A DNA stretch of 38,592 nucleotides from a virus, in the IMG/VR virus record IMGVR_UViG_3300014501_000036, positions 1 through 38,592 of that record; one strand, given 5' to 3'. The number at the start of each line of letters is the position of its first letter. The stretch's first letter is position 1. A model generated the notes under the pieces. The model made no database searches. It saw nothing but the letters and a program-made list of their open reading frames with translations, and was not told where the DNA came from. This document shows positions 1 to 38,592 of this stretch, piece by piece. The translations under genes and the position numbers were made by a program.

Positions 1-1
1 C

Positions 2-2854
2 CGCGCCGCCCTAGAAGCATCGAGCGGCTTTACCGCTGCGGATCTGGAGTTGCTTGCCCAAGCCGATCCGGAGATGGCGGTCGAACTCACCGAGCGCATG
101 AAGTTCGAGACCATCGAGGCCGAGCGCGAGGAATACGAAGGGTCGTTGATCAAATTCTTCCAGCGAGCCTGGCGCGAGATCGACCCGGCGAGGTTGTCCG
201 TGAACTGGCACCACATGGTGATCGCCGAGGAACTGGAGCAGATCGCCTACGGGTTCAACCGGAATCTCATTATCAACATTCCACCAAGACATACCAAAGC
301 TCTCGACGTAAATACGCCCGTGCTGACGACGTGGGGATGGAAACGCCATGGTGATCTTGAGCAGGGCGACTTTGTTTTTGGGCCAGATGGTTTACCTAAA
401 CGAGTTTTGGGGGTCAGCCCTCAAACGGTACAACGCAGCTATTCTGTCGAATTCGACGACAAAGCCAGCTTAATCGCGAGTGGAGACCATCTATGGGCCG
501 TCGAAAGAGATCATCCCTATGGCACACAGAGCGGGCACCGCTGCCGCAAACCGGAAGTGGTGACAACGGCCTTGTTAGTCTCGGCAGAGCAATGCAAAGA
601 CGAGACTGTCGACGGCAGACGCAAGCGAAACAAATATCGGCCAGACAGGATTCCTGTCACGGCAGCCCTTCGAATAGCTCCACGCCATTTCTTAATCGAG
701 CCTTACATCCTCGGCGCATGGCTGGGGGACGGCTCGACAACCAGCGCCATATTGTACGTCGGCACTCAGGACATCGAGCATTTCCGGTCTCTCGGAAGCA
801 CGAAGGAATACACCAACGGTCAGGGCTTGCGGCTATTTCACGTTCTGGTCCCCGAGCTTCAAACCAAACTCCGCGTCATGGGCCTATTGGGCAACAAGCA
901 CATACCTGAAGATTACCTTGAAAGCTCCATTGATCAGCGCTGGGAACTTCTGCGTGGTTTGATGGATACCGATGGCACAGCTGCGGTCAGTGATGGTGTG
1001 TGCAGCTACACCACAAAACTGCTCAATCTTGCTAAAGATGTGCAGACGCTGACGTGTTCACTAGGTATCAAGTCGATGCTGCGTGAAACATGGACCGCCC
1101 TTAACGGCGTAAAGCATGGTCCATATTACCAGGTTGCCTTCGTGGCCCCGCAAGAAGCGCCCCCCATCTTCAAACTGGCACGTAAGCAGGCTCTCGTTAG
1201 GCCAAGCCAAAACCCCAGATCGCGAGGAAGATATCTGCAAAGAGTGGAGGCTGCTGGCGAGCACTTGGTAAACTGCATAAAAGTCGAGGGCGAATTATAC
1301 CTCGCCGGCCGACAGTTCATATGCACTCACAACACGATGCTCACCAATGTAATTTGGCCGGCATGGGTTTGGTGCCAGAGCGAAATCCTTCCTCTCGCAG
1401 GACCGCATGTCAAATTCCTCTGCGTCTCATATGGCGCGACACTCGCTGAGGAAATCGCTCTCAAGATGCGGCGGCTAATCCAGGGCGAGTGGTATCAGCG
1501 TCTGTGGGGGGAACGGGTCAAGATACAACCCGATCAACAGAACCGGGCAAACTTCGAGAACACAGCCGGTGGGGCGAGGATTTCGAACTCTATCGAGGGC
1601 GGCATCCTAGGCCGAGGAGGCGATGTCCGAATCGTCGACGACCCCCAAACAAGAAAAGGCGCAGACAGTGAGGCGCAGCGGGCGGAATCATTACGAGGGA
1701 TGTCTGACCTCACGACCCGCGTAACCGATCCCCGCATTTCGGCCCAGGTGCTTATCATGCAGCGCCTGCAACTCAATGACGCAACTGACTGGGCCTTGAA
1801 GAACTGGCCCAAGAATGCCGTTCATCTGATGTTTCCAGCCCGGTTCGAGGAAGCGCGGGCCTGCAATGACGACCCGCGCAAGCGAGAAGGCGAGCTTCTG
1901 TGGCCGGAGGTTTGGACCGACGAGGAACTGACCAAAATCGAGAATGGATTAGCCGCTTTGGACGGCGAATTGCTCTCTGACTATGCGATTTCTGGTCAGC
2001 TGCAGCAAAATCCTATCTCCCGGAGCGGGGGAATCATCACCGATCAGGACTGGGAGGTCTGGCCGGAATACGAACCATCGGTTGATCAACTCCACCAGAG
2101 ACCGGATGGCTCGTACTACATCCCGCTGCCCCAGGTCAGCCACGTCCTGATGTCCCTGGACACGGCGATCGACGAGAAAACCACCTCTGACTGGAACGCC
2201 TGCGTGATCATGGGCGTCTGGCACAGACCGCGAAGGCTCATTCAGATAGCCGGCTCCAACGACAACGTAGACGACGGCGAGCAGCCGAGGGTGATCCTCA
2301 TGGGTGGGTGGCGAGCCAGGTGCAAACTCAACGATGAAACGCCGGGTCGGAACGGACAGGCGCAGGGTTTGGTTCAGCGGGTTCAGCGTACCGCGCAGAT
2401 GTTTGGGGTGGATAGGATCATCATCGAGAACAAGACACGCGGCGCCGATGTCCGCAACGAACTGCAGCGTCAGTTCTCGGACATGCCGTACCATATACAG
2501 ATGTTCGAGCCGGGGCGGCATGGCGATAAGGTTGCCAGACTACACGCAGTCCAGCCGCTCTTTGCCCAACGCCTGGTCTATGCGCCTGGTCTCGCGACGC
2601 TGGCGTACAACAATCAGGGGCAGGAATACGTCAGGATCGACGAATTCCAATGGGTAAAGGACATTATGAATGAAGTTCAAACCGTGCCGCGCGGGCAACA
2701 CGATGATTTTAGCGACGCCCTATCGCAGGCTCTTTTAGTGTTACGCGACGAGGGTTTCTTGCAATTGACCCGCGAGTACATCGCGCAGCGGATGGCGTTG
2801 CGGACCTTCCAGCGCCAGCCGAGGCGGGTCGCGCAAATGTATGGCGTGGGATGA
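2..2854 (+). CDS. terL: Phage terminase large subunit, intein-interrupted, 5' end outside window
   Basis: This is the ATPase-nuclease motor that packages DNA into the prohead through the portal. The frame is open to the left edge, so the N-terminus is probably cut; a TTG at 50 is the first start-like codon inside. The host protein begins with a helical region, then reaches the Walker A half IPPRHTK (nt 278-298). An intein interrupts here, and the motif resumes as TML (from nt 1334). Walker B is RIVDDP (around 1628-1645), followed by a coupling-motif-like QVLIMQRL. The C-terminal RNase H-type nuclease shows SLDTAID (Asp at 2159), IIENK, and HDDFSDA (Asp at 2714) as likely metal ligands. Without the intein the protein is about 600 residues, normal for the family. 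The small subunit should lie just to the left. Function depends on protein splicing, because the ATP-binding loop is split. Confidence 0.95.
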   Translation, partial: RAALEASSGFTAADLELLAQADPEMAVELTERMKFETIEAEREEYEGSLIKFFQRAWREIDPARLSVNWHHMVIAEELEQIAYGFNRNLIINIPPRHTKALDVNTPVLTTWGWKRHGDLEQGDFVFGPDGLPKRVLGVSPQTVQRSYSVEFDDKASLIASGDHLWAVERDHPYGTQSGHRCRKPEVVTTALLVSAEQCKDETVDGRRKRNKYRPDRIPVTAALRIAPRHFLIEPYILGAWLGDGSTTSAILYVGTQDIEHFRSLGSTKEYTNGQGLRLFHVLVPELQTKLRVMGLLGNKHIPEDYLESSIDQRWELLRGLMDTDGTAAVSDGVCSYTTKLLNLAKDVQTLTCSLGIKSMLRETWTALNGVKHGPYYQVAFVAPQEAPPIFKLARKQALVRPSQNPRSRGRYLQRVEAAGEHLVNCIKVEGELYLAGRQFICTHNTMLTNVIWPAWVWCQSEILPLAGPHVKFLCVSYGATLAEEIALKMRRLIQGEWYQRLWGERVKIQPDQQNRANFENTAGGARISNSIEGGILGRGGDVRIVDDPQTRKGADSEAQRAESLRGMSDLTTRVTDPRISAQVLIMQRLQLNDATDWALKNWPKNAVHLMFPARFEEARACNDDPRKREGELLWPEVWTDEELTKIENGLAALDGELLSDYAISGQLQQNPISRSGGIITDQDWEVWPEYEPSVDQLHQRPDGSYYIPLPQVSHVLMSLDTAIDEKTTSDWNACVIMGVWHRPRRLIQIAGSNDNVDDGEQPRVILMGGWRARCKLNDETPGRNGQAQGLVQRVQRTAQMFGVDRIIIENKTRGADVRNELQRQFSDMPYHIQMFEPGRHGDKVARLHAVQPLFAQRLVYAPGLATLAYNNQGQEYVRIDEFQWVKDIMNEVQTVPRGQHDDFSDALSQALLVLRDEGFLQLTREYIAQRMALRTFQRQPRRVAQMYGVG
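299..1333 (+). mobile_element. Class 3 intein with LAGLIDADG homing endonuclease, inside terL
   Basis: This is a 345-residue in-frame insertion that starts with Ala (nt 299) and ends in Thr-His-Asn before Thr (+1, nt 1334). The N-terminal block reads ALDVNTPVLTTWGW. There is no Cys or Ser at position 1. The class 3 'WCT' set is present: Trp in block B (SGDHLW, nt 494), Cys in block F (VNCIKVEG, nt 1274) and Thr just before the terminal His-Asn (nt 1325). Class 3 inteins splice through the block F Cys instead of residue 1. The middle carries two dodecapeptide motifs, LGAWLGDG (from nt 710) and LMDTDG (from nt 959), so a LAGLIDADG endonuclease is present. Its acidic residues look intact, so homing activity is plausible. 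The insertion point is the Walker A lysine-threonine junction of the terminase. Confidence 0.93.
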
Positions 2855-2975
2855 GTTTGAGCGTCTAATACCCACCGGAGACATTTCATCAGGCGAGCGG
2901 AGGCGTCAGAGGTACACAAATAGCGGGCCTGGGTGTGACGCGCTTTCCGGCTGGGTTGTCGTCTTAGAGCGCTAA
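2841..2975 (+). CDS. Small hypothetical protein (44 aa) overlapping terL end
   Basis: An ATG at 2841 lies inside the last codons of the terminase gene and opens a 44-codon frame, beginning MAWDEFERLIP and rich in Arg and Glu in the middle. The composition looks coding rather than random, and the 14-base overlap with the upstream gene is typical of translational coupling here. No domain is recognised. It could be spurious; the only support is length, composition and position. Confidence 0.4.
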   Translation: MAWDEFERLIPTGDISSGERRRQRYTNSGPGCDALSGWVVVLER

Positions 2976-3061
2976 GGTCCGCGACCTCCGCACATTACTT
3001 GCGCCGTAGGATGACATAACGGTTGCAGAGCCGCGTAGGATGATGTAGTTGTCGTCCCGAC

Positions 3062-3355
3062 ATGCCGCGCATCCATTGCAAAAACTGTGGCGAGGAAGGC
3101 CACCTGTTCTTCCTCTGTCCTTATTCGGCTGATGTTGCCGCTCGGAAACTGGCGGTCAATGATCGAAGTCGAGCGGGGCAGATGGAACGGGAGCCTCCGC
3201 CGCTCCTTCCGGCACACGAACCTCCTATGGTTCATCTCGGCCACGAGAACGCCACCATCGCCCCTCCAGGCATCTGCGCCTATTGCGATCATCGCCGAGA
3301 GGTAAACAAGAAAGCGGCGGCCGATCGGCGCGCTCGCGTGAAGAATGGGGACTAA
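3062..3355 (+). CDS. CCHC zinc-knuckle small protein
   Basis: A 97-residue protein opening with MPRIHCKNCGEEGHLFFLC. This fits the retroviral-type zinc knuckle C-X2-C-X4-H-X4-C exactly, a single-strand nucleic acid binding element. A second metal-binding pair, CAYC, sits near residues 76-79, followed by a basic tail (REVNKKAAADRRARVK). Binding of RNA or single-stranded DNA is therefore a reasonable inference, but the role is unknown. The gene ends 3 bases before the next start. No strong ribosome site precedes the ATG. The upstream 86 bases (2976-3061) hold two copies of CGTAGGATGA and no gene that I can see. Confidence 0.75.
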   Translation: MPRIHCKNCGEEGHLFFLCPYSADVAARKLAVNDRSRAGQMEREPPPLLPAHEPPMVHLGHENATIAPPGICAYCDHRREVNKKAAADRRARVKNGD

Positions 3356-3358
3356 GCC

Positions 3359-3715
3359 ATGGTTGATCTTGTCGGCACCTGCCCTAAGGGGTTTTGGGAA
3401 GAATGGCTCGCCGAAGGTGATGCCGCTGGCGAGCCTGCGACCGGACAGGAATACGAGTGGCATACAGGCAGCCGCGCGATTTCCAAGATCAATGAGGGCG
3501 ATCGCTTCTACGTCGTGGCACATGGCAAACTTCGTGGATGGTCCACGGTTATAGCCGTCCATCAGGACGATAACTATCCAGGCGGGTTCATTGTTCGTGG
3601 TGCGCATGCCGTCGCGTGCACCATTGACAGGCCAATTCCAGGATTCCGAGGGCTGCGCGAGAGATGGTGGCAGTGGAGCGACGAGAAATCGTTTCCCGAT
3701 TGGAGGGTGCCGTGA
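3359..3715 (+). CDS. Conserved phage hypothetical protein, possible PUA/ASCH-like fold
   Basis: 118 residues starting MVDLVGTCPKGFWEEWLAEGD. The arrangement of an early aromatic FWEEW segment, a W-H-T-G turn, GDRFYVVAHGKLRGW and a final IVRGAHAVACTIDRPIPGFRGLRERWW suggests a small beta-barrel. Similar proteins occur in alphaproteobacterial phages, and the outline recalls ASCH/EVE (PUA-related) nucleotide-binding domains. I infer this from pattern only and am not certain of the family. The gene is head-to-tail with the zinc-knuckle gene, and its stop overlaps the next start as GTGA. Confidence 0.7.
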   Translation: MVDLVGTCPKGFWEEWLAEGDAAGEPATGQEYEWHTGSRAISKINEGDRFYVVAHGKLRGWSTVIAVHQDDNYPGGFIVRGAHAVACTIDRPIPGFRGLRERWWQWSDEKSFPDWRVP

Positions 3716-3900
3716 TCGATGTCGGCGGGACGCTCATCAATCCGGCGCATATCGTTTCTGCTGAGGTCGAAACGCGGCATTACATGAACGTCTCGAAATC
3801 TTGGCTTGTGGTGAAACTCGACAATGGCTCTGAAATCAGGCGCGAACACGGGTTCGGCTTCGATGCCTGGGCCACCCTCGACAAGATCAAAGGCGAGTGA
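3712..3900 (+). CDS. Small hypothetical protein (62 aa)
   Basis: The GTG at 3712 is preferred: GGAGGG at 3702-3707 lies 4 bases upstream, and GTGA overlaps the previous stop. An ATG at 3664 is in frame but sits deep in the upstream gene. The product reads VIDVGGTLINPAHIVSAEVE and then a beta-rich segment (SWLVVKLDNGSEIRREHGFGFDAW). This resembles short single-domain proteins that check a gene product against a DNA or protein partner, but no family is assigned. Confidence 0.65.
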   Translation: MIDVGGTLINPAHIVSAEVETRHYMNVSKSWLVVKLDNGSEIRREHGFGFDAWATLDKIKGE

Positions 3901-3907
3901 GGGGCCA

Positions 3908-4327
3908 ATGCGGTCGCCAAATAGAGACGCCGAAATCAAAGCGGCAATGTGGGAGTTGGTCCAAGAGTGCGCCGACAAGGGCGAGCGCTGTCCCGACAGA
4001 GACAAGTTCAATTGTTTCCTGGAGAAACGTGGACTTCCAATGTCGCATCGGGGTGTCGACCTGGCGGCTCTGGCGCGCGAGGGAAAACTCCGCATCGAAA
4101 TTAGCGCCCTGAACTACCGTGTCGTCGAGATCGCCGAAGGGCCGCACAAGGGGAAGCGCACACAAGCGCCTCGCACGAACGCCAAACCTCACCTGGTCAT
4201 AGACAAGAATGGCTCGCACCACACATATCGCGGCCGGCTCCGCAGCACTGGAGCGTTGAATCACCAACGACAAACCGCCTTCAAGGAAAGCGCCGCCGAG
4301 ACTCACAACGACTGGAGATATTCCTGA
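3908..4327 (+). CDS. Hypothetical protein with winged-helix-like N-terminus
   Basis: 139 residues. The ATG at 3908 follows GAGGGG (3898-3903) at a short, workable spacing; upstream in-frame starts lie inside the previous gene and encode a poor Ser/Pro-rich segment. The first 75 residues alternate helices and a short strand pair (PNRDAEIKAAMWELV ... MSHRGVDLAALAREGKLRIEI), like a small winged helix. They are followed by NYRVVEIAEGPHKGKRT and a basic, probably disordered tail. DNA binding is an inference from this outline. Confidence 0.65.
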   Translation: MRSPNRDAEIKAAMWELVQECADKGERCPDRDKFNCFLEKRGLPMSHRGVDLAALAREGKLRIEISALNYRVVEIAEGPHKGKRTQAPRTNAKPHLVIDKNGSHHTYRGRLRSTGALNHQRQTAFKESAAETHNDWRYS

Positions 4328-4328
4328 G

Positions 4329-4871
4329 ATGGCCAGAGGAAAATCAGGCGGGATCGGCGGCATTGGCGTGGTGGAAGCCGCCCCGCTCGACGACACAGAG
4401 GTCGAAGCCGCTGCTTCCGATCCGGGACCGCCGGCAGTCATCGTGCTTTCGGATGAGGAAGATGCACCATCGGCTCCGCGTGATATGAGACTTGCGGTGA
4501 AGGCCGAGATAGCCGAACTCGGCAGCGCCGTGCAGCAGATGATCGCCGCCCACCAGGAAATGCGCGGCGTCATCGACCAGTCACGCGGCCAAATCCAGCA
4601 GCTTGAAGCCTATGTGCCGCAGATCCAGCATATGTTCGCGACGGTTGATGCCCGGCTCACGGGCATGGCCCAGCAGATCGCGAGGAACGTGCGCGGCGTG
4701 GCGCTGGATTTGGCGATCAAGGCGAGCGCAGGAGAGACACAACCGACAAAAATCGTAGATGCCGCCAGGACATTCATGGAGTTCCTGGACCCGCCGACCG
4801 CCGCCGCCGCGACGGTGGGGTTTTCGGAAGACGCCCCACCACAAACGCCCCCAGCGCCAACGACCCATTAG
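4329..4871 (+). CDS. Coiled-coil hypothetical protein
   Basis: 180 residues. A Gly-rich, acidic, disordered N-terminus (to about residue 55) leads into a long helical segment with heptad-like Leu/Ile/Met spacing (residues 55-125: VKAEIAELGSAVQQMIAAH and on). The end is Pro/Ala-rich. This layout suits an oligomeric phage structural or regulatory accessory protein. No enzyme motif is visible. The ATG lies 1 base after the previous stop, so the two genes are likely co-translated. Confidence 0.65.
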   Translation: MARGKSGGIGGIGVVEAAPLDDTEVEAAASDPGPPAVIVLSDEEDAPSAPRDMRLAVKAEIAELGSAVQQMIAAHQEMRGVIDQSRGQIQQLEAYVPQIQHMFATVDARLTGMAQQIARNVRGVALDLAIKASAGETQPTKIVDAARTFMEFLDPPTAAAATVGFSEDAPPQTPPAPTTH

Positions 4872-4902
4872 AATGACCGAATGACCATTGGGCCAAACCA
4901 CG

Positions 4903-5331
4903 ATGTCTGATTGGAAAAGCCGCTTTCCCTTATTGCCGCCGTGGCTCCCGACGCTGGCGGAGGCCATGGTTCATATTGCCATGACCAAGGGGAACAACCC
5001 GGTTCCGATGAGAGAAGCCGGAAGAAGGGCGGGCGCAGAGCCTCGCTACTTAGAGAAATATCAGGCAGCACTTGTTGCGCATGGCATCCTGAAAGGCAAG
5101 CGCGGGCCTAATGGAGGGTTCCTCTTGGCGCGCTCACCAAGCACCATCACGGTTGGCGACTTGTACCGAATCTGGCTGGACCAATTGAAGTTTGATGAAG
5201 ACCCCTGGCCGCGTTCCGAGTTCGGCGCAAAAATGGAGCAGGTGTTTCGGCTGGCCGAAACCCGCATGATCGCCGAACTCGATGCGGTCACCATCGATGA
5301 TCTGATGAACACGGTGCTGACCAATGGCTGA
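4903..5331 (+). CDS. Rrf2-like winged-helix transcription regulator
   Basis: 142 residues from the ATG at 4903 (MSDWKSRF); a TTG at 4888 would add five residues. The section YLEKYQAALVAHGILKGKRG, followed by PNGGFLLARSPSTITVGDLYRIW, matches the wing and third helix of Rrf2-family regulators: RG-x-GGF-LAR, then I-T-x-x-D. The three cysteines that hold the iron-sulfur cluster in IscR/NsrR are absent, so it would be a cluster-free DNA-binding member. It may be an early regulator of the phage, or may act on host genes. The assignment rests on motif recognition. Confidence 0.75.
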   Translation: MSDWKSRFPLLPPWLPTLAEAMVHIAMTKGNNPVPMREAGRRAGAEPRYLEKYQAALVAHGILKGKRGPNGGFLLARSPSTITVGDLYRIWLDQLKFDEDPWPRSEFGAKMEQVFRLAETRMIAELDAVTIDDLMNTVLTNG

Positions 5332-5425
5332 TGGCTCCCCTCAGTCGCGTGCTGGACAATCCAGTGTTGGGCGAATCGAGTTTCCCAACGGGTACGCCAT
5401 CGATGTTGATGAGTTTCCAGCATGA
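5324..5425 (+). CDS. Tiny ORF (33 aa), translationally coupled
   Basis: The ATG at 5324 overlaps the end of the Rrf2-like gene, and the stop at 5423-5425 overlaps the next ATG as ATGA. The peptide (MADGSPQSRAGQSSVGRIEF and on) is Ser/Gly-rich, then ends IDVDEFPA. Being chained by overlaps on both sides is the main support. It may be a non-coding spacer. Confidence 0.35.
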   Translation: MADGSPQSRAGQSSVGRIEFPNGYAIDVDEFPA

Positions 5426-5595
5426 GCGAGCATGCCCAATTGTGTCTCAGCATCGTCGTCGGCGTGTTTTTGGTCGGATTTATCGCGGGCGAGTTGGTCG
5501 GAGAGCGGGTCGAGCGGCGCCGAGCCCGTAAGAAACGCAACCGTGAGCGCAACGAGCAGCGCAGGCGGGCAAGACGGCAAAGGGAGATAACGTAG
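5422..5595 (+). CDS. Small single-pass membrane protein (57 aa)
   Basis: The ATG at 5422 overlaps the preceding stop. Residues 6-27 (QLCLSIVVGVFLVGFIAGEL) form one hydrophobic helix, and the rest is extremely basic (ERRRARKKRNRERNEQRRRARRQR). By the positive-inside rule the tail should face the cytoplasm. Such a protein could be a phage membrane accessory (lysis or exclusion), but no known holin or spanin pattern is seen. Confidence 0.55.
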   Translation: MSEHAQLCLSIVVGVFLVGFIAGELVGERVERRRARKKRNRERNEQRRRARRQREIT

Positions 5596-5640
5596 TAATG
5601 GACCGTCAGCTGAAGCAGGCAGTTTCTCGCGGAGAACCCT

Positions 5641-5877
5641 ATGACGCGGCTTGATATGAAGCCCTTATCGCCTCAGCAGCGCGCGGCGCTGGCGCTTTTG
5701 TCGGGTTACGCCGCGACCGACCAGCTCGGCTATTGGGCATGGCGCGCGCAAATCCGGCCATTCCGCCAAATAACGCACCGGCTAGAGGATGAGGGGTTGA
5801 TCCAAATCATGCTTATCCGGTTGACACATACAGCTACCCATGCTAGTTTCCTTTCATCGGGCGATACCGCCCTTTGA
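5641..5877 (+). CDS. Hypothetical protein, HTH-like N-terminus
   Basis: 78 residues; GGAGA at 5631-5635 precedes the ATG at a good distance. LSPQQRAALALLSGYAATDQ followed by an Arg-rich helix and THRLEDEGLI looks like a compact helix-turn-helix or winged-helix fragment. The last 25 residues are Thr/Ser-rich and coincide with a promoter-like sequence, so the true protein may effectively end around residue 53. Between this gene and the membrane protein there is also an 18-codon frame at 5598-5654, too short to support. Confidence 0.5.
   Translation: MTRLDMKPLSPQQRAALALLSGYAATDQLGYWAWRAQIRPFRQITHRLEDEGLIQIMLIRLTHTATHASFLSSGDTAL
5821..5849 (+). promoter_or_regulatory. Sigma70-type promoter candidate
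   Basis: TTGACA (5821-5826) is separated by exactly 17 bases from TAGTTT (5844-5849), with an upstream TG dinucleotide (5841-5842) giving an extended -10. A short GGGCG/CGCCC stem (about 5859-5872) and GGAGAG (5879-5884) follow before the ATG at 5889. It would drive the 5889-8830 small-gene run. The -35 box is a perfect consensus match; the -10 box is poor. Confidence 0.5.
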
Positions 5878-5888
5878 TGGAGAGTGAA

Positions 5889-6164
5889 ATGTCCGAAGTG
5901 ACGAAAGCCGAGATTGAAGCTGCCCTGACCAACATGCGCGAGTTGGCGCGCAGCCCTGCGAAACTCGCGGAAATGACAGCGGCATGGAACCAAGCCTGCG
6001 ATAGGTTGGAGGCGCACTATCTCGCGATGCGCCCCAAGCCCAAGAGCTTCGAAGTACACCATATGAACGAGGTGGCCCGGTATCGTTTCATCTGCGCTAT
6101 TGCGGCGGGTCACCCGATGGCTGAATGCGCGAATCTCGCCGTCGCCAAGATCGCGGGGGTATAA
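5889..6164 (+). CDS. Hypothetical protein (91 aa)
   Basis: The ATG at 5889 has GGAGAG four bases upstream and is favoured over in-frame starts at 5874/5877. The protein is mostly helical (KAEIEAALTNMRELARSPAK and following) with a central basic stretch (MRPKPKSFEVHHMNEVARYR). No domain recognised. It is the first gene after the candidate promoter and is spaced 3 bases from the next start. Confidence 0.6.
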   Translation: MSEVTKAEIEAALTNMRELARSPAKLAEMTAAWNQACDRLEAHYLAMRPKPKSFEVHHMNEVARYRFICAIAAGHPMAECANLAVAKIAGV

Positions 6165-6167
6165 GCC

Positions 6168-6464
6168 ATGACCACGCTTCAGACGCTCCGAACTGCCCAT
6201 GAAGCTGCTTACGCTGATTTGCTCGCCTTGATTGATCGCAAGTTTCCGGGTGCGGCTATTTGGAACTGGTATCGCGCTCTGCTCGCAGTCAAGGGTGAAA
6301 ATGGCCGCCGCAATGATGACACGTCGCATGACGTAGCGATGGCCGCTGATACGGACATTAAAGCAGCGCACGATGAATACATTCGGCTGCTTCACGTCTT
6401 CTACAGGGCGCGAGACGGCGAGCACGGCGTATTGGGCGCTTACCGACAACGCGGGGAGGCCTGA
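6168..6464 (+). CDS. Hypothetical protein (98 aa)
   Basis: 98 residues, largely helical, with an aromatic patch (FPGAAIWNWYRALLAVKGE) and an acidic, His-containing middle (NDDTSHDVAMAADTDIKAAH). No family is recognised. It lies between two genes with gaps of 3 bases, so it is almost certainly part of the same transcript. Confidence 0.6.
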   Translation: MTTLQTLRTAHEAAYADLLALIDRKFPGAAIWNWYRALLAVKGENGRRNDDTSHDVAMAADTDIKAAHDEYIRLLHVFYRARDGEHGVLGAYRQRGEA

Positions 6465-6467
6465 CCT

Positions 6468-6674
6468 ATGGCTTATTTTGAACAGCACGGCGCGATGCAT
6501 AGTTGGCTTGGTAAGCCCGCTGCGCCCGTTTTGGGCGTCGTCTGCGATGCGTGTGCCGAGTCTGTTGTCCCCTTCGACCGCACAAAACGGGTAGGGTCGC
6601 AACACTGGGATACAGGATGGAAATGGGCACCGCACTACGGCGCGCCGTGCGGCAAATGCGGAAAGGCCACTTAA
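6468..6674 (+). CDS. Small zinc-ribbon protein (68 aa)
   Basis: Two CxxC pairs, VCDACAES (around residues 26-29) and PCGKCGKAT at the C-terminus, make a probable zinc ribbon around a Trp-rich loop (QHWDTGWKWAPHYG). GGGGAGG upstream (6452-6458) supports the start. The stop TAA is immediately followed by the ATG of the chimeric nuclease gene. The function is unknown; nucleic acid or protein binding is usual for such ribbons. Confidence 0.6.
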   Translation: MAYFEQHGAMHSWLGKPAAPVLGVVCDACAESVVPFDRTKRVGSQHWDTGWKWAPHYGAPCGKCGKAT

Positions 6675-7598
6675 ATGCCTCCCCATGCCGACGTGCTGCA
6701 ATGGGAACATCTGCCGTTCCCCAAGTCTCTGAGAGACTTTCAGAAATTGTTCAAAGACGACGCCGCGTGCGCGCGATACCTGGAGGGCGCAAAGTGGCCC
6801 AAAGGTTTCGTGTGTCCGCATTGCGAGGAAAAAGGCGAGCCGTTTCGCATGGCGACGCGGACTAGCGTTCTGACGTGCCGCGCCTGCCGCAAGCAAACGT
6901 CCCTGACGGTCGATACCGTGATGCAGCGCACACATGCGCCGCTGACGGTCTGGTTTTGGGCGGCCTACCTCGTTTCCAGCATGACGCCGGGGATGTCCGC
7001 AGTTCAATTCCAGCGCCAGCTTGGCCTCTCGCGATACGAAACCGCGTTCCAGATTTTGCACAAGCTGCGCGCCGGCATGGTCCGCCAAGGCCGCGATCAA
7101 TGGCAGACTTTCAAGAAAGCGCTCGGCATGACGAAGCCAGGACCGAAACCGCAACCTATCGATATTCGCTTTCGCCGATGGATCAACCTCGACGGACCTC
7201 TTCCGGCACATCGGCCTGAGCTTGGACCGTGCTGGTTGTGGACTGGCGCAATTCGCAAGGACGGCTATGGAGCTTTTCAGATCCAGGCCAAAGCCGAGAT
7301 GGCGCATCGCGTCGCCTTCTATATCGCCGAAGGGCGCTGGCCTGACCCGTGCGCGCTGCATCATTGTGATACGCCACTCTGCGTGAGGCGCACGCATCTA
7401 TTTGAGGGAACGAAAGCCGACAATACCGCTGACATGGTTGGCAAGCGACGCAGCACGCCGCGCATCCTTACGGACGAAAAGGTCGCGGAAATGGTGGAAC
7501 GTAAAGCGCGCGGCGAGACACAGACTGCGATAGCTGAAGCGCTCGGCGTGAGCCAAGCGCTCGTATCGCTTACCCTCAAGCGGCGGATCGCGGCATGA
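6675..7598 (+). CDS. Chimera: IS1595-type transposase N-terminus fused to HNH nuclease and HTH
   Basis: 307 residues in three parts. Residues 1-145 match the start of IS1595/IS1016 transposases: a sentence-like FQKLFKDDAACARYLEGAKW, a zinc ribbon (FVCPHCEEKG ... LTCRACRKQTSLT), then TVMQRTHAPLTVWFWAAYLV and SRYETAFQILHKLRAGMVR. This stops just where the DDE catalytic domain should begin. Residues 165-260 are an HNH_3-type nuclease (GPCWLWTGAIRKDGYGAF ... AHRVAF ... ALHHCDTPLCVRRTHLF). The last 45 residues form a helix-turn-helix (ETQTAIAEALGVSQALVSLT). The transposase core and terminal inverted repeats are absent, so it is not an insertion sequence. It is probably a free-standing homing endonuclease that borrowed a transposase DNA-binding domain. 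The stop overlaps the next ATG. Confidence 0.85.
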   Translation: MPPHADVLQWEHLPFPKSLRDFQKLFKDDAACARYLEGAKWPKGFVCPHCEEKGEPFRMATRTSVLTCRACRKQTSLTVDTVMQRTHAPLTVWFWAAYLVSSMTPGMSAVQFQRQLGLSRYETAFQILHKLRAGMVRQGRDQWQTFKKALGMTKPGPKPQPIDIRFRRWINLDGPLPAHRPELGPCWLWTGAIRKDGYGAFQIQAKAEMAHRVAFYIAEGRWPDPCALHHCDTPLCVRRTHLFEGTKADNTADMVGKRRSTPRILTDEKVAEMVERKARGETQTAIAEALGVSQALVSLTLKRRIAA

Positions 7599-7750
7599 AC
7601 GAGTTCACTTTCAGGTTTAACCGGCGCTTCTACCCGTTCAACGCCTTCCGTTCGCTGCTCGGAATCGGGACCAACGGCGAAGGCCCGACCTATGCCGGGA
7701 TTTATGAGGGAACTTGGAAGCATCCGACTATGAGCAGCCATCATGACTAA
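7595..7750 (+). CDS. Small hypothetical protein (51 aa)
   Basis: Starts in an ATGA overlap with the chimeric nuclease gene. The peptide (MNEFTFRFNRRFYPFNAFRS, then a Gly-rich GIGTNGEGPTYAGIYEGTW) is aromatic and basic. No domain recognised. The overlap suggests it belongs with the upstream gene in translation, though it could equally be an old phage gene beside which the nuclease landed. Confidence 0.5.
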   Translation: MNEFTFRFNRRFYPFNAFRSLLGIGTNGEGPTYAGIYEGTWKHPTMSSHHD

Positions 7751-7768
7751 TCAACATTTGGAGGTTGT

Positions 7769-7897
7769 ATGTGTAAACCGGAGAAGCATGATCCAAATCA
7801 AGAACGGCATCGTCAGGATAACCGACGAAGGGCGCGGGTATTTGGAGCCGTCGCGATGACCTTTCGGCGGCTCTGCGAGACGGGGCGCTGGCTATGA
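7769..7897 (+). CDS. Small hypothetical protein (42 aa), start uncertain
   Basis: GGAGG at 7760-7764 sits four bases before the ATG at 7769. The product is basic (MCKPEKHDPNQERHRQDNRR and on) and its stop overlaps the next ATG. A competing 23-codon frame, 7788-7859 (MIQIKNGIVRITDEGRGYLE...), is preceded by GGAG and has a more protein-like composition. Only one of the two may be real. Confidence 0.4.
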   Translation: MCKPEKHDPNQERHRQDNRRRARVFGAVAMTFRRLCETGRWL

Positions 7898-8235
7898 GGC
7901 GTCGTGACTGGCCGTTCATCATCTTCTGGGTCGGCGCTCTCCTCTTCGTCGGCTTGGTTTGGTGGGGCGCTATTGGGCTTCTCAGTCTGTCTCATGCGGA
8001 CGCTAAACTGTGGGTTGTGGATAATCTGCCGCTTACTACTGGGCAAGGCTACTTAAGCAGCGCCCACAGCCAGTCGATAGGGGTGGTGTCTAACTGCTTC
8101 ACTATGACGAACGTAATGGTGCTCTGCGAAGACCCTCCGACCATTTGGATCAACCCGAAGCTCGAACCGCGCGATGCCGCGAACCGCGTACTCGGCGCGT
8201 TCCAGGCGATGGGCTATATGGAGCAGAAGCCGTGA
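7894..8235 (+). CDS. Small membrane-anchored protein (113 aa)
   Basis: A short basic N-terminus (MRRRDW) precedes a hydrophobic helix (residues 6-32, PFIIFWVGALLFVGLVWWGA and on) ending at SHADA, so it is either a signal anchor or a cleavable signal sequence. The remaining 75 residues contain a Cys pair (SNCFTM ... VLCEDP) and should be periplasmic. No lysis family is recognised. The ATG overlaps the previous stop, and the TGA overlaps the next GTG. Confidence 0.6.
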   Translation: MRRRDWPFIIFWVGALLFVGLVWWGAIGLLSLSHADAKLWVVDNLPLTTGQGYLSSAHSQSIGVVSNCFTMTNVMVLCEDPPTIWINPKLEPRDAANRVLGAFQAMGYMEQKP

Positions 8236-8408
8236 CCGCCCGTCCCGTCGCCACCGTAGTCGTCAACTTCTACGCGGACTCGCCGCCCCTCGTACACGCC
8301 GCGCAGTCTCCCATCCCTGGCGCGGACATCGTGAAGCTGCTCGACGACAGTGGCGGTCTCGACCTGAGTGTCGCGTTCCGCAAACCAGAGCCTGAGGAAC
8401 ACCGATGA
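8232..8408 (+). CDS. Small hypothetical protein (58 aa)
   Basis: Begins at GTG in a GTGA overlap with the previous stop and ends in an ATGA overlap with the next gene. The sequence VTARPVATVVVNFYADSPPL and on is mildly hydrophobic, then acidic (ADIVKLLDDSGG). No motif recognised. The overlaps on both ends are the main support. Confidence 0.5.
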   Translation: MTARPVATVVVNFYADSPPLVHAAQSPIPGADIVKLLDDSGGLDLSVAFRKPEPEEHR

Positions 8409-8830
8409 CAATACCGACACCGCGCGAGCGGGCCGACGATACGGCAGCACTTACTTATCCGAATCGCCAGTCTGCTCATCATAATGCGCTCTCAATTACC
8501 ATCCGACTCGCCATCGAAGCCGACCGCCGCGCGCTGCTGGCGGAGGTCGAGGCGGTCACCGACCGCTTCGACGACGCGATCAGGATGCTGCGGAAGGAAG
8601 CCGCTAATGCCCTCGCCGACGTGCGCCGGGAAGCGCTGGAGACGGCGGCGAAGCTAGTTGTGGAGGCTTGTGACCGGGATAATGATAGCGAGTTAGCCGA
8701 GCGGGCAGCCTACGCTTACAATTCAGGTTCACACCGAACCGGAGTTGCCGAGAGATTGATGCGCCACGGCGCTGTAGTTGCCGCCGCTATCCGCGCCCTT
8801 AGCCCGCAGCCGACCGGCGAGAAGGAGTAA
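8405..8830 (+). CDS. Helical hypothetical protein (141 aa)
   Basis: A long amphipathic helix (about residues 33-85: EADRRALLAEVEAVTDRFDD and on, then ANALADVRREALETAAKLVV) suggests a coiled coil. Start and stop are embedded in the coupled gene chain (ATGA overlap at 8405). It closes the early small-gene run before the methyltransferase. No enzyme motif visible. Confidence 0.6.
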   Translation: MTIPTPRERADDTAALTYPNRQSAHHNALSITIRLAIEADRRALLAEVEAVTDRFDDAIRMLRKEAANALADVRREALETAAKLVVEACDRDNDSELAERAAYAYNSGSHRTGVAERLMRHGAVVAAAIRALSPQPTGEKE

Positions 8831-8870
8831 CCATGCCTATCCGGTCGTCGCGCACGGGAGGTAGGGGTTG

Positions 8871-9497
8871 ATGCCTATCGCGCTTGATCTTTTCTGCTGT
8901 GCTGGCGGCGCGTCGGAGGGATTGCGCCGAGCCGGTTACGAAGTCGTCGGCGTCGATATCGCTCCGCAGCCTCGCTACCCGTTTCAGTTTCACCAAGCCG
9001 ATGCCTTGGTTTTCCCACTCGACGGCTGCAACTTCATTTGGGCGTCGCCGCCGTGCCAGAAATTTTGTCGTCTGAATACGAGAGAGGATTTGTCGCATTA
9101 CCCGGACCTGATAGAGCCGATCCGGGCGCGATTGATTGCGAGCGGCCTTCCTTGGGTAATCGAAAACGTGCCGGAAGCGCCGATCCGCCGCGATCTCATG
9201 CTCTGTGGCGCGATGTTCGGTCTGCGGAGTTACCGCCATCGCAATTTTGAATGTAGCTTCCCGATAGAACAGCCAGAGCACCCTAAGCACCTTGTTCGGG
9301 TGAACCGCCGCGGCGAGAACCGCCGCGAGCATTGGGCGAATGGCGGCTTCATTACGATCACCGGGGATGTTGGCGTCTATTGCGGCCCGGCGGCGATGGG
9401 GATTGATTGGATGAGCGGCAACGAAATGTCTGAAGCCATCCCGCCGGCCTACGCCGAGTTCATTGGCCGGGTCGCTATAGGTCGTAGCCGTGGGTAA
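8871..9497 (+). CDS. C5 cytosine-specific DNA methyltransferase
   Basis: 208 residues. It transfers a methyl group from S-adenosylmethionine to cytosine C5 in DNA. Motif I is LDLFCCAGGASEGLRRAGY with an acidic GVDI at the next strand; motif IV is ASPPCQKF, whose Cys is the catalytic nucleophile; motif VI is WVIENVPEA; motif VIII is represented by SYRHRNFE. It is shorter than host Dcm enzymes and has a very small target-recognition region, as often seen in phage versions. No partner endonuclease is nearby, so it is likely an orphan protecting phage DNA from host restriction. The ATG at 8871 is chosen over a TTG at 8868; GGGAGGTAGGGG precedes it. Confidence 0.9.
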   Translation: MPIALDLFCCAGGASEGLRRAGYEVVGVDIAPQPRYPFQFHQADALVFPLDGCNFIWASPPCQKFCRLNTREDLSHYPDLIEPIRARLIASGLPWVIENVPEAPIRRDLMLCGAMFGLRSYRHRNFECSFPIEQPEHPKHLVRVNRRGENRREHWANGGFITITGDVGVYCGPAAMGIDWMSGNEMSEAIPPAYAEFIGRVAIGRSRG

Positions 9498-9510
9498 CAA
9501 CCTGATAACC

Positions 9511-9675
9511 ATGAGAGAAGCCAACGGCCCCCTGCGCCTGGCGATCCTCCTGCTGGTCCTGGTCGGCTGGGCCTGGGTCACGCAACCCGAGCATCCGCAG
9601 GCCTGCACGCGGGACTTCTGGCGGTGGACGCCGATCGACTGGACGACCGATACGGCCGGGGAGTTTTGCCGATGA
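9511..9675 (+). CDS. Small membrane or exported protein (54 aa)
   Basis: MREANGPLRLAILLLVLVGW is a basic start plus a hydrophobic helix, followed by a Trp- and Cys-containing tail (CTRDFWRWTPIDWTTDTAGE FCR). A GTG at 9490 would add seven residues. The final 32 bases are repeated, slightly diverged, at the end of the downstream decarboxylase gene. The stop overlaps the next ATG. A Cys-rich short exported peptide is the best description. Confidence 0.55.
   Translation: MREANGPLRLAILLLVLVGWAWVTQPEHPQACTRDFWRWTPIDWTTDTAGEFCR
9640..9671 (+). repeat. Direct repeat copy 1 flanking pyrF-like gene
   Basis: 32 bases starting TGGACGACCGATACGG and ending TTTTGCCG. A second copy at 10386-10417 matches at 29 of 32 positions. 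Both copies encode the peptide WTTDTAG near the C-terminus of their gene. Together they bracket the decarboxylase coding sequence. Confidence 0.85.
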
Positions 9676-10421
9676 TGAACCTAGCTGATCGCCTAATTGT
9701 CGCGTTGGATGGCGATGCAGCCGAGATGGGTTCTGTGTTCCTGCGACTTCATCGTGAGACGTCAGCACGCTGGTTCAAGGTTGGCCCCCAAATGCTGTTG
9801 CGGCACAGCGGGATGATATTCATCGAAAACATGATGCGTGAGGACGGCGTCAATCTGTTCTACGATGGAAAGGTCTACGATACACGCGATACGGTTACGA
9901 ATACCGTTCGTCGTTCTTTCGATCTCGGTGTCCGTTTCATTACCGTACACTCCACGCCCAGCGTCATGGAGGCGGCGATGCGCGCTAAACCAGCGGACGA
10001 ACGTTGTAAGGTGCTAGCGGTAACGCACCTGACCGACGATGGAACTCCTTATTCTAGTTCTAAGCTTCGATACGCGCTGTCGATCTGTGATGGTGTGGTC
10101 GGATCATACGTAATAGCGCGTTATGTTCGTCAATGGCTTGATGAGAAAAGTCCCACGATCATCAGTCCAGGTATTAGACTCCCTGACAAGTATGGCCAGA
10201 TTGAGAAAACTAGAGACAATCATGATCTGAGCCACGTCGCAACGGCGTCTGAGGCGCTCCAAGCCGGCGCCGATTATCTTGTCGTCGGCCGCGCAATTAC
10301 TCAAGCTCCGGACCTGATCGCCGCCGCCCGTGCAATTATATCCGAGATGGAATCCGCACACCTGCGAGCGCCGGAAAATGCCGATTGGACGACCGATACG
10401 GCTGGGAAGTGTTGCCGGTAA
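9672..10421 (+). CDS. pyrF: Orotidine 5'-phosphate decarboxylase (PyrF-like)
   Basis: 249 residues; converts OMP to UMP, the last step of de novo pyrimidine synthesis. The TIM-barrel signature is clear: RLIVALDGD at strand 1, WFKVGPQMLL, the catalytic D-x-K-x-x-D motif in YDGKVYDT (Asp65, Lys67, Asp70), ITVHSTPSVM, LAVTHLTDDG, ISPGIRLPD and finally YLVVGRAIT with the phosphate-binding Gly-Arg. Length is close to bacterial PyrF. The last dozen residues (DWTTDTAGKCCR) duplicate the end of the gene upstream and do not belong to the enzyme family. GGGGAG (9658-9663) sets the start; an adjacent ATG at 9675 is possible. A phage-carried pyrF could keep UMP supply high during DNA and RNA synthesis. 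All catalytic residues are present. Confidence 0.9.
   Translation: MMNLADRLIVALDGDAAEMGSVFLRLHRETSARWFKVGPQMLLRHSGMIFIENMMREDGVNLFYDGKVYDTRDTVTNTVRRSFDLGVRFITVHSTPSVMEAAMRAKPADERCKVLAVTHLTDDGTPYSSSKLRYALSICDGVVGSYVIARYVRQWLDEKSPTIISPGIRLPDKYGQIEKTRDNHDLSHVATASEALQAGADYLVVGRAITQAPDLIAAARAIISEMESAHLRAPENADWTTDTAGKCCR
10386..10417 (+). repeat. Direct repeat copy 2 flanking pyrF-like gene
   Basis: Second copy of the 32-base repeat at 9640-9671, with 3 mismatches. It forms the last codons of the decarboxylase gene, so the enzyme carries a foreign C-terminal tail. Confidence 0.85.
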
Positions 10422-10454
10422 TCATTTGGAGAAATGGCTATTAAGGAGAGTGAG

Positions 10455-10709
10455 ATGAAAGAATTGCCTTCTAAAGTTTATCGCACCGGAATTGGCGGGG
10501 CTTTCACCGTCGCCTGCGATCGGACGAAGGACATTCGTAAATATGTGGATAACGCTGTGGAATGTCTTGTGCGGGCAGCCTCAGATGATCTGGGCTCATA
10601 TGAGCGGGCCGGCGCACTTCAGCAGGCGGATGACTATCTCGACGCTGTGATCCGCTTCGCAAAATGCGCAAAGGAAACGCTTCGCGAAGCCGATTACTCA
10701 CCGCTTTAG
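10455..10709 (+). CDS. Hypothetical protein (84 aa)
   Basis: The ATG at 10455 follows AAGGAG at 10443-10448; an ATG at 10434 would add seven residues. The protein is helical (DIRKYVDNAVECLVRAASDD, then QQADDYLDAVIRFAKCAKET) and resembles small all-helical phage accessory proteins. No family named. Confidence 0.6.
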   Translation: MKELPSKVYRTGIGGAFTVACDRTKDIRKYVDNAVECLVRAASDDLGSYERAGALQQADDYLDAVIRFAKCAKETLREADYSPL

Positions 10710-10742
10710 GTCTAATAAATTTAAACTACAGGACGCATCGCC

Positions 10743-10995
10743 TTGATTCTCGACCGCATCAAGAATCGAACACGATTAGTCGCGATCCAAATCGCGTTGG
10801 AGGAAGCTAATCGCGCCGTTGCTTCTGGTCTCGCGGCGTTAGCAAGCGGCGATATCGACCGCGCATTACGAACATCACGACGAAGCTCAAGAAGCTAGTG
10901 AGTTCGTGGGCAAGACGTTAGCGGAACTGCGCGGTAGAGACACCTACATTGATCCTCGATCTCACCTTCGCCACCGGCGCCCCGGCCTCGTTTGA
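10743..10995 (+). pseudogene. Frameshifted small helical-protein gene
   Basis: From a TTG at 10743 one frame encodes LILDRIKNRTRLVAIQIALE ... ASGDIDRA up to about 10865, then degrades to Ser/Arg before a stop at 10896. The +1 frame from about 10864 continues in a protein-like way (HYEHHDEAQEASEFVGKTLA and on) and runs to 10995. The two halves together look like a single helical protein of around 65-80 residues broken by one indel. Its end runs under the start of the next gene (10949), so it may also be truncated. A sequencing or assembly error is possible. Confidence 0.45.
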
Positions 10996-12544
10996 GGACC
11001 CGATCCTCGCCGCTGCCGCCGTGCTCGGCGCGGCGATCCTCAACCCCATCACGGTGACGATCGACGTAGGCTACGGAACCTACGACGGCACGCCGATCCC
11101 CGCGTCGGACATCAGCCTCGGCGGCATCACGCAATCATTCGCCGGGCCTGACGGCACTTTCCTCGCTCCCGCGCAAGCTCTGGCGCTCGGAATGGATCCA
11201 AACCTCGCGGTCGACGGTTATGTCGGCTTCCAGTCAGACGCTCCTAATCTCGAAGCGCTGGCCCTCAACGAGCTAACCCATGCGCTTGGCCGGCTGACGT
11301 GGGGCAACGGCCCGATGACGCTTTTCGATTACACGGCACCCGGCGTCCTGTTCGGTGGTGCCGGCTCGTCGACCACGCTCGCCACATACATGTCGGAGGA
11401 CGACGGCAAGACCGACCTCGCTAACTTCGCGACGACAGATGATACGCAGTTCGCCCCCGATGGCGGCGACCCGTTCTCCATCGATCCCACCCAGACGACC
11501 CTCACCCCACTCGACCTCGTGGAGCTAAATCTGTTGGGCTACAACATCGGCCCGGTCCCGGGGCTTGTCGGGACGCCCAAGGTCATCGACGCTAACCTTG
11601 TGTTCGCGACGCCGGACGGAACGGTGCCGGTGTGGGGCATCAACGGCGGCTACGACGTAGCCAACGGCGCTGCGCCAAACGCCCCGCCGGGCTGGAAGAT
11701 CGCCGACGCGACAGGCGATTTCAGCGGCAACGCCAGCAGCGATGACATCCTGTGGCAGACGAGCGCCGGCCAGGTCGCGATATGGGAAATGAGCGACGTG
11801 CAGCTTACGGGTGCCGCCTATACGACGGACGGCGGTTCGATCGTCGGCGTGCCGGCTCCGGGGTGGCTGATCCTCGGCGTCGCTGACTTCTTCGGCCAGG
11901 GCGACAACGATATCCTATGGCAGACCGGCGGCGGCAGCCCGGCAATCTGGGAGATGTCCGGCACGCAAGTCACCGCCGCGAGTTATACGACGCTCAACGG
12001 CTCCGTCGTCGGCGCGCCCGATCCCTCCTGGCACATCATCGGTGCGGGCGATTTCACGGGCACGGGCGAAGACGGCATCCTATGGCGCACCGACAGCGGC
12101 GCGCTGGCGATCTGGGAGATGAACGGCTTTCAGATCACTAGCGCAGCCTACCTGACCGATGGAGGCAAACAGGTTGGCGCGCCCGGCCCCGACTGGCACA
12201 TGATCACGACCGGCGACTTCACCGGGAACGGCATGGATGATCTCCTATGGGAGACGGACAGCGGCGCGCTCGCCCTTTGGGAAATGGATGGCTCGCAGAT
12301 CGTCGGCGCTCAATACCTCACGGACAACGGCGCTTCGGTTGGCGTTCCGGCCCCGGGCTGGACGATCAAAGGCGCGGCTGACATCGACGGCAGCGGTCGC
12401 GATTCGATCCTCTGGCAGACTCCTGGAGGTGAGGTCGCGGTGTGGCAGATGAATGGCCCGCAGGTTACCGGTGCCGCTTATCTCGCGAACGCGCCGGGCA
12501 TGGCCGATGGTAGCATTGCGATGCACAGCTATTCGGTGATCTAG
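10949..12544 (+). CDS. Metalloprotease-like protein with five FG-GAP repeats; zinc motif altered
   Basis: 531 residues from a TTG start; the frame closes at a TAG at 10919 and offers no better start. Residues 1-200 resemble the NF038122-type metalloprotease domain found in Bradyrhizobium-like bacteria: INPITVNID-style strand (LNPITVTIDVGYG) and a helix ending NELTHALGR. The family motif is HExxHxxGR; here the first His is Asn (codon AAC at 11267), so zinc binding and proteolysis are doubtful. Residues 248-520 contain five FG-GAP-like blades with the core DDILWQT ... AIWEM, spaced by 55 residues. Such proteins are usually secreted surface or adhesion proteins of the host; here the gene lies between the accessory region and the portal gene, like a moron. 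No N-terminal signal peptide is visible. Confidence 0.75.
   Translation: MILDLTFATGAPASFEDPILAAAAVLGAAILNPITVTIDVGYGTYDGTPIPASDISLGGITQSFAGPDGTFLAPAQALALGMDPNLAVDGYVGFQSDAPNLEALALNELTHALGRLTWGNGPMTLFDYTAPGVLFGGAGSSTTLATYMSEDDGKTDLANFATTDDTQFAPDGGDPFSIDPTQTTLTPLDLVELNLLGYNIGPVPGLVGTPKVIDANLVFATPDGTVPVWGINGGYDVANGAAPNAPPGWKIADATGDFSGNASSDDILWQTSAGQVAIWEMSDVQLTGAAYTTDGGSIVGVPAPGWLILGVADFFGQGDNDILWQTGGGSPAIWEMSGTQVTAASYTTLNGSVVGAPDPSWHIIGAGDFTGTGEDGILWRTDSGALAIWEMNGFQITSAAYLTDGGKQVGAPGPDWHMITTGDFTGNGMDDLLWETDSGALALWEMDGSQIVGAQYLTDNGASVGVPAPGWTIKGAADIDGSGRDSILWQTPGGEVAVWQMNGPQVTGAAYLANAPGMADGSIAMHSYSVI
11690..12505 (+). repeat. Five tandem FG-GAP coding repeats, 165-bp period
   Basis: The DILW-type cores are coded at about 11744, 11909, 12074, 12239 and 12404, exactly 165 bases apart. 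Each unit carries [D]-x-[I/L]-L-W, then a Gly-rich turn, then A-[I/L/V]-W-[E/Q]-M and a hydrophobic-Tyr segment (GAAYTTDGG). DNA identity between units is moderate, so the array is old rather than a recent expansion. Confidence 0.85.
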
Positions 12545-12656
12545 ATGAGAACGGTTTATAAATACCCCTTCGCGCCGCGCCTTTGATGGCGGATTCCTGA
12601 GGCGACGGAACATCTTCTGGTTCTCGCCGAAGCCGAAGCCGAGCCGAAAACCGTTC

Positions 12657-12703
12657 AACAGTAAAATTCTGTGCTACTCTGGCCCCTGATTACGGGGTCA
12701 GGG
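12657..12703 (+). promoter_or_regulatory. Promoter-like block and hairpin before portal gene
   Basis: ACAGTAAAATTCTGTGC followed by TACTCT (12675-12680) loosely resembles the CGTACAAT late-promoter block seen at three other places, with one extra base. Just downstream CCCTGA (12684-12689) pairs with TCAGGG (12698-12703). This stem contains the GGGG/AGGG ribosome-site bases of the portal ATG at 12708, so translation might be gated by RNA structure. The rest of 12545-12656 holds no gene that I can see. Confidence 0.35.
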
Positions 12704-12707
12704 TCAC

Positions 12708-14954
12708 ATGGCCGACGAGACCGACGACAGCAACATCATCGACTTTCCCCAAGGCGGGGGCGCACCGGATGGCGATAACGGTGGAATTGGCGACGGAACA
12801 GTCGTTGTCACGACCGATACCGGCGAAGAGGTCTCGGTCTACGCCGATGGCTCGGTTGCGATCGTCGCGCCGTTCCCGCAGAGAGAAAATCTCGACGACG
12901 AGGACTTCCACTACAACCTAGCCGAACGTCTCGACGACAGCGTGCTCGCCAGCATCGCCGATGAGGTTATCGAAGGCGTCCTGACCGATATCGCGTCGCG
13001 CGCTGACCTGATCGATCAGTACGAAAAAGGCATCGATCTTCTCGGCACCCGCATCGAAGATATTTCTACGCCGGCCTCTACCGGCCGTTCCATATCGCGC
13101 ATCGGTCATCCGCTCCTGATGGAGACGATGATAAAATATCACGCCGGGGCCGAGGCCGAGATGCTTCCGGCAGAAGGGCCGGCCAAGGTGATGACGATCG
13201 GCCAAGTCATCCAGGAAGAAGATCAGCTAGCTCAGGATTTCGAATCCGACTTCAATTATTTCCTGACAGAGATCGCGACCGAGTATTACCCCGATACCAG
13301 CCGCATGATCATGCACCAGGGTTATTGCGGGAATGGTTTCAAGAAAATCTACCGCTGCCCGATGCGCGAACGGCCGGTGTCGGAATCTGTGTCGTTGTTA
13401 GACCTCATCGTTTCGGAGGAAGCGACCGACCTTCAGAACGCAACGCGGGTCACCCATCAAATCCAAATGACGCGCTCGATGCTGGAGCGCATGCAATTGG
13501 CCGGCCGGTACAAGGACATTGATTTGGGCTGGTCGCAGGCCATGCCGACGCCAGGGCAGGCAGCGGTCAAAAACTCCGAGGGCGTTGCCGCCATGGGAAT
13601 GCGCCCGCAGGATCAGCCCTACATTCTGTGGGAAGTCGATGTAGACCTAAACGCGACGTATCACGGGATTAAGGGCAAATACGAAGATGAGGCGAGGCTC
13701 ACGTCATTGCCTTACAAGATCACAGTCGAGCAGAACACCCGGCAGGTTATCGGACTCATGCGGAATTGGGATCCCGACGACAAATTCTGCCGCAAGATAA
13801 ACATGTACGTGCACTATGGGTTGGTGCCGACAATCGGTTTCTTCCATTTCTGGGGTTACCTCCAGATCATCGGCAACCACACGCGCGCTTTGCGGGCGAT
13901 CTGGCGGCTGATGATAGATTCCGGGATGTTCTCGAACTTTCCCGGCGGTGTGAAGATCAAGAACGCGCGGACATCAACGAACGAACTCGGGCCGCACCCC
14001 GGAGAATGGCTCGACCTCGACGTTCCACTTGGAACCGACATCCGCGAAGTCCTGATGCCGATGCCGTACAAGACGATCGATGCCGTCTTCATGCAACTGG
14101 CGCAGATGATCGAGGAAGGCGCACAGCGGCTCGGCGGCGCCGTGACGCTGGAGACCGGCGAGGGCCGAACGAATGTTCCGGTCGGAACGATCATGGCCCA
14201 AATCGAGATTGCCACCCAGGTTATGGCGTCGATCCATCGCCGCAATCACCGCGCACAACGCGAAGAACTTCGCAAGCTGAGGGATTTGTTCGTTCTCTTT
14301 CCGGCCGATCTGACGAAACTCGCCCGCGACCCGAAGCGCAATTGGGAAACGGTTTCGGAGTTCAAAGACCTCAACCTCGTGCCCGCCTCCGATCCTGACA
14401 TTCCGGGGCAGGTCGCCCGCATCATGCAGGCATGGGCCTTGATGCTGGTCGCCCAGCAGAATTCGCAGCTTTACGACATGCGCGAGGTCAATGACCGGGT
14501 GTTGCAGACGATCCGGGTGTCGTCGCCAGAGAGTGTCCTACTTACTCCAGATCAGCTAGCGGCGCGCGCCGCCGCCGCGGTTCCCCCAGCGCCGCCGACC
14601 GATCCAACGAAGCTAATGGCCGTGCAGCAGAGGGCACAGCAGCAGCAGGACCAGAACCAGCAGAAGATACAAGAAACCCAACTTGACATGCAGGATCACG
14701 CGCAGGAACGTCAGGACCGGGCACATACTGCCGCCCTGGAATCCGCTGACAGGGCCGCCGACCGGGCCGCTCATGCTAAAAGCGATCAAATGAAGCTAGA
14801 ACTAGAGCGCGAAAGATTGGCCCAGTCGCAAAATCAAGCGCAACTGGCCCGTGAACACGATGAGAGACTTAAGGCGCAACCTGCGGTACAACCGGCACAA
14901 CCGGCGTTGGGGATGGGTCAGCGCCCCATGACCGGGTTTGATTATCCAGCTTGA
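12708..14954 (+). CDS. Phage portal protein (podovirus type)
   Basis: 748 residues, in the size range of P22-like portals. It forms the dodecameric ring at the capsid vertex through which DNA enters and leaves. After a disordered acidic N-terminus (to about 60) comes the helical, then mixed wing region (DLIDQYEKGIDLLGTRIEDI, then EYYPDTSRMIMHQGYCGNGF) typical of the family. The crown/barrel part follows, and the last 120 residues are Gln/Ala-rich coiled coil (QQRAQQQQDQNQQKIQETQL). The gene order portal, scaffold-like, capsid supports the assignment. ATG at 12708 is preceded by GGGTCAC. Confidence 0.9.
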   Translation: MADETDDSNIIDFPQGGGAPDGDNGGIGDGTVVVTTDTGEEVSVYADGSVAIVAPFPQRENLDDEDFHYNLAERLDDSVLASIADEVIEGVLTDIASRADLIDQYEKGIDLLGTRIEDISTPASTGRSISRIGHPLLMETMIKYHAGAEAEMLPAEGPAKVMTIGQVIQEEDQLAQDFESDFNYFLTEIATEYYPDTSRMIMHQGYCGNGFKKIYRCPMRERPVSESVSLLDLIVSEEATDLQNATRVTHQIQMTRSMLERMQLAGRYKDIDLGWSQAMPTPGQAAVKNSEGVAAMGMRPQDQPYILWEVDVDLNATYHGIKGKYEDEARLTSLPYKITVEQNTRQVIGLMRNWDPDDKFCRKINMYVHYGLVPTIGFFHFWGYLQIIGNHTRALRAIWRLMIDSGMFSNFPGGVKIKNARTSTNELGPHPGEWLDLDVPLGTDIREVLMPMPYKTIDAVFMQLAQMIEEGAQRLGGAVTLETGEGRTNVPVGTIMAQIEIATQVMASIHRRNHRAQREELRKLRDLFVLFPADLTKLARDPKRNWETVSEFKDLNLVPASDPDIPGQVARIMQAWALMLVAQQNSQLYDMREVNDRVLQTIRVSSPESVLLTPDQLAARAAAAVPPAPPTDPTKLMAVQQRAQQQQDQNQQKIQETQLDMQDHAQERQDRAHTAALESADRAADRAAHAKSDQMKLELERERLAQSQNQAQLAREHDERLKAQPAVQPAQPALGMGQRPMTGFDYPA

Positions 14955-14964
14955 GTGATCCATC

Positions 14965-15345
14965 GTGCGCTATCGTTCCCGCCGCTCTCGCGTGCGTTAT
15001 GTCCCGGTCGTGCAGACCGCGATCTCCCATGATGACGCCATTCTGCGCCCTGCTCCGGGATCAAAGGCGGAAATCGCCGATCTTCGGCTTCAAGAGCAAT
15101 CGAAGGACGAAGCGAACCGCGTCGGAGACTTCGTTTCGAACCGGATCACCTCGCTGACCAACGCGCAAATCACCTCCAACGCGGTGAAGTCGGGCTTATA
15201 CAGGGCCGCGATCGAGCGGTTTGACGATATCCCGGCGTTCTTTGTCAGGATTTTTGTTGATGCCTCGATCAAAGCCGAGTTACAGGGGCGGGCAGAAGTC
15301 AGGGAGACAATCCGCGCGCTGGAGCGCAAGAGAGCCGCCGCGTAA
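14965..15345 (+). CDS. Hypothetical virion-region protein (126 aa)
   Basis: GTG start at 14965, ten bases after the portal stop. An Arg-rich N-terminus (VRYRSRRSRVRYVPVV) is followed by helices (IADLRLQEQSKDEANRVGDF, then LQGRAEVRETIRALERKRAAA). Likely a small head accessory protein by position. No family named. Confidence 0.6.
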   Translation: MRYRSRRSRVRYVPVVQTAISHDDAILRPAPGSKAEIADLRLQEQSKDEANRVGDFVSNRITSLTNAQITSNAVKSGLYRAAIERFDDIPAFFVRIFVDASIKAELQGRAEVRETIRALERKRAAA

Positions 15346-15350
15346 CCCCA

Positions 15351-15365
15351 CCTTTCATCGAAAGG
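15351..15365 (+). other. Short hairpin after hypothetical virion-region gene
   Basis: CCTTTC (15351-15356) pairs with GAAAGG (15360-15365) around an ATC loop, six bases after the upstream stop. No T-run follows, so it is a weak transcript-end or leader element at best. Confidence 0.3.
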
Positions 15366-15417
15366 CCGTTGGTGTTATTCTAAGTCTAGCGCTCGACAGC
15401 GGCGAAGGGGACACATC

Positions 15418-16629
15418 GTGTATCAACCGATTGGCAAAGGCCGCGAACGCGCCGCCAACTTGATCGAGCGTGCGGGTTATGGCAAGCCCACCATGGCTGA
15501 GGGCGGGCGCCAAGACTTTTCTCACATGACTAGCAAACACCCCGACGAGACCGAAGACAGGGCGCTCATCAAGAAGATGGTCGGCAAGGCGAAGATCAGG
15601 CTGCGAGACGGCGGACTCGCCGATGGTGGCATGGCTCCCCGGCGTCTGGATCAACGCGGACGAGGTGGTTCCAAGCACGGCAAGGCCAAGACCAACATTG
15701 AGATCAACGTCCAGCCGCATCCGCCAGGCCAAGGCCCAGGCGGCCCGATGGCTGGAGGAATGGGAACGCCAGGGGCCGGTTTGCCGCCCGGTCTTGGATT
15801 GCCAGCCCGCCCGCCAGCGCCTCCAGTTCCACCACCGTCCGCGCCGCCGATGGGCGCCGGTCCGCCGATGGCACCACGGCCGATGCCGCCGCCCGGCGGT
15901 GGCACAATGCCGCCAACCGGAATGCCGCCGGGAGGCATGATGCCGCCCCGGCCGATGGCGAAGCAGGGCGGTCGCACAGACTGGGGCGACGACGACGCGG
16001 CAGCGAACACTGGCGACGACGACGACCGCAAACTCAGGGCACAGGTCCACGATATCGGCGACAAGGATGGTGGCCGGTCTCATGGCCGGAAGTCCCATGG
16101 TGGCAGGAGCAAGCGCGACATGGGCGGCGGCACGCCGATGGGGCCGGGCGCTCCGGGTGGCGGGATGGGCGGCGGAATGCCCGGCGGTGGTCAGCCTCCG
16201 ACGCCACAGCAAATCCAGCAGATGCAGGCGATGCGCGCTCAGGGCGGCCAAGGCGGCATGGGCGGCGGCCAGATGGGTGGGGGCCAGCAGTTCAGCCCGC
16301 AGCAGCGTCAGGCGTGGCAACAGGCTCATCCGCAGGGAATGCAGGGCGGGATGCCTGGTGCGCCGCCAGGTGCGCCACAAGGCGGGATGCCAGGCGCGCC
16401 AGCAAAACACGGCGGCCGGCGTGCACGCGGTGGGGATACCGCAACTCGCCTCGCGGACGGCAAGGACGAATATCGCGAGGGCGGACGGACCCGCCGTGCC
16501 CAAGGCGGTCGCGCTGGCCACGAAGGCGGCGATAACGATCAGTATGGCCGGCGCGAGATGACGGCCGGCGCTGGGGGCGGTGAGGGTCGCATCCAAAAGG
16601 CGGCTCGGCAGGGATTGCCGGTCGACTAG
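15418..16629 (+). CDS. Gly/Pro/Met-rich disordered virion-region protein
   Basis: 403 residues from a GTG with GAAGGGG upstream. Long stretches of Pro-Gly-Met (PPGLGLPARPPAPPVPPPSA, MPPPGGGTMPPTGMPP) and Gly-Gln are expected to be disordered. Repeated GG-x turns occur (AEGGRQDF, RDGGLADGG, HGGRRARGGD, REGGRTRRAQGGR), and the segment APRRLDQRGRGG resembles the HRLDRRPR motif of two proteins further right (28667, 29380). Low complexity means long antisense frames here are shadows. It lies between the portal and scaffold genes. Scaffold-like, internal-virion or condensate-forming roles are all only guesses. Confidence 0.7.
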   Translation: MYQPIGKGRERAANLIERAGYGKPTMAEGGRQDFSHMTSKHPDETEDRALIKKMVGKAKIRLRDGGLADGGMAPRRLDQRGRGGSKHGKAKTNIEINVQPHPPGQGPGGPMAGGMGTPGAGLPPGLGLPARPPAPPVPPPSAPPMGAGPPMAPRPMPPPGGGTMPPTGMPPGGMMPPRPMAKQGGRTDWGDDDAAANTGDDDDRKLRAQVHDIGDKDGGRSHGRKSHGGRSKRDMGGGTPMGPGAPGGGMGGGMPGGGQPPTPQQIQQMQAMRAQGGQGGMGGGQMGGGQQFSPQQRQAWQQAHPQGMQGGMPGAPPGAPQGGMPGAPAKHGGRRARGGDTATRLADGKDEYREGGRTRRAQGGRAGHEGGDNDQYGRREMTAGAGGGEGRIQKAARQGLPVD

Positions 16630-16636
16630 CCGCACG

Positions 16637-16648
16637 TTCCATGTGGAA
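16637..16648 (+). repeat. TTCC-type palindrome, copy 1
   Basis: TTCCATGTGGAA, 7 bases after the stop of the Gly/Pro/Met-rich gene. Its reverse complement is the core of the palindrome at 29978-29997, and a variant is found at 26679-26692. It resembles a short inverted-repeat protein-binding site more than a terminator. Confidence 0.5.
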
Positions 16649-16678
16649 TAGCTGAGTTCTGTGTGGGGAAAGTAATCG

Positions 16679-17074
16679 ATGTCTGATCACCGCGCTGTCC
16701 ATACCAATCTCGACCCCATGACGGGGAATTGCCTCGACTGTGGCGCGCGGCGCGAGGAGATCGCCGACAATATTTTCCCGACCTGCGATAAAATCGAAGG
16801 CCCGCATCGCCTCGCCATCATGCTTCTGCGCCGCGAACACCGTCTTAAAGCCTGGCACGCTGAAAACGCTCGGCAAAACATGGTGAGAGCGGAACGCGAG
16901 GTTGTGCACTGGGATCACGAGCAGCGGCGCGTTTCTGTCGAGGCGGATGAACTCGGAGGAAGCCTGGAGTTTCTCAAGGCGGCGAGCATGCCAAATGCGG
17001 GAAAGACCCAGGGTCCCATAGAGGCTATCAACGCAAACCACGACTTCTTACAACGCCGAAAGGACATGACATGA
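16679..17074 (+). CDS. Hypothetical protein with Cys cluster (131 aa)
   Basis: 131 residues. The N-terminal NCLDCGARREEIADNIFPTC gives a CxxC plus a third Cys, perhaps with a His (DHRAVHTN) as metal ligands. The rest is helical and charged (LKAWHAENARQNMVRAEREV). ATG follows a GTGGGGAAAG segment. The stop overlaps the next ATG. Confidence 0.6.
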   Translation: MSDHRAVHTNLDPMTGNCLDCGARREEIADNIFPTCDKIEGPHRLAIMLLRREHRLKAWHAENARQNMVRAEREVVHWDHEQRRVSVEADELGGSLEFLKAASMPNAGKTQGPIEAINANHDFLQRRKDMT

Positions 17075-17916
17075 CCGCAGACACCCAGACGCCGTACCCT
17101 GGCGAAGTCGCACAGGTCGAGCCAGTACCCGAAACCCCAACGCCGATATCCTATCCGCCGTCCGAGCCCTACCCGGCGCAAGAGCCGGCACCTTATCCGG
17201 CGCCAGAGACCCAGGCGGAGATCGCCGCTAACCAAGCCGCAGCCGAGACCGTGCCGGTTGTCGACGCGGAACGCATGGCCGCGCTGACGAATGCCTCGGT
17301 ATCGCGTACCGCCATCGCAGCGACCACCGGCCCGGCTCTCGCAACCGTGACCGATGTTGCCAACAGCGCCGCCTCCGCCGCGGAAGCTGCTGCGACGGAA
17401 GCGACGACCACGGCGACCGCCGCCGATACGGCAAAACTCGCCGGCACTCCCGATGTGGATGCAAAAGTTGCGCTGGCGACCACAGCCGCGGCGCGGTCAA
17501 AGGCGATCAGCGAGGCGGCGGGGCTAGCGGCCGTCGCCGTCGTAGCGGCAACCGCCTATGACTCGGCAGCCCAGACAGCGGCGACAACCGCAACTGCGGC
17601 CATGAACGCCCGGCTCGCCGCCGATGGCGCGGTGATCAACGGCACGGTCGACGCAAGCGCTCTGTCGATCACGGCTGACAGCGCGGAGGCGGCGGCAAAG
17701 ACGGCCGGAGACAACGCCGACAAGGCCGCAACCGACGCTGCGGACGCGCTGAAAGCGGCAGACGAGGCTTTGGAAGCCGCCAGGACTCCGGCGATGTCGG
17801 CGCTCGGGCAAGAATTCCAGGACGCCTTCCAGGAATTTAAGGTCTGGATTCGGCGTGAACTGGAGTTGGTTCAGGCTGGGCGCAGCGAAGAGACCAGAAA
17901 AAGTTTGAACCCGTAG
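17071..17916 (+). CDS. Ala/Thr-rich helical protein (281 aa)
   Basis: A Pro/Tyr-rich start (PYPAQEPAPYPAPETQAEIA) leads to about 180 residues of Ala/Thr/Asp repeats (SAASAAEAAATEATTTATAA and similar), then an amphipathic C-terminal helix (QEFQDAFQEFKVWIRRELEL). This could be a long rod or a disordered linker. Similar alanine-rich proteins occur near portal genes of other phages; the function is unknown. Confidence 0.6.
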   Translation: MTADTQTPYPGEVAQVEPVPETPTPISYPPSEPYPAQEPAPYPAPETQAEIAANQAAAETVPVVDAERMAALTNASVSRTAIAATTGPALATVTDVANSAASAAEAAATEATTTATAADTAKLAGTPDVDAKVALATTAAARSKAISEAAGLAAVAVVAATAYDSAAQTAATTATAAMNARLAADGAVINGTVDASALSITADSAEAAAKTAGDNADKAATDAADALKAADEALEAARTPAMSALGQEFQDAFQEFKVWIRRELELVQAGRSEETRKSLNP

Positions 17917-17922
17917 AGCACC

Positions 17923-18258
17923 ATGATGGGCGGGTATCACATGCGGGTCGACCTGCCCGAAGACGGGACTGCGGGCGAGGTCACGGACATTCGGGCAGAG
18001 GCGTTCAAAACGGCATTGACGCACGCCGCGACCGACCCGCTCATGCGACTGCAGATGATCGCGGGCGAGTTCTACCGGAAGTACCAAGATCTGGTCCGCG
18101 ATCTCAGGGAAGAGCTTGCCAAAGAATCGCCGGCCGTTCGTGAACTCGCAGCCAAATGGGCGGCCGATCCGTCGCATATTGCGCGCCTCCTTGGAGATCG
18201 CCCGGAAGTCATCGCCGTGCAGCAGAAGTTGATCGAGCAGGTTCACGCGGATGAATGA
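17923..18258 (+). CDS. Hypothetical protein, paralogue of next gene
   Basis: 111 residues; ATG at 17923 or, with GGGCGGG five bases upstream, 17941. The stretch YQDLVRDLREELAKESPAVR is matched in the next gene by FREFFEWLRDRLTEESPEVR, and both end with an A..W helix. A tandem duplication is likely. Charged helices suggest a small structural or chaperone-type role. Confidence 0.6.
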   Translation: MMGGYHMRVDLPEDGTAGEVTDIRAEAFKTALTHAATDPLMRLQMIAGEFYRKYQDLVRDLREELAKESPAVRELAAKWAADPSHIARLLGDRPEVIAVQQKLIEQVHADE

Positions 18259-18526
18259 GCCAAGGGCAAACGATCCGGACACCCGGTTCGTGCAAATGCG
18301 CTCGGAGGTCGACGCGCAGTTTCGTGAGTTTTTCGAATGGCTGCGCGACCGGCTGACCGAGGAATCACCGGAAGTCCGGGCCGCAGCGCGCCGATGGATT
18401 GAGACCCGGCCTTATTTTGAGGTCGATTTGCCCACGGATTTGATGCAAAAAGCCCTCGTGCGTATCGACAACGCCGAAGCATTGGAGAGGGCAATTGGGC
18501 CAGGGAATCACGCCATCGCCGCCTGA
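18251..18526 (+). CDS. Hypothetical protein, paralogue of previous gene
   Basis: 91 residues, starting inside the last codons of the upstream paralogue. FREFFEWLRDRLTEESPEVR and AARRWIETR align with the neighbour's YQDLVRDLREELAKESPAVR and AAKWAAD. Possibly an oligomerising partner. The last 30 bases also carry the start of the next gene. Confidence 0.6.
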   Translation: MNEPRANDPDTRFVQMRSEVDAQFREFFEWLRDRLTEESPEVRAAARRWIETRPYFEVDLPTDLMQKALVRIDNAEALERAIGPGNHAIAA

Positions 18527-18746
18527 GGTCGTCCGGCAGTACGGCCCCTTCTTCGGGGATATGGAAATCCCCCAGAGGCTCCTGATGCGAAAGTTCGAAC
18601 TGGCCGGCTATCGGTGGGTTCGCGTAACGACGGAGGGCCGGATGATCCTGGTTGAGGGATGGTCGTCGGAGATGCCGCCGGATCGATTGCCGCTAGCGCC
18701 CGAACTTCAAGGGAAATTGCCTGAAGGTTGGAGGGTAGGGAAATGA
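18495..18746 (+). CDS. Hypothetical protein (83 aa), overlapping start
   Basis: TTG at 18495 after GAGAGGGC, overlapping the previous gene by 32 bases; an ATG at 18561 is the alternative. The body (MRKFELAGYRWVRVTTEGRM, then ILVEGWSSE) looks like a compact beta fold. No family named. Confidence 0.5.
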   Translation: MGQGITPSPPEVVRQYGPFFGDMEIPQRLLMRKFELAGYRWVRVTTEGRMILVEGWSSEMPPDRLPLAPELQGKLPEGWRVGK

Positions 18747-19033
18747 AAACGCGGGCCACGCAGATCTCCGAAACCATTAAGACGCACTTCAATGCACGAG
18801 ATATCGTTGAGGGCGGCAATGATGACATCGGCTGGATCGAATGGACTCAGGGAGGTCTGTTATCGCCTGATGGCCCGCGTCGATATCGGCGAATGTGGAG
18901 CCGTGGCTACGATGGGGTAATCCGCCAGATACAGGTGTGTGATCCGGCACCAGTTCATTTACCGAAGTGGACTGCCATGGTGCAAGAGGCGCAACAAAAG
19001 TTGTGGCGTGCTGCAACAGAGAAAGCGGCATAG
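18743..19033 (+). CDS. Hypothetical protein (96 aa)
   Basis: ATGA overlap with the previous stop; GGAGGGTAGGGA upstream is a strong ribosome site. The sequence IGWIEWTQGGLLSPDGPRRY and a final KLWRAATEKAA are unassigned. The stop TAG overlaps the next GTG by one base. Confidence 0.6.
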   Translation: MKTRATQISETIKTHFNARDIVEGGNDDIGWIEWTQGGLLSPDGPRRYRRMWSRGYDGVIRQIQVCDPAPVHLPKWTAMVQEAQQKLWRAATEKAA

Positions 19034-19359
19034 TGAAAATGATTTCTGTCCAGAGTTCGATGCTCAAGGCGATCGGCTACGATGCCGAGCGTGGCGAACT
19101 CGCAATAGAATATCATTCGGGCCTTCGGAGTCATCATGGCGGCGTTCCGCCAGCGGTCTATATTGGCTTGATGAATACCGAGAGCCACGGCAAATACTAC
19201 AACGAGCACATCAAGGGGCGATATCCAGGACACCGGGCCGGCGTTACCCCCGAAATAATTCCAGACCGCTCGACCCCGCTAGCCGATTCCGAGCCTGCCC
19301 CAGTGAAGATGATGCCAGCGCGCTCGCTGGACGAGGCGATCAAGCGGTTCATGGGGTAA
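19033..19359 (+). CDS. KTSC-domain protein (108 aa)
   Basis: GTG at 19033 with AGAGAAAG seven bases upstream; ATG at 19039 is the alternative. Residues 1-55 match the KTSC domain: SVQSSMLKAIGYDAERGELA, then GVPPAVYIGLMNTESHGKYY and NEHIKGRYP. KTSC proteins are small beta folds of unclear role, common in phages, sometimes joined to nucleases. The C-terminal half is Pro-rich and then helical (SLDEAIKRFMG). Confidence 0.75.
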   Translation: MKMISVQSSMLKAIGYDAERGELAIEYHSGLRSHHGGVPPAVYIGLMNTESHGKYYNEHIKGRYPGHRAGVTPEIIPDRSTPLADSEPAPVKMMPARSLDEAIKRFMG

Positions 19360-19364
19360 TTATC

Positions 19365-19604
19365 ATGGAGGATGACGCCAAAAAGATGCTCCGCGTTCTC
19401 CAGGAAGATCGGCAACTGATCGCCGAGCGGATCATCGCCGGAACGGTCTCAGCAGACAACGTGGCGAATGGGTATCGTTACCTGACGGGTGTGCTTGCCG
19501 GCTACGACGCCGCGATAGCGCGCCTCTACGAAGTGTTCCAAGTATGGTTGCCGGACGCGCCTAAATTCAAGGAACAGGCAAAGCGCCCGATGGGCGACTA
19601 CTAG
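19365..19604 (+). CDS. Small helical hypothetical protein (79 aa)
   Basis: ATG at 19365 with GGGG upstream. Two helices (AKKMLRVLQEDRQLIAERII, then NGYRYLTGVLAGYDAAIARL) suggest a hairpin dimer. It is the last gene before a terminator-like stem and a break in the gene chain. Confidence 0.55.
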   Translation: MEDDAKKMLRVLQEDRQLIAERIIAGTVSADNVANGYRYLTGVLAGYDAAIARLYEVFQVWLPDAPKFKEQAKRPMGDY

Positions 19605-19613
19605 GGCGTTTTT

Positions 19614-19631
19614 AGGGGCAAAATAGCCCCT
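19614..19631 (+). terminator. Rho-independent terminator candidate
   Basis: AGGGGC (19614-19619) pairs with GCCCCT (19626-19631) around AAAATA, followed by CTTTA, ten bases after the upstream stop. The T tail is short, so efficiency may be modest. It separates the upstream genes from the GroES-like/scaffold group. Confidence 0.55.
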
Positions 19632-19667
19632 CTTTACGATCCACAAGATTCTCCCGTTAAAACTCGC

Positions 19668-19725
19668 TTGACCCCGAACGTCGTTCTCGGCGATAAAGTA
19701 CCGATTTTTTCTGTGGTTAAATCGG
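19668..19725 (+). promoter_or_regulatory. Promoter and leader hairpin before GroES-like gene
   Basis: TTGACC (19668-19673), an 18-base spacer and GATAAA (19692-19697) form a sigma70-like pair. Downstream CCGATTT (19701-19707) pairs with AAATCGG (19719-19725). The combination of terminator, promoter and stem suggests a separate transcription unit starting here. Confidence 0.4.
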
Positions 19726-19734
19726 GGATCAACG

Positions 19735-20154
19735 GTGCCTGTCAGCACAGCGACGATACGAATGGCGATTAGCGCGGATGACGCGCGAAGCCAGATTCTT
19801 GAAAAGCTGGAAGCCGACCTAGAGCGATCGCGGCTGCGGCCGGTCGGCAAAGATGTCCTCATCGCTATCTATGACCGCTCCGGCCAGAAAACGGCGGGTG
19901 GGGTTTTTCTTGTCGAAACCGAGGACAAGTTCCAAGGCAAGGTCGGCCTCGTCTTGAAGCTCGGCCCGCTCTGCAACGAAGAGCGCAGCCCCGGCTACGA
20001 CCGCTGGTTCGGCGGTGAGCCTCCCCAGGTCGGCGATTGGGTGGGCATGAAGATCAACGATGGCGTCACCGTGACGCTCGGCGAGACGATCTGTCGGTTC
20101 GTCGAATGGGATTACATCCGCTTCCTCAGCGATGTGCCCGATCTGGTGATGTGA
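19735..20154 (+). CDS. GroES-like co-chaperonin (Cpn10)
   Basis: 139 residues. The core is RPVGKDVLIAIYDRSGQKTA, GGVFLVETE, GKVGLVLKLGP and VGDWVGMKINDGVTVTLG, which follows the GroES/Cpn10 fold. GQKTAGGVFL corresponds to the mobile loop (K-x-AGGI-V-L in GroES) that docks on GroEL. Phages such as T4 (gp31) replace host GroES to fold their capsid protein, and this gene is followed by the scaffold-like and capsid genes. GTG start with GGGGA upstream; an ATG at 19762 is the alternative. A capsid-folding role is inferred. Confidence 0.85.
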   Translation: MPVSTATIRMAISADDARSQILEKLEADLERSRLRPVGKDVLIAIYDRSGQKTAGGVFLVETEDKFQGKVGLVLKLGPLCNEERSPGYDRWFGGEPPQVGDWVGMKINDGVTVTLGETICRFVEWDYIRFLSDVPDLVM

Positions 20155-20167
20155 GGGAGCCGCACAC

Positions 20168-21187
20168 ATGGCCGATGACATGGATATCTTGCCACAGACG
20201 CCAGAGCAGGTTCAGGCGCTCATGGACGAACGCGACCGCCTGATGGCGGAACGTGATTCCGAGCGCCGCCGGGCGGACACGGAATCCAATCGCGCCGACT
20301 CGTTGCAAGGCGAGGTCAACGGCGCTTCGCAGAAGCTGACGCATGCCACGGTAGCCGGCCTCACCGCCCAGGAATCCGCCGCCGATCAGACGGTCGCCGC
20401 GATCAACCAGGAGATGGTCGGATACAAGAAGCAGCTTGCCGAGTTGAGCGCCGAAGGCAAGTTCGAGGAAGTGGCCGAAGTCCAGGAAAAGATGGCCGAC
20501 GCGGCGGCTCGCCGCCGGGAAGCGGCGCAGACGAAGGGCTACTACGCATCGCAGCGCGAGCAGGCCAGCGCGGCACCCGCCGATCCGGTCGAACGGTTCC
20601 TGGCTCAGAATCCGAATTTCACCAAGCAGGAACAAGACTGGATCCGCAACAACCCACGCTACGCGACTGATCGCGGGTTCAACCAACGGGTCAATGCAGC
20701 GCATGAAGAGGCCATTAACGCTAGTGGGAAGAACTTGGCCCGGTTCTCGGACGAATATTTCAAGCACCTGGCCGATGCCGGCTACATGCGGCAACCCACG
20801 CCGACCTCCACTCCACGTCCCACCGCCAGCGCCGCGGCGCCTGATCATGTCGATGGCGGCGATGATCCGTATTCCGACGCCGCGGAACTGACCGATGTGG
20901 TCATTGAAGATCAGCAACCCACCCCGGCGCCGGCACCGGCGCCACGGCAACAGACGAGAGCAACGATGGCAGCACCACCATCACGGCGCGCGCCACAGGC
21001 TCCGGGTGGCCAGCGCCCAACGTCGCGCCTGACGCCGGAACAGGCCGAGGCCGCCCTGGCGATGTCCGAATACTACCCGGAAGACGTGCAGAACGGCGGC
21101 GATGCCGCGATCTACGCCTATTACGCAAAACTCAACACCTCGCCGATGGCCAATCGCAAGCGCGAGGAATGGGCCAACGGCGTGTAG
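20168..21187 (+). CDS. Scaffolding-like protein
   Basis: 339 residues. A long charged coiled-coil N-terminus (MDERDRLMAERDSERRRADT, then EGKFEEVAEVQEKMADAAAR) leads to a helical middle (PVERFLAQNPNFTKQEQDWI), a Pro-rich linker (TPAPAPAPRQQTR) and a short C-terminal segment (RLTPEQAEAALAMSEYYPED). This is the usual shape of a phage scaffold, which directs prohead assembly and is then removed. Position before the decoration and capsid genes agrees. The assignment is from architecture, not a family motif. Confidence 0.75.
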   Translation: MADDMDILPQTPEQVQALMDERDRLMAERDSERRRADTESNRADSLQGEVNGASQKLTHATVAGLTAQESAADQTVAAINQEMVGYKKQLAELSAEGKFEEVAEVQEKMADAAARRREAAQTKGYYASQREQASAAPADPVERFLAQNPNFTKQEQDWIRNNPRYATDRGFNQRVNAAHEEAINASGKNLARFSDEYFKHLADAGYMRQPTPTSTPRPTASAAAPDHVDGGDDPYSDAAELTDVVIEDQQPTPAPAPAPRQQTRATMAAPPSRRAPQAPGGQRPTSRLTPEQAEAALAMSEYYPEDVQNGGDAAIYAYYAKLNTSPMANRKREEWANGV

Positions 21188-21204
21188 ATGGCGGAGTGCA
21201 ATTG

Positions 21205-21771
21205 ATGTCCGACATGAACCCCGTTCCTCACGCGCGTCGAGGCGCGACCCCGCAGATAGCGGATGGCTTGCACAGCGAACGCCAGCCATCCCGCCAGTCC
21301 GCGCGTAGCTCGGCCCGTATTTACACGCCGCCCGAGCCGCACGAGAAATTCCATCTCGACGCGGACGAGATCCCCTCCGACATGGACGCGATGTGGCTCC
21401 CGACGCGGATCGCCGGGGCGCCGAACGACAAGGTCGGTCAGTATTTCCGCGCCGGATGGCAGCCAGCCGCGGCGAAGGATTTCGAGCGGATCTCCGGATA
21501 CGGCGTCGAATATCCCCAATCGATGATCGACGCCGGCTTATTGGAAAACATCAAGCCGGACGCGGCGATCATCGTTGACGATCAGATGCTCGTGCTGCGC
21601 CCCAAGGAACTGTCGCAACGCGCGAAGAAGCAGCTGGATGCGTTGGCCGGCGATCAGGTCGACAACCAGATGCGCCGGCTGCGCCAGGCATCGCGCGCCT
21701 TCCGAGGCACGGAAATCAAATACCGCCAGCATGCGCCGCTGCCCGACTCGGCACGGTACGAGGACGAGTAA
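21205..21771 (+). CDS. Hypothetical virion-region protein (188 aa)
   Basis: ATG at 21205; upstream in-frame starts overlap the scaffold gene. A disordered N-terminus (to about 35) precedes a structured part (DADEIPSDMDAMWLPTRIAG, then GYGVEYPQSMIDAGLLENIK, IIVDDQMLVLRPKELSQRAK). Probably a head accessory protein by position; family unknown. Confidence 0.65.
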   Translation: MSDMNPVPHARRGATPQIADGLHSERQPSRQSARSSARIYTPPEPHEKFHLDADEIPSDMDAMWLPTRIAGAPNDKVGQYFRAGWQPAAAKDFERISGYGVEYPQSMIDAGLLENIKPDAAIIVDDQMLVLRPKELSQRAKKQLDALAGDQVDNQMRRLRQASRAFRGTEIKYRQHAPLPDSARYEDE

Positions 21772-21804
21772 ACCCGGAAGGTATCGGAGGGGAGATACAC
21801 CGCA

Positions 21805-22413
21805 ATGGTTACTAACCCAAATTCACCGTTCGGGTTCGTGCTCAACGGAAATATCGACGGTTCGCCGCCCAATTTCGGCAACCGCCAAGGTCTCATCGCG
21901 TCCGCGAATACGAACAAGATATTCAAGGGCGATGTCCTGAAGCCACTGGCAGTGGGCTATCTCGACGTAGCCGCTGAGGTCGGTGGCGGCGAGTCGGTCG
22001 GCGGGGTGGCCGAATGGTTCGAATGGAACTCGATCTCGCAGCAAAAACACGTGCGGCAGAACTGGTGGACCGGAGCCGGCGACGCCACGGGCGATGTCCT
22101 CATCGCCTATGACGGCAACCTGACGGACGTGTTCCTCTGCCAGTGCCTGCTTGGCCCGGTCACGCAGGCAAACGTCGGCTCGAACGCTAACTTCAATATC
22201 GGCGCCGGCGGCCGGACGGTGGGCACAGGCAACCAGTCGAGCTTTACGCTCGACGATGGCACCCTCGGCGCCGGAGCCGCCTTGCCATTCAAGGTCTACC
22301 GTCTGCCTGTCCCGACAACCGGCCCGGGCGGGAGTCTCTACGTGCTCCCTGGCCAAGACCCGACGAATCCATACAACCAGGTCTACGTGACCTTCAACAA
22401 CCTGGTCGCGTGA
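21805..22413 (+). CDS. Decoration-like capsid protein (202 aa)
   Basis: 202 residues, entirely beta-rich: NRQGLIASANTNKIFKGDVL, VGGVAEWFEWNSISQQKHVR, DVLIAYDGNLTDVFLC. This outline follows the head decoration or cement proteins that carry a start-up strand plus a 'GD.' loop and occur just before the major capsid gene. GGAGGGGAGA upstream is a very strong ribosome site, as expected for an abundant virion protein. Confidence 0.7.
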   Translation: MVTNPNSPFGFVLNGNIDGSPPNFGNRQGLIASANTNKIFKGDVLKPLAVGYLDVAAEVGGGESVGGVAEWFEWNSISQQKHVRQNWWTGAGDATGDVLIAYDGNLTDVFLCQCLLGPVTQANVGSNANFNIGAGGRTVGTGNQSSFTLDDGTLGAGAALPFKVYRLPVPTTGPGGSLYVLPGQDPTNPYNQVYVTFNNLVA

Positions 22414-22423
22414 TCATAGCCAC

Positions 22424-23530
22424 ATGACCAACCCCGCCGGCCATCCGACAGATTTCGAGAGCTTCCTCACCTGGGAAGCCCTGACCGAAATGCTGTCCTA
22501 CGATCCGGCCAGAGGTGAGTTTAGATGGGTGCGTCGAGGCAATCGCGAATGGCCCGGCCGCATCGCGGGATGCATCGATACGAACTCTGGTTATCGGCGG
22601 ATCAAAATCTTAGGCCGCAGTTTCTTCGCCTCGCGTTTGGCGTGGCTCTATATGAAGAAGCGCTGGCCGACCCAGTTGATCGACCACAAAAACGGCAATC
22701 CCGGAGATGATCGCTGGATCAACCTCCGCGAGGTGAGCCGTACAGAGAACATGCACAATCGGCGTGTCTCAAAGAACAGCAAGACGGGCGTCAACGGCGT
22801 TTACTGGCAGAATGGCGGCTGGGCCGCTCGAATTCGCGTTGATGGCAAGCGCATCTTCCTTGGCACGTTCAATACCATTGAAGAAGCGGCCGCGGCGCGC
22901 GCTGGTGCTGAAATCGCCCACTATGGCGAGCATCAACGCGCCGTTTCAGAGCGATCCGTGCCCGCGCCAGAGCCGCTGGAACCGCTGAAGAAACCCGCTC
23001 CTAAGCGCGGCGTTATCGGTGACTTCGAATCATTCCTCACACATGAGGAACTGATTGAAATCCTCTCTTACGATCCTGTCTCCGGATTTTTTACGTGGCG
23101 TAGCAAGAAGACAAATCCGCGCATCAAGATCGGGAGCCGTGCTGGGGATCATAAGGAGGGCGAGTATTCCGATATCACGATCCTCTGCCGCAAATTTCGC
23201 GCTCATCGCCTCGCTTGGCTCTACATGACCGGTAAGTGGCCGAAGGGTGTCATTGATCACATCGATGGCATCAAATCGGATAATCGCTGGGACAACCTGC
23301 GCGACGTGACGAAGGGTCAGAACGCGCACAACAGCCGCCTCAATAAGAATAACAAAAGTGGGCACACTGGCGTCAGTTTTCGCTCCGATAGTGGGAAGTG
23401 GCGCGCAATAATCAGGCTCAATGGTAAACTAAAAAATCTTGGGCAGTATGATACGGCCGAGGATGCTGTCAATGCTCGCGAGAAATTCGAGAGGGAATTT
23501 CTTAGCGACTTCTTCATAAGGAGTGCTTGA
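22424..23530 (+). CDS. Composite homing endonuclease: two HNH-AP2 units
   Basis: 368 residues made of two homologous halves. Half 1 (about 10-160): FESFLTWEALTEMLSYDPAR, HNH core LIDHKNGNPGDDRWINLREV with N..N (ENMHNRR), then AP2 domain TGVNGVYWQNGGWAARIRVD. Half 2 (about 200-365): FESFLTHEELIEILSYDP, HNH core VIDHIDGIKSDNRWDNLRDV, then TGVSFRSDSGKWRAIIRLNG. HNH_3 nucleases with an AP2 DNA-binding domain are typical free-standing homing endonucleases; the tandem form is unusual. It sits between decoration and capsid genes. The capsid gene's ribosome site AAGGAG (23518) lies within its 3' end. Both active sites look intact. Confidence 0.9.
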   Translation: MTNPAGHPTDFESFLTWEALTEMLSYDPARGEFRWVRRGNREWPGRIAGCIDTNSGYRRIKILGRSFFASRLAWLYMKKRWPTQLIDHKNGNPGDDRWINLREVSRTENMHNRRVSKNSKTGVNGVYWQNGGWAARIRVDGKRIFLGTFNTIEEAAAARAGAEIAHYGEHQRAVSERSVPAPEPLEPLKKPAPKRGVIGDFESFLTHEELIEILSYDPVSGFFTWRSKKTNPRIKIGSRAGDHKEGEYSDITILCRKFRAHRLAWLYMTGKWPKGVIDHIDGIKSDNRWDNLRDVTKGQNAHNSRLNKNNKSGHTGVSFRSDSGKWRAIIRLNGKLKNLGQYDTAEDAVNAREKFEREFLSDFFIRSA

Positions 23531-23531
23531 G

Positions 23532-24440
23532 ATGGCGGTGAGCAGGGCTGTAATCCGTGATTTACTTCTTCCTGGTCTCGTAGCAATCGTGGGAAAATAC
23601 CCGCAAATCGAGCGCCAATGGCCGCAGATTTTCTCGCGGTCGAACTCCAAGATGGCGCTGGAGCGCGCGGCTGAGATGCGGTACGCCGGCCTCGCCCAGT
23701 TAAAGGCGGAAGGCGGCGCGACCGTGTTCGACAACGCGGCCGGCGAGCGATACGTCTACAACATCGAGGCCATCGCTCTGGGTCTCGGCATCGCCATGAC
23801 CCGTGAGAGCCTCGACGACAACCTCTACAAGGACCAGTTCGGCCCGATGAGCATGGGTCTGGCAGAGTCCTTCCACCAGACGGAGGAAATCCTCCACGCC
23901 AACCTTCTGAACACCGCCACGACCTACAATACGTCAATCATCGGCGATGGCGTTTCGCTCTGCAACACGCTGCACCCGATCGACAACGGCTACTACGCCA
24001 ACCGTCCGTCGCCCGATGTTGGCCTCAACGAAGCCGGCATCGAATACGCCCTCCAGCAGGTCCGCGTGTTCCCGGACCAGGCCGGGCTGCGGCTCTTGGC
24101 GCGGGGCAAGAAGCTGGTGGTGCCGATCGCCCAGCAGTTCACCGCCCATCGCCTCTGCCGCGCGGATTTACGCCCTGGCACCTCGAACAACGACATCACC
24201 GCCTTCATTTCGAGCGGTGGTCTGTCCGAGGGCTACCAGGTCATGGACTACCTGTCCTCGCCCCTCAACTGGTTCGTGACCTCCACCATCAAGGGCCTCG
24301 TCTCCTTCAACCGCATGCCCTTCGAGTTGGATATGCAAGTTGACCCTGTCACCGGAAATTTGATGCTTATCGCTTATCAGCGCTACGGAATCGGCTACGT
24401 CAACCCGCGGTCGATTTGGGGATCGTTCCCTACATCGTAG
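23532..24440 (+). CDS. Major capsid protein
   Basis: 302 residues from ATG at 23532. The N-terminus is helical, followed by a domain with FHQTEEILHANLLNTATTYN, the loop LCNTLHPIDNGYYANRPSPD and KKLVVPIAQQFTAHRLC. This matches the Mu gpT-like group of HK97-fold capsid proteins (E-loop helix and the conserved LHPxxNG loop). AAGGAG eight bases before the start predicts high expression. The gene is flanked by two homing-type nuclease genes. No maturation protease gene is seen in the window. Confidence 0.8.
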   Translation: MAVSRAVIRDLLLPGLVAIVGKYPQIERQWPQIFSRSNSKMALERAAEMRYAGLAQLKAEGGATVFDNAAGERYVYNIEAIALGLGIAMTRESLDDNLYKDQFGPMSMGLAESFHQTEEILHANLLNTATTYNTSIIGDGVSLCNTLHPIDNGYYANRPSPDVGLNEAGIEYALQQVRVFPDQAGLRLLARGKKLVVPIAQQFTAHRLCRADLRPGTSNNDITAFISSGGLSEGYQVMDYLSSPLNWFVTSTIKGLVSFNRMPFELDMQVDPVTGNLMLIAYQRYGIGYVNPRSIWGSFPTS

Positions 24441-24529
24441 GTTGTAGAAGCATTTCCTCTTAATGGTGCTTGCATAAGAAACGCCGCCCTATTAACATCG
24501 TCGGAGTATATGACGATGGAGAGATGGGC

Positions 24530-25471
24530 ATGGACGACGCCGACTTAGTTCGTGAGCGCTATACTTACGACCAAGACACGGGCGAATGGTTGTGGCGCAA
24601 TCCGCCGCCGCGCGCTCCGAAGTCGAAGGCGTCGCCAGGACGTCCGGCCGGTGCATTCGATAAGCGTGACGGCAATCGGCAACTCAATTTAGACGGCCGT
24701 ATCTATCCCGCTAGCCGTCTGGCGTGGCTTTATGTCTACGGTGTCTGGCCTCCCGCCCAGGTATGCTACGAAGACCCGGCACTTCCAATCCCCACTAGGG
24801 ACCGTTTCGTAAACCTCCACTTAGCGGGAGAGCAAGCTGAGTTGACGGCTGAGCTTCTGCGACGACTGCTGGAGTACAGTCCAGACGCAGGAGTGTTTCG
24901 CTGGAAAGTTTCTCGTAAAGGTGTGAAAGCAGGCAACGTAGCGGGTGGCCCCAAAAAGACCAGCGATGGTACAATGCATTGGTATATCCGCATCGATCGT
25001 GTGGATTATCCTGCGCAGCGCCTCGCGTGGATTTACACTCATGGAAGGTGGCCTGAGAAGAGATTGAATTTTAAGAACGGGCGGACAATTGATTTTCGGC
25101 TCGACAATATCGTAGAGGGCGATTTTGAGCATGGCACGCGAGCTACGCCGACAATCCCAGAAGATGAGCGCCGTGTCCGCCAAGCCGCTGCCATGCGCCG
25201 GTCCGATCTCAAGCGCGACTTCGGCATCACGCATGCTCAATATCTAGCGATGCACGATGCCCAGAATGGCTTATGCGCCATCTGTGGCCAACCTGAGACC
25301 GCCGAACGGGATGGCAAAATCAAATGGCTAGCTGTCGATCATGACCACGCCACAGGCATGATCCGGGCGCTGCTCTGCCAGCGGCACAATGTCATGATCG
25401 GACATTGCAATGATGATCCAGCGATTTTGCGCGCTGCAGCCGATTACATAGAACGGGTTGCGGGCAACTGA
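24530..25471 (+). CDS. Composite nuclease: two degenerate HNH units plus endonuclease VII domain
   Basis: 313 residues from ATG at 24530 (GGAGAG at 24518-24523); an in-frame TTG at 24470 would extend it. Units 1 and 2 have the HNH_3 frame (YTYDQDTGEWLWRN; LLEYSPDAGVFRWKVS) and the R-LAW-Y-x-G-WP stretch but lack the catalytic His: VCYEDPALPIPTRDRFVNL and RLNFKNGRTIDFRLDNI. The C-terminal 80 residues are a recombination endonuclease VII domain (CAICGQPET, AVDHDHATGMIRALLCQRHN). Its second zinc pair is CxxH instead of CxxC. It probably uses the old HNH units as DNA readers and cuts with the EndoVII part. It follows the capsid gene directly, mirroring the nuclease before it. Confidence 0.85.
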   Translation: MDDADLVRERYTYDQDTGEWLWRNPPPRAPKSKASPGRPAGAFDKRDGNRQLNLDGRIYPASRLAWLYVYGVWPPAQVCYEDPALPIPTRDRFVNLHLAGEQAELTAELLRRLLEYSPDAGVFRWKVSRKGVKAGNVAGGPKKTSDGTMHWYIRIDRVDYPAQRLAWIYTHGRWPEKRLNFKNGRTIDFRLDNIVEGDFEHGTRATPTIPEDERRVRQAAAMRRSDLKRDFGITHAQYLAMHDAQNGLCAICGQPETAERDGKIKWLAVDHDHATGMIRALLCQRHNVMIGHCNDDPAILRAAADYIERVAGN

Positions 25472-25474
25472 CCG

Positions 25475-26035
25475 ATGAGCGATGGCAAGTTACAACTCGT
25501 GCATGTTGAACTCAAAGAAGCGAATGCCTTCGTTGCCGCTCAGCATCGGCATCATTCTCGTGTTCAAGGTCATCGCTTTAGCATCGGCGCCGTTCAAAAC
25601 AGCCAATTGGTAGGAGTGGCTATCGTCGGGCGACCAGTAGGTGGGCAGCATCAAGACGATTGGGTTGAGGTGACGCGCCTCTGTACCGATGGAACTCGCA
25701 ATGCCTGTTCGTTTCTCTACGGGGCAGCAGCTAATGCTGCCAAGGCGCTTGGCTTCAACCGCATCCAGACTTACATCCTAAATGAAGAAACGGGGGTCTC
25801 ATTGAAGGCATCTGGCTGGATATTCGAGCGGCTGTCGCATCCCATTGGCTGGCACCACGATGGTCCGCGCGCCGCTAGAAAAGTGGAGGAGCATCTTATG
25901 GGCCGCAAACAGTTATGGTTCCGAGAGATATCCGGAAGAGTTGTGCGCGATCCGGCCGGCATGGTACTGGCCGGCGCGGGTGAGCCGTCACTTTTTGATC
26001 TAGCGCAATCGGAACTGCCTCAAACTGGGCGATGA
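25475..26035 (+). CDS. XF1762 family protein (GNAT-like)
   Basis: 186 residues. HRHHSRVQGHRFSIGAVQNS, VGVAIVGRPVGG, WVEVTRLCTDGTRNACSFLY and LGFNRIQTYILNEETGVSLK fit the XF1762 phage family, which has an N-acetyltransferase-like fold and is common in alphaproteobacterial phages and prophages. No substrate is known. The ATG is 4 bases after the composite nuclease gene; it may have moved with it. Confidence 0.8.
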   Translation: MSDGKLQLVHVELKEANAFVAAQHRHHSRVQGHRFSIGAVQNSQLVGVAIVGRPVGGQHQDDWVEVTRLCTDGTRNACSFLYGAAANAAKALGFNRIQTYILNEETGVSLKASGWIFERLSHPIGWHHDGPRAARKVEEHLMGRKQLWFREISGRVVRDPAGMVLAGAGEPSLFDLAQSELPQTGR

Positions 26036-26061
26036 CGAGAGGATTATTCCCCCCTAGCGAT

Positions 26062-26083
26062 GCACAAAAATTTCCCGTACAAT
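26062..26083 (+). promoter_or_regulatory. Late-promoter-like block, copy 1
   Basis: 22 bases ending AAATTTCCCGTACAAT, shared at 20 of 22 positions with 34482-34503 and more loosely with 28586-28607. TACAAT is a good -10 hexamer, but no TTGACA-like -35 precedes any copy, so recognition by a phage-modified or phage-coded polymerase is possible. The ATG of a 27-codon frame begins 8 bases downstream of TACAAT, which would make its mRNA leaderless. Confidence 0.6.
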
Positions 26084-26090
26084 CGCACCT

Positions 26091-26174
26091 ATGAGAACGA
26101 TTAACTCTCGTCTCCGAGCGGCGGCAGCCTATCTAGGGCGCCACGCTGCGATGGACAAGGAAGACGCGGCATGA
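26091..26174 (+). CDS. Tiny ORF (27 aa), possibly leaderless
   Basis: MRTINSRLRAAAAYLGRHAA and a short acidic end; stop overlaps the next ATG (ATGA). It starts directly behind the -10-like TACAAT. Arg/Ala-rich amphipathic helix. Support is only position and coupling. Confidence 0.35.
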   Translation: MRTINSRLRAAAAYLGRHAAMDKEDAA

Positions 26175-26443
26175 AAATGGATATTCAGGGTATTTTTCGC
26201 CTTCCCGAGGATGACTGGATTTGCTGCGGCAACCATGCGGGAGATTGCGAGTCGTCGCCTGAGAATGCTGCAAAGGTCGAGGCCGTGATGATGCTGGCTC
26301 GCATGACGACCGATGCCGAAGGATTGGCGGTGCCTTTTCGTTTACCACCCGCAGTAGCCGTCGCGATCGTGCATGCTTTTGAAAGCGGCGATCCGGCACT
26401 CTATGTGAATAGCCGGCTGCGCCAGAGGAAAGCGGCGGCATGA
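26171..26443 (+). CDS. Hypothetical protein (90 aa)
   Basis: Residues DWICCGNHAGDCESSPENAA carry three Cys and a His that could bind metal; the rest is helical (VEAVMMLARMTTDAEG; PPAVAVAIVHAFE). ATGA overlaps on both sides. No family recognised. Confidence 0.6.
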   Translation: MKMDIQGIFRLPEDDWICCGNHAGDCESSPENAAKVEAVMMLARMTTDAEGLAVPFRLPPAVAVAIVHAFESGDPALYVNSRLRQRKAAA

Positions 26444-26712
26444 CGACACCGGCCGAACAACTTCGCGATCTTCTGTATCCGGGCGTCACACATATGCTGC
26501 GAGATCATCCGGAGGTGGAGTACAATTTACGCGCAACCCACGGGCGGATTGTCCTTGACCTCACGAGTCCGACACGACCGGATGGCGTTGCTCGGGATAT
26601 CATCAGCGCCAAGGAGGTCGACGACGGGTCGTTCCGGGTTTTGTTCAAGCCACGGGTCGAAGCCGCCATTCAGTCCTTGTTCCACACGGAACGCCATGAG
26701 GTGAAAGCATGA
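26440..26712 (+). CDS. Hypothetical protein (90 aa)
   Basis: MTTPAEQLRDLLYPGVTHML and an Arg/Asp-rich beta stretch (YNLRATHGRIVLDLTSPTR) are unassigned. The palindrome at 26679-26692 lies inside its last codons (SLFHTER). Starts in an ATGA overlap and ends in another. Confidence 0.55.
   Translation: MTTPAEQLRDLLYPGVTHMLRDHPEVEYNLRATHGRIVLDLTSPTRPDGVARDIISAKEVDDGSFRVLFKPRVEAAIQSLFHTERHEVKA
26679..26692 (+). repeat. TTCC-type palindrome, copy 2
   Basis: GTTCCACACGGAAC, a one-base variant of the palindrome at 29978-29997. It lies inside a coding region, which makes a transcription terminator role unlikely for this copy. Confidence 0.4.
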
Positions 26713-27764
26713 TTATGAAGAGAGACCTCCTGGCATGGGCCGACCTTTCATGGGCCGAGCGCCGGGCGTATTGCGAGATCGTGCGCGCCGATGATGGGCC
26801 GTCGGTCACCATAGGCTGGGAGCCGCCGCTTGGCTCGGCAACGGCGACGACCGGCATTACCGGAGCGCCGGCCGGGTACATTTCCGGTCAGGCCAGCAAC
26901 CCGGATGCGGGGCCGAACGTCAATTACGGCGCCGTCATGCTCAAGGACGCCTACTACCGCTACAAGCAAGGTGGTGGGGCTCTTGTTGATGGCGGATATC
27001 CTAACCAGGTGCTCGGATTTCTGTCGAACCAATCTCTCACGATGGCGTTCGTGCCATCGGCGATCGCGACCGCCAATATCGCAGCACTTCAAGCGCCCAC
27101 GCTGAATACCAAGTTGGCATTGGTCAACGGCACTGCGGGCCTTGGGATCACGCTCGTTCCAGCGGGCGGCTTTACGGTCCTCAACACCGGGAACGTCGTC
27201 CCGGCCGGTGCGTTGCAGATCGATGCGGCCCCGACATGGGATGGGTTCGGAACCTCTGGCGCGATCCAGGCGTGGCATGGCGTCGGTGCGGGGCGGTGCG
27301 TTTCGCTGACCTCGGCGACGAACCTAGCGGGGATCAATTTTCTCGTTTCCGGCTATGACCTCTATGGTTGGCCCCAGACCCAGTTGATGGTCGGGCCGGG
27401 TGCCGGTCTCACCGTTACTAGCAAAAAAGCGTTCAAATGGATCACGTCGGTCGTACCGAGCGGCACCAACGCCGGCACGGTCTCGGTCGGCACGGCGGAT
27501 ATCTTTGAGTTCCCGCTCCACAGTGCCGCCTTCCATGACACCACGATCTATTGGAACGAGGGCCTGATCTCCGCGAACGCTGGGTACACGGCACCAGACG
27601 CAACTACCCCCTCTACCAATTTGACCGGCTCACCTCGCGGAACTTACGCGACGCAGTCCGCATCAGACGGGGTCAAGCTCCTCGCGTGCTACCAGCGTCT
27701 CGGGTTCTCAAGTCTCAATTCGTCACCGCCGAGCTTGGGAATGTTCGGCGTTTTGCCTGCCTGA
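26709..27764 (+). CDS. Virion structural protein (351 aa)
   Basis: 351 residues with a helical start (DLLAWADLSWAERRAYCEIV), then long beta-rich, Thr/Gly/Ala-rich sequence (TATTGITGAPAGYISGQASN; GTLNTKLALVNGTAGLG) typical of tail or head-fibre proteins. Cys is nearly absent. By position a neck or tail component after the capsid module. The family is not recognised. Confidence 0.65.
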   Translation: MIMKRDLLAWADLSWAERRAYCEIVRADDGPSVTIGWEPPLGSATATTGITGAPAGYISGQASNPDAGPNVNYGAVMLKDAYYRYKQGGGALVDGGYPNQVLGFLSNQSLTMAFVPSAIATANIAALQAPTLNTKLALVNGTAGLGITLVPAGGFTVLNTGNVVPAGALQIDAAPTWDGFGTSGAIQAWHGVGAGRCVSLTSATNLAGINFLVSGYDLYGWPQTQLMVGPGAGLTVTSKKAFKWITSVVPSGTNAGTVSVGTADIFEFPLHSAAFHDTTIYWNEGLISANAGYTAPDATTPSTNLTGSPRGTYATQSASDGVKLLACYQRLGFSSLNSSPPSLGMFGVLPA

Positions 27765-27788
27765 TCCTCGGCGTAGCGCGGAGGAAAC

Positions 27789-28487
27789 ATGGCCAACCCG
27801 GCCGTACTCAAGAAGACGCTGGCCGCTGCATCGGCGAATGCGATAGCGCTGTTGCAGACGCCCGTATCGGGAACAAAACTCACGCTGAACGGCGCGGCTG
27901 TCGTCAATGGCGTAGCTGTGCTGGACACGCAGCGCCGGATTCTTCTGAGCTTTGGCAACGAGGCGGCGCAGCGGACCCTGGCGATCGCCGGGTTCACCGA
28001 TACGGGCCTGCCGGTCAGTGAAACGCTGATCGTGCCTGCGGGTGCCGGGGCAGGAACGGTTGCCAGCGTCTACGACTACAAGCAGTTGATCTCGGCGTTT
28101 CCCGCTGGCGGCGGCTGGTCTGCGAACGTGACCCTCGGAACCAACACAACTGGCAGCACGCCGTGGTGGCTTCCGAACTACTGGTTACCTGTTCCGGGCA
28201 TCGCGGCCGATATCGAGTTCGTGACGGGCGGTGGTGGGGCGGTTACCGCGAGCATCGAATACACCGACGACACGCTGTTGCTGCCGATGAACATCTATGG
28301 CGGCCAGCCGGCAACGGCACCGCCGCCGATCGTCAATGGCTGGCCCGGGCTGACCGCAGTGAACAACAACGCCTATTCGGTCGTGGATCGCCAAGCCGCT
28401 GGGGTTCGCTTGACCGTAACGGGGACTGGCGCCCAGGTGCAGAGCAACTTGCGGCAGAGCATCTCGGTCACCGGGCCATCATACTGA
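27789..28487 (+). CDS. Virion structural protein (232 aa)
   Basis: GGAGG directly before the ATG is a strong ribosome site. The protein is beta-rich with alanine (ANAIALLQTPVSGTKLTLNG; TASIEYTDDTLLLPMNIYGG). It resembles small phage beta-sandwich virion proteins, but no family is named. Together with the preceding gene it probably encodes paired structural parts. Confidence 0.65.
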   Translation: MANPAVLKKTLAAASANAIALLQTPVSGTKLTLNGAAVVNGVAVLDTQRRILLSFGNEAAQRTLAIAGFTDTGLPVSETLIVPAGAGAGTVASVYDYKQLISAFPAGGGWSANVTLGTNTTGSTPWWLPNYWLPVPGIAADIEFVTGGGGAVTASIEYTDDTLLLPMNIYGGQPATAPPPIVNGWPGLTAVNNNAYSVVDRQAAGVRLTVTGTGAQVQSNLRQSISVTGPSY

Positions 28488-28585
28488 GACAAAGCGGCCC
28501 GATACAGGGCTAGCCTAGCGCGCGGGCATCCCGGAAATTTCGTTAGCACAGCCCCGGTTCGCCGGTGAAAAGCGGAGCTTTCTTT

Positions 28586-28644
28586 ACACAGACTTTTCTC
28601 GTACAATCCCTGCCTTAGCCTGCGATGGGGATCGTTGTGATCCC
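28586..28644 (+). promoter_or_regulatory. Late-promoter-like block, copy 2, with leader hairpin
   Basis: ACACAGACTTTTCTCG followed by TACAAT (28602-28607) matches 18 of 22 positions of copy 3. The leader then holds GGGATC (28628-28633) pairing with GATCCC (28639-28644) around GTTGT. AAGGAGG (28651-28657) and the ATG at 28667 follow. Confidence 0.55.
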
Positions 28645-28666
28645 TGGCCCGAAGGAGGATGTCGCG

Positions 28667-29311
28667 ATGGCAAAACACGAGACCAAGGCCGAGGAACGCC
28701 GCGAAGAGGAGCACAAGGAGCACGATCATCGTCGTCGCGGCGGACGGCACGAGGAACGCGAAGAGCGCGAGGAACATGAGCACCGCGCCGATGGCGGGAT
28801 GCTGATGAACCAGTCGATCGACGGCGGCCATCCCGATCATGCGAAGGGCGGCAAGGCCGGCAAGATGCACCCCACTCATGGAGATCACCGCATGGCGTCC
28901 GGCGGCCACATGATGCACAACCGCGGCCCCCACCCGGGAGATGGACACCCGCGCCACGCCGAGGGTGGCAAGCTCGACGACGACGATGATTACGAGCCGA
29001 AGAAGGAGCGCGACGGCAAGGTGCAGGTCTACAACGCCCAAGGCTCCGCAGCGATGCGCTCGGCCGAGGACGAAGAGCCCGGCTTCTCCGAAGGCGGCAA
29101 GGCCAAAAAGAAGAAGAAGCTGCGCGAGGGCGGCCACGCCGAAGGCGAGAAGTCCATGCACCGGCTCGATCGTCGACCGCGCCGGGCCGCTGGGGGACGC
29201 ACGGAAGGCCACAATCCTTATAGTAGCGCCTCAAAAATGCAGGCTCCTGAGAATACGCTGGCCGGCAGCGGCTTTGAGTCCGTGACCAAGGACTCTCGGG
29301 GCACGAAATAG
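28667..29311 (+). CDS. His/Glu/Lys-rich disordered virion-region protein
   Basis: 214 residues. ATG at 28667 has AAGGAGG nine bases upstream. The N-terminal 40 residues are almost all Glu, Arg, His and Lys. The rest alternates GGK/GGH turns (AKGGKAGKMH, AEGGKLDDDDDYE, SEGGKAKKKKK) and ends MHRLDRRPRRAAGGRTEG, then SASKMQAPENTLAG. The HRLDRRPR-AGGR motif is shared with the gene at 29380 and loosely with that at 15418. Disorder and dense charge suggest DNA, metal or condensate interactions. No enzyme motif is present. Confidence 0.65.
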   Translation: MAKHETKAEERREEEHKEHDHRRRGGRHEEREEREEHEHRADGGMLMNQSIDGGHPDHAKGGKAGKMHPTHGDHRMASGGHMMHNRGPHPGDGHPRHAEGGKLDDDDDYEPKKERDGKVQVYNAQGSAAMRSAEDEEPGFSEGGKAKKKKKLREGGHAEGEKSMHRLDRRPRRAAGGRTEGHNPYSSASKMQAPENTLAGSGFESVTKDSRGTK

Positions 29312-29340
29312 CTGTCTCGCGGGCGTCCATCCCTGACTTG

Positions 29341-29367
29341 CTGCGGCCCGGCTTAGCTGGGCCGCAG
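29341..29367 (+). terminator. Strong hairpin between disordered-protein genes
   Basis: CTGCGGCCC (29341-29349) pairs perfectly with GGGCCGCAG (29359-29367) around a 9-base loop. Only TT follows, so it is not a textbook intrinsic terminator, but it could attenuate transcription or stabilise the mRNA end. GGAGG of the next gene starts four bases later. Confidence 0.45.
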
Positions 29368-29379
29368 TTCGGAGGCCAC

Positions 29380-29973
29380 ATGACCGAGCACGAGCCAAAG
29401 GCAAACACCGAGCACCACGATCCGGACGGTGATCCGGATGAGGTCGAGCATGGTGTCGGCATGTCGCGCGGCGGTCGCAAGAGAAAGCGGCGTGGCGGTG
29501 TGGCGGAAGGTGGGAAGGCACCGCATCGGCTGGATCGGCGCCCGCGTCAGGCAGGCGGTCGCTCGCATCGTGACGATGGGGGATCGATATCAACGCCGCT
29601 CCCGGTATCTGATTCATCAATCGAACGCGCTAGGAGGGATTTTGGCACGGTTCAGCCTCGGCTGATGATTGATGAGCCGACCAGGGACGCCATCATGAAG
29701 GGATCGACCAGCGATCTCAGCGCGCCACAACGGGCAGCTGGGGGCCGTCTCACCGCTGGCGAGCGGCAGCACATGCCTAAGTCGGGGTTTGCTTTACCAG
29801 GGAAGGGAGAGGGTCCGAAGGGTGCCGGTTCCGGATCGTACCCAATTCCAGATGCGGGACACGCTAAGTCAGCGCTCGCTCGGGCCAAGCACAATGCCTC
29901 GCCAGCCGAGCAGGCAACCATCCGGCGGAAGGTACATGCAAAATTCCCTGGCATGCAACTCAGCGAGGACTAG
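29380..29973 (+). CDS. Basic Gly-rich virion-region protein
   Basis: 197 residues. GGAGG (29371-29375) precedes the ATG. The first half is Arg/Gly/Lys-rich and disordered (GGRKRKRRGGVAEGGKAPHR, then LDRRPRQAGGR). The C-terminus has the phage motif SYPIPDAGHAKSALARAKHN and EQATIRRKVHAKFPG, often found in putative virion proteins next to capsid or protease genes. The role is unknown. A 20-bp palindrome follows the stop. Confidence 0.65.
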   Translation: MTEHEPKANTEHHDPDGDPDEVEHGVGMSRGGRKRKRRGGVAEGGKAPHRLDRRPRQAGGRSHRDDGGSISTPLPVSDSSIERARRDFGTVQPRLMIDEPTRDAIMKGSTSDLSAPQRAAGGRLTAGERQHMPKSGFALPGKGEGPKGAGSGSYPIPDAGHAKSALARAKHNASPAEQATIRRKVHAKFPGMQLSED

Positions 29974-29977
29974 CGCA

Positions 29978-29997
29978 GCCGTTCCACATGGAACGGC
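29978..29997 (+). repeat. TTCC-type palindrome, copy 3 (20 bp)
   Basis: GCCGTTCCACATGGAACGGC, a perfect inverted repeat with 9-bp arms around CA, four bases after a stop. Its core is the reverse complement of 16637-16648. It may act as an RNA hairpin or as a protein-binding site; parS sites of ParB systems (TGTTCCACGTGGAACA type) have a similar outline, differing in the core. Confidence 0.55.
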
Positions 29998-30048
29998 GCG
30001 TCATCTCCACAGCGAAAATCATTTCCGCTCGGTAAGGGGAAGGCTGAT

Positions 30049-30102
30049 ATGGCCTCTCCAATGATCGCCGGAGTACCCAGCGGCACTTATAAGTACGCGC
30101 CG
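30049..30102 (+). repeat. Duplicated 5' coding end of neck gene, copy 1
   Basis: Encodes MASPMIAGVPSGTYKYAP, matching the start of the gene at 30951 (MSSPMPTSSGTYKYSP). It has the strong AAGGGGAAGG ribosome site and is fused in frame to the GIY-YIG nuclease. All shared non-Met residues use different codons from the second copy (30951-30998). Confidence 0.75.
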
Positions 30103-30948
30103 GGGTGTGATAATCTCTCGATAGAGAATCGGGGGGTAAAAAGTATGAGCAGCACCGCGAACATCGTCATCTATGAGATAACCAATCTTCTTAATCAGAA
30201 GTCCTATATCGGGCTTACGACGAAGGGTGGCCAGCATCGGTGGTGCCAACATAAGGCAAGTGCGGCGCGGGGAGAGAAGTCGCCCCTATACAATGCAATA
30301 AGGAAATATGGGATAGCGAATTTTCGCTTTGATATTTTGGCTGAGTGCACCTCAAAGGAGCAAGCCAAAGAGTTTGAGATATGGTTCATAGCAAAATTCA
30401 AACCTTCGTATAATCGGAGTACGGGCGGAGAAAGTCATGCTGGTCATAAGCTCAGCCCGGCTCAATTAAAAAGACTTTCGGACTCGCATAAGGGAATGAT
30501 AGGAACATTTCTCGGCAAGACTCACACGCCGGAAACCCGTAAACGCCTCTCTGAACTCGGCATGGGTCAACAGCGCCGGCTTGGCAAAAAATCGCCAGGA
30601 TCTGGTCTAAAGGCAGCAGCGACGAAACGGGAACGCGGCACGGTAGGACGACCGCCGTGGACTGGAGGAACTCGATCAGAAGAAACTAGACTCCGCATAA
30701 GCACTGCAAAAACTGGGAAACCGCGATCGCCGATTCCTGAGGAAACACTGGATATATTCAGGGAAAATATGCGTCGTGCCGCTCGCGCTCGGCGAAAGAA
30801 GATCGTGTGCCTAAATGATCAAATGGTTTTTTCGCACTCAGCAGAGGCAGCCAAGCATTATGGCCTTCATGAAAAAACTCCTGGCCGCTTAGCCTGCAAC
30901 GGTGGCACATCGCTCTCTGGTCTGCGTTTTGCGTATGTGGACGATTAA
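30049..30948 (+). CDS. GIY-YIG homing endonuclease fused behind neck-gene N-terminus
   Basis: 299 residues. The first 18 come from the neck gene; the nuclease proper probably starts at about residue 33 (ATG at 30145, with GGGGGG upstream as an independent ribosome site). Motif: VIYEITNLLNQKSYIGLTTK (Y-x10-YIG), then HRWCQHK and a conserved-looking Glu in FEIWFIAKFKP. NUMOD3-type and basic motifs follow (HKGMIGTFLGKTHTPETRKR; RLGKKSPGSG; EETRLRISTAKTG). It is a free-standing homing endonuclease, not in a recognisable intron. The nearby 5' end of the interrupted gene is re-created downstream at 30951. Confidence 0.88.
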   Translation: MASPMIAGVPSGTYKYAPGCDNLSIENRGVKSMSSTANIVIYEITNLLNQKSYIGLTTKGGQHRWCQHKASAARGEKSPLYNAIRKYGIANFRFDILAECTSKEQAKEFEIWFIAKFKPSYNRSTGGESHAGHKLSPAQLKRLSDSHKGMIGTFLGKTHTPETRKRLSELGMGQQRRLGKKSPGSGLKAAATKRERGTVGRPPWTGGTRSEETRLRISTAKTGKPRSPIPEETLDIFRENMRRAARARRKKIVCLNDQMVFSHSAEAAKHYGLHEKTPGRLACNGGTSLSGLRFAYVDD

Positions 30949-30950
30949 CA

Positions 30951-30998
30951 ATGTCTTCCCCGATGCCAACTAGTTCAGGAACGTACAAATATTCGCCA
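30951..30998 (+). repeat. Duplicated 5' coding end of neck gene, copy 2
   Basis: Encodes MSSPMPTSSGTYKYSP. The motif SGTYKY is coded TCA GGA ACG TAC AAA TAT here and AGC GGC ACT TAT AAG TAC in copy 1, so no codon is shared. The two Pro codons and the Ser codon also differ. Confidence 0.75.
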
Positions 30999-32288
30999 GA
31001 CATATCAACGTTGGTGCGCAACGCCTATAGTCGCATCCAGGTTTTCCCGCCGCAGATGTCTATCATGCACCTGACGGATGCGCGCATTTGCCTGAACTTG
31101 GTGCTGGAGGATCTGAGCGGAAATCGCGGAATTAATCTGGCCCAAGTGGATTTACTGCAAATCCCGCTGACGCCGGGTCAGATCGTCTTTCCGCTCCCAG
31201 CCAACACGGTCGATTTGCTCGATTGCTTCATCCGCACGTTCACGCCGAACACGACCGCGCTCAACATCGGCAATGTGCTGATGCCGATCGGGCCGCCCGG
31301 CAATCCGTTGGTGTCCTTGCCCTACGGCGATCCGATGATCGTGCAGCCGCCATCGACGGTGTTCTCATCGATAGCCGGGAGTGCGACGATCTCGATGTAT
31401 TGGCCGAACCATGGTCAGGTTACGGGGAATCCGCTCTTTTGGGGTTGCCCGATCTCGATTGGCGGCCTGGCGATCTCGGGCTTCAGCATGGTCAGCGCCG
31501 TGATCGACGCCAACAATCTGCAATTCCTCGCACCGTCAGTGGCGCTCGAAACGCAAATCGGCCAGGGCGGGACGCCGCTCTTCTTCACGAATGCTTCATC
31601 ACCCGTCGCAAGCTGCATCCTGCCGGGCCATGGGTTGTCGGTGGGAAGTACCTTTCAGATCCCGATCGCGGTCTCTTTCGGTGGATTTACGTTGGCCGCT
31701 GGCAGCACGGTCACGGTAACGGCGGTCGCGAGCAGCTATCAGTTCTCGTTCCAGCCAGGCGGCACGGCGACCTCGACCGCCATGCAGTTTATGAACAACG
31801 GCCAGATCCCGGTGGCCGGACAGGCGCCGAATGTCCAGTTCGAGGATGTTCCCCTGTTCCCGCTGTCCCGAACGGACTATGTCGATATCGGGGTCAAGGA
31901 CGTTCCGGGGCGCCCGACATCGTACTGGCTCAACCGTGTCGTTCCTCCCAACTTTAGTATCTACCCGGTCGCCCCCGTAGCTCCCGCAGCCCAGCCTGCC
32001 ACGCCCGGCATACCCAATCCAGGGCTACAATATTATGGGTTCTTCGGCTACAGGATGAGACAAATACAGGATGCCAATCCACAGGGCGGGCAGATCCTGG
32101 ATTCTCCCAAGCGCATGTGGCCGGCGATCACCGCCTTCCTCTGCGCGGCCCTTGCGGAAATATACCGGCCCGATCAGTGGGAGGCGAAAGTCGCCGCGGC
32201 CGAGAAGGCTTGGCAACTGGCCTCGACCTCAGATATCGAGCATGTCACGAGTCGAATCGTTCCGGCCTTTGGAAGTTATTTCAGGTAA
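30951..32288 (+). CDS. Head-tail neck (adaptor-type) protein
   Basis: 445 residues. Helical N-terminal part (STLVRNAYSRIQVFPPQMSI, DARICLNLVLEDLSGNRGIN) is followed by a Pro/Ser-rich beta insertion (residues 110-300), then SRTDYVDIGVKDVPGRPTSY and YPVAP, and a helical end (SPKRMWPAITAFLCAALAEI). This sequence pattern is usual for phage adaptor or stopper proteins in podovirus-like modules. The start is the second copy of a duplicated 5' end. The next gene overlaps by no bases and is 11 bases away. Confidence 0.75.
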   Translation: MSSPMPTSSGTYKYSPDISTLVRNAYSRIQVFPPQMSIMHLTDARICLNLVLEDLSGNRGINLAQVDLLQIPLTPGQIVFPLPANTVDLLDCFIRTFTPNTTALNIGNVLMPIGPPGNPLVSLPYGDPMIVQPPSTVFSSIAGSATISMYWPNHGQVTGNPLFWGCPISIGGLAISGFSMVSAVIDANNLQFLAPSVALETQIGQGGTPLFFTNASSPVASCILPGHGLSVGSTFQIPIAVSFGGFTLAAGSTVTVTAVASSYQFSFQPGGTATSTAMQFMNNGQIPVAGQAPNVQFEDVPLFPLSRTDYVDIGVKDVPGRPTSYWLNRVVPPNFSIYPVAPVAPAAQPATPGIPNPGLQYYGFFGYRMRQIQDANPQGGQILDSPKRMWPAITAFLCAALAEIYRPDQWEAKVAAAEKAWQLASTSDIEHVTSRIVPAFGSYFR

Positions 32289-32299
32289 GGTAGCCAGCC

Positions 32300-32680
32300 A
32301 TGGCGACTAGATACCCCACTAACCAACATGCGCCAACTAGCGCGCGTCAGCCTGAGCCGACCGGCCTTTGCATGAGGTGTGGATTCTACTACAGGTTGAG
32401 TGATCTCGAATGGCAGTGGGAATGGCGTGGCCCAAGCTTGGTCAACCTGCAAATTCAGGTGTGTCGCCGCACATGTCTCGATGTCCCGGCCGAGCAATTG
32501 CGCGTAATACGTGTGGGGCCAGACCCGGTCCCGCCACGGCGTCCCTCGCCAACATTCTACGCACAGCAGAATCAGGGTGGCGTAGTCGGGCCGGTCGGGA
32601 TAGCTCCGTTGCAGGATGAGCTGACGACGGATTCGGGGAGTCCGCTGACCACGGATGACGGCATCCCCATCGTAGTGTAG
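32300..32680 (+). CDS. Conserved phage protein with Cys pairs (126 aa)
   Basis: YPTNQHAPTSARQPEPTGLC and MRCGFYYRLSDLEWQWEWRG match a conserved family next to phage neck genes. Metal ligands may be CMRC (residues 24-27) and the later VCRRTC, which shows C-x3-C instead of the usual C-x2-C. The C-terminus is Pro- and Gly-rich. Role unknown; perhaps a small neck or scaffold zinc protein. Confidence 0.7.
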   Translation: MATRYPTNQHAPTSARQPEPTGLCMRCGFYYRLSDLEWQWEWRGPSLVNLQIQVCRRTCLDVPAEQLRVIRVGPDPVPPRRPSPTFYAQQNQGGVVGPVGIAPLQDELTTDSGSPLTTDDGIPIVV

Positions 32681-32695
32681 CAGAGGATGGGCGCG

Positions 32696-34426
32696 ATGAA
32701 ACGAGCATGGCTAGGATTGTCGCTGCTCGCCGCGACGTTGTTCAGCGGTCTTGCCGATGCGCAGCAGACGACCTTTCCTGCATTCATCGAGAACGCGCCT
32801 GGGCTTACTGTGCCGCCTCCGGGTGGGCTGGTGCCGATGGTTTCTGGGGGGGTAACGTATGGGGTTCCCTACAGCAGTTTCATCAATAATGCTCCGTCCG
32901 GCAGTTGCGCCGCTCTTCTCGGGGTTATTACGGGGACATGCGCTGACACGCTTTTCGGCACGACGGTTGTCCCACCCACGATTGGCGGTACGGGCGCAAA
33001 CAATGGTTCAAACACGATCACGGTGGGCGGTAACCTGGCAACGGGCGGTGCGCTGACCATCGGTAACATGACTGCGACGGGTAATTTTCTTCAGGTCACC
33101 TCAAGCGGTAATGTAGGCCAAGTTGCCCCCGGGGCATTGACTGGGGTAAACGATACTAATGTCACGCTTAGTCTTGGGGGTGCACCTTCAATAGCTCTGC
33201 TTAATAGTGCATCTTTAACCCTTGGGTGGACTGGCACCCTGTCTCCGGCGCGAGGAGGTCTTGGGGCAAATAATTCGGCCGCGACGGGCATCCCGCAATT
33301 TGCATCAGGCACACCATCTGTCTCGACCGCGTTGGCGAACAACACCACAGCGACGACACAGACGGCTGGCGACAGTAGCACAAATGTCGCGACTGACGCA
33401 TTTGTCTCGAACGCCGTGGTTGCTGGGACCGGCAACCTCTCGACGCTTTCCAATTGTTCCATCTCCGAGGCTCATTCAAGCAACAACGTCACCTATACGC
33501 TTAATGACGCGTCTGGTAATACTCTATCCTCGTCCGATGCTTGCGTCGTGGGATTTCGAAGCCTCACGGCGACCAACGGTGCGTTGACGATAGTTTCGAT
33601 TACCTCGTCGCGCTCAATCACCCTCGACTCCGGATCGACGCTCGGCACCACGAGCGGGGTTCCGTTCCGCGTCTGGGCGTCGCTCGTCTGGAACACCGGG
33701 GCCGCGTGGCTTACGGTATCCGTCCAATCGACATCTACGCAGATTTTCCCATTATCCGAGAGCGTTCTCCAATCTCCAACATCTTGCGTATCCTGCAATT
33801 CTGCTACGAGCGCCGGAACATTATACAATCCGTGCACGGTCAATTGTGCGGGTAATGCCATCCGAATTATTGGCTTTATGAATTACAACGCAGGACTTAC
33901 CACTGCTGGTCAATGGTCGGCGAGTCCGACCGAGATTCAGATGATGGGGCAGGGCATCGCCAAGCCGGGCGAGACCGTGCAGCGTGGGTACGCGACGAAT
34001 TCGAGCTCGACGAACGCGTCTTCCACGACGCCCGCGCAGACGAGCCTATTCGTACCCATAACGCCAACGTCCACGATTAACTTGGTTCGGGTGGCGGCGG
34101 CAGGTCCGCTGGGTAACGGTGCAGGCTCGCAGGTAGCGTATGCACAGATAAGCCGAGGTACTAGTCCGACGTTGATTGGGAACAAGGGGATTTGTTCGAG
34201 TGCGAACGTGGTAACCTGCACACCGCCGATGATAGCCTACGACGCGCCGGGAACGACCAGTTCCACGACCTATTACGTCTATGTAATCTCTGGCGGCTCT
34301 TATGGGACGACGTTTGGCTCTTCCACCATTCCGAGCGCGATCGAGATACAGGAGATCATGGGCGCGCTGGAACCGGCGCTGGAACCCGCGAACGACAATT
34401 TTGAACGGTTGAAAATAGCGGGATAA
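32696..34426 (+). CDS. Tail fibre-like protein with predicted signal peptide
   Basis: 576 residues. ATG at 32696 (spacing fits GAGG at 32682-32686); ATG at 32687 is too close. The N-terminus MKRAWLGLSLLAATLFSGLA, then DAQQ looks like a Sec signal sequence with an A-D-A cleavage site, unexpected for a virion protein. The remainder is Ser/Thr/Gly/Asn-rich with fibre-type repeats (PTIGGTGANNGSNTITVGGN; PARGGLGANNSAATGIPQF; NSSSTNASSTTPAQTSLF) and few charges until the end. It is a probable trimeric fibre, followed by a promoter-like block and a second such gene. Confidence 0.75.
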   Translation: MKRAWLGLSLLAATLFSGLADAQQTTFPAFIENAPGLTVPPPGGLVPMVSGGVTYGVPYSSFINNAPSGSCAALLGVITGTCADTLFGTTVVPPTIGGTGANNGSNTITVGGNLATGGALTIGNMTATGNFLQVTSSGNVGQVAPGALTGVNDTNVTLSLGGAPSIALLNSASLTLGWTGTLSPARGGLGANNSAATGIPQFASGTPSVSTALANNTTATTQTAGDSSTNVATDAFVSNAVVAGTGNLSTLSNCSISEAHSSNNVTYTLNDASGNTLSSSDACVVGFRSLTATNGALTIVSITSSRSITLDSGSTLGTTSGVPFRVWASLVWNTGAAWLTVSVQSTSTQIFPLSESVLQSPTSCVSCNSATSAGTLYNPCTVNCAGNAIRIIGFMNYNAGLTTAGQWSASPTEIQMMGQGIAKPGETVQRGYATNSSSTNASSTTPAQTSLFVPITPTSTINLVRVAAAGPLGNGAGSQVAYAQISRGTSPTLIGNKGICSSANVVTCTPPMIAYDAPGTTSSTTYYVYVISGGSYGTTFGSSTIPSAIEIQEIMGALEPALEPANDNFERLKIAG

Positions 34427-34481
34427 TCTGAAAGGTTTGGCGCCAAGTGCCCCGCTGCCTGACGAATAGCGCGCTTCCGAT

Positions 34482-34503
34482 ACACAAAACTTTCCCGTAC
34501 AAT
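34482..34503 (+). promoter_or_regulatory. Late-promoter-like block, copy 3
   Basis: 22 bases, ACACAAAACTTTCCCG followed by TACAAT; 20 of 22 shared with copy 1. It precedes the spike gene, with CCCCGC (34506-34511) and GCGGGG (34533-34538) in the leader able to pair and to hide the GGGGGA ribosome site of the ATG at 34549. Confidence 0.6.
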
Positions 34504-34548
34504 GACCCCGCTTGGAAGGCACTCTGAGAACGGCGGGGGATCGGGTTC

Positions 34549-36456
34549 ATGCGGCGTCTTTGGATAGGACTGATCGCAGCGGCGCTGTTTGCGATCCCGG
34601 TTGCGTGGGCGGCCTCGACGTTCAGCGGGTTCGGCCCGGCAAACCAGCCGGTCGGCTCGACACCTGATTACGTGCCGCTGGACCAGTCGACGAACTCGAC
34701 CACGGGATGCCTTAATAACCCTCCGACCAATTGCCAGACGGTTCAGACCCCGAGTACTCGGCTCGGTCAGCCCGTCCAAGCCTCATCCGGGTGTCCGGCG
34801 TTCTTCGCGGCCCTGCCGTCGCCTTTCAACACCCCGTTCAAGTACGAACCGTGTTGGGATACCTCGGCCACGCCGCCGGCCTTCAACTACTGGGACGGGA
34901 GTGCCTGGGTCACTGCGGCCTCGTTCGACACGACCAACCACCTGTGGGTGCCGCCGGTCGGAGGGGGTACGGTCCCGACCATCGCATCGAGTTCGACAAC
35001 GGACATTTGCGCCGGGAATCCGTCGTTCATCGTCAATGTGAGTGGCGGAACGACGATCACCTCGTTTGGGTCGAGTTGCAAGGTCGGTCAGACCAAGATT
35101 GTCAACTGGGTCGGCACACCACCGCCCACGGTCACCTACAATGCCTCGACGCTGATCCTCCCCGGCGCGACGAGCCTCACGCCCTTGCAAAGGGACGTAT
35201 GGTTCCTTGCGTATCTCGGGGGCGGAGCCTGGCAACTCTACTTCGTGCAGCCTGCGGGGTCGTTCAGCGGGGTTACCAGTTGGAATGGGCGCACTGGCGC
35301 GGTCGTTCCGATAAGTAACGATTACCAATTCGACCAGATAGGCGGCACCGTCCTCAGCACCCAACTCCCAACGGAAGGCGCGGTCGGGTCGTCGACCGCT
35401 CTCGCGGCGTCGCTCGTCGCGCCCAACACATCAATACAGGTCACGGCGGACAGCATCGTCACCGCCACCTCGCTTACCGGCTTTACGCATGTGCTCGGCG
35501 CCTACAACCAAACCTTCAACGGCGCGACGACCGGTGCCGGAGGCATGGACATCGGGGCGATCCCGACCTCTGGCACCCTGGCCCTTTACGCGATCTACAG
35601 CATCTCGCTCAACACCACGTCGATCCTTGGATACAATTGCGCGGTATCGTGCCCGACGATCTATCAAGGTTCGCATTTACCGCAGTTCTATACCTACTCG
35701 GCGTTGCTCGGCACGCTGGCGACGAATTCGACCCCCGCCATCGCCGCTGGTGTCCTAGTCACGCCATACCAGGTTAACGGAACCCAACTGACGGGCACGG
35801 TACTGGCGCCCGGCATCGTCACGTCGTCGCTGACCACGGTGGGGACGCTTGCATCGCCAAATATCACCACCCCGGCGATCACTGGCGGCACGATCAGCAG
35901 CGCCACCATCTCTGCCGGGACGATCGGCACTGCCGCGATCAATGGGGGCACGATCACCAGCGCCACCATCGATTCCTCCGTCATCAATAGTCCCACCATA
36001 AATAGTCCCACCGTTGCGACTAACTTTACCTTCAACGGCGCGAACTTCTTGCTGGTGGGCATTCCGAATAGCACATCCCAGGCTTACCTCTGCATCAACA
36101 CCTCCAGCGCAGGCGTCACTTTTGACACTACGGCTTGTGGAACTTCGGCCAAGAGGTTCAAGAATGTCGAGAGGCTGCTGACGCCACAGGACGCATCCGC
36201 AGCACTCAATGCGCTCCATCCGGTTGCCTTTAACTACAAGGACAAGAAAGCCTACGACGCCCATGAGCACGTCGGTCTCCTAGCCGATGATGTGGCGAAG
36301 ATGGACCCGCGCTGCGGCATCTACGAGGACGGCAAGATCAAGAACTATGACGAGCGCTGCGTCATCGCCTACTTGGTTTCCGATCGGCAGGAAATGCGTG
36401 ATCAGTTGCGGAGCATGAAGCGCGAGATCGCCCATCTCAAGACCGCCCATCGGTGA
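34549..36456 (+). CDS. Tail spike with S74 chaperone domain and signal-like N-terminus
   Basis: 635 residues. MRRLWIGLIAAALFAIPVAW, then AASTF, again looks like a cleavable signal sequence. Head-binding region to about 130, then beta-rich domains, then a triple-helix-like repeat block (ITGGTISSATISAGTIGTAA, INGGTITSATIDSSVINS). The last 100 residues are a peptidase S74 (endosialidase-type) chaperone: SAKRFKNVERLLTPQDASAA, NALHPVAFNYKDKK, LADDVAKMDPR and a coiled-coil end (QEMRDQLRSMKREIAHLKTA). The Ser followed by Lys (S-x-x-R-F-K) is the expected self-cleavage dyad. It probably recognises the host surface. Confidence 0.88.
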   Translation: MRRLWIGLIAAALFAIPVAWAASTFSGFGPANQPVGSTPDYVPLDQSTNSTTGCLNNPPTNCQTVQTPSTRLGQPVQASSGCPAFFAALPSPFNTPFKYEPCWDTSATPPAFNYWDGSAWVTAASFDTTNHLWVPPVGGGTVPTIASSSTTDICAGNPSFIVNVSGGTTITSFGSSCKVGQTKIVNWVGTPPPTVTYNASTLILPGATSLTPLQRDVWFLAYLGGGAWQLYFVQPAGSFSGVTSWNGRTGAVVPISNDYQFDQIGGTVLSTQLPTEGAVGSSTALAASLVAPNTSIQVTADSIVTATSLTGFTHVLGAYNQTFNGATTGAGGMDIGAIPTSGTLALYAIYSISLNTTSILGYNCAVSCPTIYQGSHLPQFYTYSALLGTLATNSTPAIAAGVLVTPYQVNGTQLTGTVLAPGIVTSSLTTVGTLASPNITTPAITGGTISSATISAGTIGTAAINGGTITSATIDSSVINSPTINSPTVATNFTFNGANFLLVGIPNSTSQAYLCINTSSAGVTFDTTACGTSAKRFKNVERLLTPQDASAALNALHPVAFNYKDKKAYDAHEHVGLLADDVAKMDPRCGIYEDGKIKNYDERCVIAYLVSDRQEMRDQLRSMKREIAHLKTAHR

Positions 36457-36465
36457 GCTTCGCCG

Positions 36466-37335
36466 ATGAACTGGGCAGATTTCACGAGTGCGCTCTACAC
36501 GATGCTGGAGATACAGGACCCCTCCGGCACGGCGAACTACAACCTCATTTTGCCGCGAATGCTCGACGATGCCGAGCTTTACCTGTTCCAGCATCCCCGG
36601 CTGGATTTTTTGGCGAGCCGGACGACCGACCGCTCGCAAACCACGATGGCCGGCTCACGGTCGATCGCGATCCCCTCTGCCTTTATCGTGGTCGAGGACT
36701 TCGCTTTGATCATTCCGGCCAATGCGCAGCCCGAAGTCCCTGGAGCGCAGCGTATCCCGTTCCAGCGCTCGACGCGGCAATTCATCGATTTCACCTGGCC
36801 GCAAGAAAGCCAGGTCGCGCCGCCCGATCCACTCAACGATACCAACTATTGGGCGATCTACAGCGAGCAGGAGTTAGGCGTAATCAACCCGCCGCCCAAC
36901 CCGGTCGCTGGCGTTCAATCATTGCCGAGCGCGGTGGTCATCCGCCCGACGCCGGATAATCAATACGTCGCGGAGTTTCGGGGCACTTTCCGGCCGGTAC
37001 GGTTCGATATCGAGGCCGGCTTCAATCCCCAGACAGGCATAGCCGCCAACCCCCAGGCGACGACGTTCCTCTCGACCTACATGCCGCATCTGCTACTTGC
37101 GGCTGTCATGTTAATTTCAACCGCATATCAGAGGTTGTGGTCGAGTGTCTCGGACGACCCAGCTATGGCAGTTTCATGGAAGGCGCACCTCGATGACCTT
37201 ATTGGAGGTGCCTCGGTCGAAGAATTGAGGAAACGTGCCGGCGTCTCGGGCTGGAGTTCATATCCGCCCAACCCTTCGACGATGGGCTTTAGTCCGCCGC
37301 CTCCTGGAGCGGCAGGTCTGCCGCAGGGACGTTAG
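36466..37335 (+). CDS. Phage neck or adaptor-like protein (289 aa)
   Basis: MNWADFTSALYTMLEIQDPS, LILPRMLDDAELYLFQHPRL and, near the end, YMPHLLLAAVMLISTAYQRL fit the phage adaptor/connector group (P22 gp4-like outline). Helices at both ends surround a beta-rich middle. The Pro/Gly-rich tail is disordered. The position after the spike gene is unusual but compatible with a tail-tube accessory role. Confidence 0.65.
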   Translation: MNWADFTSALYTMLEIQDPSGTANYNLILPRMLDDAELYLFQHPRLDFLASRTTDRSQTTMAGSRSIAIPSAFIVVEDFALIIPANAQPEVPGAQRIPFQRSTRQFIDFTWPQESQVAPPDPLNDTNYWAIYSEQELGVINPPPNPVAGVQSLPSAVVIRPTPDNQYVAEFRGTFRPVRFDIEAGFNPQTGIAANPQATTFLSTYMPHLLLAAVMLISTAYQRLWSSVSDDPAMAVSWKAHLDDLIGGASVEELRKRAGVSGWSSYPPNPSTMGFSPPPPGAAGLPQGR

Positions 37336-37374
37336 TGCGCGTGTCGATGGCATGAAGCATTTTGGAGCGGTCTC

Positions 37375-38592
37375 ATGATGCAAAGATTAAGCTTTGCACC
37401 TGGGGTGGATACGATGCGCTCGCCCACAACTATGAGGGGTGGGTTTGTGGATGTAAATTTGTGCCGATTTCGTGAGGGCTGCGTAGAAAAATTCCTTGGG
37501 TGGGCACAAATAATACCCCAGGCCGTAAGCGGCGTCGCCCGGACGCTCCACTTCTGGACTGATCTCACAGACGATTCCTGGCTGGCGATCGGCACCAATT
37601 CGCAGCTTTATGTGTATTCCCAGACCGAGAACGCCCTTTACAACATCACGCCGGTAGGGTGGCCCGGCGGCTTTGCAAGTTCGGTTCCGGAGCAACGATA
37701 TTCGCCGATGATCTGGTCGCTCGATAATTTCGGGCAGGATCTCGTCGCCTTCCCGGCCGGGGGGCCTTTATACATCTGGAGCCCGACGATCCCGCCGAAT
37801 TTGGCGACGATCGAAATGAATGCGCCTGCGGTCAATCAGGGCGGCTTCGTCGCCATGCCGGAGGAAATCGTTGTTGCATTCGGGTGTACTCCGGTTGGAG
37901 GTGGAAATGCCGATCCGCTGTTGATCCGCTGGTGCGACGTACAGGACATCACCGACTGGACCGCGAGCACGACAAACCAGGCGGGATCCTTCCGTTTGTC
38001 GCGCGGCAGCCGGGTCGTGGGGGGGATTTCATGCGCCCTGGGGCAGTTCCTCTGGACCGACCTTGATATATGGGCGATGCAGTATGAAGGGTTTCCGCTG
38101 GTTTTTGGCTTCACTATCATCGGCGCCAACACCGGATTGCTCTCACAGAATGCGGTCGTTGCGGTCGGCAGCACGATCTACTGGGCATCCGATCATGGGT
38201 TCTTCACGCTTTCATCCTCAGGCGTTGCCCCGATCCCCTGCACCGTGTGGGACAAGTTCTTCGAGAATATAAACACGGCGCAAGAAGCCAAGGTGATTGC
38301 CGGCGCCAACCAGCATCATAACGAGGTCTACTGGTTCTTCCCCTCGGCCGGCGGGTCAGGAGAGATCGACTCGTTCGTGAGCTTCAATTACATGGAGAAT
38401 TTGTGGGCTTACAGCCTGGCAGACGGCAATGTTCCAAGTCTGATGGCGCGCACCGCATGGACCGATCAGAACCGTCCAGGCCAACCGTTGTCGATCGACC
38501 TCGCCGGGTTGCTGATACAGCAGGGTGTGGGGGTTGACGCCAACGGCCAGCCGATGACCGGCGTCTTTATCCAGACCGGCTACGTCGATGCC
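37375..38592 (+). CDS. Large tail protein (stabilisation or nozzle type), 3' end outside window
   Basis: At least 406 residues, no stop before the window end. The ATG at 37375 (or 37378) has GGAGCGG upstream. Features: MMQRLSFAPGVDTMRSPTTM, GGFVDVNLCRFREGC, EKFLGWAQ, ALYNITPVGWPGG and a long run of Trp- and Gly-rich beta blades (TDLTDDSWLAIGTNSQLYVY; GQFLWTDLDIWAMQYEGFPL). The pattern is common in podovirus tail proteins that sit below the neck (P22 gp10 or nozzle-like). It should continue for several hundred residues to the right. Confidence 0.8.
   Translation, partial: MMQRLSFAPGVDTMRSPTTMRGGFVDVNLCRFREGCVEKFLGWAQIIPQAVSGVARTLHFWTDLTDDSWLAIGTNSQLYVYSQTENALYNITPVGWPGGFASSVPEQRYSPMIWSLDNFGQDLVAFPAGGPLYIWSPTIPPNLATIEMNAPAVNQGGFVAMPEEIVVAFGCTPVGGGNADPLLIRWCDVQDITDWTASTTNQAGSFRLSRGSRVVGGISCALGQFLWTDLDIWAMQYEGFPLVFGFTIIGANTGLLSQNAVVAVGSTIYWASDHGFFTLSSSGVAPIPCTVWDKFFENINTAQEAKVIAGANQHHNEVYWFFPSAGGSGEIDSFVSFNYMENLWAYSLADGNVPSLMARTAWTDQNRPGQPLSIDLAGLLIQQGVGVDANGQPMTGVFIQTGYVDA

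Follow-up and report, generated by a model that had tools for sequence, protein, structure and literature searches.

A putative phage HNH homing endonuclease gene in the place of the catalytic core of an IS1595-family transposase

In a stretch of viral DNA of 38,592 nt (IMG/VR record IMGVR_UViG_3300014501_000036, positions 1 to 38,592, hereafter the window), the catalytic core of an IS1595-family transposase is replaced by a nuclease gene with an HNH and a helix-turn-helix (HTH) domain. The same arrangement was found in a second viral contig, L190, and, according to the trees described below, sister nuclease genes took over the core in two separate transposase lineages. We consider it probable that a lineage of free-standing, putative HNH homing endonucleases repeatedly invades IS1595 transposase genes. 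The features on which the analysis is based are the following.

5641-5807, plus strand: interrupted phage wHTH gene, 5′ part, continuing at 7799-7859
5800-5807, plus strand: left target-site duplication, ATCCAAAT, identical to 7791-7798
5808-5822, plus strand: left terminal inverted repeat, CATGCTTATCCGGTT, common to dozens of elements with 8-bp duplications
5821-5849, plus strand: promoter-like TTGACA-17-TAGTTT overlapping the left end, a pattern recurrent in relatives
5874-6164, plus strand: passenger ORF 1, 96 aa, unknown
6168-6464, plus strand: passenger ORF 2, 98 aa, unknown, with 3-nt spacing to its neighbours
6468-6674, plus strand: passenger ORF 3, 68 aa, unknown, with four Cys
6675-7598, plus strand: chimeric ORF (head, HNH and HTH), 307 aa, without internal stop
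6675-7098, plus strand: transposase head, zinc ribbon and HTH region, residues 1-141, delimited by identity to intact L002
7099-7595, plus strand: HNH cassette, 497 nt in place of the 471-nt DDE core, breakpoints by alignment to L002-L009
7128-7598, plus strand: HNH endonuclease gene proper, HNH_3 and C-terminal HTH, 156 aa from M152
7596-7750, plus strand: remaining 3′ end of the transposase gene, in the +2 frame relative to the HNH
7776-7790, plus strand: right terminal inverted repeat, AACCGGAGAAGCATG, with 1 mismatch to the left end
7791-7798, plus strand: right target-site duplication, ATCCAAAT, an exact 8-bp copy
7799-7859, plus strand: interrupted phage wHTH gene, 3′ part, completing the frame after removal of the transposon
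L190:2565-4588: L190 element, with matching inverted repeats and without target duplication

Positions 5808-7790 are occupied by an IS1595-family transposon that has interrupted a phage gene, precisely a complete phage element of IS1595 type, 1983 bp in length and with three passenger ORFs. When the wHTH flanks are rejoined with one copy of the duplication they give one ORF of 75 aa, for which locus L288 holds an uninterrupted homologue over the full length. IS1595 elements are defined by a zinc finger, a DDE domain and an 8-bp duplication (PMC8101967). With the ISAcr1-like members of the family (Siguier 2009, as cited in PMC8101967) the window shares the zinc-ribbon head (69% identical to that of ISAcr1), terminal inverted repeats of the same type and the 8-bp target duplication; unlike them, the window copy is without the DDE domain and has an HNH nuclease in its place. 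Moreover, ISAcr1 (Acidiphilium) measures about 1.05-1.08 kb without cargo, whereas the phage elements begin with a promoter-like left end, followed by 1-4 passenger ORFs and, last, the transposase. The promoter-like left end (TTGAC-17/19-TAG or TAT) was present in 44 of the 56 autonomous copies, and a generic sigma-70 scan gave no score to the site of the window at 5821-5849. The sequence CATGCTTATCCGGTTGACACATACA, located about 870 nt upstream of the head and common to relatives at varying distances, recurs in inverted orientation just past the transposase gene.

The original prediction, made from the letters alone, had described the 307-aa ORF as an IS1595 transposase N-terminus without its DDE domain, fused in one unbroken frame to an HNH_3 nuclease and an HTH. 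The profile searches bear this out. In Pfam, residues 27-74 match Zn_ribbon_IS1595 (PF12760, 3e-12) and residues 209-251 match HNH_3 (PF13392, 1.5e-7), so that both domains occur over cut-off in one protein with a single open frame; HTH_23 matches residues 269-303 below the cut-off (5e-4). Over residues 1-141, relatives show an identity of 97-98% (against the intact L002 transposase, the head is 89% identical in nt and 98% in aa), and past residue 141 they continue as full DDE transposases. The NCBIfam model transpos_IS1595 (NF033547) is matched by residues 86-140, which cover model positions 2-56 of 215 and, since the match is confined to the start of the model, indicate that the DDE part is absent from the ORF; the DDE_Tnp_IS1595 catalytic domain is likewise absent. 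Among PHROGs, the head was assigned to phrog_25593, a family of 344 aa, and the remainder of the ORF to several HNH families. PDB sequence searches with the head and with the HNH gave no match for either. The AlphaFold model of the whole chimera, which had two sequences as input, reached a pLDDT of 45, and that of the 156-aa HNH was confident, with a pLDDT of 90.

The description of the protein was thus correct, but the prediction had overlooked the 3′ end of the transposase gene and the surrounding transposon with its repeats and target duplication. In the DNA alignment with intact loci, the window matches in two blocks, one between the start codon and position 7098, the other between 7596 and about 7795 (over 7598-7795, L002 is 91% identical in nt); only the DDE core is missing from the transposase gene. 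The lost 471 nt, or 157 codons, comprise all three catalytic residues and the VEVDET, VITDA and HLVFSN blocks of L002. The transposase 3′ end comes directly after the HNH stop and could be read from an ATG at 7595, which shares nucleotides with this stop (ATGA). Since both flanks of the transposase gene were kept, the nuclease gene took the place of the core inside a transposon. The insert is nearly all coding sequence. The HNH gene proper begins like the free-standing gene of L110 and the L190 cassette, which share the start MTKPGPKP/MKPGPKPK, and its catalytic motif has the conserved C, H, H and N in the alignment with relatives. A Foldseek search of the 156-aa HNH against the PDB gave no significant match, the best nuclease being I-PpoI (E about 0.3), a predicted resemblance too weak for a fold assignment.

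The L190 chimera has the same arrangement in one frame and is 66% identical to the window chimera over 301 aa; for the HNHs alone the identity is 65%. In this case, 559 nt replace 545 nt of the nearest intact allele, and the breakpoints differ from those of the window by about 50 nt on the left and about 12 nt on the right. The 8-mers flanking the L190 element, AGGCGTTT and ATTCATTG, are different, and a search of the contig for further ends found only that one pair.

We compared a DNA tree of the head (first 116 codons) with a protein tree of the HNH. In the former, the window head falls inside a clade of intact copies (100/97) and the L190 head groups with the intact L165 and L166 (100/100); a single chimeric clade was rejected, as the constraint costs 135 log-likelihood units (p-AU 4e-11). 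In the latter, the nucleases of the window and L190 are sisters (100/96), with the free-standing L224, L225 and L223 nearby. The two trees are therefore discordant, which, for two chimeras only, points to horizontal spread between alleles; with the heads in different intact lineages and the HNHs sisters, the nuclease genes entered two transposase lineages separately. Between the window and L190 HNHs we obtained dN 0.25 and dS 2.29, the latter near saturation, hence a dN/dS of about 0.11, from which purifying selection on the HNH is clear. The dN/dS of the heads against intact relatives (about 0.02-0.10) is not usable for selection on the fusion, since much of that history predates the insertion.

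According to the reading that we favour, the nuclease would be a free-standing homing endonuclease specialised on the IS1595 transposase gene. When two phages share a cell, it would cut the intact transposase allele of the partner, and repair by means of the remaining head and tail homology would copy the nuclease across and remove the DDE core. The invaded element would lose its self-mobility and might persist by phage copying, by homing or by mobilisation in trans from an intact copy. Published precedent covers each step of this mechanism for other targets: break repair is the means by which free-standing homing endonucleases are inherited, their flanks being co-converted and the cleavage site often lying at a distance (PMC2988022), and in mycobacteriophage Omega the insertion of a free-standing HNH removed 35 bp of the target (PMC3706429). 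The invasion is supported by the intact alleles (HNH in 2 against about 75 intact transposase alleles), the exchange of the core with flanks kept, the recurrence in L190, the discordant trees, the conserved HNH and the occurrence of free-standing HNH relatives outside IS1595 elements. Against it, the roughly 80-95 elements include only 2 known chimeras, the junctions of both are in frame, and, since the HNHs have diverged to 65%, the link between nuclease and transposase is old and thinly sampled.

The original prediction had attributed the ORF to the capture of a transposase DNA-targeting domain by a phage homing endonuclease. Here the genuine head, the missing DDE domain and the phage homing-type HNH and HTH in frame all stood, but the likely cause did not, as both flanks of the transposase gene survive and the L190 nuclease has start signals of its own. 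These are a promoter-like GTGACA-17-TATACT, an AGGAG Shine-Dalgarno and its own ATG. In the window, the nuclease Met at 7128 has a leader of 29 nt with the weak Shine-Dalgarno AAGAAAG and without a promoter-like site, so the fusion may be translated there, and a long product starting at 6675 is quite possible for this allele. On these signals the nuclease is best regarded as a separate, complete gene. Since L190 has its own signals and M152 has an equivalent at the start of a free-standing relative, the in-frame joining of head and nuclease may be incidental, and is probably a by-product of the insertion, even if a longer fusion product may be made. The chance of both head-HNH junctions being in frame is about 1 in 9.

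A functional fusion, i.e. a retargeted nuclease of 307 aa in which the head recognises DNA, perhaps the transposon ends, and the HNH cleaves it, is unlikely, although no other alternative fares better. It would account for the single frame in both known chimeras, for the window HNH being without obvious promoter or strong Shine-Dalgarno and for the still conserved head. However, the L190 nuclease has separate expression signals, the HNH already brings its own HTH, and conservation of the heads is expected anyway, both being close to intact copies. The linkers also argue against it: they are unrelated to each other, as judged by eye, and to any related locus compared, and a comparison of the 29-nt and 98-nt leaders with 2.2 Mb of related loci gave nothing similar. 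Rather more doubtful is the specific version in which the 307-aa chimera is made and acts as a transposon-aimed nuclease, with the head binding IS1595 ends or transposase DNA and bringing the HNH there; if it were true, the element would have given up DDE transposition and would spread from one transposon copy to another by nuclease-driven homing.

We also regard as improbable a passive decay in which a mobile HNH landed by chance, without targeting, in transposase genes freed from selection. Only two chimeras are known, four transposase loci (L062, L171, L175 and L241, the last with an internal deletion) are broken without any HNH, and HNH genes are common in phages, the window phage having another at 22424-23530. 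Nevertheless, the two cassettes are nearest kin and lie in the same gene of different lineages, with the same core removed and the flanks kept, and neither HNH shows decay. An assembly artefact or a frameshift joining two genes, the latter named as an objection in the original prediction, is very improbable: the window is a metagenomic viral contig, but the independently assembled L190 contig has a homologous arrangement in one frame, and the window copy is bordered by intact transposon ends and an intact target duplication. Homing nucleases often travel within introns or inteins, but a working transposase gene interrupted by a nuclease-bearing group I intron or intein can hardly be entertained, because the coding sequence fills nearly all of the insert and the rejoined flanks give no working transposase, 157 codons with the three catalytic residues being gone. 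An intron or RNA element at the junction was likewise rejected, as the search of junction and insert gave no match to any Rfam family and 471 nt of the host gene are missing; the RNA structure at the junction was weaker than that of shuffled sequence.

The invasion reading was compared with known mobile nucleases. Like the window nuclease, phage free-standing HNHs (T4 mob genes, PMC2988022; Cluster J, PMC3706429; Skunavirus, PMC12724721) combine an HNH with a C-terminal DNA-binding region, are present sporadically against intact alleles, and their insertions can delete the target. They sit between phage genes, whereas the window HNH lies within the transposase gene of a transposon, and, unlike them, the putative homing nuclease of the window type replaces a catalytic domain in two separate lineages. 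The nearest free-standing HNHs (L224, L223, L225 and Orf2 of Myxococcus phage Mx9) have the same HNH_3 core and are 38-58% identical to the chimera HNHs; L223-L225 also share a GPxPxHRPxLGPC segment with the window HNH, and no IS1595 head or ends were found at these three loci. IStrons and IS605-type elements carry RNA-guided nucleases (TnpB, IscB) and therefore resemble the window in having a transposon-borne nuclease, but the window HNH replaces the transposase core and probably belongs to a different HNH family.

Searching viral contigs with the head gave dozens of loci in which it continues into a full 349-aa transposase; in all, about 75 related loci have this intact transposase. In a wider scan with a profile of the head, 81 loci were checked: 75 contain the whole transposase, 2 are cut off by the contig end, 3 are otherwise broken and 1 is a chimera (L190). 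A scan with the transposase tail sequence found no further chimera, so the tally is 2, both from metagenomic viral contigs, among roughly 80-95 elements, and rarer chimeras may escape these collection scans, which rely on exact short patterns. Among isolate phages no record covers 80% of the chimera. Among plasmids, a single match, Arthrobacter p232, reached a coverage of 80% or more; it and two lower ones were rejected as chimeras, being alignments across unrelated frames with no fusion. In the literature, largely without subscription papers, we found neither an account of a transposase gene invaded by an HNH nor one of these phage IS1595 elements.

The family comprises IMG/VR loci L002-L221 (e.g. 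L002:5194-7090, L005:4990-7171 and L028:2820-5084). A scan for the ends gave 78 elements, 56 with a transposase head and 22 without; a few of these 22 are bacterial copies or cases in which the motif was missed. These 78 elements have 77 different 8-bp target sequences, which is strong evidence from the insertion sites that the family really transposes, at many sites. The cargo is extremely diverse: 119 passenger ORFs fall into 104 sequence clusters, and the few matches to known families include DNA methylases, an XcyI-type restriction enzyme, Lar restriction alleviation, PAPS reductase, radical SAM and an Xre/MbcA antitoxin. Bringing out this large family is one outcome of the analysis. The other is a concrete, testable case, with three nested levels of parasitism (phage, transposon and homing gene), of a putative homing endonuclease that repeatedly disables a transposase by displacing the catalytic core. 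Should homing be confirmed, this would be a natural brake on phage transposons and a route by which transposon ends and cargo turn non-autonomous.

Some minor observations concern the family as a whole. About 20 non-autonomous copies of 235-1035 bp (e.g. L006:376-610, L091:6787-7027, L067:199-873, L084:3417-4187 and L100:3989-4580) have the same ends and exact 8-bp duplications without a transposase, and, since several phages hold both autonomous and non-autonomous copies, their mobilisation in trans is likely. In L062:3608-4063 and L171:15-480 the transposase ends near the chimera breakpoint (after HKLRA) without an HNH, and in L241, near 5173 on the reverse strand, an internal deletion joins transposase residue 37 to the tail. 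Two phages, L020 (3220-5090 and 5558-7431) and L063, have two autonomous copies each, in opposite orientation and about 0.5-3 kb apart. Consecutive passenger ORFs are exactly 3 nt apart in 28 of about 57 pairs (6162-6170 in the window), and a purine-rich site precedes the junction motif stop-GCC-ATG; within the elements, the density of T(GA/AA/AG)RYCATG is about 14 times that of same-strand flanking DNA. This 3-nt motif may mark the mode of cargo addition.

Elsewhere in the window, the neighbouring ORFs with ends at about 9640-9675 and 10385-10421 carry the near-identical WTTDTAGEFCR and WTTDTAGKCCR, a short direct repeat. The further HNH endonuclease ORF at 22424-23530 encodes 368 aa; its two HNH-like stretches both hit the same families, which may reflect a tandem duplication inside a single protein.

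Follow-up and report, generated by a model that had tools for sequence, protein, structure and literature searches.

A homing endonuclease gene beside a codon-changed copy of its probable target, the start of a phage neck gene

Introduction

Why would a phage carry the start of one of its structural genes twice, in two versions that encode similar peptides with different codons? The question is raised by a 38.6 kb virus genome (IMG/VR record IMGVR_UViG_3300014501_000036), which was analysed over its whole length of 38,592 nt (the window). The start of the neck gene is present once as an in-frame fusion to a homing endonuclease gene (HEG) with GIY-YIG and NUMOD3 domains (30049-30948) and once at the true start of the gene (30951). 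The initial annotation of this locus proposed a cleave-and-rescue design, in which the element lands in the gene start, preserves protein function by carrying a recoded copy and removes its own cut site. It is known in principle that HEG carriers are resistant through a different target sequence: recipients of phage HEGs become resistant as the donor's version of the sequence takes the place of their target (PMC12724721).

Results

Anatomy of the neck-gene start

The nuclease ORF (30049-30948, 299 aa) begins in frame with copy 1 (30049-30102; MASPMIAGVPSGTYKYAP), and its stop codon is separated by 2 nt from the ATG of the 445-aa neck gene (30951-32288), which opens with copy 2 (30951-30998; MSSPMPTSSGTYKYSP) (Table 1). 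The nuclease matches the GIY-YIG domain PF01541 (8.7e-9, 36 bits against a cut-off of 22.6), NUMOD3 PF07460 in two stretches (1.1e-11, exceeding the cut-off) and the PHROG 314 homing endonuclease family (3e-35); no solved structure matching it by sequence was found. It is a separate ORF with its own stop, outside any detected self-splicing intron or intein. A second ATG, preceded at a distance of 8 nt by a GGGGGG motif, is present at 30145, and translation of the nuclease may begin at either this ATG or the one at 30049. Judging from the spacing, the neck gene may be translationally coupled to the nuclease stop.

Table 1. Features of the neck-gene locus and of the parallel capsid-gene locus in the window.
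Feature	Position	Strand	Basis or remark
Conserved upstream gene, marker of empty sites	29380..29973	+	In L006, L007 and L109 the homologue immediately precedes the neck gene, without an intervening HEG
AGGGGAAGG, Shine-Dalgarno-like, putative original gene start	30035..30043	+	5 nt 5' of the ATG at 30049; predicted from sequence
Copy 1, N-terminal part of the nuclease ORF and probably what is left of the original neck-gene 5' end	30049..30102	+	Relatives' codon match 0.48, 67th percentile
Linker without detected homology; GGGGGG at 30131-30136 precedes the nuclease's own ATG	30103..30144	+	Sequence reading
GIY-YIG homing endonuclease with NUMOD3 motifs	30145..30948	+	Pfam and PHROG matches
Copy 2, recoded neck-gene 5' end	30951..30998	+	9/9 shared non-Met codons differ; match 0.21, 3rd percentile
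Neck / tail-adaptor-like gene, intact	30951..32288	+	'Tail adaptor' homologues in MW202675 and OQ401623; 51-53% identity to L109
HNH_3/AP2 homing-type nuclease, 5' of the major capsid gene (parallel case)	22424..23530	+
Major capsid gene, synonymous peaks at both ends beside two HEGs	23532..24440	+	Comparison with L004
HNH_3/Endonuclease VII homing-type nuclease, 3' of the major capsid gene (parallel case)	24470..25471	+

The claim that the neck N-terminus occurs twice is borne out by the peptide likeness of the two starts, which both begin with Met and gave a local score of 51, the highest of 45 nuclease-flank comparisons. This was the only example of a duplicated gene-end arrangement among the 45 HEG flanks. 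Gene-end duplication was not obvious for the HEGs located 3' of neck genes in five relatives (L010, L097, L079, L055 and L002), and no duplicated capsid end was found. An assembly chimera was considered and is judged improbable, as copies 1 and 2 have little DNA in common for misjoining.

Two further observations concern the surroundings of the locus. A perfect hairpin (CCGTTCCACATGGAACGG, 29974-30000) is located 3' of the upstream gene, and the relative L109 has a hairpin of another sequence in the same place. The neck protein of the window's clade is ~200 residues longer than that of most relatives (~230 aa), owing to an extra central region.

Codon contrast between the two copies

The initial annotation also stated that each shared non-Met residue uses a different codon, and this holds at all nine positions (copy 1/copy 2: TCT/TCC, CCA/CCG, AGC/TCA, GGC/GGA, ACT/ACG, TAT/TAC, AAG/AAA, TAC/TAT and CCG/CCA). 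The chance of copy 2 avoiding all copy 1 codons is 0.007 under the codon usage of the phage, 0.008 under that of the nuclease and 0.027 under uniform usage, with these statistics based on 8-9 codons and computed after the finding was seen. The codon overlap of the copies is lower than even full saturation predicts, an effect that is modest and post hoc. In codon adaptation, copy 2 ranks among the lowest 1.5% of 17-codon windows, and its poorly adapted codons extend to about codon 21 (near 31013), slightly beyond the duplicated part. Third-position G+C is low in copy 2, but HEG-free members of the clade dip likewise, and this was therefore dropped as a sign of foreign origin.

We consider it probable that this locus is a HEG plus a recoded gene start. 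A GIY-YIG HEG would have inserted itself within the first ~18 codons of a structural gene essential to the phage. Copy 1, the original start, would thereby have been left upstream, and its ribosome-binding site and ATG may drive or feed the in-frame fused nuclease there. Directly after its own stop the element would carry a synonymously different gene start (copy 2, ~16-21 codons) that joins the rest of the gene seamlessly, so that the neck protein would be kept whole. The enzyme would be expected to cut HEG-free alleles near the neck-gene start; repair from the HEG-bearing genome would copy the nuclease together with the recoded start, which would escape further cutting. As anatomy, 'HEG plus recoded gene end' is supported: copy 2 is joined to an intact neck ORF and linked to the nuclease. 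The old end has not been removed in the window's neck gene, and therefore both versions persist. We infer the cleavage specificity of the enzyme and the resistance of copy 2 from this arrangement.

Synonymous rewriting of capsid-gene ends beside HEGs

The window contains a parallel case in its major capsid gene, which has a HEG on either side. In comparison with its nearest HEG-free relative (L004), synonymous changes amount to 16/19 in the first 25 codons and 16/23 in codons 276-300, against ~36% between the ends, with no matching rise in amino-acid change at the ends. A search with the capsid protein yielded relatives among viral contigs and bacterial genomes, in most of which a profile then identified the neck gene; these routes succeeded, whereas exact peptide patterns for the same nuclease or neck gene retrieved nothing from viral contigs. 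Across 102 capsid genes, pairs with one HEG-flanked member were compared with HEG-free pairs. At 3' ends the synonymous difference was 0.63 with one HEG-flanked member and 0.49 in HEG-free pairs, with similar amino-acid differences (0.139 vs 0.144), and at 5' ends the synonymous difference was 0.64 vs 0.49. When clusters of near-identical phages were counted once, the synonymous excess was 0.142 vs 0.009 at 3' ends (10 vs 72 clusters, p=7e-6) and 0.129 vs 0.003 at 5' ends (4 vs 77 clusters, the HEG-flanked set being small, p=2.6e-4). The opposite capsid ends gave p=0.63 and 0.045. HEG presence was called with five query nucleases, and any HEG-bearing genes mislabelled as HEG-free would weaken the effect, not create it. 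An excess of synonymous change without an excess of amino-acid change beside HEGs is therefore supported as a general property of this phage family. Selection on mRNA structure at gene starts was rejected as the cause of the recoding, as 3' ends are affected as well.

Near-isogenic genomes show the same association directly. L038 and L039, with 99.6% identity 5' of the capsid gene, have capsid proteins that do not differ at all (L038:1912-2823, L039:2059-2970); in L039 only, an HNH nuclease is inserted just 5' of the capsid gene. Within that gene, 25 of the 27 nucleotide differences fall in the first 84 of 912 nt, changing 19 of the first 28 codons and 2 of the other 276 without changing a residue. 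This pair is almost an experiment, and the strongest support comes from the capsid comparisons across the family. The pairs L062/L050 and L060/L055 differ at the capsid 3' end beside a downstream HEG: the final few codons are changed and the stop codon is swapped (TAA to TGA or TAG). Neck-gene 3' ends in L055 and L061 differ at five of the last seven codons, all synonymously. A GIY-YIG HEG follows the gene in L055, and an apparently different nuclease-like ORF, identified by eye, follows it in L061, which therefore makes this a comparison of HEG with HEG. Taken with the neck locus, these comparisons support the existence of candidate cassettes in which a homing nuclease is coupled with a version of the adjacent essential gene's end that differs synonymously. 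Gene ends beside HEGs have apparently been rewritten repeatedly so that the gene survives, uncut.

Separately, L007 has a short remnant (9613-9996) 5' of its capsid gene that resembles the window's capsid-upstream HNH nuclease and is perhaps a decaying HEG.

Origin of the codon changes

These codon changes may have been made by selection for escape from cutting, and not solely by the import of a diverged allele. The main alternative is that the nuclease came from a diverged phage and dragged in an ordinary gene end by co-conversion, with no selection against cutting, the differences being what ordinary divergence produces when the protein is strongly conserved. Phage HEGs routinely co-convert their flanks (PMC2988022), and yeast mobile introns raise polymorphism in their flanking exons, mainly at synonymous sites (PMC5378118). 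The gene ends are conserved as proteins, so that synonymous-only change would be expected in any case, and an unsampled diverged donor would yield the same picture without selection for recoding; three codons of the nearest relative, L109, are also common to copy 2. Against co-conversion alone, HEG-adjacent capsid 5' ends differ from those of HEG-free relatives by ~0.69 at any genome distance, whereas most HEG-free pairs fall at 0.48-0.59. These ends also have no close match in the sampled phages (best identity to any sampled phage of 0.75 vs 0.865 for HEG-free genes, p=0.002), and the probability obtained for the codon contrast between the two neck-gene starts is low even at saturation. The distance-independent excess and the missing near matches lean towards something beyond ordinary import. 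We regard co-conversion alone as a serious candidate whose chances fall somewhat short of even; this judgement concerns the origin of the codon changes and is compatible with the HEG plus recoded gene start as anatomy.

Which copy is the native start

More than 60 relatives lack a HEG at the neck-gene start. Three of them (L006, L007 and L109) represent empty sites, in which the neck gene comes immediately after the conserved upstream gene. The core S-G-T-Y-x-F-x-P of the aligned neck starts is mostly encoded as AGC GGC ACA/ACC TAC/TAT ... CCG, and the relatives' codon match is higher for copy 1 than for copy 2 (Table 1). Within the closer clade, the match is 0.49 for L006, 0.43 for L007 and 0.48 for L121, but only 0.19 for the nearest relative, L109. 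An empty site with copy 1-like codons had been put forward as support for recoding; such codons are found across the family and in L006, L007 and L121, but not in L109. The upstream region had diverged too far for a DNA alignment to tell which copy is native.

The codons of L109 bear on a second alternative, that copy 1 is foreign, having arrived with the nuclease from another phage, and that copy 2 is the native start. L109 has ACG, TCG and CCA in common with copy 2 and only TAT in common with copy 1. However, copy 1 is located at the syntenic start behind the conserved upstream gene and has its own putative ribosome-binding site, and its codons are family-typical (0.48) whereas those of copy 2 are atypical (0.21). 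We therefore regard a foreign copy 1 as unlikely. Copy 1 is probably the original start, with the reservation that the nearest relative is nearer to copy 2 in its codons, its own start being atypical.

An ancient tandem duplication or a chance N-terminal likeness, with no tie to homing, is very improbable. The copies have only ~16 residues in common, which would suit such an origin, but the likeness tops the HEG flanks as described above, and the first 22 aa of the two starts score 49 against a background of 14 +/- 4.5 (mean and SD) for random N-termini. Codons would persist after plain duplication, and none of 56 other aligned neck starts has the lysine of SGTYKY in its place. The ancient duplicate that the initial annotation had offered as its alternative is thus disfavoured. 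Scans for degenerate DNA encoding SGTYKY[AS]P turned up only an unrelated 235-kb contig. A reading of copy 1 as a spliced 5' exon, with the nuclease encoded in an intron, is scarcely credible, although phage HEGs are often located in group I introns (PMC2988022): no Rfam family matched the window or the insertion at the gathering cut-off, nor the insertion at E<=5, and therefore there is no recognisable group I intron, only 42 nt separate copy 1 from the nuclease ATG and 2 nt the nuclease stop from the neck ATG, and the neck ORF is complete without splicing.

Discussion

Comparison with known systems

The nuclease resembles the free-standing GIY-YIG HEGs of phages (Seg of T4 and kin; PMC2988022) in combining a GIY-YIG domain with NUMOD-type DNA-binding motifs and in adjoining a conserved structural gene outside an intron or intein. 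Unlike in Seg-type HEGs, the probable original 5' end of the target gene has survived here, fossil-like, in fusion with the nuclease, and a short block with altered codons has taken its place. The arrangement also resembles that of fungal mitochondrial mobile ORFs, for which duplicated gene 3' ends are already known: mobile ORFs in Glomus (atp6, atp9, cox2 and nad3) and in Allomyces atp6 carry diverged duplicates of gene 3' ends, with 63.5% nucleotide and 91% amino-acid identity between the duplicated atp6 ends (PMC3630166). There, as here, an endonuclease in an essential gene is flanked by two versions of one gene end that are similar as proteins and diverged in nucleotides (9/9 codons in our case); the native end stays on the far side, and one example is of the GIY-YIG type (PMC3630166). 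The fungal cases are found in organelles and duplicate the C-terminus, whereas here the 5' end is duplicated, in a phage, with the nuclease 5' of the rescued gene. As the duplication is N-terminal and not C-terminal, the locus works like the fungal type and is not a member of it.

Synthetic Cleave-and-Rescue and home-and-rescue drives (PMC7951863, PMC7968924) likewise link a nuclease to a recoded copy of an essential gene. Those drives are engineered and RNA-guided, whereas the cutting and rescue in the phage are putative. HEGs also cluster beside essential structural genes and mark exchange boundaries in HEG-bracketed phage exchange regions (PMC10448857); unlike in the window, synonymous rewriting of gene ends is not reported for these regions in the available portion of that source. 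A limited search of the open-access literature found no published 5'-end version in a phage and no family-wide synonymous footprint. What is new here is that the duplicated end is a 5' end, that the element is in a phage and that the old start survives as a fossil.

Implications

The initial proposal of cleave-and-rescue is a good description of the anatomy: a HEG lies in the start of an uninterrupted structural gene that is kept whole by a codon-changed copy, and copy 1 resembles HEG-free starts. As a mechanism it is plausible. A broader proposal would be that phage HEGs are natural cleave-and-rescue elements, in which selection for escape repeatedly builds short synonymous-only gene ends that travel with the nuclease, and that the neck locus keeps both the original and the rewritten target. 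We advance this tentatively, as having just under an even chance of being correct.

Short synonymous-only blocks at the gene end beside a nuclease constitute a measurable footprint of a selfish nuclease. This footprint could be used to predict HEG targets straight from genomes and to examine a possible influence of selfish elements on codon choice. The neck locus offers a before-and-after record of one target within one genome, and L038/L039 an almost isogenic comparison, so that the protection of HEG carriers, and co-converted divergence versus selected recoding as its source, become directly testable.

Other elements in the genome

A terminase-like ORF (50-2854) contains a LAGLIDADG domain, probably an intein, and the phage therefore has at least five homing-type elements. 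In another ORF (6675-7598), the zinc ribbon of an IS1595-type transposase occurs together with an HNH_3 domain, and a helix-turn-helix was matched weakly.
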